Origin: a virus
Virus record (IMG/VR): IMGVR_UViG_3300037104_000892
Coordinates: 1 to 64,000 of that record
DNA length: 64,000 nucleotides
Reading direction: 5' to 3' (one strand)
Shown: one piece after another, positions 1-64,000 of the stretch
Layout: each line of letters opens with the position of its first letter
Numbering within the stretch: position 1 is the first letter of the stretch
Position numbers and translations under genes: made by a program
The notes under the pieces: model-generated
Databases searched by the model: none
What the model saw: the letters and a program-made list of their open reading frames with translations, nothing else
Told to the model about the DNA's origin: nothing

Positions 1-20
1 ATTCATACTAAGATTTTTAG

Positions 21-740
21 TTAATTTATCATCTGTATTACTTTATCTAATTCATTTAAAAACCATTTCTTTTTTTCTGGTATTCTAATACAAACCCATG
101 GAATTCTTATTACAATATATCCATTATCTCTTAATAATTTATCTCTATATTTATCATGCTGCATTCTTTCTGGTTTTAAATGTTGTGCGCCATCAATTTC
201 AAGATTTATTTTTTTATCAGGGAAAAAGAAATCTAATAAAAATCCACCAACTTCATTTGAATTTAATGTTGATTTATGTACATATTTTTCTTTTTCAAAA
301 TACGCATGATGTGATAATAAATAATTTTCTACGTATAATTCAGGATAACTTCTAATATTTCTCGTTTTCCATGTATTATGTGTGCCATCTAAAACTTTTT
401 GTTTAATTGTATCTGATTGTTTTTTAAGAGATTTTTCTAATTTTTCAGGATCATTTCTAAAATTATCAATAGCTTTAACAAAAATTGCTCTATAAATAGG
501 ATCGTTTGATTGTATTATAGCTCTATCACTTCGATTTTTCTTTTCTTTTTTTCCATCAGGGGATTTCCAAAATTGTTTTACAGTTTCTTTTTGTTTGTCT
601 ATAGAAGTTTGCTTTCTTTTAATTTTTCCTTTGTTACGCCTATTTCTATCTGATATTTGACAACTCCTTGAACAAAATAATCGTGTTTCTTGATTTGCTA
701 GAAATGTTTTTCCACAATTTTTGCATACAAATATATTCAT
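21..740 (-). CDS. Homing endonuclease, Zn ribbon plus Vsr/DUF559-like nuclease
   Basis: A free-standing mobile endonuclease of 239 residues. The N-terminus carries a CxxC zinc ribbon (CKNCGKTF then FCSRSC, residues 6-27). A basic linker follows, then a C-terminal PD-(D/E)XK fold of the Vsr/DUF559 kind: LLDFFFPDKKINLEIDGAQH around residues 168-187, then a C-terminal RIPW strand. Family members make a site-specific break that copies their own gene into empty sites. The genes at 47787 and 49653 are close relatives. A late-type promoter box (TGAATATATAAA) lies just upstream. The family assignment is firm; the target site is unknown. Confidence 0.85.
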   Translation of the reverse strand: MNIFVCKNCGKTFLANQETRLFCSRSCQISDRNRRNKGKIKRKQTSIDKQKETVKQFWKSPDGKKEKKNRSDRAIIQSNDPIYRAIFVKAIDNFRNDPEKLEKSLKKQSDTIKQKVLDGTHNTWKTRNIRSYPELYVENYLLSHHAYFEKEKYVHKSTLNSNEVGGFLLDFFFPDKKINLEIDGAQHLKPERMQHDKYRDKLLRDNGYIVIRIPWVCIRIPEKKKWFLNELDKVIQMIN

Positions 741-746
741 TTTTAG

Positions 747-760
747 TTTATATATTCAAA
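747..760 (-). promoter_or_regulatory. Class III (late-like) promoter box
   Basis: TTTGAATATATAAAC on the minus strand, directly upstream of the endonuclease gene. The same box precedes other homing genes and resembles T4 late promoters. Confidence 0.5.
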
Positions 761-782
761 AATATATCTGGTATTTGTTAAT

Positions 783-974
783 TTATGAAAATGTTTTGTC
801 AATACACGCTTGACACAAACCACTTATTGAATATTCTCTTTTTGATTGTTCATCACGAAAATCTTCTGGTTTAGTTTTAGTTGATCCGCAAAATGGGCAT
901 TGACCATTTTCTACTTTTTCAACTTCTTTGCCAAAACCTAAGGCTTTCAAGTTATTCTTTGCTACGTCTCTCAT
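783..974 (-). CDS. Small zinc-binding protein, unknown function
   Basis: 63 residues with two CxxC pairs (CPFC at residues 26-29 and CQAC near the C-terminus), a typical treble-clef or ribbon spacing. It overlaps the 3' end of the next upstream gene, which suggests translational coupling. No family recognised. Confidence 0.6.
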   Translation of the reverse strand: MRDVAKNNLKALGFGKEVEKVENGQCPFCGSTKTKPEDFRDEQSKREYSISGLCQACIDKTFS

Positions 975-1152
975 AGTATTGCTTATTTTTATTTTCTTTA
1001 TCGAGCTCTTTTTTGAGTTTTTCCTCAGCTAATTTTTCAACATCTTTAATATCCTGATATGCAATTGCTGGGTCTTCATCAATATTGTCTATTTCAAGAT
1101 ATTTATCTATCATAGTTTTGAGATTAGTCCCATTCTTCGGCCGTTTGTTCAC
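952..1152 (-). CDS. Hypothetical protein, highly charged
   Basis: 66 residues, mostly Lys, Glu and Asp with predicted helix. It overlaps both neighbours by about 25 bases, as in a compact phage operon. No recognisable domain. Confidence 0.5.
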   Translation of the reverse strand: MNKRPKNGTNLKTMIDKYLEIDNIDEDPAIAYQDIKDVEKLAEEKLKKELDKENKNKQYYERRSKE

Positions 1153-1414
1153 GATTTTCTAATCCGCAAATTAAAGATAAAAGAACGTCACAATGATAAA
1201 TAACAAGTCCATCAGTACTCATTTGACAAGTTATTCCCTTTTGAACATCAAAATATTTATCCATGTTAATGTCAGGAAATTGTTTTAACAATTCTTGTTG
1301 TTCACTCCAAATAAAACCCTGTTCATGTTTAGTTTTATAATTGTAAACTAAATTCTCAAGTTCTTTATACTCTTCTTTAGTTAATTTTCTTTTGTTTAAA
1401 TCGTTGAGATTCAT
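1124..1414 (-). CDS. Hypothetical phage protein
   Basis: 96 residues. A basic helical N-terminus is followed by a region with Cys, Trp and Asp residues. It is the first gene of a three-gene minus-strand set with overlapping ends. No domain recognised. Confidence 0.55.
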   Translation of the reverse strand: MNLNDLNKRKLTKEEYKELENLVYNYKTKHEQGFIWSEQQELLKQFPDINMDKYFDVQKGITCQMSTDGLVIYHCDVLLSLICGLENREQTAEEWD

Positions 1415-1529
1415 TGTTTAAAAATTGATTAATCGTTTTCTGAAATCTCTTATAGTACGTACACTTTGAAGTAAAAGTAAATCAGGATAAAAAAATATAT
1501 GAGCTAATCGATTATTCTTTTCTATATTT

Positions 1530-1835
1530 TTAAAAGCTACATGTAGTTGAATTATGTAGTTGAATTTTATTTAGTGCGGGCTTTGATAAAGAACTAAACA
1601 GATTTTCATAATATCGGTGAGTATAATATTTTCTTACTAATCTGTAAAATTCGTATTTTAGTGATCTTCCCCCATCAACTATTACTGTAAGAGGTATAGC
1701 TCCTGATAGAAATATTAATCCTGTAAAGGCTACTGCTATTCCTACTGGAATTGTTACGGGTCTTAAATATTTATTTTTTGTTAATTGATCAATATTAACA
1801 AAATTTCCATTAATAAGATAGTTTGTATATTTCAT
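1530..1835 (-). CDS. Small membrane protein
   Basis: 101 residues with one or two hydrophobic stretches between residues 26 and 53 and a basic C-terminal tail. It stands alone, preceded by a class I promoter at 1863-1900. Function unknown. Confidence 0.55.
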   Translation of the reverse strand: MKYTNYLINGNFVNIDQLTKNKYLRPVTIPVGIAVAFTGLIFLSGAIPLTVIVDGGRSLKYEFYRLVRKYYTHRYYENLFSSLSKPALNKIQLHNSTTCSF

Positions 1836-1862
1836 AAATTGTATATTAGAATTGTATTATAA

Positions 1863-1900
1863 GTAAATATAATCAAAAAGATTTACATGAAGAAATATTT
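1863..1900 (-). promoter_or_regulatory. Class I promoter
   Basis: Minus strand, ending in TTGATTATATTTA. One of about 18 copies of the same motif in the window, here serving the gene at 1530-1835. Confidence 0.55.
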
Positions 1901-1954
1901 GTCCATTTATTTTTCATTTAAGTGCATTATTATGCTATAATTTAATACTAACAA

Positions 1955-1984
1955 TGAAAAACCCACCAATTGGAGGGTTTTTCA
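1955..1984. terminator. Rho-independent terminator, symmetric
   Basis: A 10-bp stem, TGAAAAACCC pairing with GGGTTTTTCA, around a self-complementary CCAATTGG core. It follows the coiled-coil gene pair read leftwards, and the T tract works in both directions. Confidence 0.75.
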
Positions 1985-2033
1985 TGTAAAAAAGCTTTTG
2001 AATAAGTTATAATTTTATTAATTTTATTAATTG

Positions 2034-2606
2034 TTAAGCATAAGGATGTTCGTCGTTTCCATTCATTTTTAAAAACTTCTTAATTTCCTTAATATTATCT
2101 TCATTAACTTTTGTTCTTTTTTTAAGTTCATTAAGTTCTTTATGAATTCCTTCAACTTCTATTTTTACAAAACCAAACTTATCGTTAATATCATTTAGAA
2201 TAGAAAGTATATTCTTTTCATTTAAAAGCTGTTTCTCAAGAATAATATCTATTTTTGAGTTCTGAATATTTAAAGCTCCGGAAACTTTTTCTTCTTGAAG
2301 TTTTAAGGCAGTAAATATTTTTTCTTCTTGATGTTTTAAGGCAGTAAATATTTTTTCTTCTTGTGTGAGTAAAGTCTCAAATATTTTTTTATCTCTTTCA
2401 TCAAGCATTTTTCTTACTTCATCAGTAATAATGATAGCGTGTTCATCATATATTTGGCTGATAACTTCATCTTGTCTATCAAAGTGTCTTTTAAGTAAAT
2501 GAATATCGTTATTATTCCAAGATAATCCATTCTTCACTTCTTCTGAAATAGGAATATTTTCATAATTCTTACTTGCAAGTGGATCTAAATTATTTTTTAC
2601 TGTCAT
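2034..2606 (-). CDS. Coiled-coil protein with 11-residue repeats
   Basis: 190 residues. Residues 78-110 hold three near-identical repeats of QEEKIFTALKH type, and helical heptads continue to the C-terminus. The start overlaps the upstream membrane coiled-coil gene by 17 bases, so the two products are probably co-made and may interact. The repeats are also near-identical at DNA level (2270-2390), so copy number may vary. Function unknown. Confidence 0.6.
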   Translation of the reverse strand: MTVKNNLDPLASKNYENIPISEEVKNGLSWNNNDIHLLKRHFDRQDEVISQIYDEHAIIITDEVRKMLDERDKKIFETLLTQEEKIFTALKHQEEKIFTALKLQEEKVSGALNIQNSKIDIILEKQLLNEKNILSILNDINDKFGFVKIEVEGIHKELNELKKRTKVNEDNIKEIKKFLKMNGNDEHPYA

Positions 2607-3096
2607 TTTTTCTAATTATTATATTTAATTTAATTGAATCAGAACTATTAAAATATCTATTAAGATACTCATTATTTTTTAAATTAAGAATTTCTAGATT
2701 ATCTAATGTTTTTTGCTGATTGTCCTTCTGATGTATAATTATGTATTGGAGTTGATTTAAAATTTGCGCATTATTGCTTTTAATTAATTCAATACCTTCT
2801 TGTTTATATTTATCTATTGTTGATTTTTCGTTTTTATCAAATTCTTTCACTGAAATTTCTAAAGTATCTATTCTATGTAAAATTTTATTTTGAAAAACTA
2901 TAGTCTGATCTGTGTTTGTTTTAATGTATTTAAAATATTTAACAGTTTTTGTTATAGGGTGAAATATTATTTCTACAATTACAATCATTACAATAGAAAC
3001 AAGAATAATTGCTAATTGTTTTTTAGTCATTTTCATAAAAAAAGTAAAAGCAGAACCTACTTCTTTTAAAAATCCGTTTATAGAGGTATCACTCAT
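2590..3096 (-). CDS. Membrane-anchored coiled-coil protein
   Basis: 168 residues. One transmembrane helix lies at about residues 28-46 (AIILVSIVMIVIVEIIF), followed by a long charged coiled-coil. The layout (short cytoplasmic head, one membrane span, long coil) resembles spanin-like or scaffold proteins, but nothing specific identifies it. First gene of a two-gene unit ending at the 1955 terminator. Confidence 0.55.
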   Translation of the reverse strand: MSDTSINGFLKEVGSAFTFFMKMTKKQLAIILVSIVMIVIVEIIFHPITKTVKYFKYIKTNTDQTIVFQNKILHRIDTLEISVKEFDKNEKSTIDKYKQEGIELIKSNNAQILNQLQYIIIHQKDNQQKTLDNLEILNLKNNEYLNRYFNSSDSIKLNIIIRKNDSKK

Positions 3097-3109
3097 TTTT
3101 ATTATAGAG

Positions 3110-3127
3110 TTTTTTTATATATTCTTA
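3110..3127 (-). promoter_or_regulatory. Class III (late-like) promoter box
   Basis: AAGAATATATAAAAAAAC on the minus strand immediately upstream of the membrane coiled-coil gene. Confidence 0.4.
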
Positions 3128-3161
3128 TTAAATTTGGATATTAACGTATAAACACAGGAAG

Positions 3162-3200
3162 CCCTCCAAGATGCGCATGTTAACAGAGGCGTGGAGGGCA
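3162..3200. other. Hairpin next to tRNA-Gly
   Basis: GCCCTCCA pairs with TGGAGGGC across about 23 bases. The same GGAGGGCT/AGCCCTCC sequence occurs in the anticodon stem of the adjacent tRNA-Gly, so it may be a tRNA remnant. Confidence 0.35.
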
Positions 3201-3208
3201 TTGTTGAG

Positions 3209-3277
3209 CAGGTGATGAGAATCGAACTCACGTCCGAAGCTTGGAGGGCTCCCGTACTACCACTGTACTACACCTGC
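3209..3277 (-). tRNA. tRNA-Gly(TCC)
   Basis: Acceptor GCAGGTG pairs with CACCTGC, the anticodon loop is CCTCCAA and the T-loop is TTCGATT. CCA is not encoded. Confidence 0.85.
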
Positions 3278-3516
3278 ATTGAGTCCTGCCTTACTTAAGG
3301 GCTTGTAGTTTGGACTCGTAAACGTTTAATCTATGCATTTTGAAAGGCCAAAACGTCTGCGTACAAAAACCACTGCATTACCGAATACAATACCGGAGAG
3401 TTTGATTTGAGGACACAGCTCACAAAAATCCGATCCATTTTCCTGAGGACCGAGGCCTACTCTAAGTATTGTAGACATACCATCTTAACGGCGATGAACG
3501 AAGTGTTATTGTTTGA
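3278..3516. other. Spacer between two tRNA-Gly genes
   Basis: No open frame of note and no convincing tRNA. Several short inverted repeats are present. It may be part of a polycistronic tRNA precursor or hold a small RNA. Confidence 0.3.
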
Positions 3517-3591
3517 GCACCAGACCGGGGTCGAACCGGCGAACCTCTGCCTTGGCAAGGCAGCGCTCTAAACCAACTGAGCTACTGGTGC
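3517..3591 (-). tRNA. tRNA-Gly(GCC)
   Basis: A canonical cloverleaf: acceptor GCACCAG, D-arm AGCTCAGTTGGTTTAGAGC, anticodon loop TTGCCAA and T-loop TTCGACC. Confidence 0.92.
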
Positions 3592-3594
3592 ATT

Positions 3595-4173
3595 TTACCA
3601 GAAAATAATTTCATATTCAATAGACGGATATTGTTTTTGAAATGCATTCTGTTTTATTTTTGTTTCTGGTAACGTAACATTCCAACTATTCTTTATTTCA
3701 GTTATTTTATTGTCATTTAATAAAAAATCTGGTTGATATGTTCTTTTAATATTATTTTCATCTACATATTTAACTTTGAAATCTTTAGGTTCATATGTAA
3801 ATTTTATAACGTCTTTATTTTCATTTATTATGTCAACGAACTTTTTTTCGTGTGAAGACCTAACAATAAATTCTTTTGATCCTGTGTGTTTTTCTGAATA
3901 CACTTTAATGTTTTTTGTATTTTTAGGAGTTTTTCCATACATACCATTATGATCGCCTGAATTTTTACCTATCATATTTTTGCTAATTTGTTCTCGCGCT
4001 TCAACACTTAAACTTTTTGCAGAACATGATCGTGAACAAAAATCTTGATGTCTTCTATTCCAATGAACCAAAACACTTTTTGAACAATATTTACAAACAA
4101 TCATTACATCTTGATGAGCAGATAGTTTGCGTGCAATACTTATTTTTTCGTTTTTAGATAATTGTTGTTCCAT
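3595..4173 (-). CDS. Homing endonuclease, Zn ribbon, NUMOD3, TnsA-like nuclease
   Basis: 192 residues from the internal ATG at 4173. An upstream start at 4236 would place the first 21 codons inside a tRNA-like element, so the internal start is preferred. Zn ribbon (CKYCSKS, FCSRSC), a NUMOD3-type segment (NHNGMYGKTPKN-like) and a PD-(D/E)XK core with YQPDFLL and ITEIKNSW. Relatives lie at 11849, 44873 and 52169. It sits between tRNA genes, as do most copies here. Confidence 0.8.
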   Translation of the reverse strand: MEQQLSKNEKISIARKLSAHQDVMIVCKYCSKSVLVHWNRRHQDFCSRSCSAKSLSVEAREQISKNMIGKNSGDHNGMYGKTPKNTKNIKVYSEKHTGSKEFIVRSSHEKKFVDIINENKDVIKFTYEPKDFKVKYVDENNIKRTYQPDFLLNDNKITEIKNSWNVTLPETKIKQNAFQKQYPSIEYEIIFW

Positions 4174-4180
4174 AATTTTG

Positions 4181-4253
4181 TGTACCGCGGGGGAATCGAA
4201 CCCCACTGACTCCTTCATCGGAGCTGCACTATCCATTTATACTACTGGCACAA
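4181..4253 (-). tRNA. Degenerate tRNA or tRNA-like element
   Basis: The T-arm (TTCGATT loop) and D-arm (GTAT...GTGC) are good, but the acceptor has two mismatches. The anticodon stem GCTCC/GGAGT encloses only six bases (GATGAA), so no anticodon can be assigned. It overlaps the 5' extension of the adjacent endonuclease frame. Confidence 0.45.
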
Positions 4254-4280
4254 TTTGCGGGGAATTACCCTACCTTTTCA

Positions 4281-4523
4281 TTAAGGCATAAGCCTAAATG
4301 TTTTTAGTTTGTTCTTAAGTTTTTCATTTGCAATCCAATATTCATAACCTAATGTTTTTTCTTGAGCAATGAATAATGTTTTGCCACTAACGTAAAATTG
4401 TAAAATTTCTCCACTCGTAAGTGTGAATTCTACTAACCAATACTTAAAAATCTTATCTTCCTCTTCAGGAGATAATCTCTTAGGTTTTGGTTCTTGCTGG
4501 GGTTTCGGGTTTCTGTATAACAT
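4281..4523 (-). CDS. Hypothetical protein, beta-rich
   Basis: 80 residues from ATG 4523. A proline- and lysine-rich N-terminus is followed by a compact beta-strand region (YWLVEFTLTSGEILQFYV). No family recognised. Confidence 0.5.
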   Translation of the reverse strand: MLYRNPKPQQEPKPKRLSPEEEDKIFKYWLVEFTLTSGEILQFYVSGKTLFIAQEKTLGYEYWIANEKLKNKLKTFRLMP

Positions 4524-4550
4524 AACCAATTTTTCAGTAAATCTGAAAAA

Positions 4551-4769
4551 TTAGGATGTGTTAAGCCCTTCCTTTTTTACGTTAATCATATCTTTTATGT
4601 ATTCGTCAATATCACTTAGTTGAATTGATAAACTATTTAACAATTCCATATCTTCTGGCAATGCTGCCCATTCATATAAATCTGCTAATCTTGCTGATTC
4701 ATTGATGAATTGTTCAAGCAATTTAATTTTTATATCTTTTAACTTTAATAAAGTTTTATCGTCTGTCAT
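4551..4769 (-). CDS. Hypothetical helical protein
   Basis: 72 residues, predicted all-helical and leucine-rich. It sits in a run of small closely packed genes (4281-8047). No family recognised. Confidence 0.5.
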   Translation of the reverse strand: MTDDKTLLKLKDIKIKLLEQFINESARLADLYEWAALPEDMELLNSLSIQLSDIDEYIKDMINVKKEGLNTS

Positions 4770-4777
4770 ATATTTAT

Positions 4778-4975
4778 TTATTCATTTCCGAAAGCGTCAT
4801 CTAACATTTCTTTTTTGATGACTTGTTTTTCGCTTCTTTTAACAGCACGAAATTCTTTCTTTATTCCCTCCACAAAGTTCTTACGATGAAGTGTATCTTC
4901 GAAATGTTCTTTCATACCTTCACGTTTTTCTTGTTTAAGGGTTCTTCTTTTTTTATCGTAATCTTTTGTTTTCAT
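4778..4975 (-). CDS. Hypothetical basic protein
   Basis: 65 residues from ATG 4975, chosen because that ATG overlaps the upstream stop as ATGA. Very rich in Lys and Glu, probably helical. Function unknown. Confidence 0.5.
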   Translation of the reverse strand: MKTKDYDKKRRTLKQEKREGMKEHFEDTLHRKNFVEGIKKEFRAVKRSEKQVIKKEMLDDAFGNE

Positions 4976-5178
4976 TTCCATTGATGTTTTCGCGTGTGTT
5001 TCCACGTTCTATACATTCTTATTTCAGGTGGGTAAATCATTCTCGATTTCCAATATCCTCTGTACCCTCTGAGATGTTTTTGATAATACCCGTATTCTTC
5101 ACGATAAGGGTCATCATCACATACATTAATAATGTGATATACTCGACGATTTGTTGTCGTTTCGATTTGTGTTTTCAT
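4972..5178 (-). CDS. Hypothetical Arg/Tyr-rich protein
   Basis: 68 residues with many Tyr, Arg, His and Trp, and no recognised motif. The stop overlaps the next start. Confidence 0.5.
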   Translation of the reverse strand: MKTQIETTTNRRVYHIINVCDDDPYREEYGYYQKHLRGYRGYWKSRMIYPPEIRMYRTWKHTRKHQWK

Positions 5179-5249
5179 AATGGTCTAAATTAGGTTAGTT
5201 AAACCTAATGACCATATAATGTGTATTTCATATTATTTAATATTGTTTT

Positions 5250-5510
5250 TTATAAATTAAAATACTGATTCACTAATTGCATAACACTTTTTTCTCCATG
5301 TTCATGCTCGAAATTTTTAACAAACACTAAAAAGTGCACGTATTCAGTAATCTTTTCTAAAGGTACATCTTTTTTTTCTATAGTTTTATAAAGATCCTTT
5401 ATGTCATCAGCTCCTCCGATTGCATTTAACGCACTTTGAAATGCGTTTTTCCCCTCTTCCGAATTAAGGAATCCTAGTAATTTCTTTTTTAAATTTTTTT
5501 CCATTTTCAT
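5250..5510 (-). CDS. Hypothetical helical protein
   Basis: 86 residues, predicted helical. The start overlaps the stop of the RNA ligase gene, so it is translationally coupled to it. No family recognised. Confidence 0.5.
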   Translation of the reverse strand: MKMEKNLKKKLLGFLNSEEGKNAFQSALNAIGGADDIKDLYKTIEKKDVPLEKITEYVHFLVFVKNFEHEHGEKSVMQLVNQYFNL

Positions 5511-6148
5511 TCAATACTGTTATTTTCTCCATATAAAGCTCGAACTTTATTAAGCCATTCTTGTGTTTTAACTTTTACCATCCAGACCTTACCCTCAGAT
5601 ACTCCCTTTAACACTATGCCTTCTTTAAGGCAGTAGATATTGGATATTATATCCTCTATCATTTTGTCATCCAAGAGACCTTGTGTGATTAATTTCTGAA
5701 CTTTAAGGTGACCAAAAATGTCAATAAAATCTGCCGGTTTGACAAAATCTTTTTTGTACATAAACATGTCAAATATAGTTACGTCGAAATCATCGAGATC
5801 ATTTATCCAATCATGTTGTCCTGCAAAAGAACGAGGTCCAGCAAATTCTCCGTAGACTGTAATCATATCTACACCTCGAAATAGTTTATTTTCGCAAAAT
5901 ATCTTATCTAAAGGTCCTGAATATTTATCCATGAAAATATTTACAGCTTCTGTAAAGGGATTGCTCGCATTTTTAATCGTTTCTGTACGAGTTCCAAACT
6001 TTCCAAAGCCATTTGTGAATTGACTTTTCTTTGAAAGTTTTTTATTCCATTCAGCACAGAAATTTGAGCCATCGACTTTATCAAATCCAAAGGCGTGTTG
6101 TCCGATATAATCTTGAACATTTTTTTCTATGGTGCGATAATGCTTCAT
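5507..6148 (-). CDS. RNA ligase, Rnl2-like nucleotidyltransferase
   Basis: 213 residues. Motif I with the AMP-accepting lysine is KVDGSN (residues 24-29). Motif III-like YGEFAGPRS is near residue 98, motif IV EGIVLKGV near residue 176 and motif V WMVKVKT near residue 192. This is the covalent nucleotidyltransferase core of Rnl2-type ligases, which seal nicked RNA using ATP. It is shorter than T4 Rnl2 and lacks an obvious C-terminal domain. Role: probably repair of RNA, such as tRNAs cut by host anticodon nucleases. This fits a phage with about 40 tRNA genes. Confidence 0.8.
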   Translation of the reverse strand: MKHYRTIEKNVQDYIGQHAFGFDKVDGSNFCAEWNKKLSKKSQFTNGFGKFGTRTETIKNASNPFTEAVNIFMDKYSGPLDKIFCENKLFRGVDMITVYGEFAGPRSFAGQHDWINDLDDFDVTIFDMFMYKKDFVKPADFIDIFGHLKVQKLITQGLLDDKMIEDIISNIYCLKEGIVLKGVSEGKVWMVKVKTQEWLNKVRALYGENNSIE

Positions 6149-6360
6149 TTTTTAATGTGTTTTTCAAAGAAATCTTTAGGAATGTTATTCATTATGATGA
6201 ACTCTTCTTCAGTTTGTCCACCTCCATTAGCTTCCCACATTGCTTTGATTGTTTCAAAAAAATCTTTTCCGTATTTAGAACACATAGTTTTGAAAGAATA
6301 TTTCCAATTGGAAGTGTTACTTTCAAAATCCATTGCTTCTATGATTCTATTCGAACTCAT
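6145..6360 (-). CDS. Hypothetical protein
   Basis: 71 residues, start overlapping the ligase gene by ATGA-type coupling. Helical, with no known motif. It may act with the RNA ligase, by position only. Confidence 0.5.
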   Translation of the reverse strand: MSSNRIIEAMDFESNTSNWKYSFKTMCSKYGKDFFETIKAMWEANGGGQTEEEFIIMNNIPKDFFEKHIKK

Positions 6361-6362
6361 TT

Positions 6363-6497
6363 TTATTTTAATTCACTCTGCAATTTTTTAGCTTCTTCAA
6401 TCGTTAGATTTTTAAGCCACTTTGTAAATTTTTCTTGTTCTGCAGGAGATAATTTTTCGTATATCTCAATAATTATCCACAAATCTTTTATTGTCAT
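6363..6497 (-). CDS. Small helical protein
   Basis: 44 residues from ATG 6497, the first start after the upstream stop; a longer frame exists but would overlap its neighbour. Helical, Leu/Lys/Glu-rich. Function unknown. Confidence 0.45.
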   Translation of the reverse strand: MTIKDLWIIIEIYEKLSPAEQEKFTKWLKNLTIEEAKKLQSELK

Positions 6498-6499
6498 TT

Positions 6500-6736
6500 T
6501 TATTTTGGATTCTGTGTTAATAGCCACTGTCCTAATGTTTGATTGCACTTTGTACATCTAAATATTCCTTTAATTAATGTGAAATTACATGCACACGTTG
6601 CTTTATCAACTTTTATTTTCGTGGGTTTCCTGATTTTAGTTGTAAATAAAATCTCAAGTTCCTCAACGGCTTTTTCAAAATCACCGTAATGATGAAGATG
6701 ATTCTTCTTTAATATTGCGATAATCTTTTCTCTCAT
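6500..6736 (-). CDS. Hypothetical protein with C-terminal zinc ribbon
   Basis: 78 residues. The C-terminal half has TCACNF followed by CTKC, a possible zinc site. Overlaps the upstream gene by 4 bases. Function unknown. Confidence 0.5.
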   Translation of the reverse strand: MREKIIAILKKNHLHHYGDFEKAVEELEILFTTKIRKPTKIKVDKATCACNFTLIKGIFRCTKCNQTLGQWLLTQNPK

Positions 6737-7116
6737 CTATTAAACCAAATAATTGTATCAAATTCTTTTCTAACTGCTTTATGTTTAACGTCACTTGGAA
6801 GTATAGTGATATTTGTTTCTTGACCATCTTTTACATAATAACCAAAACCGTCATAATCAATGAATCCTTCACACTTAACACAACCAATAAATTCTTTAAG
6901 TGTCATAACATCGCCAAAATCAGATAATTCGGATAATTTGTATGGCATAATCATTCTTTTTTCACGAGATAATTCACCTAATTTGTTTATTTCAGGCCCG
7001 GCATATTTTAAAAAATCATCCCACGAACGACCATCATTATCTTCATTGAATTTTTTGTCGTAAAGGTCTTGATATTTTTCAAGTTCAGCCTCTATGTCCT
7101 CAAAGTTTCTTTTCAT
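6733..7116 (-). CDS. Hypothetical protein
   Basis: 127 residues. A charged N-terminal half precedes a region with VKCEGFIDYDGFGYYVKDG, resembling a small beta fold. Directly downstream of the bL12-like gene, sharing one base with it. No family recognised. Confidence 0.5.
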   Translation of the reverse strand: MKRNFEDIEAELEKYQDLYDKKFNEDNDGRSWDDFLKYAGPEINKLGELSREKRMIMPYKLSELSDFGDVMTLKEFIGCVKCEGFIDYDGFGYYVKDGQETNITILPSDVKHKAVRKEFDTIIWFNR

Positions 7117-7526
7117 TATTTTATTTCTATCACTCCACCAAATAATTCAAATTCTCTTTTAAGATTTTCAGCTACTTCTATTGAAACTTTTCCTTTCATT
7201 TTACAAGGAGCACTTTCGATAAGATTTTTTGCTTCAATAAGAGTTAAGCCAAACAATTCTTTTGCTTTTTTAATCATCTGCAATTTCTGTCCGCCTATTT
7301 CTTTAAGGCAAACATCAAATTCAGTTTGTTTAACTTCTGCAACTTCTTCAATAGGAACGATTCCTACGGGAGCAATTGCTTGTACACCTTTAATCCCATA
7401 ATCTTCTTCAAGAATACGGACTAATTCTTTTGCTTCTAACACTGTCAATTTTGAAAGTGTATCGGCGATTGCGAATAATTTTGGATCTGTAGCCATTTTT
7501 TCTGTTGTTTTATTTGTGAATTTCAT
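7116..7526 (-). CDS. rplL: Ribosomal protein bL12 (L7/L12) homolog
   Basis: 136 residues matching the full layout of bL12. An N-terminal dimerisation helix (LSKLTVLEAKELVRILEEDYG, residues about 25-45) is followed by a short hinge. The C-terminal factor-binding domain starts with TEFDVCLKEIGGQKL and includes LTLIEAKNLIESAPCKMK. bL12 recruits translation GTPases to the ribosome stalk. Phage copies of bL12 and bS21 are known from metagenomes and are thought to exchange into host ribosomes. The hinge is shorter than usual. It overlaps both neighbours by one base, so it is an integral part of the operon. Confidence 0.85.
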   Translation of the reverse strand: MKFTNKTTEKMATDPKLFAIADTLSKLTVLEAKELVRILEEDYGIKGVQAIAPVGIVPIEEVAEVKQTEFDVCLKEIGGQKLQMIKKAKELFGLTLIEAKNLIESAPCKMKGKVSIEVAENLKREFELFGGVIEIK

Positions 7527-8047
7527 TATTTTATTTGTATAAATTTTTCATTATCCATTCCTTTACGTATCCATCTCATTAATTCAATAGCTTTGAATCG
7601 AGGTACGATATAAGTGTTTTTCCATTCTTCAGCATTAGAATCAATTTCTAATTGATAAGTACTTTCACCTACATGTATTTGATAATATACTTTACCTTCA
7701 CAAACATGTGTCATAAGTGCATCATTACCATTTACAATTTCTTTTAATGTATGAGTCATTTTATTTTCTTTTTCTTGAAATATTTCTTTAAAAATTGGTA
7801 CTGCTTTTCTAAGATGTTCATATAAAGATTGATGTGTAGTACAAAACCAAACATCATTTCTTAAATCGGCCCTTTGACCAGTTTCTGCTATGAACCCACC
7901 ATTATATCCTTCAGTTCCTTTGATGTATGTTTTACATCCAGGATGTTCACAGTATATACGAATATCATGAACTTCATTTTCAAAATGTCTTTCAGGTTTA
8001 ACGTATTTTTCACCTTCTTTGTCGTTGTATTCTATAAAGTCTAACAT
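7526..8047 (-). CDS. Hypothetical protein, possible zinc site
   Basis: 173 residues. The N-terminal half has CEHPGC and a later CTTH, suggesting a zinc site; the C-terminal half is mixed alpha/beta. It is the first gene of the 4281-8047 operon, right after a class I promoter. Function unknown. Confidence 0.55.
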   Translation of the reverse strand: MLDFIEYNDKEGEKYVKPERHFENEVHDIRIYCEHPGCKTYIKGTEGYNGGFIAETGQRADLRNDVWFCTTHQSLYEHLRKAVPIFKEIFQEKENKMTHTLKEIVNGNDALMTHVCEGKVYYQIHVGESTYQLEIDSNAEEWKNTYIVPRFKAIELMRWIRKGMDNEKFIQIK

Positions 8048-8063
8048 AATTGTGATTTTAAAT

Positions 8064-8100
8064 CAAATATAATCAAAAAATCCGAAAAATAAAAATATTT
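8064..8100 (-). promoter_or_regulatory. Class I promoter
   Basis: Ends in TTGATTATATTTGA on the minus strand, 20 bases upstream of the operon carrying bL12 and RNA ligase. Confidence 0.55.
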
Positions 8101-8116
8101 GACGGATTATTTTTAG

Positions 8117-8190
8117 TGACTCCATTGAGAATCAAACTCAAATCGTGAATTTAGGAAATTCACATTCTATTCATTTAAACTATGAAGTCA
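8117..8190 (-). tRNA. tRNA-Arg(CCT)
   Basis: A seven-pair acceptor TGACTTC/GGAGTCA, a weak but pairing D-stem, anticodon loop TTCCTAA and T-loop TTTGATT. Confidence 0.85.
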
Positions 8191-8199
8191 AATTTTAGA

Positions 8200-8273
8200 A
8201 CCCCGGAAGGGAGTCGAACCCTCATCGTTCCATTACACTACTACGCCTTAGAAGGGCGTTGTGATACCGGGGC
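8200..8273 (-). tRNA. tRNA-Arg(TCT), D-arm displaced
   Basis: Acceptor GCCCCGG/CCGGGGT, anticodon loop CTTCTAA and T-loop TTCGACT are normal. The 5' side between acceptor and anticodon arm is only about six bases (TATCAC). A D-arm-like AGTGTAATGGA lies after the anticodon arm instead. Confidence 0.7.
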
Positions 8274-8388
8274 GTATAGTATCATTTATGATCCTTGTGA
8301 ATCATATGTGAATCACCCGAGTGACACTATGCTGCTCGGGACAGTTTGTGTATCATATGTGATACATTGTGTGTGAATAATACATTAG

Positions 8389-8464
8389 AACGCCTGAAGG
8401 GATTCGAACCCTCATGTGTCCAATTACACTTCTCCTCGTTCGTAGCGAGGCGTGATACAAGCGC
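8389..8464 (-). tRNA. tRNA-Arg(ACG), D-arm displaced
   Basis: Acceptor GCGCTTG/CAGGCGT, anticodon arm CCTCG-CTACGAA-CGAGG and T-loop TTCGAAT. As in its neighbour, only TATCACG separates acceptor from anticodon arm. A GTGT-AATTGG-ACAC hairpin sits in the variable position. Confidence 0.7.
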
Positions 8465-8507
8465 ATTTTCTTTTAAAACATTTTTTTCTTATCATGTAGT
8501 TTTTATT

Positions 8508-8536
8508 TTATATGCATAAAAAGTACAAAAGTTTCA
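8508..8536 (-). promoter_or_regulatory. Class II promoter
   Basis: GAAACTTTTGTAC, spacer, TATATAA on the minus strand. It would drive the three Arg tRNAs to its left. Confidence 0.55.
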
Positions 8537-8561
8537 TCCTGTGCAATATTGAACTATAATT

Positions 8562-8636
8562 GGGTGAAATTTGGGATTCGAACCCAAGCTTTATGTTCCA
8601 CAGACATACGTGCTAACCGCTAACACTAAAATCACC
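8562..8636 (-). tRNA. tRNA-His(GTG)
   Basis: Anticodon loop CTGTGGA, T-loop TTCGAAT and discriminator C73, as expected for His. Two acceptor mismatches. Confidence 0.85.
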
Positions 8637-8642
8637 ATGTTA

Positions 8643-8705
8643 AGAATAAAAGTGTACTTCGTTATACTAGAAACTCTGTGGGTATGACCACAACTTCTTT
8701 TATTC
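8643..8705 (-). ncRNA. Stem-closed spacer RNA between two tRNA-His genes
   Basis: A perfect 10-bp outer stem, AGAATAAAAG with CTTTTATTCT, encloses a TGTGG/CCACA hairpin. No coding potential. One of several such spacer elements in the array. Confidence 0.4.
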
Positions 8706-8711
8706 TTGAGT

Positions 8712-8798
8712 GGGTGTACGAAGGGACTCGAACCCTCACCTACATGTTTCACAGACATGCACTCTCCGCCTTTCAGCACCAATTAAGCTACGTACACC
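8712..8798 (-). tRNA. tRNA-His(GTG) with enlarged D-loop
   Basis: Acceptor GGTGTAC/GTACACC, anticodon loop CTGTGAA, discriminator C73. The D-region carries about 12 extra bases (GCTGAAAGGCGG) compared with a normal D-arm. Confidence 0.8.
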
Positions 8799-8801
8799 AT
8801 T

Positions 8802-8933
8802 TCAATTTTTAATCAATTGTATTAAGCGCCTTATTCCTAATATTGCAATTATAAAACCTATTATTGCTACTAATTTTATGGGCATTATCATAAATGATAT
8901 AAAACTTAATACAAATAAACTAATTTTCATCAT
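8802..8933 (-). CDS. Small membrane protein (43 aa)
   Basis: Starts with MMKISLFVLSFISF and is almost wholly hydrophobic, with two likely membrane spans and a basic end. It directly follows the gene at 8935 in a small two-gene unit. Function unknown. Confidence 0.5.
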   Translation of the reverse strand: MMKISLFVLSFISFMIMPIKLVAIIGFIIAILGIRRLIQLIKN

Positions 8934-8934
8934 T

Positions 8935-9123
8935 TCATTTTTTCAAAAAACGTATTTTAACAGAATTAACTTCTCCTGTTGAAGGGTCGGGCACACTTGA
9001 AATATAGAAGAATGCCTCTTCCTTATTAATAGTCTCAAATACTTGACTATTTTCCATGTTGATAATTACTTGACCATTTATTTCTACAGCTGCTTTAACC
9101 TTTTCGTTTTGTTTGACTTCCAT
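8935..9123 (-). CDS. Hypothetical beta-rich protein
   Basis: 62 residues, alternating polar and hydrophobic as in a small beta-barrel; ends in KIRFLKK. No known family. Confidence 0.45.
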   Translation of the reverse strand: MEVKQNEKVKAAVEINGQVIINMENSQVFETINKEEAFFYISSVPDPSTGEVNSVKIRFLKK

Positions 9124-9161
9124 TTTTAATTCTTATATGTATCTTCATTAAAAAAGATTTG

Positions 9162-9245
9162 TACCGTCGACAGGTTTCGAACCTGTGAGGCTGTAAAAGC
9201 CAAGGGATATGAGCCCTCCCCAATTGACCACTCTGGCACGACGAT
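9162..9245 (-). tRNA. Class II-shaped tRNA with CAT anticodon
   Basis: Acceptor ATCGTCG/CGACGGT, anticodon loop CTCATAT, T-loop TTCGAAA. A long variable arm (GGCT-TTTAC-AGCC) is present, which normally marks Leu, Ser or Tyr, so identity (Met or Ile) is uncertain. Confidence 0.7.
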
Positions 9246-9251
9246 ATTAGT

Positions 9252-9322
9252 AGCGGACACCGGTACTGCCCCGGCAACTTTGGGTTATGAGCCCAATGAG
9301 ATGACTAGTTTCTCTAATCCGC
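9252..9322 (-). tRNA. tRNA-Met(CAT) with atypical T-loop
   Basis: Anticodon loop CTCATAA. The T-loop is GGCAGTA rather than TTCnAnn, and the D-loop lacks the usual GG. Confidence 0.7.
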
Positions 9323-9326
9323 AATG

Positions 9327-9402
9327 TGCTCTCTGAGGGAGTCGAACCCTCGATCTTATGGATGTAGGCCATACGCTTTAAAACCAACTAAGCGAAGAGA
9401 GC
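9327..9402 (-). tRNA. tRNA-Val(TAC)
   Basis: A canonical cloverleaf with acceptor GCTCTCT/AGAGAGC, anticodon loop CCTACAT and T-loop TTCGACT. Confidence 0.92.
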
Positions 9403-9499
9403 ATTTTTAGATAAGTAGACAAACCTGGGATGACTATCTGCAGATGTAGCAGGGCCGTATATGTCCTTTAGGCTCGAAAAGGAACTTATCTAAAAATTG
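9403..9499 (-). ncRNA. tRNA-like spacer RNA with long closing stem
   Basis: TTTTAGATAAGT pairs with ACTTATCTAAAA (12 bp). A hairpin TCCTT...AAGGA whose loop begins TTCGAGC lies near the 5' side. It is not a standard cloverleaf. Confidence 0.45.
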
Positions 9500-9572
9500 T
9501 GGGCAATGAAGAATTCGAATCTTCATTACAGGTGTATCAGACCTGCGTCCTTACCGGTTAGACGAAATGCCC
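9500..9572 (-). tRNA. tRNA-Ile(GAT)
   Basis: Acceptor GGGCATT with ATTGCCC (one mismatch), anticodon loop CTGATAC, T-loop TTCGAAT. Confidence 0.9.
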
Positions 9573-9583
9573 AAATTGTTTTG

Positions 9584-9731
9584 CGGGGGCAGAGGGATTC
9601 GAACCCACGACCTAGTGATTAGCAGATGAAGAGGATTTCGATTCCTTTAACTTCATAAGACTTCATCTATAGTGTTTTTAGATACTTCTATCTTGTACAG
9701 TCACTTGCTCTACGCGCTGAGCTATACCCCC
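9584..9731 (-). tRNA. tRNA with 75-nt insertion in the anticodon loop (probably Asn)
   Basis: Acceptor GGGGGTA/TGCCCCC, D-arm GCTCAGCGCGTAGAGC, anticodon stem AGTGA/TCACT and T-loop TTCGAAT are all sound. The anticodon loop is 82 bases instead of 7. Removing 75 bases can leave CTGTTAA (Asn); Ser(GCT) and Tyr(GTA) are also possible readings. The insert is itself structured: AGATGAAG pairs with CTTCATCT and encloses a T-arm-like AGGA-ATCGAAA-TCCT. Confidence 0.75.
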
Positions 9732-9738
9732 TAATTTG

Positions 9739-9816
9739 CGTTCCCGGTAGGATTCGAACCTACATCTTCATCCGGTTAACGGCCGGGCGTCTGACCAATT
9801 ATAGTACGACAGGAAC
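9739..9816 (-). tRNA. tRNA-Asn(GTT)
   Basis: Acceptor GTTCCTG/CGGGAAC, loop CCGTTAA (C at position 33, unusual), T-loop TTCGAAT. The D-stem is irregular. Confidence 0.75.
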
Positions 9817-9826
9817 ATTATCTGAG

Positions 9827-9920
9827 AAATGTGAGAAGAGTATTTGTATACTAAGCAATGCGCTTGGTACAGGATTCGAACCTGTGATTAACCAACGATG
9901 TAACTCTTCTGCTTACTACA
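9827..9920 (-). ncRNA. Structured RNA with tRNA parts, possibly permuted
   Basis: Holds a perfect T-arm (ACAGG-TTCGAAT-CCTGT) followed by ACCAAGC. The matching acceptor half GCTTAGT lies downstream, not upstream, and CTCTTCT pairs with an upstream AGAAGAG. It also starts with the recurrent GTAAG...GAGTTAC hairpin seen in other RNAs here. It could be a circularly permuted tRNA gene or a distinct small RNA. Confidence 0.45.
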
Positions 9921-9925
9921 GATTG

Positions 9926-9998
9926 CGGTGTGTACGGGGATCGAACCCGTGAGCTCCTGAGTGACAGTCAGGAATGATAACCACTTCACTAACACACC
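9926..9998 (-). tRNA. tRNA-Asp(GTC)
   Basis: Acceptor GGTGTGT/ACACACC, anticodon loop CTGTCAC, T-loop TTCGATC, discriminator G73. Confidence 0.9.
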
Positions 9999-10002
9999 AT
10001 TT

Positions 10003-10086
10003 AATCTATCTACTGCACTGGCATGCAGCCTTCCCAGTGCCAGCCGAGAGATGTACTCCAGACCATTCGTCCTTCATACATCTTGG
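10003..10086 (-). ncRNA. Structured spacer RNA
   Basis: Stems TAATC/GATTA (closing), GATGTA/TACATC and GCACTGG/CCAGTGC. No T-loop, so not a tRNA. Confidence 0.35.
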
Positions 10087-10091
10087 ATTAG

Positions 10092-10166
10092 TGCCCCTAA
10101 AGGGATTCGAACCCTTAACCTTCTCCTTAAGAGGGAGTAGCGCTTATCCAGTTGCGCCATAGAGGC
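10092..10166 (-). tRNA. tRNA-Lys(CTT)
   Basis: Acceptor GCCTCTA/TAGGGGC, D-arm GCGC...GCGC, anticodon loop CTCTTAA, T-loop TTCGAAT. Confidence 0.9.
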
Positions 10167-10237
10167 ATATAAATTTTTCTGTTTGAATTCCTATTACTCA
10201 GTTCATTGAAAAATTTTAAAATCGTCTACCCTATCGT

Positions 10238-10293
10238 GCAAATGGAGGTTCTCGATACCCCAGACTAACCAAGTTATTCGTTAGATCATTTGC
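10238..10293 (-). ncRNA. Minimal tRNA-like RNA (acceptor, one arm, T-arm)
   Basis: A 56-nt element: GCAAATG/CATTTGC closing stem, one hairpin CTAAC/GTTAG, then a T-arm GGGGT-ATCGAGA-ACCTC directly joined to the 3' stem strand. It lacks a second arm. The insert in the Asn tRNA has a similar plan. Confidence 0.4.
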
Positions 10294-10298
10294 GTTTG

Positions 10299-10372
10299 TG
10301 GAGAATGAGGAATTCGAATCCTCGACCCCCTGCTTGCAGGGCAGGTGCTCTGGCCATCTGAGCTAATCCCCC
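10299..10372 (-). tRNA. tRNA-Ala(TGC)
   Basis: Acceptor GGGGGAT with ATTCTCC including G3-U70, anticodon loop CCTGCAA, T-loop TTCGAAT. Confidence 0.9.
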
Positions 10373-10455
10373 AAATAAGTAGCAGGAGAGACAATACCTG
10401 CAAGTTTTTATCCAGTCTTCCTGGCGCCATCATTTTTTATTTGTTACTGAATTGG

Positions 10456-10528
10456 CAGGGGTACCAGGATTCGAACCCGGAACTCAGGATTTGGAGTCGC
10501 GCATTTTACCAATTTCTACTATACCCCT
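10456..10528 (-). tRNA. tRNA-Trp(CCA)
   Basis: Acceptor AGGGGTA/TACCCCT, anticodon loop CTCCAAA (anticodon stem with one mismatch), T-loop TTCGAAT, discriminator G73. Confidence 0.85.
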
Positions 10529-10587
10529 ATAGAAAAGGACTATACTTTCATATAGTCCTTTAATCAATTAATTGTTTGAAATTTATT

Positions 10588-10998
10588 TTAAGTAATGTCT
10601 GTAGCCTTTTTAGTTATAACTATTGGCTTTCGTTTTTTCTCGTGATGATGGTGATGATGATGGTGGTGGTGATCGTGATGGTGGTGACCATGATTGTGAT
10701 GATCGTGATGTTCATCATCGTCATCATCTATAATAATTATCACTTCATCTCCGTTTTCATCTTCTTCAATAATTATCACTTCATCTTTGTTTTCATCGTC
10801 TTCAATGATTATCAATTCATCTTCATTTTGATCTTGATGATCGCGTTTCTGATCATCTTCATCAATGATTATCAATTCATCTTCATCATGATTATCTTCA
10901 TCATGATTATCTTCGTTATGATTATTACGATCGTTGTAATTGTTGTAATCATTGTAATCATTTGGATCGTCATATTGACGAGATTGATCTTTTTTCAT
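10588..10998 (-). CDS. Acidic-repeat and polyhistidine protein
   Basis: 136 residues from ATG 10998. The N-terminus is rich in Asn, Asp and Tyr. At least four repeats of the type DELIIIEDDEN or DEVIIIEEDEN follow, then an HHDHHNHGHHHH tract with about ten more His and a basic tail. Such composition suggests metal binding, but no family is recognised. The ATG sits one base after the upstream stop, so it is coupled to the fibronectin-like gene. The DNA repeats (TCATCTTCATCATGAT type) could change length by slippage. Confidence 0.6.
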   Translation of the reverse strand: MKKDQSRQYDDPNDYNDYNNYNDRNNHNEDNHDEDNHDEDELIIIDEDDQKRDHQDQNEDELIIIEDDENKDEVIIIEEDENGDEVIIIIDDDDDEHHDHHNHGHHHHDHHHHHHHHHHEKKRKPIVITKKATDIT

Positions 10999-10999
10999 A

Positions 11000-11332
11000 T
11001 TATACGACGTCTGTAGCTGGAAGAGTTTCAACGACTGGAATAGCTGTAACAACTTCATCTGCAAGAGTAGTGAATGAAAGAATTGCTCCTTCTGCTGTTC
11101 CTAATGAGTTTGTTGCATTTACTTTGAAAAAGTAAACTGTTGTTGCTAGTAAGTCGGTTACTGGTACTGATACAGGTACTACTGCATTTCCTGCAGGTAC
11201 TGGTGTAGCGTCCAATGTTAAAGTTGTTGAATCTAATAAAGCTGCGTCGGTGCCATATACAAATTGTACTGTTGTATCTAAGTTACCTGGGTTTACTGAT
11301 CCGTTTAATGTTGCTCCGTGTAATGTTGCCAT
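11000..11332 (-). CDS. Fibronectin type III-like domain protein, possible decoration protein
   Basis: 110 residues from ATG 11332; the longer frame would begin in AT-rich leader. Beta-sandwich signature: GSVNPGNLDTTVQFVYG, later YFFKVNATNSLGTAEG and FTT. Small Ig/FN3-like proteins often decorate phage capsids or tails by weak carbohydrate binding (Hoc type). A repeated TGAATATA-type late promoter lies upstream. Good confidence in the fold, low in the role. Confidence 0.6.
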   Translation of the reverse strand: MATLHGATLNGSVNPGNLDTTVQFVYGTDAALLDSTTLTLDATPVPAGNAVVPVSVPVTDLLATTVYFFKVNATNSLGTAEGAILSFTTLADEVVTAIPVVETLPATDVV

Positions 11333-11436
11333 AATATAATTATTTATTTTTTGTTGTATATTCAAATATTCGAATACATAATATATATTCACGAAAATAT
11401 TTCATATATAGCCTGTGAGTGTACTGAAAATTATTG

Positions 11437-11510
11437 CGGTCCATAGGGGTTACGATCCCCTCTTTTACCTGGGTGACAGCCAGGTTCCCATCCATAGGGC
11501 CCAATGAACC
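11437..11510 (-). tRNA. tRNA-Asp(GTC), second copy
   Basis: Acceptor GGTTCAT/ATGGACC, anticodon arm ACCTGG-CTGTCAC-CCAGGT, T-loop ATCGTAA (unusual first base), discriminator G. Confidence 0.75.
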
Positions 11511-11532
11511 ATAAAACAAAGAAAATCGGAAG

Positions 11533-11610
11533 AGGAAACAGCCGGAATTGAACCGGTAATTCAAATTAAAAGTCTGATGCCCCACCATGGGGCGCGAAGT
11601 AACTCTTTCC
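11533..11610 (-). tRNA. tRNA-Lys(TTT) with odd D-region
   Basis: Anticodon loop CTTTTAA, T-loop TTCAATT, acceptor GGAAAGA/TGTTTCC with one mismatch. The D-region has GCCCC-ATGGT-GGGGC preceded by extra bases. Confidence 0.75.
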
Positions 11611-11626
11611 TTCACTATTGTTTTGT

Positions 11627-11706
11627 GCAGGTAGGGGGAATCGAACCCCCATCCTCAGTTTGGAAGACTGAAACACTTTGCGTTATGCCCGTTGTGCTAT
11701 ACCTGC
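11627..11706 (-). tRNA. tRNA-Gly(TCC) with long D-loop
   Basis: Acceptor GCAGGTA/TACCTGC, anticodon loop CTTCCAA, T-loop TTCGATT. The D-loop is about 17 bases. Confidence 0.85.
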
Positions 11707-11789
11707 ATTTTAAATTTCTATGATGCTTCAGTCTGAAGTCCTATGAAATTTTAACAGTCTCATAACCGATTTGATTTAAATCAGCAGGG

Positions 11790-11863
11790 TGGATACATAC
11801 GGGCCTCGAACCCGTGACTCCTGGGTGCAAACCAAGTGTGTTAGCCATCTATACCAATGACCC
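11790..11863 (-). tRNA. tRNA-Ala(TGC)-like, imperfect acceptor
   Basis: Good T-arm ACGGG-TTCGAGG-CCCGT and anticodon arm CTTGG-TTTGCAC-CCAGG. The acceptor pairs only partly. Its end overlaps the stop region of the next gene. Confidence 0.6.
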
Positions 11864-12574
11864 ATTTTCGTATTTTTCTAAATCTTTTTTATATACTATT
11901 TCTAAATTTTTTAATGAACTTACAAAATTCTTTTTTTCTTCATCATCTTTTTTCCAAAATCCTTTTATTTCAAAATATTTTTGTAATTTTGGACTCCAAA
12001 AATCCGGTGTATACCAATGAGATTTTCCATTTTTATCAAACCAATTAAATTGGTGTTCTCTATTCCATATAGAAGGTTTAATCCAATTTTCATCAAGTTT
12101 GTTTAAAATTTTTGTAAAACGTAATTCATAAGAACCTTGAATTTTTATTATATCGCCATTAAGTTTTTCTACTTCGTACCAAGAACATCTTCCTCCTTTA
12201 TTATTTAAAGATATTTTTTTCTTTGCTTCTTCAGATTGTGTTTTTCCTGTCATTCCTGAAGTACATCTGGAATGTTCAGAGTAATATATTTCTAATGTTT
12301 TTAAAAATCTTTGTGACAATATTTCTATATTCAATCTATTGTTATATGTAACTGAACAAGAACATGAACAAAATTTTTGAAATCTTTTTTTTGTAGAAAA
12401 TTTAAATTTACATTCTAAACATATTTTTTGAATAAGTGGTTTTCTTATTTTTTCATTTATTTCTTTTCTTTTTGCTTTTGTGCTAAATCCTCTTGCACAT
12501 TTTGAAGAACAAAATCTTCCAGAAGCATAATTTCCTTCATGTTCTTTTCCACAATTTTCACAAACTTTCATCAT
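11849..12574 (-). CDS. Homing endonuclease, Zn ribbon plus TnsA-like nuclease
   Basis: 241 residues (or 240 from the second Met). N-terminal Zn ribbons (CENCGKEH, RFCSSKCARGFSTKAKRKE, then CLECKF), a NUMOD-like middle, and a C-terminal PD-(D/E)XK core with WYTPDFWS and YFEIKGFW. The stop codon lies inside the tRNA at 11790. A class II promoter lies upstream. Shares the SGRFC...ARGFSTKAKRKE block with the genes at 44873, 47787 and 49653. Confidence 0.85.
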   Translation of the reverse strand: MMKVCENCGKEHEGNYASGRFCSSKCARGFSTKAKRKEINEKIRKPLIQKICLECKFKFSTKKRFQKFCSCSCSVTYNNRLNIEILSQRFLKTLEIYYSEHSRCTSGMTGKTQSEEAKKKISLNNKGGRCSWYEVEKLNGDIIKIQGSYELRFTKILNKLDENWIKPSIWNREHQFNWFDKNGKSHWYTPDFWSPKLQKYFEIKGFWKKDDEEKKNFVSSLKNLEIVYKKDLEKYENGSLV

Positions 12575-12582
12575 TTAATTAT

Positions 12583-12612
12583 TATATGCATAAACAAGAT
12601 AAAAGTTTTGAA
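12583..12612 (-). promoter_or_regulatory. Class II promoter
   Basis: CAAAACTTTTATC, spacer, CATATAATAA on the minus strand, just upstream of the homing gene. Confidence 0.55.
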
Positions 12613-12668
12613 CTTATTCTTTTTGATTAGAATACTTAATAGTAACTCGTTGTTTTACTACAGTTTAG

Positions 12669-12740
12669 TGACCCCGGTGGGACTCGAACCCACATCTTCG
12701 GATTAAAAGTCCGAGGCGATTCCAATTTTGCTACAAGGTC
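12669..12740 (-). tRNA. tRNA-Lys(TTT)
   Basis: Acceptor GACCTTG/CGGGGTC, anticodon arm TCGGA-CTTTTAA-TCCGA, T-loop TTCGAGT. Confidence 0.9.
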
Positions 12741-12837
12741 AAATCATGATCATTGGACTTTAACCAATACTTCAGATGCGGATTTATGCTTTCGCTACCC
12801 TATGTCTGCGTTCTCATTAAACTATTTCATAATTATG

Positions 12838-12965
12838 TGGCGGGAAGAGTTGGATTTTCACCTCCAACTTTCAATTTATGAGATTGACATTCGATGTAAT
12901 TCTGATCATCACTACATTGCTGAGAAATTCGAAAAGAATATTGTTTTTGAATTTTCTCGCCATTA
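12838..12965 (-). ncRNA. Large tRNA-like RNA
   Basis: Ends pair as GGCG/CGCC and the 3' side has a T-arm-like AGTTGG...CCAACT with a TGAAAAT loop. Inside, GAGAAATTC-type and ATGTA/TACAT hairpins replace a cloverleaf. It may be an interrupted or decayed class II tRNA. Confidence 0.35.
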
Positions 12966-12966
12966 T

Positions 12967-13043
12967 GTCCCTCCGGTGGGATTCGAACCCACAACCTTCT
13001 CCTTAAAGGGGAGTAGCTCTGCGCAATTGGAGCTACGAAGGGA
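12967..13043 (-). tRNA. tRNA-Lys(TTT)-like
   Basis: Acceptor TCCCTTC/GGAGGGA, D-arm AGCT...AGCT, loop CCTTTAA (C33 instead of T), T-loop TTCGAAT. Confidence 0.75.
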
Positions 13044-13090
13044 AATTATCAACATGTCAAAGATCGTTATTCTTTTAAAGTAGGATGCTG

Positions 13091-13648
13091 CTAACTGGCT
13101 TTATACATTTTGCATTTTTTTCCATGCCAGTGATAATAATTCCCTAAATTAAAAATTTTATGACAGTATTCACATTCAATATTAATACTGTTAATTTTTG
13201 GAGATTTTCCTTTTTTTATTTTACTTAAAATATCTAAAGTATTTTTATCATATACATTTATTTTTCCTTTATTCCATGGAATTTTGCCACTCATTTTTTC
13301 CTTTGTTTCTTCAGATACAGGAGTTGTTTTAATTAATTCTATAGCATATGAATAATCTCTTGATGATTTAATATGATTTCCGTTTTTACAATATGTAATT
13401 CTATGAAAAGCATATGCTATTTTTCTGTTTCCTTTGTAAATGTACGTTAACAATTTATGACAAATAAAATGTTCTCTTGCTGTTAATAAAATTTTATTAC
13501 TTGTATCATTATTTCCGCCTAAACATTTTGGAAGTATGTGATGATCTTCGTAATAAAAGTAAGAAGGATTATTTTTATTTCTTATTTTTTTTCTATTTTC
13601 TAGTTTTGCATTTTTAATTATACTGTCATATATTTTCTGATGATCCAT
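13091..13648 (-). CDS. HNH homing endonuclease
   Basis: 185 residues. The HNH core is YEDHHILPKCLGG with LLTAREHFICHKLL (residues about 30-70). A NUMOD-like basic stretch and a C-terminal CEYCHK zinc knuckle follow. The DHHILPKC and HF.CHKL pattern recurs in the genes at 24209, 38009 and 41380. Free-standing, between a tRNA and a terminator. Confidence 0.88.
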   Translation of the reverse strand: MDHQKIYDSIIKNAKLENRKKIRNKNNPSYFYYEDHHILPKCLGGNNDTSNKILLTAREHFICHKLLTYIYKGNRKIAYAFHRITYCKNGNHIKSSRDYSYAIELIKTTPVSEETKEKMSGKIPWNKGKINVYDKNTLDILSKIKKGKSPKINSINIECEYCHKIFNLGNYYHWHGKKCKMYKAS

Positions 13649-13673
13649 TTTTATGTTTTAAAAATTTATTCAT

Positions 13674-13712
13674 AAAAAAAGCGGGTAACTTGTTAAAGGT
13701 CGCCCGCTTTTC
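13674..13712. terminator. Rho-independent terminator
   Basis: AAAAGCGGG pairs with CCCGCTTTT, followed by a T run on the minus strand. It ends the small transcript from 13732-13836. Confidence 0.75.
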
Positions 13713-13731
13713 TATATATTGTGGTGTATTA

Positions 13732-13836
13732 TCAATCGATTATATCATGATATGCGAGCGTAAGTTTTCCTCTAATGCCTTTATCATTGGCATTCCATTT
13801 ATTATCCACGTTCATATGTCGCGCTGTGCGTATCAT
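13732..13836 (-). CDS. Small protein (34 aa) with its own promoter and terminator
   Basis: Starts MIRTARHMNVDNKW and ends HDIID. A class II promoter lies about 40 bases upstream and a terminator 20 bases downstream, so this is a discrete transcript. It may instead be a small RNA. No family recognised. Confidence 0.4.
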   Translation of the reverse strand: MIRTARHMNVDNKWNANDKGIRGKLTLAYHDIID

Positions 13837-13877
13837 TTGTTTTTGCGTTTTCAAAATTATTGTTTGTTTATTCTTTT

Positions 13878-13903
13878 ATTATATATTATGACAAAAGTTT
13901 TCG
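13878..13903 (-). promoter_or_regulatory. Class II promoter
   Basis: GAAAACTTTTGTC, spacer, TATATAATAA on the minus strand, upstream of the 34-codon gene. Confidence 0.6.
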
Positions 13904-13951
13904 ATTTTGCCACTTATTGTTTAAAAAAGATTCCGTAGGTTATCGCCAACA

Positions 13952-14170
13952 TTACTTGGTGTCATCAGCCTCTTTTTCGCCGGAATCAATATTGTTTTGT
14001 TCTTTTCTTTTTAATGCTTCTACTTTGTTATAAATTTCTTTACAATCATCGTTGCAAATATTCCACCAAAGTGCTCCACCCATTTGATCTCGAATACTTA
14101 AAGCTTTTTGTAAAAACTTTTCGCCTTCTTCAACTGTATCAAATTTTAAAAAATCGTGAAGGTTGTTCAT
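13952..14170 (-). CDS. Hypothetical protein
   Basis: 72 residues, mostly helical with a charged C-terminal tail; contains WWNICNDDCKEIYN. Has its own class I promoter. Function unknown. Confidence 0.5.
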   Translation of the reverse strand: MNNLHDFLKFDTVEEGEKFLQKALSIRDQMGGALWWNICNDDCKEIYNKVEALKRKEQNNIDSGEKEADDTK

Positions 14171-14190
14171 TCTGTTAAAGTTTTAATTAA

Positions 14191-14230
14191 GACAAATATA
14201 ATCAAAATACTTGAATAAAAAAAATATTTT
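14191..14230 (-). promoter_or_regulatory. Class I promoter
   Basis: AAATATTTTTTTTATTCAAG then TTGATTATATTTG on the minus strand, upstream of the gene at 13952. Confidence 0.6.
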
Positions 14231-14264
14231 AACACTTATTTTCAAATTATTTTTAGGCAAATTC

Positions 14265-14758
14265 TCTCGTCCATAATCGGGTTTCCATCCATGCCCTTGC
14301 ATCCTGTTACTTCGTGAGAGATGAGTCTATATTATTGGCATCATCTATATATTAGTGTTTTAAACTATGTCCCGGAAAGAGGACACTACGACAACCATCT
14401 GTTTAAAACATATTGCTAATTTGCCATGTTCCCTATAGTAGCATAAGGACTAACGGTGCAAAGAATCGTATTAGGTCGTTGGACTCAGCAACTGAGGAGC
14501 CAAAAACCCTGACTTTTATTTCTTCCACTCTACGAGCAAAGCTTTAAGATCTGAAAAAGTGTAAACAGAAAACTTTTGTGAATTGTAATTAGAGCCTTAA
14601 TAGCACTGATAATTAAGATAAGATGATCATCCGTATGAAGGACCTCTACAACTAAATGCCTTGCCTAAGGGCGGTAGAGCATAATACAGAGTCAAATCCC
14701 CTCCGTTAGGGTTGAACCTTTAGGGCTTTCAGTTACAATTTACAAATATTTTTAAGAA
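14265..14758 (-). ncRNA. Large structured non-coding RNA (about 480 nt)
   Basis: No open frame, although this window is otherwise gene-dense. Read on the minus strand it has a 3' domain closed by GGCAAATT/AATTTGCC. Inside are GTTTTAAAC/GTTTAAAAC, GTGTCC/GGGACA and AGATGA/TCATCT, and upstream a CTCTAC/GTAGAG hairpin. A class I promoter lies just upstream at 14780. I could not match it to RNase P RNA or tmRNA signatures. Size and tRNA neighbourhood recall the phage-borne GOLLD and ROOL classes, but I cannot confirm either by eye. Confidence 0.6.
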
Positions 14759-14779
14759 CGTTTGTTTTATTTATTAAGG

Positions 14780-14817
14780 CAAATATAACAAAAAGTTTTG
14801 ACAAAATAAAATTATTT
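14780..14817 (-). promoter_or_regulatory. Class I promoter for the large RNA
   Basis: TTTTGTCAAAAC then TTTTTGTTATATTTG on the minus strand. It overlaps the end of the upstream gene and points into the non-coding region. Confidence 0.6.
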
Positions 14818-15228
14818 GCTATTTATTTTTCCAACATTTGTATAATGATACTCTCGTACCTTATTCCAATCAACGAGAGCTTTTACTTCTAAGTAAGGAA
14901 CTAAAGCAAATCTCATATTATTTTCTTTGCAATAGTCTTCTGCTGCTTTACACTTGAAAGGAAGTTCTGGTTTATCATTGCTTCCTTTTATTTCTATGAT
15001 AGAAGTTCTGTCTCTTTCTTTTACAATAAAATCAGGAATATAATGTCGAATTTTGCCTTCAAATAAATATGGAATACGTAATGCAGTGTTTTTCTGCCAA
15101 ATAAATGACATTGAATCGAAATGCATCATCATTGCTAATTCTGTCATAGAATCGTAACGAAATACTCTTCCTATATTAGATTTGTAATACCCTTTTAATG
15201 ACGGTATTCCTTTACGTTTTTCTAGCAT
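14812..15228 (-). CDS. PD-(D/E)XK nuclease, TnsA-like
   Basis: 138 residues. A conserved Glu near residue 30 (MTELAMMM), then RHYIPDFIV (Asp) and SIIEIKGS (E-x-K) form the active-site pattern of TnsA/HEG-type restriction-like nucleases. There is no Zn ribbon or NUMOD, so it is not obviously a homing enzyme. A packaging or head-completion nuclease role (T4 gp4-like) is possible. Confidence 0.65.
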   Translation of the reverse strand: MLEKRKGIPSLKGYYKSNIGRVFRYDSMTELAMMMHFDSMSFIWQKNTALRIPYLFEGKIRHYIPDFIVKERDRTSIIEIKGSNDKPELPFKCKAAEDYCKENNMRFALVPYLEVKALVDWNKVREYHYTNVGKINSK

Positions 15229-15232
15229 ATTT

Positions 15233-15445
15233 TTAATTTAAGCAAACTCGTAATTGAACATCTGTTTCAAATGTTTCATATTTTTTGAATAAACGATATT
15301 GTCTCTGAACGGCTTTTTGAAAAGCTTTATTTTGAACTTCAAAAAACTCTTTTACAGTTGATTCCTGTTCATCGATATAATAAAAAAATATATCAAATGG
15401 CTGAACATCTATTATACGTGTGTAATATGGTTTTGTTTGTTTCAT
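15233..15445 (-). CDS. Hypothetical protein
   Basis: 70 residues, many aromatic residues; overlaps the next gene by 4 bases. No domain recognised. Confidence 0.5.
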   Translation of the reverse strand: MKQTKPYYTRIIDVQPFDIFFYYIDEQESTVKEFFEVQNKAFQKAVQRQYRLFKKYETFETDVQLRVCLN

Positions 15446-15705
15446 ACTTTAAGAGTGTTTTTTCTGTAAAATACTTTTTTTATTCTCCAATTACTTCCAA
15501 CCATAGCTGTAGGTATTCGAGTATCAAAAATTAATGACGCATTAAGATCATAATTTGGGTACAATTTCTTATACTTTTTAGCATCTCTGATTAATCGATT
15601 CTTTTCAAGAACAGCACTTTCTTTGGTTTCAAAACCGATATTCATATAGGTTTTTCGCGCACCTGTAATAAGGTTTGTGTATGTTATTTGAAAACAATAG
15701 TTCAT
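15442..15705 (-). CDS. Hypothetical protein
   Basis: 87 residues, alpha/beta with a basic C-terminus. In the 14812-16235 operon. No domain recognised. Confidence 0.5.
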   Translation of the reverse strand: MNYCFQITYTNLITGARKTYMNIGFETKESAVLEKNRLIRDAKKYKKLYPNYDLNASLIFDTRIPTAMVGSNWRIKKVFYRKNTLKV

Positions 15706-15707
15706 GA

Positions 15708-16235
15708 TTAGAATGAAAAATCGTAATATTCTCTTTTAACTCCGAAAATGATATTAACTGAACTCCATTCGGTAGTCATTTTTGTTATACCTGGGATTAC
15801 TGCATTGATAAAGGCACTTTGTTCTCCGTATGTTCCGCCGGCATTTTTATATGCTTCGTGAAGTTCTTTTCCAAAATCACCATATTTTTTTCTGGCTTCG
15901 TCTGTAAAACGAACTACATTATGTTTCTGTTTCCAGCTACCCCATTTGTAAAAAAGGGTTATTTTTTCTTCGGTAAAGTCTTTGTATTCATAATCCTGAG
16001 AATCTGACATTCCCAACTTATCAAGTCTGGTAGGAGCGTATCTCTGAATTACGGCCATCTTTTTCTTTTCGTCAGCTTCAATGACTTCATATGCGTGACG
16101 ATCACTGTAAAATAACATTGTAGCACCTTCACCAACAACCGGTACCGAAGCATTATGACTCATAAGTTGATTAAAAAATCCACCTGCTGAACCAATTCTT
16201 TTTCCTTTTTGTTTAAATTGTAGGTCGTTTTTCAT
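15708..16235 (-). CDS. Hypothetical conserved phage protein
   Basis: 175 residues from ATG 16235. The longer frame would run into the promoter, so the internal ATG is preferred. Contains VVGEGATMLFYSDRHAYEV and a helical C-terminal half. Heads the operon downstream of a class I promoter. Family unknown. Confidence 0.55.
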   Translation of the reverse strand: MKNDLQFKQKGKRIGSAGGFFNQLMSHNASVPVVGEGATMLFYSDRHAYEVIEADEKKKMAVIQRYAPTRLDKLGMSDSQDYEYKDFTEEKITLFYKWGSWKQKHNVVRFTDEARKKYGDFGKELHEAYKNAGGTYGEQSAFINAVIPGITKMTTEWSSVNIIFGVKREYYDFSF

Positions 16236-16258
16236 GACTATATTATTTAATTCTATAG

Positions 16259-16298
16259 TAAATATAATCAATTTCTCTGACAATAAAAAATATTTTAT
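16259..16298 (-). promoter_or_regulatory. Class I promoter
   Basis: AAATATTTTTTATTGTCAGAG then TTGATTATATTTA on the minus strand, a near-consensus copy. Confidence 0.65.
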
Positions 16299-16525
16299 GG
16301 ATTATTTTCATCTTTTATGTAACAAGATTTAACTCGTACATTTTTTTTCATGGCATTAATAAATTGAAAGGGATTTGTGATCCCATATATCTCTTTTCTA
16401 AAATTGTTATCGTAGATAATAACAACACAATATGTTACTGGCTTTAATGGAATGTACCCGTCAAAAAATTTATTTGGGTGTAAATCAAAACCTCTCTTTA
16501 TGAATTTGTTGTCTTCTCCAAACAT
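16295..16525 (-). CDS. Hypothetical protein
   Basis: 76 residues, beta-rich; its 3' end overlaps the promoter of the following operon. Function unknown. Confidence 0.45.
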   Translation of the reverse strand: MFGEDNKFIKRGFDLHPNKFFDGYIPLKPVTYCVVIIYDNNFRKEIYGITNPFQFINAMKKNVRVKSCYIKDENNP

Positions 16526-16534
16526 ATTTGGCCT

Positions 16535-17239
16535 TTATTTTTTTAATTTTCTTCCATATATCCACCCCTTAATTAGATATTGATCAACATTTTCCTTTTT
16601 AGTTGCTAAAGTTTCTGATGTTAAAGGATTTATTAACCATTTTATACCAAATTGGGAATTTAATTCACCACATTGTCGTTTATGTCCTGTGTTAAATTTT
16701 TTTAATTTTTCTTTATGTTTTTTATTTAAAGGTTTTCGTTTTATACCCTTTGTTTTTCCTATAAGAGATTTACTTATTTTTTCCTTTGTTTCTTGAACTT
16801 GCTTTTTTCTTGTTAATGGATATTTTCTATTTTTATATAATCTTGTTTTTTCTTCTGCAGAATAATGCTTATCTTTCATGTACCCGGTTTTTCCGGTTTG
16901 AGTTTTTCTACATTTTTCTTTTGATTCTTCACTCCAACAATCTTTAACATTATGCCCACCCTTCCAACTAATATTATAACCTCCTTGTGATATGTGTGTT
17001 TTGTATAATCTTATGTATTTTTCTTGAGCATCAAATGCTTCTTTTCTTGTTGGAAACAATTCTAAAATTTCTTTTTTAAAATTTTCTTTTCCATATTCAT
17101 TAACTTTTTGCCCGAATAAAATTCCGCTCCCTAAATATTTATCTTCTTTGGGCTCACAAATAGATGATCTATCACCAACATATTGGTGTCCGTTAATGAT
17201 ATTTGTTGTTATGTAAACGTAATGAAATTGTTGAGACAT
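16535..17239 (-). CDS. GIY-YIG homing endonuclease
   Basis: 234 residues. The GIY-YIG core starts FHYVYITTNIINGHQYVGD and includes YLGSG and the catalytic Glu region. Several NUMOD3-like repeats (SKSLIGKTKG) and a C-terminal IKWLINPLT...GWIYGRKL segment follow. This is a Seg-like free-standing mobile gene, relative of the copies at 31091, 46124, 51248, 53153 and 61147. A late-type box precedes it. Confidence 0.9.
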   Translation of the reverse strand: MSQQFHYVYITTNIINGHQYVGDRSSICEPKEDKYLGSGILFGQKVNEYGKENFKKEILELFPTRKEAFDAQEKYIRLYKTHISQGGYNISWKGGHNVKDCWSEESKEKCRKTQTGKTGYMKDKHYSAEEKTRLYKNRKYPLTRKKQVQETKEKISKSLIGKTKGIKRKPLNKKHKEKLKKFNTGHKRQCGELNSQFGIKWLINPLTSETLATKKENVDQYLIKGWIYGRKLKK

Positions 17240-17248
17240 ATATTATTT

Positions 17249-17263
17249 TATTTATATATTCAT
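17249..17263 (-). promoter_or_regulatory. Class III (late-like) promoter box
   Basis: ATGAATATATAAATA on the minus strand, 10-20 bases upstream of the GIY-YIG gene. Confidence 0.5.
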
Positions 17264-17309
17264 AAAAAAACCGTAGTAAAAGATTAGTGATAAAATTTTA
17301 TTACGGTTG
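17262..17309 (-). terminator. Rho-independent terminator of the 17.3-17.6 kb RNA
   Basis: AACCGTAATAAAA pairs with TTTTACTACGGTT (12 of 13 pairs), followed by seven T on the minus strand. Confidence 0.8.
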
Positions 17310-17586
17310 TTTAAAATTAACTGAGAACTACTGTTTTGTGCGTTTTTAACGAGTTTTCTCTCGGAAAAAGTTTAAGGTGTTTTTCGATACCTTGCCGTAT
17401 TGTTTAGGCCGAAGCCGCAAATACATGAGCGTTATTTACCAATTTAGGTTTGCATTTCTGCATTTCTAATAGTACATTACTTGCGTAATGAGATTCTTCC
17501 GAAGAAGCTTGTTTGCCTTGCGGCATTTTTGCGAAGTATCACAAAACTTACTACAGTTTGATTAATCCAAAAATATAAAAGAACTC
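17310..17586 (-). ncRNA. Ornate non-coding RNA (about 300 nt)
   Basis: Lies between a class II-like promoter and a strong terminator, with no sizeable frame. GTTTTGTG/CACAAAAC and AACTG/CAGTT join the ends. Inside are compact hairpins capped by stable tetraloops: CATTAC-GCAA-GTAATG, TGCA-GAAA-TGCA, GCC-GCAA-GGC, CTTC-TTCG-GAAG and GGC-TTCG-GCC. That density of GNRA and UUCG loops is typical of large structured RNAs. Not recognised as a known class. Confidence 0.7.
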
Positions 17587-17591
17587 TTGTA

Positions 17592-17627
17592 GATTATATA
17601 TTGTTCTAAAAAGCATTAGTTTTCCAA
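17592..17627 (-). promoter_or_regulatory. Class II-like promoter
   Basis: GGAAAACTAATGC, spacer, ATATATAATC on the minus strand, pointing into the ornate RNA. Confidence 0.5.
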
Positions 17628-17644
17628 CTTAATGCACAAAGTTG

Positions 17645-18676
17645 TTAAAATTTTGTTATAAATGCCTCAAGATATTGTTTTATCTGTCGATACCTATCAA
17701 CATAAGCATAATTTATTTTCATCTTTTGTTTATCTTCACTATCTTCTTCTTTGATATAAGTATGAGGAAATGGAAACATGTGAAGACTTTTATGGCCGAC
17801 AAATATATTCTTATAATGGAAATCGTCAAGTTTATCTCGTTCTTCTTTAGGTAATCGTGATCCATCATCGACATAAGGAGCATCTTTCATAAGATAAATG
17901 TAAAGATCAACTTCATTAGCTTTTTCAACCCATGGGTCAACTTTCAATTCCTGATTAAATGCATATTGAGCGTATCCTTTTGTGATTAACAAATCTGTAT
18001 CAATAAATAACAATTTGTTTGCTAATCTTGTATGTTTTATGATATTTTTAGCATGTTCTGTAGCAATTAACTGTAAATCATCCATTGAAAAGTTTGTGCT
18101 TCCAATGTTCAAATCTCTTGCTGTTTCAGGACACCAAACTGTATTGTAATGTTCCGCTAAGTGTTGCGCTAATGTTGTTTTGCCAGTTGATTCTGTTCCA
18201 ACAATTGCAATTTTCTTTACGTAATAGTCTTTGGCAAAGTTACTAAGATAGTCCCAATTGGTAAGAGGTTTGTTTCTTATCATTGTAGCTGAAACGGGAA
18301 TGATGTTTCTTGATTTGTCAAAAACCCAATTTTCAGCACCAGCTATTTCGGCAAACACTTTTCCGTAATCTTCAGATGTAAAAATTCTGTCAATCTTTCC
18401 AAAACGTTCTCTGACTAAATGACCCCAAAATGCTGATAATTCGTCGCTTGTTTCAAATTTCGGTTCTTCTGCATTGAGGCCAAACACTTCAACTTTAGGG
18501 TCATCAAGATAAGTAGATAAAACCCATTTAAGTCGATATTTATATGGGATAGGTTCATCGGGACTTGCTGCAACAAGAATAAGTAATTTGTCGCAATTTG
18601 ATTTGGCATACTCTATAAGAGCCATGTGGCCTTTATGAAAAGGCATGAATTTTCCAAGTACGAATCCTGTTACCAT
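17645..18676 (-). CDS. nadR: NadR-like bifunctional NMN adenylyltransferase / ribosylnicotinamide kinase
   Basis: 343 residues with both NadR enzymatic domains and no HTH. The N-terminal nucleotidyltransferase has FVLGKFMPFHKGH (HxGH-type motif, residues 5-17) and SATMIRN near residue 150. The C-terminal P-loop kinase has VGTESTGKTTL (near residue 180), then CPETARD. Together these phosphorylate nicotinamide riboside to NMN and adenylylate NMN to NAD. Last gene of the operon that starts with the TonB receptor; overlaps the macro-domain gene by 7 bases. Confidence 0.92.
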   Translation of the reverse strand: MVTGFVLGKFMPFHKGHMALIEYAKSNCDKLLILVAASPDEPIPYKYRLKWVLSTYLDDPKVEVFGLNAEEPKFETSDELSAFWGHLVRERFGKIDRIFTSEDYGKVFAEIAGAENWVFDKSRNIIPVSATMIRNKPLTNWDYLSNFAKDYYVKKIAIVGTESTGKTTLAQHLAEHYNTVWCPETARDLNIGSTNFSMDDLQLIATEHAKNIIKHTRLANKLLFIDTDLLITKGYAQYAFNQELKVDPWVEKANEVDLYIYLMKDAPYVDDGSRLPKEERDKLDDFHYKNIFVGHKSLHMFPFPHTYIKEEDSEDKQKMKINYAYVDRYRQIKQYLEAFITKF

Positions 18677-19146
18677 TTTCCAGGGTTATGATAATTAACG
18701 ACTACAACATGACAATCTTTCATTTCTGTATCGATAATTTTGCTTATTCTATCCCAATCTCCACCGGCTAATCCTGCTCCAATTTTGGGCATTCCAATTG
18801 TTTGACCTTTGAAATTGTAGTTAATTTTTCTCATTACTAATGTGATAGCTTCGTAATCAACGGGATTAGCACTGCCATCAATATGATTTAGACCATAATT
18901 GAATTGCGTATAACCATTTATGATAATAAAATCATAATGTCTGGCTTTACGATATGTGTAACTTCCAAGTTTAAGAATATCTCCTCTTGTAGTTTTACAA
19001 TCAGCTTCATAAGCTTCAGGAAACTGCTCTTTAATTTGTTTGGCAATTCCAGCACCCATTGTACAAAAACAATTAGCGCCATGAACTATGGCATCAAATT
19101 GCCTTATTTTTGCGTATTCGAGTAAATCTCCGTTAATGATTGTCAT
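18670..19146 (-). CDS. Macro domain protein (ADP-ribose binding or hydrolysing)
   Basis: 158 residues. Begins MTIINGDLLEYAKIRQFDAI, then VHGANCFCTMGAGIA, the ADP-ribose loop, and GMPKIGAGLAGGDW, the phosphate loop. This resembles Poa1/ALC1-type macro domains, which remove ADP-ribose or ADP-ribose 1''-phosphate. It is embedded between NAD genes by overlapping ends. Likely role: clearing or reversing ADP-ribose signals or protein ADP-ribosylation during infection; this part is inference. Confidence 0.9.
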   Translation of the reverse strand: MTIINGDLLEYAKIRQFDAIVHGANCFCTMGAGIAKQIKEQFPEAYEADCKTTRGDILKLGSYTYRKARHYDFIIINGYTQFNYGLNHIDGSANPVDYEAITLVMRKINYNFKGQTIGMPKIGAGLAGGDWDRISKIIDTEMKDCHVVVVNYHNPGKW

Positions 19147-20020
19147 ATAAATGATTGTTAATAATATACATTAAAACTTTTGAATCCATTTTATGTTCTG
19201 TTAAAAGCTCATAATTAGGAAATGATTTTGTCATTAAAATTTCTCTAACTTCAGAAGATGAAATTTCCAATATATCAGTTTCTTTGTTAAGAAAAATATG
19301 AGGGGCTTTTAAGTACCAATCAACTTTTAAATCTCTATTTATACCTTTTCTAGGAACTACAACAAATCGTACCATTCTCTCAAGTTCTTCAAAATTTACC
19401 CACTTGTCAAAACTATTAGCATTATCAAGTCCAATTATCATACTAAAATTGAATTTTTCGTTCAATTCTTTATCCATTTTCAATCTTTTGAAAAAATTGA
19501 AAGTTTCTCCGGCCAATTCATTTTTTATTTCGTAATCAAAGACTTTTATTCTTCCATCAACTTCTGCAGCTAATTTACACATTTCCAAACGATCTTTCGC
19601 AGATGCCATGTGTTTTCCATACATGTGTTTATAAGCTGGCATTATCCAAACTTCGTCAAATTCTCCTGAAGTATTCAAAACGAATTGAGCAGTTTGAATG
19701 TGACCTAATGTGATGGGATCAAATGCTCCTCCAAATATTGCAACTTTAGTTTTTCTTCCTAAAGATTTGTATTGCAAACTTCTTGATTTAATTTTTTCTA
19801 ATGTAGTCTTAATTCCTTCGGCAACATCCCAACCACTTTCATTATACAATTGAATTAAAGAACACATTAAATCAGCAGATTCCTCTTTAAGATTCTGGAT
19901 ATCATTCCACTTCATAAGTTCAAAGAATTCGTTTTGAATATCTTTAAGTCTTTCATTTAATGGCGTATATCCGAAGTTATCTTCAAAAACTTTTTTAACG
20001 TTCTTTTGTAATTCTTTCAT
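19133..20020 (-). CDS. MazG-like domain fused to NadD adenylyltransferase
   Basis: 295 residues. Residues 1-80 look like a MazG-type pyrophosphohydrolase, with NEFFELMKW and EESADLMCSLIQLYNE (the EExxD metal site). Residues 90-290 are a nicotinate/nicotinamide mononucleotide adenylyltransferase: VAIFGGAFDPITLGHI near residue 93 and ILEISSSEVREIL near residue 262. The fusion could couple house-cleaning of nucleotides to NAD(H)/NaAD synthesis. Overlaps genes on both sides. NadD assignment is firm, MazG is good. Confidence 0.88.
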   Translation of the reverse strand: MKELQKNVKKVFEDNFGYTPLNERLKDIQNEFFELMKWNDIQNLKEESADLMCSLIQLYNESGWDVAEGIKTTLEKIKSRSLQYKSLGRKTKVAIFGGAFDPITLGHIQTAQFVLNTSGEFDEVWIMPAYKHMYGKHMASAKDRLEMCKLAAEVDGRIKVFDYEIKNELAGETFNFFKRLKMDKELNEKFNFSMIIGLDNANSFDKWVNFEELERMVRFVVVPRKGINRDLKVDWYLKAPHIFLNKETDILEISSSEVREILMTKSFPNYELLTEHKMDSKVLMYIINNHLYDNH

Positions 20021-20250
20021 AATTCAAATATTTCAAGTGTTCCTCTTTGTTCTAATCTTTGTATCAAATTTCTCCACTCAATTGTATCAACCGGAGCTGG
20101 ATAATTAAAGACTATTAAATCGTCTTCATCCATATTAGCAACAAAATCTCCATCTTGTATTTTTTCAATTATTTTTGATACTTTTTCTCTATCCATGAGA
20201 GGTGCAGCCATAAAGTGGCCGTCTCCATCCATTGCAATTATTATTTTCAT
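20017..20250 (-). CDS. Hypothetical protein in the NAD operon
   Basis: 77 residues: a short beta strand with MDGDGHF, then charged helix and MDEDDLIVFNYPAP. Overlaps both neighbours by 4 bases, so co-translated with the NadD fusion. Function unknown. Confidence 0.55.
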   Translation of the reverse strand: MKIIIAMDGDGHFMAAPLMDREKVSKIIEKIQDGDFVANMDEDDLIVFNYPAPVDTIEWRNLIQRLEQRGTLEIFEL

Positions 20251-20456
20251 AACTCAATCATATAACGATTTTTCAATAAATGTAAGCTTCCATTTTTCTT
20301 TTCAAGGAAAACTAATCCTGCCATGAGAATATCACCTGAGTGTTCTCTAACAACATTGTGATATTTTATTTCTTTGTAATTTTCAACATCCCAAAATGAT
20401 TTTCCATCAGCATTAAGATCATCTTTTTCAATTATTATACAATCAACTTTTTTCAT
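20247..20456 (-). CDS. Hypothetical protein in the NAD operon
   Basis: 69 residues, beta-rich. Overlaps the following gene by 4 bases and meets the TonB receptor stop. Function unknown. Confidence 0.5.
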   Translation of the reverse strand: MKKVDCIIIEKDDLNADGKSFWDVENYKEIKYHNVVREHSGDILMAGLVFLEKKNGSLHLLKNRYMIEL

Positions 20457-22396
20457 TAAAATGTGTATTTAAGTGATACCATTGCGTTTCTATTACCCAT
20501 TACCCAATATTTTGGTGTTCCATCAAATCCTATAATTCCATTCGACAATATCAGAGAATTAAATAAGTTGTTGGCGTTAACTCGTAAATCAATTCCCTTT
20601 AAATGTATTCCGGCATAAGCACTAAATAGCGTAAAATTGGGCAATTTATATTCCTTTGTATTTGCTAAGTCAATATAACTTGACCCATTATATCTTATGT
20701 TTAATCCAACATATCCTAATTTCTTATAGTTGTAAATTCCATCAACATTTATGATAACATTTGGAGTTAAAATGGGTTGGAATATAACATTTTGATCTCG
20801 TATTTGATTTATTGAAAAATTTTCATTTGTTTTAACTTCAAATCCATTAAACCAACGATATCTAAAGTCCAATTCAATTCCACTTCTATATGAATTATCT
20901 ACATTTTGATGTAATAATATTGAGTTTGGACCCATTTTCCCATTAAGAACAATTTCATCTTTAAAGTCCATGTAATAGAAATTACCTTTGAATGTACACC
21001 ATTCATCTAAGTATTTGTAACCTATTTCATGATCGAATACTACTTCAGGTTTTACATAGTTTTCGTCAGCGAGTATGAAATTATCATTTCCATTAAATAA
21101 ATCAGTTCTCGTAGGTTCTCTGTGTGTTTTTCCAATTCCGTAATAAACTACAGATTTATCTGTAACTCTTAGTGTTGCTCCACCAGACCAATTCCAAAAA
21201 TTGTATGTTTTTGGAAGCATAGTTTGATCTCCATGATAAATAAACAAATTATAACGATATTGTATATCTCCAAATAAAATGAACTTTTTATTATCACCAA
21301 AAATCAATTCACCTTTAGCGTAAGGACTTGTTTCACATATATAACCTGTGTTTTTGTAATCTCGAATCAAATCTGTATAGCCATAATGAGTTCGAAAATA
21401 TTCATATCCATTTACTCCTAAATTGAAATTCGTATGATCACCATGAAAATTGTAATTCATTGTGCTTCCTAGCCAATTTGATAAAACGTTTAATCTACCG
21501 ATTCCTGAAGCTCTATAATGAGCATTGTCTGTATCATACCATCCATCTAAATATGTGTCATAAAGTATAAACGAAAAATTTCCTTTGTTGTAATGTGCTT
21601 GATTATGTATCTGATAAAAATGATCTGTTTCAGCACTATTTTGGGTATTAAATCTGGGATTTTTCCTGATACTGTCAAGAGATTCTCCCATCCATGCCAT
21701 TTGATTTCGAGCATTTCCCACAAAACCATAAAACTTCCAGTTTCCAAGTTTTAAACCATAGAAAGCCGATTGTGATTTATTGCCTGAATTGTATTTATAA
21801 CCATCGGTTTGAATGGATGAAGCTTTAATGAAAAAATTCTTCGAGTTAACTCCTGCTGATAACTGAAACGTATTGTATGATCCATAAACAGTTGAAACTT
21901 CTCCAGAAAATTTATCTGCAAATTGATATGAATCAAAACTAATACTTCCACCATAAGAGGAAACACCACTTTTTGTAAGTCCTGCACCACGAATAATTTG
22001 TACATCACTAACTGAATTTAAAAAATCAGGATAGTTATTGAAATAAACTCCTTGATCTTCAGGTTCATTCATTGGAACACCATTTAAAGTAACATTTATG
22101 CGAGTTTGATCAATACCTCTTAAACGATAATAAATGTAGCCAAAACCTGTGCCATTATCCGAATAAAAAGAGACAGATGGTGAAGTACTAAAAAGTATAG
22201 CTGGTTCTGAATTTTGTGATTTTAAAGTAATGTCCGCTTTTTCCATGTTTGTAAAAGAAAAAGGAGCAACTTTAGGTGCTGTATAAGTTCCTTTAACTGA
22301 AACATCAGAAAGTTGAATTGTATCTCTAATTGTATGCTGAGCACTAATCAACAAACAACTTAATAAAATAAATAAAGTTAATGCAATTTTTTTCAT
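20456..22396 (-). CDS. TonB-dependent outer-membrane receptor
   Basis: 646 residues from ATG 22396, where a signal peptide begins (MKKIALTLFILLSCLLISAQ). A TonB-box-like RDTIQLSDVSVKG is followed by a plug domain with YYRLRGIDQTRINVTLNGVP and IIRGAGLTKSGVSSYGG. A 22-strand-type barrel follows, ending in an aromatic C-terminus (VSLKYTF). It lacks the usual N-terminal carboxypeptidase-like domain. These receptors import scarce nutrients across the outer membrane. Next to pnuC and nadR, the likely cargo is nicotinamide riboside or a related pyridine. First intact gene of an operon behind a class I promoter. A phage-encoded receptor of this kind is very unusual. Confidence 0.9.
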   Translation of the reverse strand: MKKIALTLFILLSCLLISAQHTIRDTIQLSDVSVKGTYTAPKVAPFSFTNMEKADITLKSQNSEPAILFSTSPSVSFYSDNGTGFGYIYYRLRGIDQTRINVTLNGVPMNEPEDQGVYFNNYPDFLNSVSDVQIIRGAGLTKSGVSSYGGSISFDSYQFADKFSGEVSTVYGSYNTFQLSAGVNSKNFFIKASSIQTDGYKYNSGNKSQSAFYGLKLGNWKFYGFVGNARNQMAWMGESLDSIRKNPRFNTQNSAETDHFYQIHNQAHYNKGNFSFILYDTYLDGWYDTDNAHYRASGIGRLNVLSNWLGSTMNYNFHGDHTNFNLGVNGYEYFRTHYGYTDLIRDYKNTGYICETSPYAKGELIFGDNKKFILFGDIQYRYNLFIYHGDQTMLPKTYNFWNWSGGATLRVTDKSVVYYGIGKTHREPTRTDLFNGNDNFILADENYVKPEVVFDHEIGYKYLDEWCTFKGNFYYMDFKDEIVLNGKMGPNSILLHQNVDNSYRSGIELDFRYRWFNGFEVKTNENFSINQIRDQNVIFQPILTPNVIINVDGIYNYKKLGYVGLNIRYNGSSYIDLANTKEYKLPNFTLFSAYAGIHLKGIDLRVNANNLFNSLILSNGIIGFDGTPKYWVMGNRNAMVSLKYTF

Positions 22397-22585
22397 TATT
22401 TTTCGTGTATAGTAATTAGTACAAGTGTTTACTCCATTCATGACTGCGTATTTAATACGCTTAGTAATCTGAAATTCGTCGAAAGTATTTTCGTACTTGT
22501 TTTCGTGCATACAAGATACACAGAATTTGCACTTGTTAACGCAACCTTTTGTTGGAACTACGATTGAAATTGTCTGAATGTCCAT
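22397..22585 (-). pseudogene. 5' fragment of a radical SAM gene fused in frame to the TonB receptor
   Basis: The 63 codons ahead of the receptor start encode a radical SAM N-terminus: TKGCVNKCKFCVSCMHENKY has the CxxxCxxC cluster motif, then KRIKYAVMNGVNT. The frame then breaks into unrelated residues and runs on into the receptor signal peptide. This looks like a deletion or insertion junction. Confidence 0.65.
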
Positions 22586-22605
22586 ATTGATTTTCTGTTA
22601 CAATA

Positions 22606-22643
22606 CTAATATAATCAAAATAACTGATATAAAAAAATATTTA
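22606..22643 (-). promoter_or_regulatory. Class I promoter of the TonB-NadR operon
   Basis: AAATATTTTTTTATATCAG then TTTTGATTATATTAG on the minus strand, between pnuC and the receptor operon. Confidence 0.65.
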
Positions 22644-23201
22644 GGCAACTTTTTTCTGCCAATCATAAAATCCTTTAACAGCTAATCCTAAAAGAATCAA
22701 ATAAAGAAATGAAGAAACGAATAATCCTTTGAAAAGAAACATCCCAACATATACGAGATCAACAAAAATCCAAAGGTACCAATTTTCAATTTTTCTCTTT
22801 ACAAGTAATTGATTTGCGACTAAACTTAATACAGCTGTCATAGAATCAATATAAGGAAGAGATGCATTTGTGTATGTCTTAAAAATATAAGCTATGATTA
22901 AATAAGCTATAAGGATGGGTATAAGATAAATGACTCTTTGTTTGTTTGTGAGCTTTTCAACTTTAGTGATACTATTATCTTTAACTTCGCCTTTATAATA
23001 CCAAAGAAGGAATCCAATGACACCTTGTATTGCAAATATGCCTTGCAATATGAAATCAGCATATAGTTTTGTATGCCAAAATACAACAGCATATAAAATC
23101 ACTGCCCATATTCCTACAGGCCATGAGAGTAGTTTTCCTTTAGTCGTTAAGTATACACACAAAAGAGTTAAAAGAGCTGCAAAAATTTCTATCGTTAGCA
23201 T
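22641..23201 (-). CDS. pnuC: PnuC-family nicotinamide riboside transporter
   Basis: 186 residues with about seven membrane helices. Family features include LLSWPVGIWAVILYAVVFW near the N-terminus and NWYLWIFVDLVYVGMFLFKGL near residue 140. PnuC facilitates uptake of nicotinamide riboside, which is trapped by phosphorylation; the phage also carries the NadR kinase. The related thiamine transporter PnuT is similar, but the NAD gene context favours PnuC. Co-directional with the Tad2-like gene upstream. Confidence 0.9.
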   Translation of the reverse strand: MLTIEIFAALLTLLCVYLTTKGKLLSWPVGIWAVILYAVVFWHTKLYADFILQGIFAIQGVIGFLLWYYKGEVKDNSITKVEKLTNKQRVIYLIPILIAYLIIAYIFKTYTNASLPYIDSMTAVLSLVANQLLVKRKIENWYLWIFVDLVYVGMFLFKGLFVSSFLYLILLGLAVKGFYDWQKKVA

Positions 23202-23204
23202 AAC

Positions 23205-23405
23205 TTATTCAGTATAAATTTCCCAATCACTGTCCCATTCTTTTTCTGATCTCCATTTCCAAAATTCAGCCGGTGAACAAACTACGCTATCTTCCAATAA
23301 GTACATGCCTTTAGATGTCATTGACATCCATTCGTCTGGTGAAAAATAGTAATGTCTTACTTTTTTGCCTTCACGCATTGCGCGTATTGCTTCCAGTTTT
23401 GTCAT
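23205..23405 (-). CDS. Tad2-like (DUF2829) protein, possible anti-Thoeris sponge
   Basis: 66 residues. Begins MTKLEAIRAMREGKKVRHYY and ends SEKEWDSDWEIYTE, the typical start (EAI.A...GKKVR) and end (DW.I) of DUF2829/Tad2 proteins. Tad2 binds the gcADPR signal made by Thoeris TIR proteins and blocks the defence. Its place between pnuC and other NAD genes fits a role in NAD-signal counter-defence. The middle strand sequence is divergent, so this is a fold-level assignment. Confidence 0.6.
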   Translation of the reverse strand: MTKLEAIRAMREGKKVRHYYFSPDEWMSMTSKGMYLLEDSVVCSPAEFWKWRSEKEWDSDWEIYTE

Positions 23406-23697
23406 TGAATAAATTTTCTAAATTCTGTATATGTTTTTCAATATATTCTTTGTCAGCTTTTAAATTCTGAATTTTGTAAAAAATCCAAGAATCTGCAAGA
23501 GGTTTCGTATAATCTAATGTATTCATTACTACACGATACGTATCACCCATTTCTAAATCTTCTAATGTGGCCCAACGCATAAAAGGTTCAGGAGAAATTG
23601 AAATAAGTCTGCTCGGGACGTAAATTATACGTTTTGAGTTAAAATAACGCTTACAGAGAAATGTATCTCCTATATTTGGGCGTGGTAAATATTTCAT
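23371..23697 (-). CDS. Hypothetical protein
   Basis: 108 residues with an N-terminal beta-rich part (RPNIGDTFLCKRYF) and a helical C-terminus. Overlaps the Tad2-like gene by 35 bases, so tightly coupled. Function unknown. Confidence 0.5.
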   Translation of the reverse strand: MKYLPRPNIGDTFLCKRYFNSKRIIYVPSRLISISPEPFMRWATLEDLEMGDTYRVVMNTLDYTKPLADSWIFYKIQNLKADKEYIEKHIQNLENLFNDKTGSNTRNA

Positions 23698-24074
23698 GCT
23701 GCTAATGATTTTCTGACCATTTTTTCAAGTTTATCTTTGTCAGATATTTTGATAACCTGCATCCAATATTTTGGCATTTTTTTGAATACTAAAGCCATCT
23801 GTTTAGGAGATAAAAATCCGCGGGAGATGTAATGTGTTGCAAAAGAAGACAGAATTTCACCATCAACTCCACTAAAACCTACACCATTTGCGTCGCGTGT
23901 TTCTTCATGTTCCTTTTCCATTGAAGTCTGGAATTCATAAATCTTCAAAAGAGCTTGGGTAGCCCAAGTCTTATTCGTAGATAACTGTTTCTTTACGAAA
24001 TTACGAGTTTCACCTTTTGTAATTTTGTGTCCGATTCCAAGTGATACAATAGGGTCTTCATTTTCTACAAACAT
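23694..24074 (-). CDS. Hypothetical protein
   Basis: 126 residues from ATG 24074; the longer frame would read through the promoter. The N-terminus VSLGIGHKITKGETRNFV is followed by helical segments. First gene of the unit that includes the Tad2-like gene and pnuC. No family recognised. Confidence 0.55.
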   Translation of the reverse strand: MFVENEDPIVSLGIGHKITKGETRNFVKKQLSTNKTWATQALLKIYEFQTSMEKEHEETRDANGVGFSGVDGEILSSFATHYISRGFLSPKQMALVFKKMPKYWMQVIKISDKDKLEKMVRKSLAA

Positions 24075-24095
24075 GATGTTTAATTTTGATTGTAT

Positions 24096-24136
24096 AGTAA
24101 ATATAATCAAAATTTCTGACATAAAAAAATATTTTG
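24096..24136 (-). promoter_or_regulatory. Class I promoter, best match to consensus
   Basis: AATATTTTTTTATGTCAGAA then ATTTTGATTATATTTACTA on the minus strand, driving the Tad2-like/pnuC unit. Confidence 0.7.
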
Positions 24137-24189
24137 CCATTTATTTTAACAAAAACTTAACAATTTTAACACAATAATCAGATGCCTCG

Positions 24190-24205
24190 ATGAATATATA
24201 AAATA
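24190..24205 (+). promoter_or_regulatory. Class III (late-like) promoter box
   Basis: ATGAATATATAAAATA on the plus strand just upstream of the plus-strand HNH gene. Confidence 0.5.
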
Positions 24206-24208
24206 AAG

Positions 24209-24925
24209 ATGAATCACTTAAAAATATACGAGCTAATAATTCAAAAAGTAAAATCTGAAAATAGAATTAAAAGTAAGCAAATCTATTATGAAAATCATCA
24301 CATAATTCCTCGTTGTATGGGAGGATTGAATGTTAAAGAAAATTTAGTATTGTTAACTGCTCGTGAACATTTTATTTGTCATAAATTATTAGTATGCATT
24401 TATCCTAAAAATAGAAAACTTGTATGTGCATTGCATAAAATGATATATGGCAATACAAATAAATATGTTAAAACATCTAGAGACTATGCATATATACGAG
24501 AATTAATTTCGAAAATTCCTTTTTCAAAAGAAACTCTTGAAAAATTTCATAAAAGAATTCCCTGGAATAAAAATAAAAAAGGATTACAGCATCATACCGA
24601 AAATTCTAAAAAAATATTAAGCGAAAAAAATACAGGCGAAAATAATGCAATGTATGGCAAAAAAGGAGAAAAATCACCTTCCTTTGGTCTTAAACGTTCT
24701 GTTAAAGTAAAACAAAAATTATCAGAAGGAAAACTTGGTAAAAATAATCCTAATGCTGGAAAATATGAAATTCACACTCCAGATAATTTTTATTTTATTG
24801 CTGAAGGCGCTACTACATTTATCAATGAACATCCTGAATATAACATAAATAGACATTTCATTTATTCTGCTGCATCTGTTAATGGAAATTTGTATAAAGG
24901 TTGGCGTGTTAAAAAATTAAATTAA
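24209..24925 (+). CDS. HNH homing endonuclease (plus strand)
   Basis: 238 residues. HNH core YENHHIIPRCMGG with LLTAREHFICHKLL, then a NUMOD3 pair (NNAMYGKKGEK, SPSFGLKRS). A C-terminal NUMOD1-like GATTFINEHP...GWRVKKL ends the protein. It is inserted against the direction of the NAD genes, between a promoter region and pncA, overlapping the pncA 3' end by 9 bases. Confidence 0.9.
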   Translation: MNHLKIYELIIQKVKSENRIKSKQIYYENHHIIPRCMGGLNVKENLVLLTAREHFICHKLLVCIYPKNRKLVCALHKMIYGNTNKYVKTSRDYAYIRELISKIPFSKETLEKFHKRIPWNKNKKGLQHHTENSKKILSEKNTGENNAMYGKKGEKSPSFGLKRSVKVKQKLSEGKLGKNNPNAGKYEIHTPDNFYFIAEGATTFINEHPEYNINRHFIYSAASVNGNLYKGWRVKKLN

Positions 24926-25552
24926 GGGCAATACCCAACTTTCCAAAATATAAACTCCTGCTTCTTTAAGAAGCTCAAATGTTTCTTCTTTTTCTCCGAT
25001 AAATTTTATTGCGTCAATGATAAAATATGTGTCAAACCCAGCCATTGCTGAATCGATTGCAGTTTCTTTGCAACAATAATCGCCCGCAAGACCTGTGATA
25101 TAAGTTTCAGTTACTTTACGTTCATCAAGAAACTCTTTTAAGCCAGTTTCTCTAAATCCACTGTACCCTTGATCGGCATTATCTGTGCCTTTTTTGAAGA
25201 TATAGAAGTCTTTCTTACATAATGTTAAATCGAGATCAGGATGAAATTCTGCACCTGGTGTATCTTGCACGCAATGGTCTGGCCAAAGAGTTTCTTGCGT
25301 ATCAGGATGAAAATCACTGCCATTTCTTAATGTAGGCCAATATTTATCAAAAGGTTTTGTTCCAGGGTGTTGTGAAGCGAAGCCTTCATGATCAACTGGA
25401 TGCCAATCTTTTGTAAATATAATGAGGTCAAATTTTTCAAGAAGAGAATTAATTACTTGCACAACCGCGTCCCCCTCTGGTACTGCTAAACTTCCGCCTG
25501 GACAGAAGTCGTTCTGTACGTCCACCACGATCAGTGCTTTTTGTTTTTTCAT
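24917..25552 (-). CDS. pncA: Nicotinamidase (PncA)
   Basis: 211 residues. Catalytic Asp in LIVVDVQNDFCPGG (residue 11), metal ligands in FTKDWHPVDHEGFAS, catalytic Lys in YIFKKGTD, and nucleophile Cys in GLAGDYCCKETAIDSA. It converts nicotinamide to nicotinic acid, the entry to the deamidated NAD salvage route. Last gene of the NadE operon. Nicotinamide is also the by-product of NAD-cleaving defences, so recycling it would be useful to the phage. Confidence 0.93.
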   Translation of the reverse strand: MKKQKALIVVDVQNDFCPGGSLAVPEGDAVVQVINSLLEKFDLIIFTKDWHPVDHEGFASQHPGTKPFDKYWPTLRNGSDFHPDTQETLWPDHCVQDTPGAEFHPDLDLTLCKKDFYIFKKGTDNADQGYSGFRETGLKEFLDERKVTETYITGLAGDYCCKETAIDSAMAGFDTYFIIDAIKFIGEKEETFELLKEAGVYILESWVLPLI

Positions 25553-25553
25553 A

Positions 25554-25751
25554 TTATTTATTGTTAGGTTTTGCTATTGAAGCCGTTCTTACATCTGGGT
25601 TGTCCATCAATTTTTGAATATAAGCGTGTGGGCTTTTAATGTTGTCATAAATTAAGATGTTGCCATCTTTAAATTCTACCATTACTGAATATCCTCCTGG
25701 GACTAAAGATAATGGATTTGTGCGATATTCATCGCCTACTACTAATGCCAT
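25554..25751 (-). CDS. Hypothetical protein
   Basis: 65 residues, small beta-sheet type (GGYSVMVEFKDGNILIYDN). Lies between the HD hydrolase and pncA with 1-3 base gaps. Function unknown. Confidence 0.5.
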   Translation of the reverse strand: MALVVGDEYRTNPLSLVPGGYSVMVEFKDGNILIYDNIKSPHAYIQKLMDNPDVRTASIAKPNNK

Positions 25752-25754
25752 ATT

Positions 25755-26255
25755 TTAATTATTTGCTAATGTTTCTAATGCTGTCCAAAGTTCTTCATAC
25801 TTATGACTTTTAAGATGCCAAGCAAACGAATCCATTTCTTTTTGATACATTTTAAACATTGTACTGCCTGTATCTTTTGAATATTTCATGTTTGCATATC
25901 TGTCACAAAGTTTTATGAAAGTTGCGTGTTTATATCGATCTATACCTGAATAATACGCATGATTCGCTCTTTCTTCTCGATTTCTCCCTTTTTCATTTGT
26001 TAAAGCAAAAGCATATTCTGCAATAGTTTCATTGGTTGCTTTTTTAACATCATTGTAAGTTTTTCCAGTATCTTCGATAACGTCATGAACCCAACATCCT
26101 GCGATTACATCTTCTCTATCTTTTTCTGGAATTAAATGAATAAAGCGTTCAGCTATTTCAACCACCATTTTAAGATGAAATTCATAAGGTTTGTCTTGAT
26201 ATCTTTGATTAACATCCCTGTGACAACTGATTGCATATGTTTTTACGTCGACCAT
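25755..26255 (-). CDS. HD-domain hydrolase, SpoT/MESH1-like
   Basis: 166 residues. Conserved HD pattern: DKPYEFHLKMVVEIAERF, CWVHDVIEDTGKTYNDV (HD-x-x-E-D), and later KLCDRYANMKY (the distal Asp). This is the small-alarmone-hydrolase arrangement, which cleaves (p)ppGpp or NADPH in MESH1. Co-transcribed with NAD synthetase. Likely substrates are alarmones or NADP(H); the sequence alone cannot decide. Confidence 0.8.
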   Translation of the reverse strand: MVDVKTYAISCHRDVNQRYQDKPYEFHLKMVVEIAERFIHLIPEKDREDVIAGCWVHDVIEDTGKTYNDVKKATNETIAEYAFALTNEKGRNREERANHAYYSGIDRYKHATFIKLCDRYANMKYSKDTGSTMFKMYQKEMDSFAWHLKSHKYEELWTALETLANN

Positions 26256-26256
26256 A

Positions 26257-27972
26257 CTAAATGTTGTAATAGTTTATAAGTGTTTCTCTGTTACTGAATC
26301 CTCTACTTCTTGGAGAAATAATGACTGTTGGAGCATGCTGGCCAGCTTTAAAAACTGATCTCTTCATGCATTTAACTGCAAAATCAATTTGTCCTTCAAG
26401 TCCTTTTTTATCATATTTTCTAACTTCATCAATTTTTGGAAAATAATCAGGATTGGGTTCTTCTTCGTATAATTCTTTGAGAATCTGAACTTTATTTTTC
26501 CTGTCTCTTATTAACATTGCGCATATTCCACTCTGAACCCAATAATCAATCGGGTCTTCCATCGCGTCAGGTAATTCTGCAGCTGGAGCGAATTTTCCAT
26601 TAAATAAATCAACAGGAATAACTTCTTTCTGATAAATATATTTATTGATGTAATCAGCCAATTCATATATTTCAACTTTGGTTAAATCACCAATCAAAGC
26701 GTGAACTCCAATTGATCCAATATCATGGAATGCACACCATCCTAAAACTATTTCTGTATGATTTGCTGTAGCTACAATTCCTGAATCGAATATGTGTGTA
26801 GCACCAAGGCCTTGAACAGTCCTTAATGTTGCCTGGATTGCTGCTTTTCCAATTAATGAAAGTTCTTGTCCAAAAGCTTTGTCACTTTCTTTAACAATCT
26901 TTTCATATATTTTTTGGATTGGATTTGTATAGTAAGTTACTTCCAAATTATTAGCCAATTGTTTAACATATTTTAACGATTTTGTGTTTAAACTAGAAGG
27001 GTTCGTAATAAATATGCAATTTTCTTTTCCCATCGATTTGATAACTAAAGCAGCTACTACAGCTGAATCGATACCACCGGAAAGATGAACTTGAGCTTTA
27101 GGAGTTCTTGATAATTTGAAAAATTCTTTTTGTTCGAATATTAAAGCATCAGTTATTTCTTTGTATTTTGAAGGAGGAGAATATGTAGTTTTATGCATAT
27201 CAACTAACCCACTATATTCTTTGAATGATGGAGCAATGAACATGCATTCACCTTTTTCATCAAAAATAGATGAATGACCATCAAAAATGACCACATTTTT
27301 TAAAATATCACCAACACCGACGGCATTGACGGAAATAAATGGAATTTTTAATCCTTTTGAGATCGTTTTCCATAATTTCATTCTTTTTGCCTGTTTTCCG
27401 TAATAAAAGTAGGATTGATTGATATGAACTAACAATTCAGCTCCTTTTTTCACCATTTCTTCCGGAATATTACGACTATGATCGTATATCCAAGCATCTT
27501 CACATATTAGAATTCCGATATTTACATTTTCATTTCCAATACGACATTTGAAAACTTTTGATTCGTGTCCAGGATCGAAGTATTTTTTATCTTCGTGGTG
27601 ATCTGCAGATGCAAGAAGTTGTTTATGATATGTGCGTATTTGATCACAATCTATAATTGCAGCTGCATTTTTAAGTTTTGGAAAACCATTTGCATGCATA
27701 CCAAGATAATCAATGTAACCAATGATTACAGTACCGGTGTAATTTATTTCCTGTATGTATTCCTGAAGTTCATTTATTTTTGAATACTGATCTTTTATAA
27801 AATCTTCACGATCCCATAATGATCCGCACATATATCCAGTTATTGCTGTTTCTGGAAAGATAGAAAGATTGGCACCGTCTCCTTTATCACGTAATATACA
27901 TGCACGTATTTTCTCGAAGTTACGGTTAATGTCTCCAGTGATTGTGTTAATCTGATGAATTGATGGTGTCAT
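26257..27972 (-). CDS. nadE: Glutamine-dependent NAD synthetase
   Basis: 571 residues. The N-terminal nitrilase-type glutaminase has the Glu-Lys-Cys triad in SIFPETAITGYMCG, RTYHKQLL and IGILICEDAW. The C-terminal NAD synthetase has the PP-loop VHLSGGIDSAVVAALV near residue 295 and an ADP-binding segment with HTEIVLGWCAFHDIG. Makes NAD from NaAD, ATP and glutamine. First gene of a four-gene operon behind a class I promoter. Ends with TAG, one of few such stops here. Confidence 0.95.
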   Translation of the reverse strand: MTPSIHQINTITGDINRNFEKIRACILRDKGDGANLSIFPETAITGYMCGSLWDREDFIKDQYSKINELQEYIQEINYTGTVIIGYIDYLGMHANGFPKLKNAAAIIDCDQIRTYHKQLLASADHHEDKKYFDPGHESKVFKCRIGNENVNIGILICEDAWIYDHSRNIPEEMVKKGAELLVHINQSYFYYGKQAKRMKLWKTISKGLKIPFISVNAVGVGDILKNVVIFDGHSSIFDEKGECMFIAPSFKEYSGLVDMHKTTYSPPSKYKEITDALIFEQKEFFKLSRTPKAQVHLSGGIDSAVVAALVIKSMGKENCIFITNPSSLNTKSLKYVKQLANNLEVTYYTNPIQKIYEKIVKESDKAFGQELSLIGKAAIQATLRTVQGLGATHIFDSGIVATANHTEIVLGWCAFHDIGSIGVHALIGDLTKVEIYELADYINKYIYQKEVIPVDLFNGKFAPAAELPDAMEDPIDYWVQSGICAMLIRDRKNKVQILKELYEEEPNPDYFPKIDEVRKYDKKGLEGQIDFAVKCMKRSVFKAGQHAPTVIISPRSRGFSNRETLINYYNI

Positions 27973-27990
27973 ATATCTATTTTTGTATAT

Positions 27991-28030
27991 TTGAATATAA
28001 CAATAATTTCTGACAAATAAAAATTATTGA
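27991..28030 (-). promoter_or_regulatory. Class I promoter of the nadE operon
   Basis: TTTTTATTTGTCAGAAATTA then TTGTTATATTCAAAT on the minus strand. Confidence 0.65.
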
Positions 28031-28065
28031 TCAACTATTTTTACTAAAACAATAAGTATTTCATT

Positions 28066-28569
28066 TTATTTGTCTTTTGCTTTGTGTGCACGCCACGTTA
28101 AATGTTCGTCTTCATGTTTAAGCCATTCTAATAACTCAGGATCATTTACTTGTTCGTGCTCAATTAACGACCAAAGCTGATTATCTTGAGTTGCTTTATC
28201 ATAAGCAACTACGTAATATATCTTTTTTATTCCTGATGCAATTATGTTTTTAAGGCATTCGTCACAAGGTTGTAATATCGTGTATATTTCAGAACCTTCA
28301 ATTGCTTTTCCTTCTTTAGCTGCAAATAAAATTGCATTCATTTCAGCATGAACCTCATTCATTTTTGACCACGTATGATGTTCTTCACGTTGAGTTTTAT
28401 AATCGTAATTTGGGAAGTGTTCTTTGCAATTTTCAAATCCCGGAGGTGTTCCATTTATGCCTGTAGATATGATTCTTTTGTGGTCTGCGATAACAGCACC
28501 AACTTGACGAGAAACACATTTGGATTCTTGGCCAAGTAAATAGGCTGTCTTTAAGAAAAAATTCTTCAT
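28066..28569 (-). CDS. dCMP/deoxycytidylate deaminase
   Basis: 167 residues. Zinc ligands and catalytic Glu in NEVHAEMNAILFAA (HAE), then ILQPCDECLKNIIASG (PCxxC). The N-terminal CVSRQVGAVIADHKRIISTG matches ComEB/T4 cd enzymes. Makes dUMP for thymidylate synthesis. Last gene of a four-gene operon of small proteins. Confidence 0.92.
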   Translation of the reverse strand: MKNFFLKTAYLLGQESKCVSRQVGAVIADHKRIISTGINGTPPGFENCKEHFPNYDYKTQREEHHTWSKMNEVHAEMNAILFAAKEGKAIEGSEIYTILQPCDECLKNIIASGIKKIYYVVAYDKATQDNQLWSLIEHEQVNDPELLEWLKHEDEHLTWRAHKAKDK

Positions 28570-28784
28570 GTTATTATTTTTTTCGCTATTTGTGATATTG
28601 ATGTAACTTCTTCAATATCTTCGCGTCTTTTATTTATTAATGAGCCATCGGAATCAAAAAGGCCTTTAGCTTTTTCTTCATCCGCCATTTCATTTTCAAC
28701 TTTTCTTTTAGCTGAATTGTAATCCTCAGCCATTACATAATAAGTCTTATACTTATTTGTTTTAACTTCAAATAGCATATTCAT
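28566..28784 (-). CDS. Hypothetical protein
   Basis: 72 residues. Starts like a small RNA- or DNA-binding beta fold (FEVKTNKYKTYYVMAEDYNSAKRKVE). Overlaps the deaminase start. Function unknown. Confidence 0.5.
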   Translation of the reverse strand: MNMLFEVKTNKYKTYYVMAEDYNSAKRKVENEMADEEKAKGLFDSDGSLINKRREDIEEVTSISQIAKKIIT

Positions 28785-28785
28785 A

Positions 28786-28989
28786 TTATCCTAAGGTTAT
28801 CCCACCCTTATTAGCGGCATCCGGGTCATCGGTCAATGTATTAACTAAATTGACACAATCAATTATAGATTTTTGAAGTGTGTTAATAAAGTTTATGTAA
28901 TCATTAAGATTGCCTAATTGCGGTTTTCTTGTTGCATTTTGCAAGTTATTCATCGCTGATTTAAGAAATTTTCTTTCTAGTGCTTCCAT
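28786..28989 (-). CDS. Small helical protein, paralog of the next gene
   Basis: 67 residues starting MEALERKFLKSAMNNL, with the same layout as the gene at 28991. The pair looks like a tandem duplication. Function unknown. Confidence 0.5.
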   Translation of the reverse strand: MEALERKFLKSAMNNLQNATRKPQLGNLNDYINFINTLQKSIIDCVNLVNTLTDDPDAANKGGITLG

Positions 28990-28990
28990 A

Positions 28991-29215
28991 TTATGTTAGT
29001 TTTATATCTTCAGATTTTTCAGGACCCGAACCATGAGTAACGATGGTGTTTATCATTGCTACGTTATCCTTAACGAGCTTTCGTACGTTTTTTACCAAAT
29101 TGAGCAATTCAGTATTGTCCAATTCTTCAGGTTCATCATATTCATCAGGTAAATCAGCACAATGGTTCAAATTTTGTGCTATTGTCATTAACATTTGTTT
29201 TTCTAGCTTTTCCAT
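28991..29215 (-). CDS. Small helical protein, paralog of the previous gene
   Basis: 74 residues from ATG 29215 (MEKLEKQMLMTIAQNL). The longer frame adds a leader that overlaps the promoter. First gene of the deaminase operon. Function unknown. Confidence 0.5.
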   Translation of the reverse strand: MEKLEKQMLMTIAQNLNHCADLPDEYDEPEELDNTELLNLVKNVRKLVKDNVAMINTIVTHGSGPEKSEDIKLT

Positions 29216-29217
29216 AG

Positions 29218-29262
29218 TTTTATCTTTATATACTAAAATAATCAAAAAAGTAATACGATTTA
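29218..29262 (-). promoter_or_regulatory. Class I promoter (weaker)
   Basis: TTTTGATTATTTTAGTATA on the minus strand; the upstream half of the motif is degenerate. Confidence 0.4.
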
Positions 29263-29286
29263 CAAAAATGTTGTTAAATGTTTGTT

Positions 29287-29318
29287 AAAAAACAAAAGCC
29301 CGAATTTCTTCGAGCTTT
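29287..29318 (-). terminator. Rho-independent terminator after the TROVE gene
   Basis: AAAGCTCGAA-GAAA-TTCGGGCTTT, a 10-bp stem with a GNRA loop, followed by TTTTGTTTTTT on the minus strand. Confidence 0.85.
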
Positions 29319-29379
29319 CAATTCCCTTATTTCGAAGGGCACCTAGTTACGTTCTTTCGAAGAGGCTTTACTAAGCATA
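29319..29379 (-). ncRNA. Structured 3' region of the TROVE transcript, possible partner RNA
   Basis: Between the TROVE stop and the terminator are two more hairpins, CCCTT/AAGGG and TCTT/AAGA, each with a TTCGAA element. Bacterial Ro proteins are often encoded beside their Y-like RNA. This stretch is a candidate but lacks a recognisable Y RNA motif. Confidence 0.3.
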
Positions 29380-45704: not shown

Positions 45705-45735
45705 ATTATATACTTTTCTAATGCAAAAGTTTTCG
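45705..45735 (-). promoter_or_regulatory. Class II promoter
   Basis: CGAAAACTTTTGC, spacer, GTATATAATA on the minus strand. Confidence 0.55.
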
Positions 45736-45758
45736 ATTCTATAAAAATAGTTTGATTG

Positions 45759-45842
45759 TACGGCGTGTGGGATTCGAACCCACGAATCATAAATGAACCA
45801 GCTTGAAGGGCTGGGTACTTTGAGCCGCTTGTATAACGCCGC
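45759..45842 (-). tRNA. tRNA-Glu(TTC) with long variable region
   Basis: Acceptor GCGGCGT/ACGCCGT, anticodon arm CCAGC-CCTTCAA-GCTGG, T-loop TTCGAAT. The variable region is about 14 bases instead of 5. Confidence 0.75.
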
Positions 45843-45844
45843 AT

Positions 45845-45995
45845 ATAATTTCAGTGTATCTTAAGAAGGTAGATACACCGTGGAACTTTTGTCTACCACA
45901 AGAAAGCCAACCCTTTCTTTGACTGTTTGGACGCCGGGTTGGGGTCGCGTTATCAGTCTATTACCTTTTAAAGGAGTTTTTCTGTTTTTTGCCTA
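45845..45995. other. Non-coding spacer with hairpin
   Basis: GTGTATCT pairs with AGATACAC at 45854-45878. No gene seen in the rest. Confidence 0.35.
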
Positions 45996-45999
45996 CCAT

Positions 46000-46085
46000 G
46001 CACTGGCCAGAATCGAACTGACCAGTTCGGGGTCACGATCCCCTCCGCACCAGAAGCCAACATTCCAATCGGCTACTTACTCCAA
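46000..46085 (-). tRNA. tRNA-like, possible Thr(CGT)
   Basis: D-arm AGCC...GGCT, anticodon arm AGGGG-ATCGTGA-CCCCG and a T-loop TTCGATT in an eight-pair stem. A matching 5' acceptor strand was not found, so it may be defective or interrupted. Confidence 0.45.
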
Positions 46086-46123
46086 TGTTAAAGAACTTTT
46101 ATGTTGTTGGATATCGTCTTGCC

Positions 46124-46816
46124 CTAGCCGAAGCAATAGAGTAGATACAGCATATCCATTGTTTTGTTGGGACCTTTCAGTCCCTTATTTTTTCTTCCTG
46201 GTTTCCATCCTTGATTTAACCAGAAATTTAAATCTTCTTTTTTAATTTTTTTAACTTCATTGTTTTTTATTATCCAACGTATGCCGTACATTGAATTATT
46301 TTCTCCAACGTGATTATGTTTTCCTTTATGAGCTTTACGCCATTGTTCTTTTGTTTTTTCTGAATGTTTTTTATTTTTCATTCCCCAATTTTCGGGTTTA
46401 TTTTTATTTAATTCAGAAAATCTTTTCGCTTGTCTATCTTTATGCCATTTAATATATTCAGGGTTATTCCATTGTGATTTCAATCCTGCTATTGTGCATT
46501 TTTTCCTATGTTCTTCATTAGAAAATCCTCCTTCACCTCCAATTTTTAAATTCATGCATAAAGGGTCATGTAATAAAGCTTCATTAACAAGTTCTATTTC
46601 TCTATTTTTTAAATCTTTTCGTATTTCAAAAAACTCTATTCTTTCAATTTGATGATTTTCTCTTCCATGTTTATTAAGAGAATATCCTAATCTTTTTCCA
46701 CTACCTAAATAACCATCATCTAAGTTATTCGTAGAGTGCATTCCAACATAAAACTTATTTGTAATTAAACAAGTAGTTTTGTATATGAAATGATATTGCT
46801 TTTGTTGTCTTGGCAT
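46124..46816 (-). CDS. GIY-YIG homing endonuclease
   Basis: 230 residues. Core YHFIYKTTCLITNKFYVGMH, YLGSGKRLGYSLNKHG and the EGGFSNEEH segment, then NUMOD-like repeats. Its N-terminal 100 residues are nearly identical to the gene at 51248, so one is a recent copy of the other. Class II promoter upstream. Confidence 0.9.
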   Translation of the reverse strand: MPRQQKQYHFIYKTTCLITNKFYVGMHSTNNLDDGYLGSGKRLGYSLNKHGRENHQIERIEFFEIRKDLKNREIELVNEALLHDPLCMNLKIGGEGGFSNEEHRKKCTIAGLKSQWNNPEYIKWHKDRQAKRFSELNKNKPENWGMKNKKHSEKTKEQWRKAHKGKHNHVGENNSMYGIRWIIKNNEVKKIKKEDLNFWLNQGWKPGRKNKGLKGPNKTMDMLYLLYCFG

Positions 46817-46825
46817 GCATATTTT

Positions 46826-46857
46826 TATATTATATACATAAGAAGAACAAAAGTTTC
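46826..46857 (-). promoter_or_regulatory. Class II promoter
   Basis: TGAAACTTTTGTTC, spacer, TATATAATATA on the minus strand. Confidence 0.55.
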
Positions 46858-46861
46858 ACAG

Positions 46862-46929
46862 TGCCGCCGGGAAGGATCGAACTTCCTCGCTAATGTTTTA
46901 CAGACATGTCGTCTACCCTGATCGTCGGC
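46862..46929 (-). tRNA. tRNA-Tyr(GTA), compact
   Basis: Acceptor GCCGACG/CGGCGGC, anticodon loop CTGTAAA, T-loop TTCGATC. The D-arm is short and the variable region only 5 bases, unlike normal bacterial Tyr tRNAs. Confidence 0.75.
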
Positions 46930-47130
46930 TTATTTATTTGAATCGACAAATTCTTTCCATAATGTATCAACATCAATTTCTTTATTTAAATTTCCTTTGT
47001 ATTTTAAAATAAGCCATTTAACAAAATTGATATCTCTATTCATTATTACTACATCTGTAGTATTCATAGATAATGTTTCTTGTAAATCACTTAAATGACT
47101 CATTACAACCATTGATGCTTTTGTTTTCAT
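46930..47130 (-). CDS. Hypothetical protein
   Basis: 66 residues from ATG 47130 (MKTKASMVVMSHL). Helical; the longer frame overlaps the promoter. Function unknown. Confidence 0.5.
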   Translation of the reverse strand: MKTKASMVVMSHLSDLQETLSMNTTDVVIMNRDINFVKWLILKYKGNLNKEIDVDTLWKEFVDSNK

Positions 47131-47153
47131 GTCTTTATTTAATTGATATAGTG

Positions 47154-47190
47154 TTAATATAACAATAATTTCTGACAAATAAAAATTTCA
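47154..47190 (-). promoter_or_regulatory. Class I promoter
   Basis: TTTTTATTTGTCAGAAATTA then TTGTTATATTAACAC on the minus strand, almost identical to the nadE promoter. Confidence 0.65.
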
Positions 47191-47202
47191 ATGAACTTAT
47201 TT

Positions 47203-47427
47203 TCAAATTATTTTTGTATTTCTTATAACTTCAAATATTTTATCAACAGTTTCCTTTTTATGAATCCAAGTACATTTACTACAATCCCATATTTTTCCTT
47301 CAGTTCCATTTATGTAATTTCCTCTTTCTTTATTTTCACAAGGATAAAAAGGACAATAACAAAATGTGCAATCTTCTAATTCACTGTGACATGGAAAATG
47401 TCTGCATGCCTTATTTTTTCTTTTCAT
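47203..47427 (-). CDS. Cys-rich small-domain protein (PF04071-like), paralog B
   Basis: 74 residues. CRHFPCHSELEDCTFCYC, FYPCENKERGNY and WDCSKCTWIHKK align along the full length with the gene at 43760. Probably metal binding; function unknown. Confidence 0.7.
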   Translation of the reverse strand: MKRKNKACRHFPCHSELEDCTFCYCPFYPCENKERGNYINGTEGKIWDCSKCTWIHKKETVDKIFEVIRNTKII

Positions 47428-47441
47428 TTTTTTAACTTTTG

Positions 47442-47522
47442 TGCCGCCGGAGGGACTCGAACCCCCATGCCCTAAGGACCTGATCTACAGTCAGGCGAGC
47501 CAACCAATTGCTCAACGTCGGC
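47442..47522 (-). tRNA. tRNA-Tyr(GTA)
   Basis: Acceptor GCCGACG/CGGCGGC, anticodon arm CCTGA-CTGTAGA-TCAGG, short variable arm, T-loop TTCGAGT. Confidence 0.9.
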
Positions 47523-47558
47523 ATTTGGCTGTCTTTCCAGCCTGTCATTATCGTTGAA

Positions 47559-47750
47559 TTATATTAATTTCACATTAATTGCACTCAATCCTCTTGGTCC
47601 GTCTTTAAGTTCGAAACTAACTTCGTCATTTTCGTTAATCTTATCGATACAGCCTGTAACATGTACAAAATACTCTTTTGTTGATGTTTTGTCTTTGATA
47701 AATCCAAATCCCTTAACTGTGTTAAAGAATTTTACTGTTCCTTCATTCAT
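47559..47750 (-). CDS. Cold-shock domain protein
   Basis: 63 residues. RNP1-like KGFGFI in KFFNTVKGFGFIKDKTS and RNP2-like YFVHVTG mark a CspA-type OB fold that binds single-stranded nucleic acid. Slightly shorter than the usual 67-70 residues. Probably an RNA chaperone made by the phage. Confidence 0.92.
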   Translation of the reverse strand: MNEGTVKFFNTVKGFGFIKDKTSTKEYFVHVTGCIDKINENDEVSFELKDGPRGLSAINVKLI

Positions 47751-47786
47751 AATCTATTATTTATTTTAATTCACTCTAATAATATA

Positions 47787-48467
47787 TTAGAGTTTGTCGT
47801 TAAGAATTATTTTCAATTCTTCTATCTCTTTATATAATTTTTCTTTATTATTATCATTTATTGGATTGTACCATTTAATTCTCAACACTTTCCAATCATT
47901 TTTTTCTAAAAACTTATCTTTAATTTGGTCTTTTTCTTTTCGTTCTTCGTGTTGTTTTCCGTCTATTTCTAACGCTAGCTTTTTATCAATGAACGCAAAA
48001 TCAATGAACCATCGTCCTACTTTGTAATCTCGTTTCCAACCTTCAATTTTTTCATTTTCAAATAATGATATAAAATATTTTTCAGGATACGAAGGTTCTT
48101 TATCTTTTCGAGATTTCCATCCTGAAAAAGTTCCATTTTTTAATCTTTCTTGCGCTTTTTTAGAAATTTTTTCTCTGGCTGATTCACAAGAACCATTATT
48201 TTTTCTTGCACAATTTCGTGAACAATATAGTTGATTCTTTTTTCTTGAGGCAAATGTTTCTTTACATTCAGGACATATTTTTGTTTCTTTATGTTTTGTT
48301 AATTTTAATGTTTCATTTGATCGACCCTTAAGTTTTTTACTTATTTCACGATTAATTTCTTTTCTTTTGGCTTTTGTACTAAATCCTCTTGCACATTTAC
48401 ATGAACAAAATCTTCCTGAGCCATAAGTTACTTCATGTTCTTTACCACAGTTTTCACAAACTTTCAT
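47787..48467 (-). CDS. Homing endonuclease, Zn ribbon plus Vsr/DUF559-like nuclease
   Basis: 226 residues. Zn ribbons CENCGKEHEV, RFCSCKCARGFSTKAKRKE and CPECKETF; nuclease core FIDFAFIDKKLALEIDGKQH and KDQIKDKFLEKNDWKVLRIK. Shares a near-identical C-terminal half with the gene at 49653. Class II promoter upstream. Confidence 0.9.
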   Translation of the reverse strand: MKVCENCGKEHEVTYGSGRFCSCKCARGFSTKAKRKEINREISKKLKGRSNETLKLTKHKETKICPECKETFASRKKNQLYCSRNCARKNNGSCESAREKISKKAQERLKNGTFSGWKSRKDKEPSYPEKYFISLFENEKIEGWKRDYKVGRWFIDFAFIDKKLALEIDGKQHEERKEKDQIKDKFLEKNDWKVLRIKWYNPINDNNKEKLYKEIEELKIILNDKL

Positions 48468-48477
48468 CGTTTAATTA

Positions 48478-48509
48478 TTATATGCATAATCAAGACAAAA
48501 GTTTTTGAA
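48478..48509 (-). promoter_or_regulatory. Class II promoter
   Basis: CAAAAACTTTTGTC, spacer, CATATAATAA on the minus strand. Confidence 0.55.
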
Positions 48510-48528
48510 CTTATGATCTCATGCTTGT

Positions 48529-48599
48529 CGAGGATGCCAGATTCGAACTGTTATTAATGCTCCCAAAGCACTCGTGTTACCGGGTTACACCACATCCTC
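48529..48599 (-). tRNA. tRNA-Pro(TGG)
   Basis: Acceptor GAGGATG/CATCCTC, anticodon loop TTTGGGA, T-loop TTCGAAT with a shortened T-stem. Confidence 0.85.
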
Positions 48600-48600
48600 G

Positions 48601-48790
48601 AAATTAAATGTTTGTTCCTTACCAAGCGGAAATAAAGCCGCAAATCTTAATGCGCAATTTCCAATCACTTTATCTTACAACGAATATCATCCTCTTGGAA
48701 GGATTGTAATTTAGCGCAACCAAGCGCATCTGATATAATCTCGGTCCTGTCAATTCAGGTTTCACTCATTACTATTCGCCTTCAGCAAAC
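48601..48790 (-). ncRNA. Stem-closed structured spacer RNA (190 nt)
   Basis: AATGTTTG pairs with CAAACATT at the ends. Inside are TTACAA/TTGTAA and GCGG-CTTTATTT-CCGC hairpins. No coding frame. Confidence 0.4.
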
Positions 48791-48796
48791 ATTTTG

Positions 48797-48880
48797 TGCC
48801 CAGAGGGGGACTCGAACCCCCAAACCCTTTCGGACATCGGCTCCTTGGGCCGACGCGTCTACCATTTCCGCCATCTGGGC
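48797..48880 (-). tRNA. tRNA-Leu(AAG)
   Basis: Class II: acceptor GCCCAGA/TCTGGGC, anticodon arm TCGGC-CCAAGGA-GCCGA, variable arm TGTCCGAAAGGGTTT, T-loop TTCGAGT. A34 would need deamination to inosine. Confidence 0.88.
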
Positions 48881-48886
48881 AAATTG

Positions 48887-48957
48887 TAATGCATGACAGA
48901 ATCGAACTGTCATTTTCAGATTGAGGGTCTGACCTCCTGCCGTTAGAGGAATGCATC
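48887..48957 (-). tRNA. tRNA-Glu(CTC)
   Basis: Acceptor GATGCAT/ATGCATT, anticodon loop CCCTCAA (C33), T-loop TTCGATT. Confidence 0.8.
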
Positions 48958-48964
48958 ATTTTAA

Positions 48965-49072
48965 AAAACATAACCTTGTCTTATTTCCTTTAACCCAATT
49001 GGGACATCCATCATGATCTATTCGGATGATGATAAAGTGGTCTGCTAATAGCTTTTTAGCAGGGCTATGTTT
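48965..49072 (-). ncRNA. Structured spacer RNA
   Basis: Ends pair as AAACATA/TATGTTT. Inside is a CTGCTAA-AAAGCTA-TTAGCAG hairpin with a 7-base loop, like an anticodon arm, and a CCCAATTGGG palindrome. No T-arm. Confidence 0.35.
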
Positions 49073-49078
49073 AATTTG

Positions 49079-49158
49079 TGGCCCTGAAGGGATTCGAACC
49101 CTCAAGAGCTCCGGGTTTAAGCCGGTGAACTGTGCCAGTTTGTATAAGCCACAGGGCC
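49079..49158 (-). tRNA. tRNA-Leu(TAA) with short variable region
   Basis: Acceptor GGCCCTG/CAGGGCC, anticodon arm ACCGG-CTTAAAC-CCGGA, T-loop TTCGAAT. The D-region is long (about 24 bases) and the variable region short, the reverse of a normal Leu tRNA. Confidence 0.75.
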
Positions 49159-49162
49159 AATT

Positions 49163-49280
49163 AAGTAGAGAAAGCCTAAGAGAATGTGTACAGTGAATTT
49201 CGAGTTCACAATGATCTTTCGATCACCAGTTTTGAGCTAGTTGCATTTACCATTTTGCGATGTAATTCTCTAAATTACTA
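49163..49280 (-). ncRNA. tRNA-like spacer RNA
   Basis: Closing stem AGAGAAT/ATTCTCT, a T-arm-like GTGAA-CTCGAAA-TTCAC and a TGATC-GAAA-GATCA hairpin. The T-arm is not adjacent to the closing stem. Confidence 0.4.
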
Positions 49281-49288
49281 CTACTTTG

Positions 49289-49360
49289 TACCCCCGATGG
49301 GATTCGAACCCATAAAATCTTGGTTCTAGGCCAAGCGGTTTACCATTTTCCTACAGGGGC
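49289..49360 (-). tRNA. tRNA with TAG anticodon (Leu, CUA codons), class I body
   Basis: Acceptor GCCCCTG/CGGGGGT, anticodon arm CTTGG-CCTAGAA-CCAAG, T-loop TTCGAAT. The variable region is only 5 bases, unexpected for Leu. Confidence 0.8.
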
Positions 49361-49366
49361 GTATGT

Positions 49367-49435
49367 GATCAACTGGACTTGAACCGTATCCTGAGCGCTT
49401 AATGCCCTCCGTGCTACCATTACACTATTTGATCC
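49367..49435 (-). tRNA. Degenerate tRNA-like element
   Basis: Acceptor GATCAA/TTGATC and D-arm AGTGTAATGGTAGCAC are good. The T-stem and anticodon stem are damaged, so no anticodon is assigned. Confidence 0.4.
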
Positions 49436-49439
49436 CTAC

Positions 49440-49560
49440 ATTTATGTTTACTAATGAGTGACCAGCTTTTCGTAGATTAAAATGTAGTTCTGATACCGGG
49501 ATGTCTCTGACTTAGGTTATCGCCATAGCATCTCTTTTAAGGAACTCTAGTCCGGGTATT
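49440..49560 (-). ncRNA. Structured spacer
   Basis: ATACC/GGTAT and GATG/CATC stems; no tRNA or gene seen. Confidence 0.3.
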
Positions 49561-49565
49561 CATAG

Positions 49566-49639
49566 TCGGAATGGTGGAACTCGAATCCACGACCTCCTGA
49601 ACCCGAATCAGGTAATCTAGCCAACTGATATACATTCCG
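49566..49639 (-). tRNA. tRNA-Pro(CGG)
   Basis: Acceptor CGGAATG/CATTCCG, anticodon arm CCTGA-TTCGGGT-TCAGG, T-loop TTCGAGT. Confidence 0.92.
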
Positions 49640-49652
49640 TGGATCTGGATAA

Positions 49653-50321
49653 TTATAGTCCTCCAGTTATGAGACTTTTAAAATTTTCTATTTGTGGATA
49701 TAATTTTTCTTTATTATTTTCATTTATAGGGTTAAACCATTTTATTCTAATAACTTGCCAATTATTTTTTTTCAAAAAATCATCTTTGATTTTATCATGT
49801 TCTTTTCGTTGTTCATGCTGGCTTCCATCTATTTCTAATGCAATCATTTTATTTTCAAACGCAAAATCAATAAACCATCTACCAACTTTGTAATCTCGTT
49901 TCCAACCTTCAATTTTTTCATTTTCAAATAATGATATAAAATATTTTTCAGGATACGAAGGTTTTTTATCTTTTCGAGATTTCCAACCTTTACATGTGCC
50001 ATTTTTAATTCCTTGTTTTATAGCTTTAGATAAGTTTTCTCTTGTTTCTGTAGAAATAGTTCTTGTTGAACAATAGTTAGAACAATAAATTCTATCTCTA
50101 TCATTCCAATTAACTATAAATTCTTTTTTACATTCTAAACATATTTTTTTAATTTTACGTTCATGACCTAAATCTCTAGTTTTTAAAGTTTCACTTACTA
50201 ATGCATTTATTTCTTTTCGTTTTGCTTTAGTGCTAAATCCTCTTGCACATGTTTTTGAACAAAATCTTCCTGAACCATACGTTCCTTCATGTTCTTTATT
50301 GCAATTTTTGCAAGCTTTCAT
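49653..50321 (-). CDS. Homing endonuclease, Zn ribbon plus Vsr/DUF559-like nuclease
   Basis: 222 residues. Zn ribbons CKNCNKEHEG, RFCSKTCARGFSTKAKRKE and CLECKKEF; nuclease core FIDFAFENKMIALEIDGSQH, then RIKWFNP. Residues 110-222 are nearly identical to the gene at 47787 while the N-terminal linker differs, pointing to recent duplication and recombination. Class II promoter upstream. Confidence 0.9.
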   Translation of the reverse strand: MKACKNCNKEHEGTYGSGRFCSKTCARGFSTKAKRKEINALVSETLKTRDLGHERKIKKICLECKKEFIVNWNDRDRIYCSNYCSTRTISTETRENLSKAIKQGIKNGTCKGWKSRKDKKPSYPEKYFISLFENEKIEGWKRDYKVGRWFIDFAFENKMIALEIDGSQHEQRKEHDKIKDDFLKKNNWQVIRIKWFNPINENNKEKLYPQIENFKSLITGGL

Positions 50322-50331
50322 CGTTTAATTA

Positions 50332-50363
50332 TTATATGCACAAATAAGATAAAAGTTTTTGAA
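50332..50363 (-). promoter_or_regulatory. Class II promoter
   Basis: CAAAAACTTTTATC, spacer, CATATAATAA on the minus strand. Confidence 0.55.
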
Positions 50364-50377
50364 CCAATATACTGTTG

Positions 50378-50452
50378 TCTAGATGGAGGGACTCGAACCC
50401 CCAATAATCCGGCTTCCAATGCCGGCAACCTCACCATGTGGATCGCACCTAG
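50378..50452 (-). tRNA. tRNA-Pro(TGG), second copy
   Basis: Acceptor CTAGGTG/CATCTAG, anticodon arm CCGGC-ATTGGAA-GCCGG, T-loop TTCGAGT. Confidence 0.8.
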
Positions 50453-50539
50453 TTATTCCGCCTTCAGATTATAGTGCTGTTTGCGTTTTCACCTGTGATT
50501 ACAGGAAGCACTTTATATTAACAATATGTCAAAGACCGT

Positions 50540-50842
50540 TTATAAATATTTCATCCAAGCATAATGCTTGCGATTTGTTAAATAATTTTCATCATTTTGA
50601 TTTTGATAAGATTCTTGTTCAAATGATATTTTATAATATCCTCTTAGTAAATGTTCTATTTCATACCAAATATAAAATGGAATAATTAACATTTCAATTT
50701 GTTGTTTCCAATGTATCTTTTCATGATTTAATGTAGTTTTATCATTCAAATCCATAACATATATACCAAAAGGAGCTAAAGTAATTCCAGTTACGTTTTT
50801 TCCAAAAAGCTGCAAAAATTTATTCATCTTTCTTATTCTCAT
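50540..50842 (-). CDS. HExxH zinc-peptidase-like protein
   Basis: 100 residues. LNHEKIHWKQQIEML carries HExxH, and the hydrophobic FYIWYEIEHLLRG follows, with a Glu further on (ISFEQESYQ). This matches a short Bacteroidota protein type with a metallopeptidase-like motif and membrane contact. Function unknown. Confidence 0.6.
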   Translation of the reverse strand: MRIRKMNKFLQLFGKNVTGITLAPFGIYVMDLNDKTTLNHEKIHWKQQIEMLIIPFYIWYEIEHLLRGYYKISFEQESYQNQNDENYLTNRKHYAWMKYL

Positions 50843-50876
50843 CTTAACAATTTATATGTTTTACTCAAAATATTTG

Positions 50877-50951
50877 TGTGGAATGAGGGAATCGAACCCT
50901 CCTACTCTGGCTCTTCGGGCCAGCGCTTGAACGCTACTCAGCTATTTCCAC
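50877..50951 (-). tRNA. tRNA-Phe(GAA)
   Basis: Acceptor GTGGAAA/ATTCCAC, anticodon arm CTGGC-CCGAAGA-GCCAG, T-loop TTCGATT. Confidence 0.9.
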
Positions 50952-51012
50952 GTTTTGGCTGGTGATTTGAATCCCATTTAATCGTTACGCCTAACGAACC
51001 ATTTTTTAATTG

Positions 51013-51093
51013 CTACCCCAAGTGGATTCGAACCACTATCCCAAGTTTCAAAGACTCAGATAATTAGCGTTAGCACCTTTATACGATGGGGCA
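51013..51093 (-). tRNA. tRNA-Gln(TTG) with long D-region
   Basis: Acceptor TGCCCCA/TGGGGTA, anticodon arm TGAGT-CTTTGAA-ACTTG, T-loop TTCGAAT. The D-region is about 26 bases. Confidence 0.75.
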
Positions 51094-51099
51094 ATATTG

Positions 51100-51171
51100 T
51101 TGTTCTTCCGGGACTCGAACCCAGATTACTTGCTTCAGAGGCAAGTGTGGTAGCCGTTACACTAAAGAACA
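51100..51171 (-). tRNA. tRNA-Gln(CTG)
   Basis: Acceptor TGTTCTT/AAGAACA, anticodon arm CTTGC-CTCTGAA-GCAAG, T-loop TTCGAGT. Confidence 0.92.
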
Positions 51172-51252
51172 GTTTAAGTTGAGAAATGCGAAGTGAGCTG
51201 TTTGGTTTAAAATTTTTCTGATTTCTACGAAGTAACTCATTTTCTTACTACA
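51172..51252 (-). ncRNA. Spacer RNA with the recurrent GTAAG...GAGTTACTTCG hairpin
   Basis: Minus strand begins TTGTAGTAAGAAAATGAGTT then ACTTCG, closely matching starts of the RNAs at 9920 and 32112. A CTCACTTCG segment lies near its 3' side. Confidence 0.45.
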
Positions 51253-51889
51253 ACTTTTTTCTTCCTTGAAGCCATCCATTTGTTAAATACAAATGTAGTT
51301 CTTCAACTCTTATTCTTTTTATTTCATTGATACGACTAACCCATCTAAAATTTTTATTTTCCGGGTGTTTATTTTTATGAGATTTTTTCATAATTTTTAT
51401 TGTATCTTCAGAATGCTTTTTATTTATCCACCAATCATGATTTTTTCTTGCTTTTTTAACTCCTTTTGATATATTATCTTTCCATTGAGTTAACCATTCT
51501 TTATCATTTTCACGTAACCAAGATAACTGTTTATTTCCTTTTAGACTTTTTTCTTGTTGTATACGACTATTTGAATTTAAACTCCAACATACGTTTCTTC
51601 CATCATTTCCGCCTAATTGAATATTCATACAAAGAGGGTGGCGAAGCATATTTTCATTAACTAATTCAATTTCTCGATTTTTTAATTTTTCTCTTGTTTC
51701 AAAGAACTCTGTTTTTTCACAAATATGATTTTCTTTTCCATGTTTATTTAAAGAATACCATAAATGCTTTCCACTACCCAAATACCCATCTTCTAAATTG
51801 TTCGTAGAGTGCATTCCTATGTAAAACTTATTTGTAATTAAACAAGTAGTTTTATATATGAAATGATATTTCTTTTGTAGTCTTGGCAT
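51248..51889 (-). CDS. GIY-YIG homing endonuclease
   Basis: 213 residues. Core YHFIYKTTCLITNKFYIGMH, YLGSGKHLWYSLNKHG, GGNDGRN; NUMOD-like middle and a C-terminal GWLQGRKKL. Near-identical N-terminus to the gene at 46124. Class II promoter upstream. Confidence 0.9.
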   Translation of the reverse strand: MPRLQKKYHFIYKTTCLITNKFYIGMHSTNNLEDGYLGSGKHLWYSLNKHGKENHICEKTEFFETREKLKNREIELVNENMLRHPLCMNIQLGGNDGRNVCWSLNSNSRIQQEKSLKGNKQLSWLRENDKEWLTQWKDNISKGVKKARKNHDWWINKKHSEDTIKIMKKSHKNKHPENKNFRWVSRINEIKRIRVEELHLYLTNGWLQGRKKL

Positions 51890-51902
51890 GTATAGTTTTG
51901 TT

Positions 51903-51931
51903 TTATATGCATGCCAAGTACAAAAGTTTCA
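51903..51931 (-). promoter_or_regulatory. Class II promoter
   Basis: TGAAACTTTTGTAC, spacer, TATAAAAC on the minus strand. Confidence 0.5.
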
Positions 51932-51934
51932 CTG

Positions 51935-52054
51935 TGGGGGAGGCTGGAATTGCACCAACTTTTTGAGATTTTACCGATCTGATTTCGAAGTATCTCTATT
52001 CGTCACTATGATTTTGCAATCAAGAAAAGTGAAAGAGCATTTTATTGCTCCCCC
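51935..52054 (-). ncRNA. Large tRNA-like RNA with acceptor and T-arm
   Basis: Acceptor GGGGGAG/CTCCCCC directly adjoins a T-arm GTTGG-TGCAATT-CCAGC. The TGCAATT loop is the same as in the fMet tRNA at 39283. About 80 bases with CACT/AGTG and GAGAT/ATCTC hairpins replace the D and anticodon arms. Possibly an interrupted tRNA. Confidence 0.5.
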
Positions 52055-52087
52055 TTATACATTTTATTCAAAGAACATTTTATTTTG

Positions 52088-52167
52088 AGCACTTGGTTGG
52101 ATTCGAACCAACGGTGTGGATTTTACGCTTTGCAGGCGCATGCCTTCGACCACTCGACCACAAGTGC
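52088..52167 (-). tRNA. tRNA-Cys(GCA) with class II shape
   Basis: Acceptor GCACTTG/CAAGTGC, discriminator U73 as in Cys, anticodon loop CTGCAAA, T-loop TTCGAAT. The variable region (about 11 bases) and the GTGGTCGAGTGG D-arm are class II-like. Confidence 0.85.
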
Positions 52168-52168
52168 A

Positions 52169-52795
52169 TTATGTTTTAATTTTTTTATTCAAAAGAACTT
52201 CTTTATTCCAAATTTCAACTATTACTTGAGGATATTTAGCAGAAAATTCATTAAATTTTTCTTTATTTTCTTTTCTCCGATAACCCTTAACTTCAATATG
52301 TTTAACTAAAATATCGTTTTCGTATATTGAAAAATCTGGAGTATATGATCTTGTATCACTTAATGAATATGATTTATCTTCATATTTCCAGTTTATTTGG
52401 TTTTCATTTAAAAATTGAGCAACATTTATTTCCCAAGACGATTTAAAAGTTAATCCATCGTATATGATATTTCTTCTTCTAAAAGATGTAGCTCCGTTTT
52501 TATTTCCTTTCATAGAAAGGGCAATCTTGTGTTTTCTATTTACTTCTTCAATTGGGTCCGAAGCTTTTCCGGTTGCCACGCCTGTTAAACTTTTCGAAAT
52601 TTTGTCACCTATTTCTTTAGCTCGTTTTTCTCCATAAGTTTCTTTAAATGTTTTTCCTTTATTGATGGGAATAAGTCCTAACAAAGGATTTTTAAAATTT
52701 TTTCCTTCTTCAGTATGTTTTCTCCAAATATGACCTTTAATTCCCATTTTTGAAAAAGATTTTTCGCAATAAGGACATTTGATTTTATTTTCCAT
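52169..52795 (-). CDS. Homing endonuclease, Zn finger plus TnsA-like nuclease
   Basis: 208 residues. N-terminal CPYCEKSFSKMGIKGHIWRK is a C2H2-like zinc finger. A basic NUMOD region follows, then SSWEINVAQFL, SYTPDFSIYE and HIEVKGYR, the E/PD/ExK pattern. Unlike the tRNA-associated copies it has a class I promoter. Confidence 0.85.
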   Translation of the reverse strand: MENKIKCPYCEKSFSKMGIKGHIWRKHTEEGKNFKNPLLGLIPINKGKTFKETYGEKRAKEIGDKISKSLTGVATGKASDPIEEVNRKHKIALSMKGNKNGATSFRRRNIIYDGLTFKSSWEINVAQFLNENQINWKYEDKSYSLSDTRSYTPDFSIYENDILVKHIEVKGYRRKENKEKFNEFSAKYPQVIVEIWNKEVLLNKKIKT

Positions 52796-52813
52796 TTAAT
52801 AAAGAACATTTAA

Positions 52814-52852
52814 CTAAATATAATCAAAATACTTGACATAAAAAAATATTTT
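52814..52852 (-). promoter_or_regulatory. Class I promoter
   Basis: AAATATTTTTTTATGTCAAG then TTTTGATTATATTTAG on the minus strand. Confidence 0.65.
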
Positions 52853-52901
52853 AGCATTTATTTTCAAACTTTTTTCTTTTTTTTACTCCATTCAAACACG
52901 A

Positions 52902-52924
52902 AACCCTCTGTTTTGCAGAGGGTT
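52902..52924. terminator. Terminator-like hairpin
   Basis: AACCCTCTG pairs with CAGAGGGTT (9 bp, 5-base loop) at the 3' side of a structured RNA. A T run is lacking. Confidence 0.5.
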
Positions 52925-53075
52925 CAGAAAGGAGTATATAATAAATGACTTTATTCCATACCTTATCTTTGACCCTCCGTAATAGTTTCATAACACAACG
53001 GTAGCTGCTCACTAAATTGTGGGAGTTGTGAAAAGGGTAAATATGTAAAGTACAAAGTCATCTTCTTAATTTCTT
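52925..53075 (-). ncRNA. Structured small RNA (about 140 nt)
   Basis: Bounded by a TATAAT-type promoter and a 9-bp hairpin. ATGACTTT/AAAGTCAT closes the ends, with CACAAC/GTTGTG and ACCC/GGGT helices inside. No reading frame. Unknown class. Confidence 0.5.
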
Positions 53076-53106
53076 TAATTTATTTATATATCAATTGCTG
53101 ATTCTG

Positions 53107-53138
53107 TAATTATATTAACTTAATGTAAAAAGTTTCGT
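53107..53138 (-). promoter_or_regulatory. Class II-like promoter
   Basis: CGAAACTTTTTACATT, spacer, AATATAATTA on the minus strand, pointing into the small RNA. Confidence 0.5.
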
Positions 53139-53152
53139 AAATTAATGTATAT

Positions 53153-53791
53153 TTAACAATTTTTTAATTTTCTTCCTCTACGCCATCCATCGGGTATTTT
53201 ATCTTCCTTATGAATTCGCATTTCTAATGATTCGTTTGTTATCCAACATCTTTTAATAAAAATAGTTGGATTATTTTTATAGAACAATTTTATTGATTCG
53301 TTTTTATTTTCTTTTGTTTTATCTGATTGTTTTAATCCTTCATGTGATTTACTTATCCGATCTTTTAATTCTTGATCTAAAACTACTCCTTTTCTTGGAG
53401 AAGTTCTTCCTGTCATAAATTCACTATGTCGTTTATTAGGTTTTCGTAGTTTTGATTTTTGATCTTCTGTCCACTGTAATCCTAAACAACCATCTCCTCC
53501 AAATGTTAAATTATATCCTTCTCGAGATACATGTGAATTCATTTCTTTAATCCAAAATTGTTCTTTTTCTCTCCATTCTTTTGGGTTGATGTATTCTATT
53601 ATTCCCATTACAAATTTTTGCGCGCCATGTTTATCGATCAAGTCTTTAACGATATTACTGCTTCCGTAATAATTATCGTTTTCGTACTCTTTGTTTGTGG
53701 CGTGAAAACCTACATAACATTTTTTATTGTAAAGATTTACTATTTTGTAAATGTAGTAATATTTGTTATGATAATTTTTTAAATTTGACAC
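53153..53791 (-). CDS. GIY-YIG homing endonuclease
   Basis: 212 residues. Core KYYYIYKIVNLYNKKCYVGF, YYGSS, and FGGDG; NUMOD3-like stretches; C-terminal RCWITNESL...GWRRGRKL. Closest to the gene at 31091. Sits 3 bases after the lipoprotein gene, probably in its transcript. Confidence 0.9.
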   Translation of the reverse strand: MSNLKNYHNKYYYIYKIVNLYNKKCYVGFHATNKEYENDNYYGSSNIVKDLIDKHGAQKFVMGIIEYINPKEWREKEQFWIKEMNSHVSREGYNLTFGGDGCLGLQWTEDQKSKLRKPNKRHSEFMTGRTSPRKGVVLDQELKDRISKSHEGLKQSDKTKENKNESIKLFYKNNPTIFIKRCWITNESLEMRIHKEDKIPDGWRRGRKLKNC

Positions 53792-53794
53792 AAA

Positions 53795-54013
53795 TTATTT
53801 TTTATTTTTATAGGGTGTTAGTTTGTTGTAAGGTTTGTACGCAATATAATAGTAATGTCTACAATAGGGATAATATTCATTATAGTGATATTTATATTGT
53901 TTGTAATTTTCATGCGTAGGATAAGATTCAATTGGAGTATTAAATGCGTACTTTACAAAAGAACATCCTGTCAAAGATAACAAACATATTATGATTACGA
54001 ACAACTTTTTCAT
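53795..54013 (-). CDS. Small Tyr-rich lipoprotein
   Basis: 72 residues. Lipobox LTGC at Cys17 after a short signal (MKKLFVIIICLLS). The mature part is rich in Tyr, His and Lys, like the lipoprotein at 34426. Likely outer-membrane associated. Class I promoter upstream. Confidence 0.65.
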   Translation of the reverse strand: MKKLFVIIICLLSLTGCSFVKYAFNTPIESYPTHENYKQYKYHYNEYYPYCRHYYYIAYKPYNKLTPYKNKK

Positions 54014-54040
54014 TGTTGTTAAAAAGTGTTAATTACAGTA

Positions 54041-54080
54041 CTAATATAACAATAATCTTTGACAAAAAAAAATTTTAATG
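54041..54080 (-). promoter_or_regulatory. Class I promoter
   Basis: AATTTTTTTTTGTCAAAG then ATTGTTATATTAGTA on the minus strand. Confidence 0.65.
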
Positions 54081-54088
54081 GAAAAAAA

Positions 54089-54103
54089 TGAATATATAAA
54101 TTA
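54089..54103 (+). promoter_or_regulatory. Class III (late-like) promoter box
   Basis: ATGAATATATAAATTA on the plus strand, 8 bases before the plus-strand gene. Confidence 0.5.
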
Positions 54104-54109
54104 AAAAAT

Positions 54110-54499
54110 ATGTCATTCACTTCTTTCAGTAACTATTTGTTTGAAAATGAAGAACTTGGGAATAAGAAAGTTTCTAAAGTTGGAAAAATTGAATCTATTT
54201 ACGGATGGATTGATTACTGTTATGAACGATCTGATGAATATCCTAACGGCGTGGTTGTTGATTTGGGTGGTTATGTTTACAAACAATATCGTGGAAAAGG
54301 AAAATTGAAAGACATGTTAAAGAAACTTTTATCTTCTGTGCCGCCAGGCACTACAGTTCAAATGGCTGTTTCGAATCGTCATCTTATGAGTATGTTTAAA
54401 AGATTGGGATTTAAGAAAGTTAAAAGAATAGTGTATTGGGGTGAGAATTCTCACGCTATGGAAAATATTATAACTCCTGAATTAATCGATTCTATCTAA
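54110..54499 (+). CDS. GNAT-type acetyltransferase-like protein
   Basis: 129 residues. VVVDLGGYVYKQYRGKGKLK is the acetyl-CoA loop region (RGKG), and SNRHLMSMFKRLGFKKVKR the motif-B helix. The N-terminus MSFTSFSNYLFENE resembles leader peptides of phage head-internal proteins. One of the rare plus-strand genes, with a late-type box. Confidence 0.65.
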   Translation: MSFTSFSNYLFENEELGNKKVSKVGKIESIYGWIDYCYERSDEYPNGVVVDLGGYVYKQYRGKGKLKDMLKKLLSSVPPGTTVQMAVSNRHLMSMFKRLGFKKVKRIVYWGENSHAMENIITPELIDSI

Positions 54500-54500
54500 T

Positions 54501-54779
54501 TTATTGCACAGTCTTCCAAAATGCTTTATGAAATTCCTCTTCATTATATTTCGTTATATCTATGTTTTTGGTTATGATAAAATTATGCCACAAATTTTCC
54601 CATTGGTCTACTTGTTGTAACTTTCCTGATCTATGTCTTTTCATTAAGTCTTGAACAAATTCCCAATTGTTCATTATTTCGAGAACTGTTTCATTATGAA
54701 TTATGTATTCAGGTATTTGTTGTTCCTGTTGTACATTCTGAGGCCCAAAGAAGGCTTGAAAGATGTGTTGTTGTGCCAT
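54501..54779 (-). CDS. Hypothetical protein
   Basis: 92 residues, helical C-terminal half, Gln-rich N-terminus. Converges with the acetyltransferase gene 1 base away. Function unknown. Confidence 0.5.
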   Translation of the reverse strand: MAQQHIFQAFFGPQNVQQEQQIPEYIIHNETVLEIMNNWEFVQDLMKRHRSGKLQQVDQWENLWHNFIITKNIDITKYNEEEFHKAFWKTVQ

Positions 54780-54791
54780 ATTATAAGTTTA

Positions 54792-55151
54792 TTAATCTCC
54801 TGTGTAACCTCCACTCGGTGTATCGCCATAAAATCTACTTACAGCATCAGAACCTGATTCGGATTCAGAATCCCATTTTCTATTTCCAACAAGACTCCAG
54901 AAAGTAGGTCTTGTTTCAACTAATTCACCTTCAGTTCCCCATTCTTTGATAAATTTTTGGAACCATCTTTCAAATTGTTCTTCACCTTTTATTCTTGATG
55001 ATGACATAAAATCTTTTGGTAAATCGACTGTATCTTTTTGCCATTTCCATTTTGGAGCATCTGGATCGATTTCAGGTGCTATTTTGTCCCATGTTAATTT
55101 TGATAGTGGGATACGTTTTTGTTCGTCTATTGATTCATATAAGTATTTCAT
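54792..55151 (-). CDS. Hypothetical protein
   Basis: 119 residues with several Trp (KWKWQ, RWFQKFIKEW, RKWDS) and a Ser/Gly-rich tail. No family recognised. Confidence 0.5.
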   Translation of the reverse strand: MKYLYESIDEQKRIPLSKLTWDKIAPEIDPDAPKWKWQKDTVDLPKDFMSSSRIKGEEQFERWFQKFIKEWGTEGELVETRPTFWSLVGNRKWDSESESGSDAVSRFYGDTPSGGYTGD

Positions 55152-55160
55152 TTTAATTAA

Positions 55161-55463
55161 TTATTTTCTTAATTTAAATCTAAGAATTATGCGATAATAA
55201 GGACCTTGTTGTTCATGTTTTAATGAGATAAATTTAAAATTAAGATCATTTTTAAAAAAATCTTTTATTGGTTCTTGTTTTATATCATTAACGATTAGAA
55301 AGTTTTTATAAATAGCAGCATTATCAAAACCAGAAATAAAATTAGGGAATTTTTCTCTTAATTGTTTTTCAAGATTATCATAAAGAAATTTCATTCCTAT
55401 TTCCATGTCTTTTATTGGATCAGTTTCCTCGGCAAATTTTTCGTTGATAAATCGAGCTCTCAT
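55161..55463 (-). CDS. Hypothetical protein
   Basis: 100 residues, alpha/beta. Overlaps its upstream neighbour by one base. Function unknown. Confidence 0.5.
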   Translation of the reverse strand: MRARFINEKFAEETDPIKDMEIGMKFLYDNLEKQLREKFPNFISGFDNAAIYKNFLIVNDIKQEPIKDFFKNDLNFKFISLKHEQQGPYYRIILRFKLRK

Positions 55464-55768
55464 TATCTTCTCCCATATTTTAAGTCAAATATATTTGATA
55501 ACACTTGTATCAAATTACTTGGTGATGTATTTTTGCCCGAAACTTTTTTTCCAAAACTACCTGGCCTTGAAGGACTACTAATTGAAATTTCGGATTCCCA
55601 TTTAGGACCCATATCCATTACTCGACTTACATCTCGTAATGAAAAATAAATGTTAGGAGCAATTCGAATATAGTTTTTCATGAGTACTGAGATCAATCCG
55701 ATCAATACAATTACTGATACGAGAACGATTGAACCAACGATTAAAAGTGATTTTACTTCGGGTGTCAT
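55463..55768 (-). CDS. Membrane protein, possibly flotillin N-terminus-like
   Basis: 101 residues. One membrane helix (LLIVGSIVLVSVIVLIGLIS), then MKNYIRIAPN, reminiscent of the start of flotillins (kNYIRcpPN). The rest is not SPFH-like, so this may be a shortened relative. It lies next to the NfeD-like gene, which often pairs with flotillin. Confidence 0.45.
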   Translation of the reverse strand: MTPEVKSLLIVGSIVLVSVIVLIGLISVLMKNYIRIAPNIYFSLRDVSRVMDMGPKWESEISISSPSRPGSFGKKVSGKNTSPSNLIQVLSNIFDLKYGRR

Positions 55769-55811
55769 TGTTTGTTTGTTTTAAAATTAATAATTATGTT
55801 TATGTTTATGT

Positions 55812-56351
55812 TTAAATTTTTTCGACTATTAAAAGGCCGTCTTGTGATGATACAACTTTAACAATTTCGTTTAAATAAACTTTGTTGTTTGCAACTTCTC
55901 GAAATGTGTAATGAAAATTATCGATACTACATTCTCCAATTCCTTGTGTACCTGTTGCTGTGGTTACAAGAGCAGTTTTTCCGCTGAATGTGGCTGCATC
56001 TCTAACTCCACCTGCCTGTTGACTATAAAAACCAAGCATAATAAGATAAGCAACTCCTGCAAGAAATATGCCTGTTCCAAATCCTAAAAGAAGTTGTCCA
56101 CCTATACCCCATCCAAGAAGTAATTTTGCTACAAGTCCGGCGACACCAAATCCTGCAAATAATGCAGATATCGTTCGAACTGAAAAAAGACCAGGTGTTG
56201 CGTTTCCATCGGTATCATGATCTCCATGAAAATCGTGGCCACCTCCTAAATCATGATCACCTATGCTTAGGTCATGATCTATATTTCCAAAGATTGCTAA
56301 TGCGAATATAGCCAATCCTAAAAATAAGAGTACTAAATAAAATCCTACCAT
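55812..56351 (-). CDS. NfeD/YuaF-like membrane protein with His-rich loop
   Basis: 179 residues. N-terminal helix MVGFYLVLLFLGLAIFALAI, a His/Asp-rich loop (DHDLGGGHDFHGDHD), two membrane helices around residues 65-110, and a C-terminal OB-fold-like domain with FSGKTALVTTATGTQGIGEC. This is the architecture of NfeD/DUF1449 partners of flotillins. The His/Asp loop could bind metal. Heads an operon behind a class I promoter. Confidence 0.65.
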   Translation of the reverse strand: MVGFYLVLLFLGLAIFALAIFGNIDHDLSIGDHDLGGGHDFHGDHDTDGNATPGLFSVRTISALFAGFGVAGLVAKLLLGWGIGGQLLLGFGTGIFLAGVAYLIMLGFYSQQAGGVRDAATFSGKTALVTTATGTQGIGECSIDNFHYTFREVANNKVYLNEIVKVVSSQDGLLIVEKI

Positions 56352-56383
56352 TTTGTGTTTTGTTTAATTGTTAATGAATAAAG

Positions 56384-56422
56384 TTAAATATAATTAAAAA
56401 AAATGAACTAAAAAAATGTTTG
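56384..56422 (-). promoter_or_regulatory. Class I promoter
   Basis: AACATTTTTTTAGTTCATT then TTTAATTATATTTAAC on the minus strand; slightly divergent. Confidence 0.55.
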
Positions 56423-56436
56423 AAGTTAATGTTTTG

Positions 56437-57048
56437 TTAAGAATTTTTAAGGTCTTTTTGTTCTTCAATACTCAATGTAAGCATATCAGCACTTATAATA
56501 AGATTTACCAAAGGGTAATCACGTGATGCATTATATGCATAATTTTGAGGGGTATTCATAATCATTGTACTAATTTCTGTAGCACCCATGTGCCAACGAA
56601 TTGCCAATGCTTCTTGATCTGTAAGTTTAATGAATTTAGAAATCAAAAATATTGATTTTTCGCCATGGCCAAGTGGAAATGCATCTCGAACTTCATAACC
56701 GATGTAATCTTTCCATTTACCAGCATCATCTTTGGTCCATTTCTTAGTAACGAAATAGTTATTTGTTTTACAAACATCATGAAATAATCCACATATAATG
56801 GCAGATTCTCTCAAAGATTCGAGTTCAGGTTTTTCTTTTACAATCATATTCAAATTATGAAGAGCGAATCTTGTAACATTCAATGAATGGGCCAAAAGTC
56901 CACCTTCAAAATTTCCATGAAAGTTAGTTGATGCCGGAGCTGTAAAGTAATCCGTTTCAGTTTCTAGCCAATTAACTAATTGGTCAATGCCTTCTCTTTT
57001 AATAAAACCAATTGCTTTGTTAAAACTTTCTCTTCTTTGTGTTGTCAT
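56437..57048 (-). CDS. HD-domain phosphohydrolase
   Basis: 203 residues. HD motif CGLFHDVCKTNN, an upstream His in GGLLAHSLNVTR, later HGEKS, and RWHMGAT complete a metal-binding HD site. Substrate unknown; nucleotides or cyclic nucleotides are plausible. Operon member with the lytic transglycosylase. Confidence 0.8.
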   Translation of the reverse strand: MTTQRRESFNKAIGFIKREGIDQLVNWLETETDYFTAPASTNFHGNFEGGLLAHSLNVTRFALHNLNMIVKEKPELESLRESAIICGLFHDVCKTNNYFVTKKWTKDDAGKWKDYIGYEVRDAFPLGHGEKSIFLISKFIKLTDQEALAIRWHMGATEISTMIMNTPQNYAYNASRDYPLVNLIISADMLTLSIEEQKDLKNS

Positions 57049-57061
57049 TATGTTATGTTTG

Positions 57062-57847
57062 TTAGGATGTTTGTTTCTTTTCGTTTTTCTTTATTATAGT
57101 AGCATAAAAACTTGGATTTGAATGTGGTTTAAGTATAAATGCAACAAAATCTTGTGTTTCTTTATAAGGAGGAACACCACTATATTTTATTACGTTTGCA
57201 TAACCAGCATTATATGCTGCAACTGCCAATCGTAATAAATTCTTTTCTGAATTTCCTCTTTCTCTCCAAAATTCTTGTAAGCCATTCAAATAACATAAGC
57301 CTATGTAAATATCTTCTTGTGTTTTATCCAATTTCATTGTGTCAACACGAAGTTCATCATAATATATTTTTCGTGTATCTGGCATTAATTGAGTTAAGCC
57401 TGTTGCGCCTACAGGAGATTGTACTGCTTCATTAAAAGAAGATTCTTTAAATATTAATCTAAATGCAACTCTAGGTGATATTTTGAGTTCTTGAGAAAGT
57501 TTATATGTGTATTCTACATATTTAAAATCAATACAATCAGGTATTAAAATTTCAGATTCAAATTCAATCTGTTGAATTACACTTTGTTTATAAATTTCTT
57601 CATACATCTGAACGTATTTATCGTATTCTGCTTTTGCTACCATAGATTCTTCGATCGAATTTCCGGATGCTTGTGTTTCTGACATAGCTGGATATTTTGC
57701 TCCAACATTTAAGTACATCAACATGAAAATGAGTAGTAGAGATTTACTGAATTTTTTTAAGGCATTTTTAAAAATTAGCAAATAACTTGTCGAGACCTCG
57801 ATTTTTTTGTCCGTCTCAATAGACATTTGGTTCTTTTCTTTCATCAT
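57062..57847 (-). CDS. Membrane-anchored lytic transglycosylase (SLT family)
   Basis: 261 residues. Membrane helix at about residues 34-52, then a catalytic domain from residue 120: FRLIFKESSFNEAVQSPVGA (catalytic Glu), TGLTQLMPDT and AVAAYNAGYANV. Cleaves peptidoglycan glycan strands; in phages used for entry or lysis. The N-terminal anchor suggests inner-membrane location with the enzyme in the periplasm. Confidence 0.9.
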   Translation of the reverse strand: MMKEKNQMSIETDKKIEVSTSYLLIFKNALKKFSKSLLLIFMLMYLNVGAKYPAMSETQASGNSIEESMVAKAEYDKYVQMYEEIYKQSVIQQIEFESEILIPDCIDFKYVEYTYKLSQELKISPRVAFRLIFKESSFNEAVQSPVGATGLTQLMPDTRKIYYDELRVDTMKLDKTQEDIYIGLCYLNGLQEFWRERGNSEKNLLRLAVAAYNAGYANVIKYSGVPPYKETQDFVAFILKPHSNPSFYATIIKKNEKKQTS

Positions 57848-57866
57848 TAAATTTTTTAATTAGACA

Positions 57867-58403
57867 TTAATCACTCGTAAAGAGCGATACACTTCCAACA
57901 TGATGATCAACGTCATCATCTTGTGAAATTACTAGCGGAGGAGTAACAAAAATGTTATCCTCAGGTTCCATATCCTTTTCATTTATATATCTTTGGGTGC
58001 TTGATATTTTTTCACCTGGTTGAAGATTTTTAAGGATCATATATGGTCTATCTTTTATTTGTCCGTCAACTAATTTCAATGTTTTAAACTGTAACTCTTC
58101 TTCTTCAGTTACTATTCTTGCGACACAATTTAATGTTGTACCTTTTATTAAAATATACTTTCCGCAAGGCTTGTTAAGACTAAAATTCAAAACATCTTTT
58201 GAAAAGACTCCGCCTTTACTTTTGTTCCAAACTCTAAAAACCTGTCCATTAATATGCATGGGAAGTGCTAATGTGTGGTGATTTTCGAAAATTGTAACGA
58301 TGATATTGTCGATCACATTAGGTATTAAAAGTTCAATTTTAATATCCGTAACTGTATCGTTTATCAATTCAGGGGATTCTTGTATTTTATTTTTTCGTTT
58401 CAT
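57867..58403 (-). CDS. Hypothetical protein, beta-rich
   Basis: 178 residues; strands around FENHHTLALPMHINGQVFRV and KYILIKGTTLNCVARIV, acidic C-terminal tail. Overlaps the upstream gene by 17 bases. Function unknown. Confidence 0.5.
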   Translation of the reverse strand: MKRKNKIQESPELINDTVTDIKIELLIPNVIDNIIVTIFENHHTLALPMHINGQVFRVWNKSKGGVFSKDVLNFSLNKPCGKYILIKGTTLNCVARIVTEEEELQFKTLKLVDGQIKDRPYMILKNLQPGEKISSTQRYINEKDMEPEDNIFVTPPLVISQDDDVDHHVGSVSLFTSD

Positions 58404-58614
58404 TTAATTTCTTTTTAGATATAAATTTATATGCGGTTGTTTCTATCAATATTTTTACTGAATAAAATTCTTTTTTATCAATCATTTTTTTTACTTGTGC
58501 TGACCATGTACTTGGATCGATAACCATATCAGGCTGTGAAAGATATTCATCCACTTGTTTGATATTTCCTTTAATATAATTATCAATGATCTCTTTAACT
58601 CTTGGTTCTTTCAT
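58387..58614 (-). CDS. Hypothetical protein
   Basis: 75 residues, helical. Overlaps both neighbours. Function unknown. Confidence 0.5.
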   Translation of the reverse strand: MKEPRVKEIIDNYIKGNIKQVDEYLSQPDMVIDPSTWSAQVKKMIDKKEFYSVKILIETTAYKFISKKKLNETKK

Positions 58615-58814
58615 AATGTTTTCTGTTCTCCTAATCCATCATCTGCAACTATTAACCAACGTCCTCTCATGTCATCTTTTGATGAACGAACTTCCTGTGG
58701 GTTAACACTTACGATAAATCCTGACTTACCTATAAAGGCATTCACTAAATGAAAACTTCCTCCTTCAGTTTCTGAGCAATTGTAATCGCTATGTACTATG
58801 AATATTTTCTGCAT
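58611..58814 (-). CDS. Hypothetical protein
   Basis: 67 residues from ATG 58814 (MQKIFIVHSDYNCSETEGG). Contains a conserved-looking RGRWLIVADDG near the C-terminus. Function unknown. Confidence 0.5.
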   Translation of the reverse strand: MQKIFIVHSDYNCSETEGGSFHLVNAFIGKSGFIVSVNPQEVRSSKDDMRGRWLIVADDGLGEQKTL

Positions 58815-59007
58815 TTTGTTCTTTATTACAAAGTTTAAAAGTTTCGTCAAAGCACATTTGCAATACTGTAGTTACATTTGCTCTTGACATGTATTTGTAT
58901 GTTTCTTCACAGCTTCCTTCAACTTGTACGTCAAATTCTTCAAAAGCTGCTTTACAGAACTCGTTGCATTTTTTTACAACTTCCGCATACACTTCTTGTT
59001 TTTCCAT
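58789..59007 (-). CDS. Hypothetical protein
   Basis: 72 residues, helical with five Cys. Start shares a base with the upstream stop. Function unknown. Confidence 0.5.
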   Translation of the reverse strand: MEKQEVYAEVVKKCNEFCKAAFEEFDVQVEGSCEETYKYMSRANVTTVLQMCFDETFKLCNKEQNAENIHST

Positions 59008-59423
59008 TACTTTTGTTTTAATATTGCTTCAAAATCTTTAAGTTCTTTAACCATATCGCCTGGATAAAATTCGAGAGCGTCATAAACAGATTTGGAATCA
59101 ACTTTATAATATCTGCAATATTCTTTTATTACTTCTTTACTAATTGGAATCTGTTTTTCTTTAACTGCTTGAGCTTTTTTAACTCCCTTTGTATACATCC
59201 ACCCTGGCACAAATTTGTATTGCTTTCGCAAAAATATTTGCCAAAAGTCCATTACTGCTGCTTGATTAATTTTCAAATTTTGTAGAGCGTTTGCTTGCAT
59301 TGGAAAATTTATTGCAAATCTGCGTTGACACATGAAGTAGTGTTTTCTTTTCTCGCCAGGAGTTAATGAAGAATAAGTTACTGGGTCTGTAAATACTACT
59401 TTGATAAAATCAAATAATTCCAT
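59007..59423 (-). CDS. Possible clamp-loader small subunit (gp62-like)
   Basis: 138 residues, all-helical. The C-terminal pattern EYCRYYKVDSKSVYDALEFY then VKELKDFE recalls the end of T4 gp62. The clamp-loader ATPase lies 4 kb upstream on the same strand. Weak similarity; otherwise unknown. First gene of the 56437-59423 operon. Confidence 0.35.
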   Translation of the reverse strand: MELFDFIKVVFTDPVTYSSLTPGEKRKHYFMCQRRFAINFPMQANALQNLKINQAAVMDFWQIFLRKQYKFVPGWMYTKGVKKAQAVKEKQIPISKEVIKEYCRYYKVDSKSVYDALEFYPGDMVKELKDFEAILKQK

Positions 59424-59477
59424 TTATAGTCTGTTTTCGCTCTAGAGTCTCTATTTCCTTTGAAGTACTCTGGATTT

Positions 59478-59507
59478 ATTATATGGTGAAAATTAAAAAA
59501 GTTTTCA
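59478..59507 (-). promoter_or_regulatory. Class II promoter
   Basis: GAAAACTTTTTTAATTTT, spacer, CATATAATAA on the minus strand, 55 bases upstream of the operon. Confidence 0.55.
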
Positions 59508-59532
59508 AATTTCCTTTAAGTTTTTGTTAAAT

Positions 59533-59943
59533 TTACGACCATGGTAAGTTGGTCTTGGGGAATAACGTTGAGTTACCGGGTTCAATTTTTTCGTAATCTG
59601 GAACATCTTCTACCGTTTCGCGAGCTGTCTGAGAATTCTTAGCCGGTGCTTTTGTCTTCTTAGGTGTACTGGGTGATGATTCGAGTTCATTCTGAGCATA
59701 AGGTCTGGTTTCATACTGTTTTTCGCTTGTTAAGCGATCGCTTGAACGTACAGGTTTTTCTCTTACTATAAAAAGTGAAGGATTTCCTTGAATATACTGA
59801 ACAAATTCCCAGCATCCTGATTTTTCAGTTTGTTCAATAACATTTGAAAGCAATTGTCTGAGGTTAGTAAAATTTATTCCCTCTAACGATCTTGTTTCAG
59901 GTATTAATGAATACAACTCCTGAATGTTAACTAATTTTGTCAT
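59533..59943 (-). CDS. Hypothetical protein with disordered tail
   Basis: 136 residues. A folded N-terminal 65 residues, then a Ser/Pro/Lys/Thr-rich linker and a hydrophobic end (NSTLFPKTNLPWS). Such a tail could be a partner-binding peptide, as in T4 replication and late-transcription factors that bind the clamp. Lies right after RNase H. Function unknown. Confidence 0.45.
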   Translation of the reverse strand: MTKLVNIQELYSLIPETRSLEGINFTNLRQLLSNVIEQTEKSGCWEFVQYIQGNPSLFIVREKPVRSSDRLTSEKQYETRPYAQNELESSPSTPKKTKAPAKNSQTARETVEDVPDYEKIEPGNSTLFPKTNLPWS

Positions 59944-59962
59944 GTGTTTATGTATTTAAATG

Positions 59963-61150
59963 TTAAAATAATGCAGTTCCTTTTATGCGATCAATCTGTT
60001 TAAAGATTGGCGCTTCGTTGTTTCTTTTTGATTCTGTAACATAACGAGTTCCTTCAAGTAAATCACGCATATTAACGCTTCCATAATTAATACGTGGTTT
60101 ATCTAATTGAGCTTGTTTTAAGTTGTTGAAAGTATCAACTATTTTTTCTGGAAAGAAATGTTGATCAAGAACTACAAGTTTTACTTGTCTCATAATTCTT
60201 TCTGCCATCATTTCTTTAGTGAATGGAAGTTTTACTTTAATTACTTTTTCAATGGCTGTCTGAACTTTTTCAGTTCGACTAAGTAGATCATATTGATCCA
60301 TTAATTCTGTTGGAGAAATAAGAAGAGATTCATAAATTTTTTCAAATTTTGAATTTGTTACTCTTACTTCAACACCTTTATCATTTAACCATGAATAGAT
60401 TGCTGGAATATTATCTCCATCATCACCACAAAACATTTTACGAAGTGCTATCATTCTTCCATCGACTACTTCCATTCGTGTTCTTTCTGAAGTTATGATT
60501 TTGTGAAAGTCTTCTTTGTCAACGTTGATAGTCCCTCTCATATTCATAAAATCAACGGCATCTGCTTCATTTATCCATTGTTCGAAATATTTGGGGACGT
60601 AAAGTTTACGCGAAGCATTTTTTCCTTGCATGAATGGATTGTACACCGTTACGAAAGCAAATTTCTTATTGGGAGCATCATACGGCCAAAATTTAACTAA
60701 TTGGCGTAAATCTTCATCACCAGATACAATTATTGTATGCTGATCGTGCTGAAATGTTAATTCATAAGCCCAAAGTGCTATAACATCATCAGCTTCTGCG
60801 TTTTCAATTTTGGTAACGATCATTCCATTTTTTTCCATTAACTCACAGAATTCAGTTAATGAGTTATAAACATTATTCCAATTTATGATACTCGATTTGA
60901 CTCTTTGTGCTTTGTAACCATCATTTTCGTCAATCTTAATATCTTTTCTCCATGATTTTGCGTCAAGCGCGAATATGATGCGAGATGGATTAACGATACG
61001 AACAATGAACGCGATGTCCATTGCCATTTTACGTATTAACTGATCAACTTCGGATTGTGAATCGAATGTAAATTGTTTACTCCCGTAACCTCCAACGACA
61101 AAAAGACTTCTATGTGCTATATTGCTTAAATCAAATATTAAATTTGTCAT
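59963..61150 (-). CDS. RNase H / FEN-type 5' nuclease (T4 RNase H-like)
   Basis: 395 residues. FEN motifs: LIFDLSNIAHRS, IIFALDAKSWRK, IENAEADDVIALWAYEL, IIVSGDEDLRQLVKF and GDDGDNIPAIYSWL. These are the acidic metal-binding residues of T4 RNase H, which removes primers and 5' flaps. Longer than T4 RNase H (305 aa), with an insertion around residues 170-215. Confidence 0.9.
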   Translation of the reverse strand: MTNLIFDLSNIAHRSLFVVGGYGSKQFTFDSQSEVDQLIRKMAMDIAFIVRIVNPSRIIFALDAKSWRKDIKIDENDGYKAQRVKSSIINWNNVYNSLTEFCELMEKNGMIVTKIENAEADDVIALWAYELTFQHDQHTIIVSGDEDLRQLVKFWPYDAPNKKFAFVTVYNPFMQGKNASRKLYVPKYFEQWINEADAVDFMNMRGTINVDKEDFHKIITSERTRMEVVDGRMIALRKMFCGDDGDNIPAIYSWLNDKGVEVRVTNSKFEKIYESLLISPTELMDQYDLLSRTEKVQTAIEKVIKVKLPFTKEMMAERIMRQVKLVVLDQHFFPEKIVDTFNNLKQAQLDKPRINYGSVNMRDLLEGTRYVTESKRNNEAPIFKQIDRIKGTALF

Positions 61151-61629
61151 ATTTTATTTTCTAATTGTTTGTACTTTATACCTTTTTTATTTTTATTCCA
61201 AGGCGTTTTTCCTGTATTACCTATTGATATTTTTGATTTCCTCGTTTCACTACACCCTTTTATACGTTTTTTAGATAATCTCTGTTTAGTTATGTTTTGT
61301 TCTTCCTGAGAACGATATGAAAAAGTATCACCTCCATCTCCTCCTAGTGTTAAATTATAACCTTTTTCTGATACATGGGATTTCATTTCTTTTATCCAAA
61401 ACTTTTCTTTTTCTTTCCATGTGTCGAAATTAATATATTCGATTATGCCAGTAATAAAATTATCTTCGCCATATTCTTTAATTTTTCTTTTGAGTAAAAT
61501 ACCACTGCCTCGGTATGTATCTTTTTCGTATTCACTATTTGAAGCATGAAAACCTACATATTTTTTTCCATTTAACATGTTTTTTGTCATGTAAATAAAA
61601 TAATATTTGTGGGCTTTGGTTTTTCTCAT
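61147..61629 (-). CDS. GIY-YIG homing endonuclease (short)
   Basis: 160 residues. Core KYYFIYMTKNMLNGKKYVGF, YRGSGILLKRKIKEYG and LGGDGGD, then one NUMOD-like stretch. It lacks the long C-terminal DNA-binding part of its relatives, so it may be truncated. Placed between two replication-region genes with overlapping ends. Confidence 0.88.
   Translation of the reverse strand: MRKTKAHKYYFIYMTKNMLNGKKYVGFHASNSEYEKDTYRGSGILLKRKIKEYGEDNFITGIIEYINFDTWKEKEKFWIKEMKSHVSEKGYNLTLGGDGGDTFSYRSQEEQNITKQRLSKKRIKGCSETRKSKISIGNTGKTPWNKNKKGIKYKQLENKI

Positions 61630-64000: not shown

What the first reader, a model, noticed from the sequence alone, without database searches (positions are those of the whole stretch)
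17645..27972. Ten-kilobase NAD acquisition and synthesis island in a phage
In three co-directional units, the phage carries an outer-membrane receptor, PnuC, NadR (NR kinase plus NMN adenylyltransferase), NadD, nicotinamidase and glutamine-dependent NadE. A Tad2-like protein, a macro domain and a MESH1-like hydrolase are interspersed. The set covers import of nicotinamide riboside, its conversion to NAD, and parts of the deamidated route. Known phage NAD-restoring pathways (NARP1, NARP2) use other or fewer enzymes. This looks like a broad counter to NAD-depleting defences with its own precursor supply.
Basis: partly seen in the sequence, partly recalled or inferred. Interest (0 to 1): 0.92.

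Follow-up and report, generated by a model that had tools for sequence, protein, structure and literature searches.

The report
Phage-encoded vitamin B3 uptake and NAD synthesis
A large bacterial virus carries its own supply line for the coenzyme NAD: a pore in the outer membrane and a pump in the inner membrane to bring in a vitamin B3 precursor, plus enzymes that turn it into NAD. The same outer pore beside the same enzyme occurs in dozens of other giant phages of Bacteroidota.

Summary
On one strand of a 69-kb virus contig lie NadR, a macro domain, a MazG-NadD fusion, a TonB-dependent receptor, PnuC, nicotinamidase PncA, a MESH1-like hydrolase and glutamine-dependent NadE, all with their main catalytic motifs. 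The 'Tad2-like' call is not supported.

New here: (1) the receptor can be tied to NAD precursors. 72 of 80 cellular (nearly all Bacteroidota) homologues sit beside NadR, usually as TonB-PnuC-NadR, and all 31 phage contigs found with the receptor also carry NadR. (2) Phage receptors form phage-only clades, so this is not host contamination. They include the 735-kb LR756501 and Lak phages; one relative was previously annotated 'SusC'. (3) Relatives place a genuine PncB in the same island, completing PncA-PncB-NadD-NadE; LR756501 has both complete routes. The window lacks PncB in 69 kb, and a truncated radical-SAM 5' end fused before its receptor marks where relatives keep it.

Best reading: a phage-owned NAD import and synthesis line, from Bacteroidota-type genes. 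Whether it mainly counters NAD-depleting defences or feeds a long infection is undecided. Phage NAD synthesis is known (KVP40, NARP1/2, gut jumbo phages); the outer-membrane import arm appears undescribed in the papers held.

The parts
17645..18676 (-). NadR: NMN adenylyltransferase plus ribosylnicotinamide kinase
   Evidence: TIGR01526 E 1e-54, PHROG 3462 E 2e-71; HxGH and Walker A invariant; nearest solved relatives are NadR 8x7f/1lw7
18670..19146 (-). Macro-domain (ADP-ribose) hydrolase, overlapping NadR and NadD
   Evidence: PF01661 E 1e-8, DarG-like, PHROG 335 E 2e-53; also in the island of L005, L008, L010, L104
19133..20020 (-). MazG pyrophosphohydrolase domain fused to NadD (NaMN adenylyltransferase)
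   Evidence: PF03819 + PF01467, TIGR00482 over cut-off; same fusion in L005, L008, L015
20017..20250 (-). 77-aa protein of unknown function in the overlapping operon
   Evidence: no family
20247..20456 (-). 69-aa protein of unknown function in the overlapping operon
   Evidence: no family
20456..22396 (-). TonB-dependent outer-membrane receptor with its own signal peptide; inferred NAD-precursor (NR) receptor
   Evidence: PF00593/PF07715; homologues linked to NadR in 72/80 cellular loci and 31/31 phage contigs
22397..22585 (-). Remnant: 5' end of a radical-SAM gene, in frame before the receptor
   Evidence: 63-76% identical to the start of ~300-aa radical-SAM ORFs in L002, L003, L005, L008
22641..23201 (-). 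PnuC nicotinamide riboside transporter
   Evidence: TIGR01528 over cut-off; aligns with solved PnuC 4qtn, WxxW conserved
23205..23405 (-).
24209..24925 (+). NUMOD3 homing endonuclease interrupting the island
   Evidence: PF07460
24917..25552 (-). PncA nicotinamidase
   Evidence: PF00857, PRK11609 E 3e-41; catalytic D, K, C conserved
25755..26255 (-). MESH1-like HD small hydrolase
   Evidence: best solved match Drosophila MESH1 3nqw E 2e-9; HD..ED motif invariant
26257..27972 (-). NadE, glutamine-dependent NAD synthetase
   Evidence: PF00795 + PF02540, PRK13981 E 7e-72; active-site residues invariant

Best explanation
The island is a phage-owned supply line for NAD with two arms. Import arm: the phage receptor takes nicotinamide riboside (or a close NAD precursor) across the outer membrane using host TonB energy, phage PnuC takes it across the inner membrane, and phage NadR phosphorylates it and adenylates it to NAD. 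Deamidated arm: PncA turns nicotinamide (including that released by NAD-cleaving enzymes) into nicotinic acid, a phosphoribosyltransferase makes NaMN, and phage NadD and NadE finish NAD. In the window the phosphoribosyltransferase must come from the host or from unseen phage sequence; in close relatives it is a phage PncB in the same island. The macro and MESH1-like proteins probably clean up ADP-ribose- or alarmone-type by-products (inference). The import arm resembles the TonB-PnuC-NadR operon of Bacteroidota and has since been inherited within phage lineages. Shown by sequence: gene identities, active sites, linkage, phylogeny. Inferred: the receptor's substrate, flux, and benefit. NAD supply during a long infection is the direct function; resistance to NAD-depleting defence is a likely but unproven benefit.
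For: Domain assignments and catalytic motifs. Cellular homologues of the receptor: 72/80 beside NadR, 49/80 with PnuC. Phage contigs: receptor and NadR together in 31/31, same strand in 30/30 measured, median gap 0.94 kb; PnuC in 25/31. Phage-only clades. PncB over curated cut-offs inside the island of relatives. LR756501 has PncB-NadE-TonB-PnuC-NadR-PncA contiguous plus NadD elsewhere.
Against: The receptor's substrate rests on gene linkage; its closest solved relative is the PQQ transporter PqqU/YncD. NadR scores below NCBI's NadR equivalog cut-off. The window lacks PncB, so its deamidated arm is incomplete as sequenced. No expression data. PnuC is missing from 6 of 31 receptor-bearing phage loci.
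Confidence: 0.8

Rival explanations
1. The island is primarily a counter-defence system: it rebuilds NAD after Thoeris, DSR, SIR2/APAZ or Avs-type NADases fire, as NARP1 and NARP2 do; the macro domain removes the ADP-ribose products.
For: PncA starts from nicotinamide, the product of NADases; a macro domain overlaps NadR and NadD; jumbo phages meet NADase defences such as Avs5, where NAD rebounds within 15 min by an unknown route (PMC12931631); the authors of PMC9503650 and PMC7824862 argue for this role of phage NAD enzymes.
Against: No dedicated inhibitor could be confirmed; the Tad2 call failed. A TonB receptor must be made, exported and energised, which suits slow supply better than emergency rescue (inference). 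Relatives also carry NAD consumers such as NAD-dependent DNA ligase.
Confidence: 0.4
2. The phage receptor is not for NAD precursors but alters the host surface (superinfection exclusion) or imports another cofactor or carbohydrate (as 'SusC').
For: The nearest solved receptor imports PQQ; a relative in LR745206 was annotated SusC for carbohydrate uptake (PMC9723777).
Against: Receptor beside NadR in 72/80 cellular loci and with NadR in 31/31 phage contigs; its neighbours are NAD genes, not a SusD-type partner.
Confidence: 0.12
3. The genes are recent host DNA or an assembly chimera.
For: The receptor ORF starts with a fragment of another gene, an unusual junction at 22396/22397.
Against: Uniform GC, homing endonucleases in and beside the island, phage-only clades, synteny with other phage contigs up to 322,902 bases.
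Confidence: 0.03

Closest known systems
Cellular TonB-PnuC-NadR operon of Bacteroidota (seen here in 49 of 80 loci)
   Same: Same three genes, homologous receptor at about 36-41% identity
   Different: In phages it forms separate clades, PnuC is sometimes absent or moved, and it sits beside PncA, PncB, NadD, NadE, macro and MESH1-like genes
KVP40-type phage NAD salvage (NadV, NadM/NatV, NadR, PnuC)
   Same: Phage-encoded PnuC and NadR; NAD made from an imported precursor
   Different: The surveys read here (PMC9503650, PMC7824862) describe NadV, NadM and NadR but no outer-membrane receptor, NadD, NadE or nicotinamidase; the window has no NadV-type gene
NARP1 and NARP2 (Osterman et al. 2024, cited in PMC12931631; enzymes from my own knowledge)
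   Same: Rebuild NAD from NADase products
   Different: They use ADP-ribose pyrophosphate plus nicotinamide, or nicotinamide phosphoribosyltransferase plus adenylyltransferase; here import, NR kinase and the deamidated route
Huge phage 5-SewaE (PMC10747093) and gut jumbo phages with NAD systems (Li et al. 2024, PMC11662467, not readable here)
   Same: Four enzymes converting nicotinamide to NAD in a phage; independent NAD synthesis
   Different: 5-SewaE's enzymes are not named in the text, and no TonB receptor is mentioned there; Li et al. could not be compared
Mar_Mega_1 / LR745206 'SusC' TonB receptor (PMC9723777)
   Same: The LR745206 receptor belongs to this family
   Different: There read as carbohydrate uptake; here PnuC and NadR are found immediately beside it (L019)

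Membership tests
Bacteroidota TonB-PnuC-NadR operon type | homologous TonB receptor, PnuC and NadR close together on one strand | tested here: met
   All three on the minus strand, 17645-23201, though in a different order and with other genes between
Preiss-Handler NAD pathway | PncA, PncB, NadD and NadE all present | tested here: not met
   PncA, NadD, NadE present; PncB family PF04095 absent from the 69,144-base record, which is a fragment; present in relatives G001, G004, G006, G007, G011, LR756501
PnuC nicotinamide riboside transporter | match over curated cut-off and WxxW motif | tested here: met
   TIGR01528 98.9 vs 42.45 bits; WxxW invariant
NadR (bifunctional) | NMN adenylyltransferase plus ribosylnicotinamide kinase domains with active motifs | tested here: met
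   Both domains, HxGH and Walker A invariant; score below the TIGR01526 equivalog cut-off
NARP2 / KVP40-type salvage | nicotinamide phosphoribosyltransferase (PF04095) | tested here: not met
   No match in the window's record; the record is a fragment
NARP1 | Adps plus Namat gene pair | not testable with these tools
   No dedicated model at hand; no such gene seen in 17-31 kb
Tad2 (23205-23405) | sequence match to Tad2/DUF2829 | tested here: not met
   No Pfam or NCBIfam match
Tad2 (23205-23405) | fold match to Tad2 | tested here: inconclusive
   Fold model pLDDT 56 from a single sequence, no PDB match
MESH1-like small alarmone hydrolase | HD..ED motif and best similarity to MESH1/SAH | tested here: met
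NR-specific outer-membrane receptor | demonstrated NR binding or uptake | not testable with these tools
   Linkage only

The most novel reading that the evidence does not exclude
Giant phages of Bacteroidota remodel the host envelope by installing their own TonB-dependent vitamin B3 receptor, and pair it with a complete second NAD route. The infected cell then makes NAD from outside precursors and from NADase products independently of host NAD genes.
Probability: 0.55. Interest if true: 0.78.

Novelty: new variant of a known kind. Interest (0 to 1): 0.66.

Why it matters
Phage NAD synthesis was known as an intracellular salvage trick. Here the phage also brings the outer-membrane step, so nutrient import through all envelope layers becomes part of infection. 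It is conserved in the largest known phages (LR756501, Lak), offers a function for receptors previously read as carbohydrate porins, and gives a testable prediction: NR in the medium should help these phages, most of all against NAD-depleting hosts. It also identifies a likely NAD-precursor receptor family in Bacteroidota for which no paper was found in the held library.

Tried and rejected
Host contamination (rejected by trees, composition and synteny). Tad2 for the 66-aa ORF (no sequence match; low-confidence fold). SusC or heme receptor for the TonB gene (neighbourhood says NadR; the heme/transferrin model is far below cut-off). Riboswitch control: Rfam found only tRNAs in the window, so no TPP riboswitch that might have pointed to thiamine and PnuT. 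Bacteroidota-type promoter motifs: one weak match, inside the NadR coding region, not used. NAD-dependent ligase as the obligatory consumer: present in some relatives only. No near DNA match among deposited phages. Li et al. 2024 on NAD in gut jumbo phages is not held, so overlap with it is unchecked.

Full report
Observation. The window is part of a 69,144-base IMG/VR virus record. Between 17.6 and 28.0 kb on the minus strand lie NadR, a macro domain, a MazG-NadD fusion, two small unknowns, a TonB-dependent receptor, PnuC, three small unknowns, PncA, a 65-aa unknown, a MESH1-like HD hydrolase and NadE. Neighbouring starts and stops overlap from NadR to the receptor, as in an operon. Catalytic motifs are intact. 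A NUMOD3 homing endonuclease interrupts the array, and phage genes (clamp loader, exonuclease, endolysin-type transglycosylase, homing endonucleases) occur elsewhere in the window. GC is uniform.

What the receptor is for. Its sequence gives no substrate; the nearest solved receptor is PqqU/YncD. Context does. In 80 cellular loci with the best homologues, nearly all Bacteroidota, NadR lies beside the receptor in 72 and PnuC between in 49. A profile search of viral contigs found 31 with the receptor: 30 have NadR in the fetched stretch, all on the same strand, median gap 0.94 kb, and the 31st has NadR 12 kb away. PnuC is present in 25. The search used receptor peptides only, so it was blind to NadR. 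The same pairing is in LR756501 (735 kb), LR745206, LR756502 and Lak-A1. The LR745206 receptor was described earlier as SusC for carbohydrate uptake (PMC9723777); the linkage argues otherwise.

Origin. Phage receptors and bacterial ones separate into very few blocks (4 label changes on the tree against about 26 when shuffled), and the window's receptor lies in a fully supported group of seven phage sequences. NadR behaves the same way. So this is old phage inheritance of Bacteroidota-type genes, possibly from more than one capture, not contamination.

The deamidated arm. The NAPRTase family is absent from the window's record but present in 12 of 22 related records; seven examined are PncB above the curated TIGR01514 cut-off. 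In L008 (G006) one strand carries an ammonia-type NadE, PncA, the MESH1-like gene, a radical-SAM gene, PncB, MazG-NadD, receptor, macro and NadR within 15 kb: a complete Preiss-Handler route plus the NR route. LR756501 has PncB, NadE, receptor, PnuC, NadR and PncA in 8.5 kb and a NadD elsewhere. In G004 (322,902 bases) the deamidated arm exists without the import arm, so the two arms are separable modules.

The window's own variation. The receptor's four nearest relatives in the tree all have PncB ahead of the receptor and no PnuC. The window has PnuC, no PncB, and the first ~55 codons of the radical-SAM gene fused in frame just before the receptor. The simplest reading is loss of the radical-SAM/PncB stretch in this lineage together with gain of PnuC (inference); PncB may still lie in unseen sequence.

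Function. Gene content supports import of NR and its conversion to NAD, and faster recycling of nicotinamide through NaMN to NAD. Whether selection is for surviving NADase defences or for feeding a long infection cannot be read from sequence. In favour of defence: nicotinamide is the NADase product, and a macro domain is embedded. In favour of supply: an exported, energised receptor is a slow device, and relatives encode NAD-dependent ligase. The Tad2 hint does not hold.

Known and new. Phage NAD synthesis is established: KVP40, NadV/NadM/NadR surveys (PMC9503650, PMC7824862), NARP1/2 (cited in PMC11984713 and PMC12931631), and a huge phage with four nicotinamide-to-NAD enzymes (PMC10747093). 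Papers on huge and Lak phages that I could search do not mention TonB or PnuC. Li et al. 2024 on NAD in gut jumbo phages could not be read. The outer-membrane import arm, its conservation and its link to a complete Preiss-Handler set appear new among the sources available.

Noticed in passing
window 29380-31050 (-): TROVE-domain (Ro60-like) protein next to the island; close relatives in L002 and L005 and a distant one in L014, also beside NAD-island genes.
   Followed up: partly
window 19133-20020; L005, L008, L015-L017: MazG pyrophosphohydrolase fused to NadD, conserved across phages down to 49% identity with both motifs kept; possibly a house-cleaning domain coupled to NAD synthesis.
   Followed up: partly
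window 39418-39490: tRNA with a CTA anticodon (ARAGORN: Pyl), a possible amber suppressor, although TAG still ends 5 of 45 long ORFs.
   Followed up: no
window 33155-35975 (+): Ice-binding-like protein and an OmpA-family protein on the opposite strand, unusual cargo for a phage.
   Followed up: no
L098 (contig labelled Deltaproteobacteria); L034 (labelled Thalassovita): L098's receptor falls inside a phage clade and L034's among Bacteroidota; both look like mis-binned contigs.
   Followed up: no
window 16535-17239: A GIY-YIG homing endonuclease matches PHROG 447, which is labelled 'NAD synthetase'; that PHROG label looks wrong.
   Followed up: no
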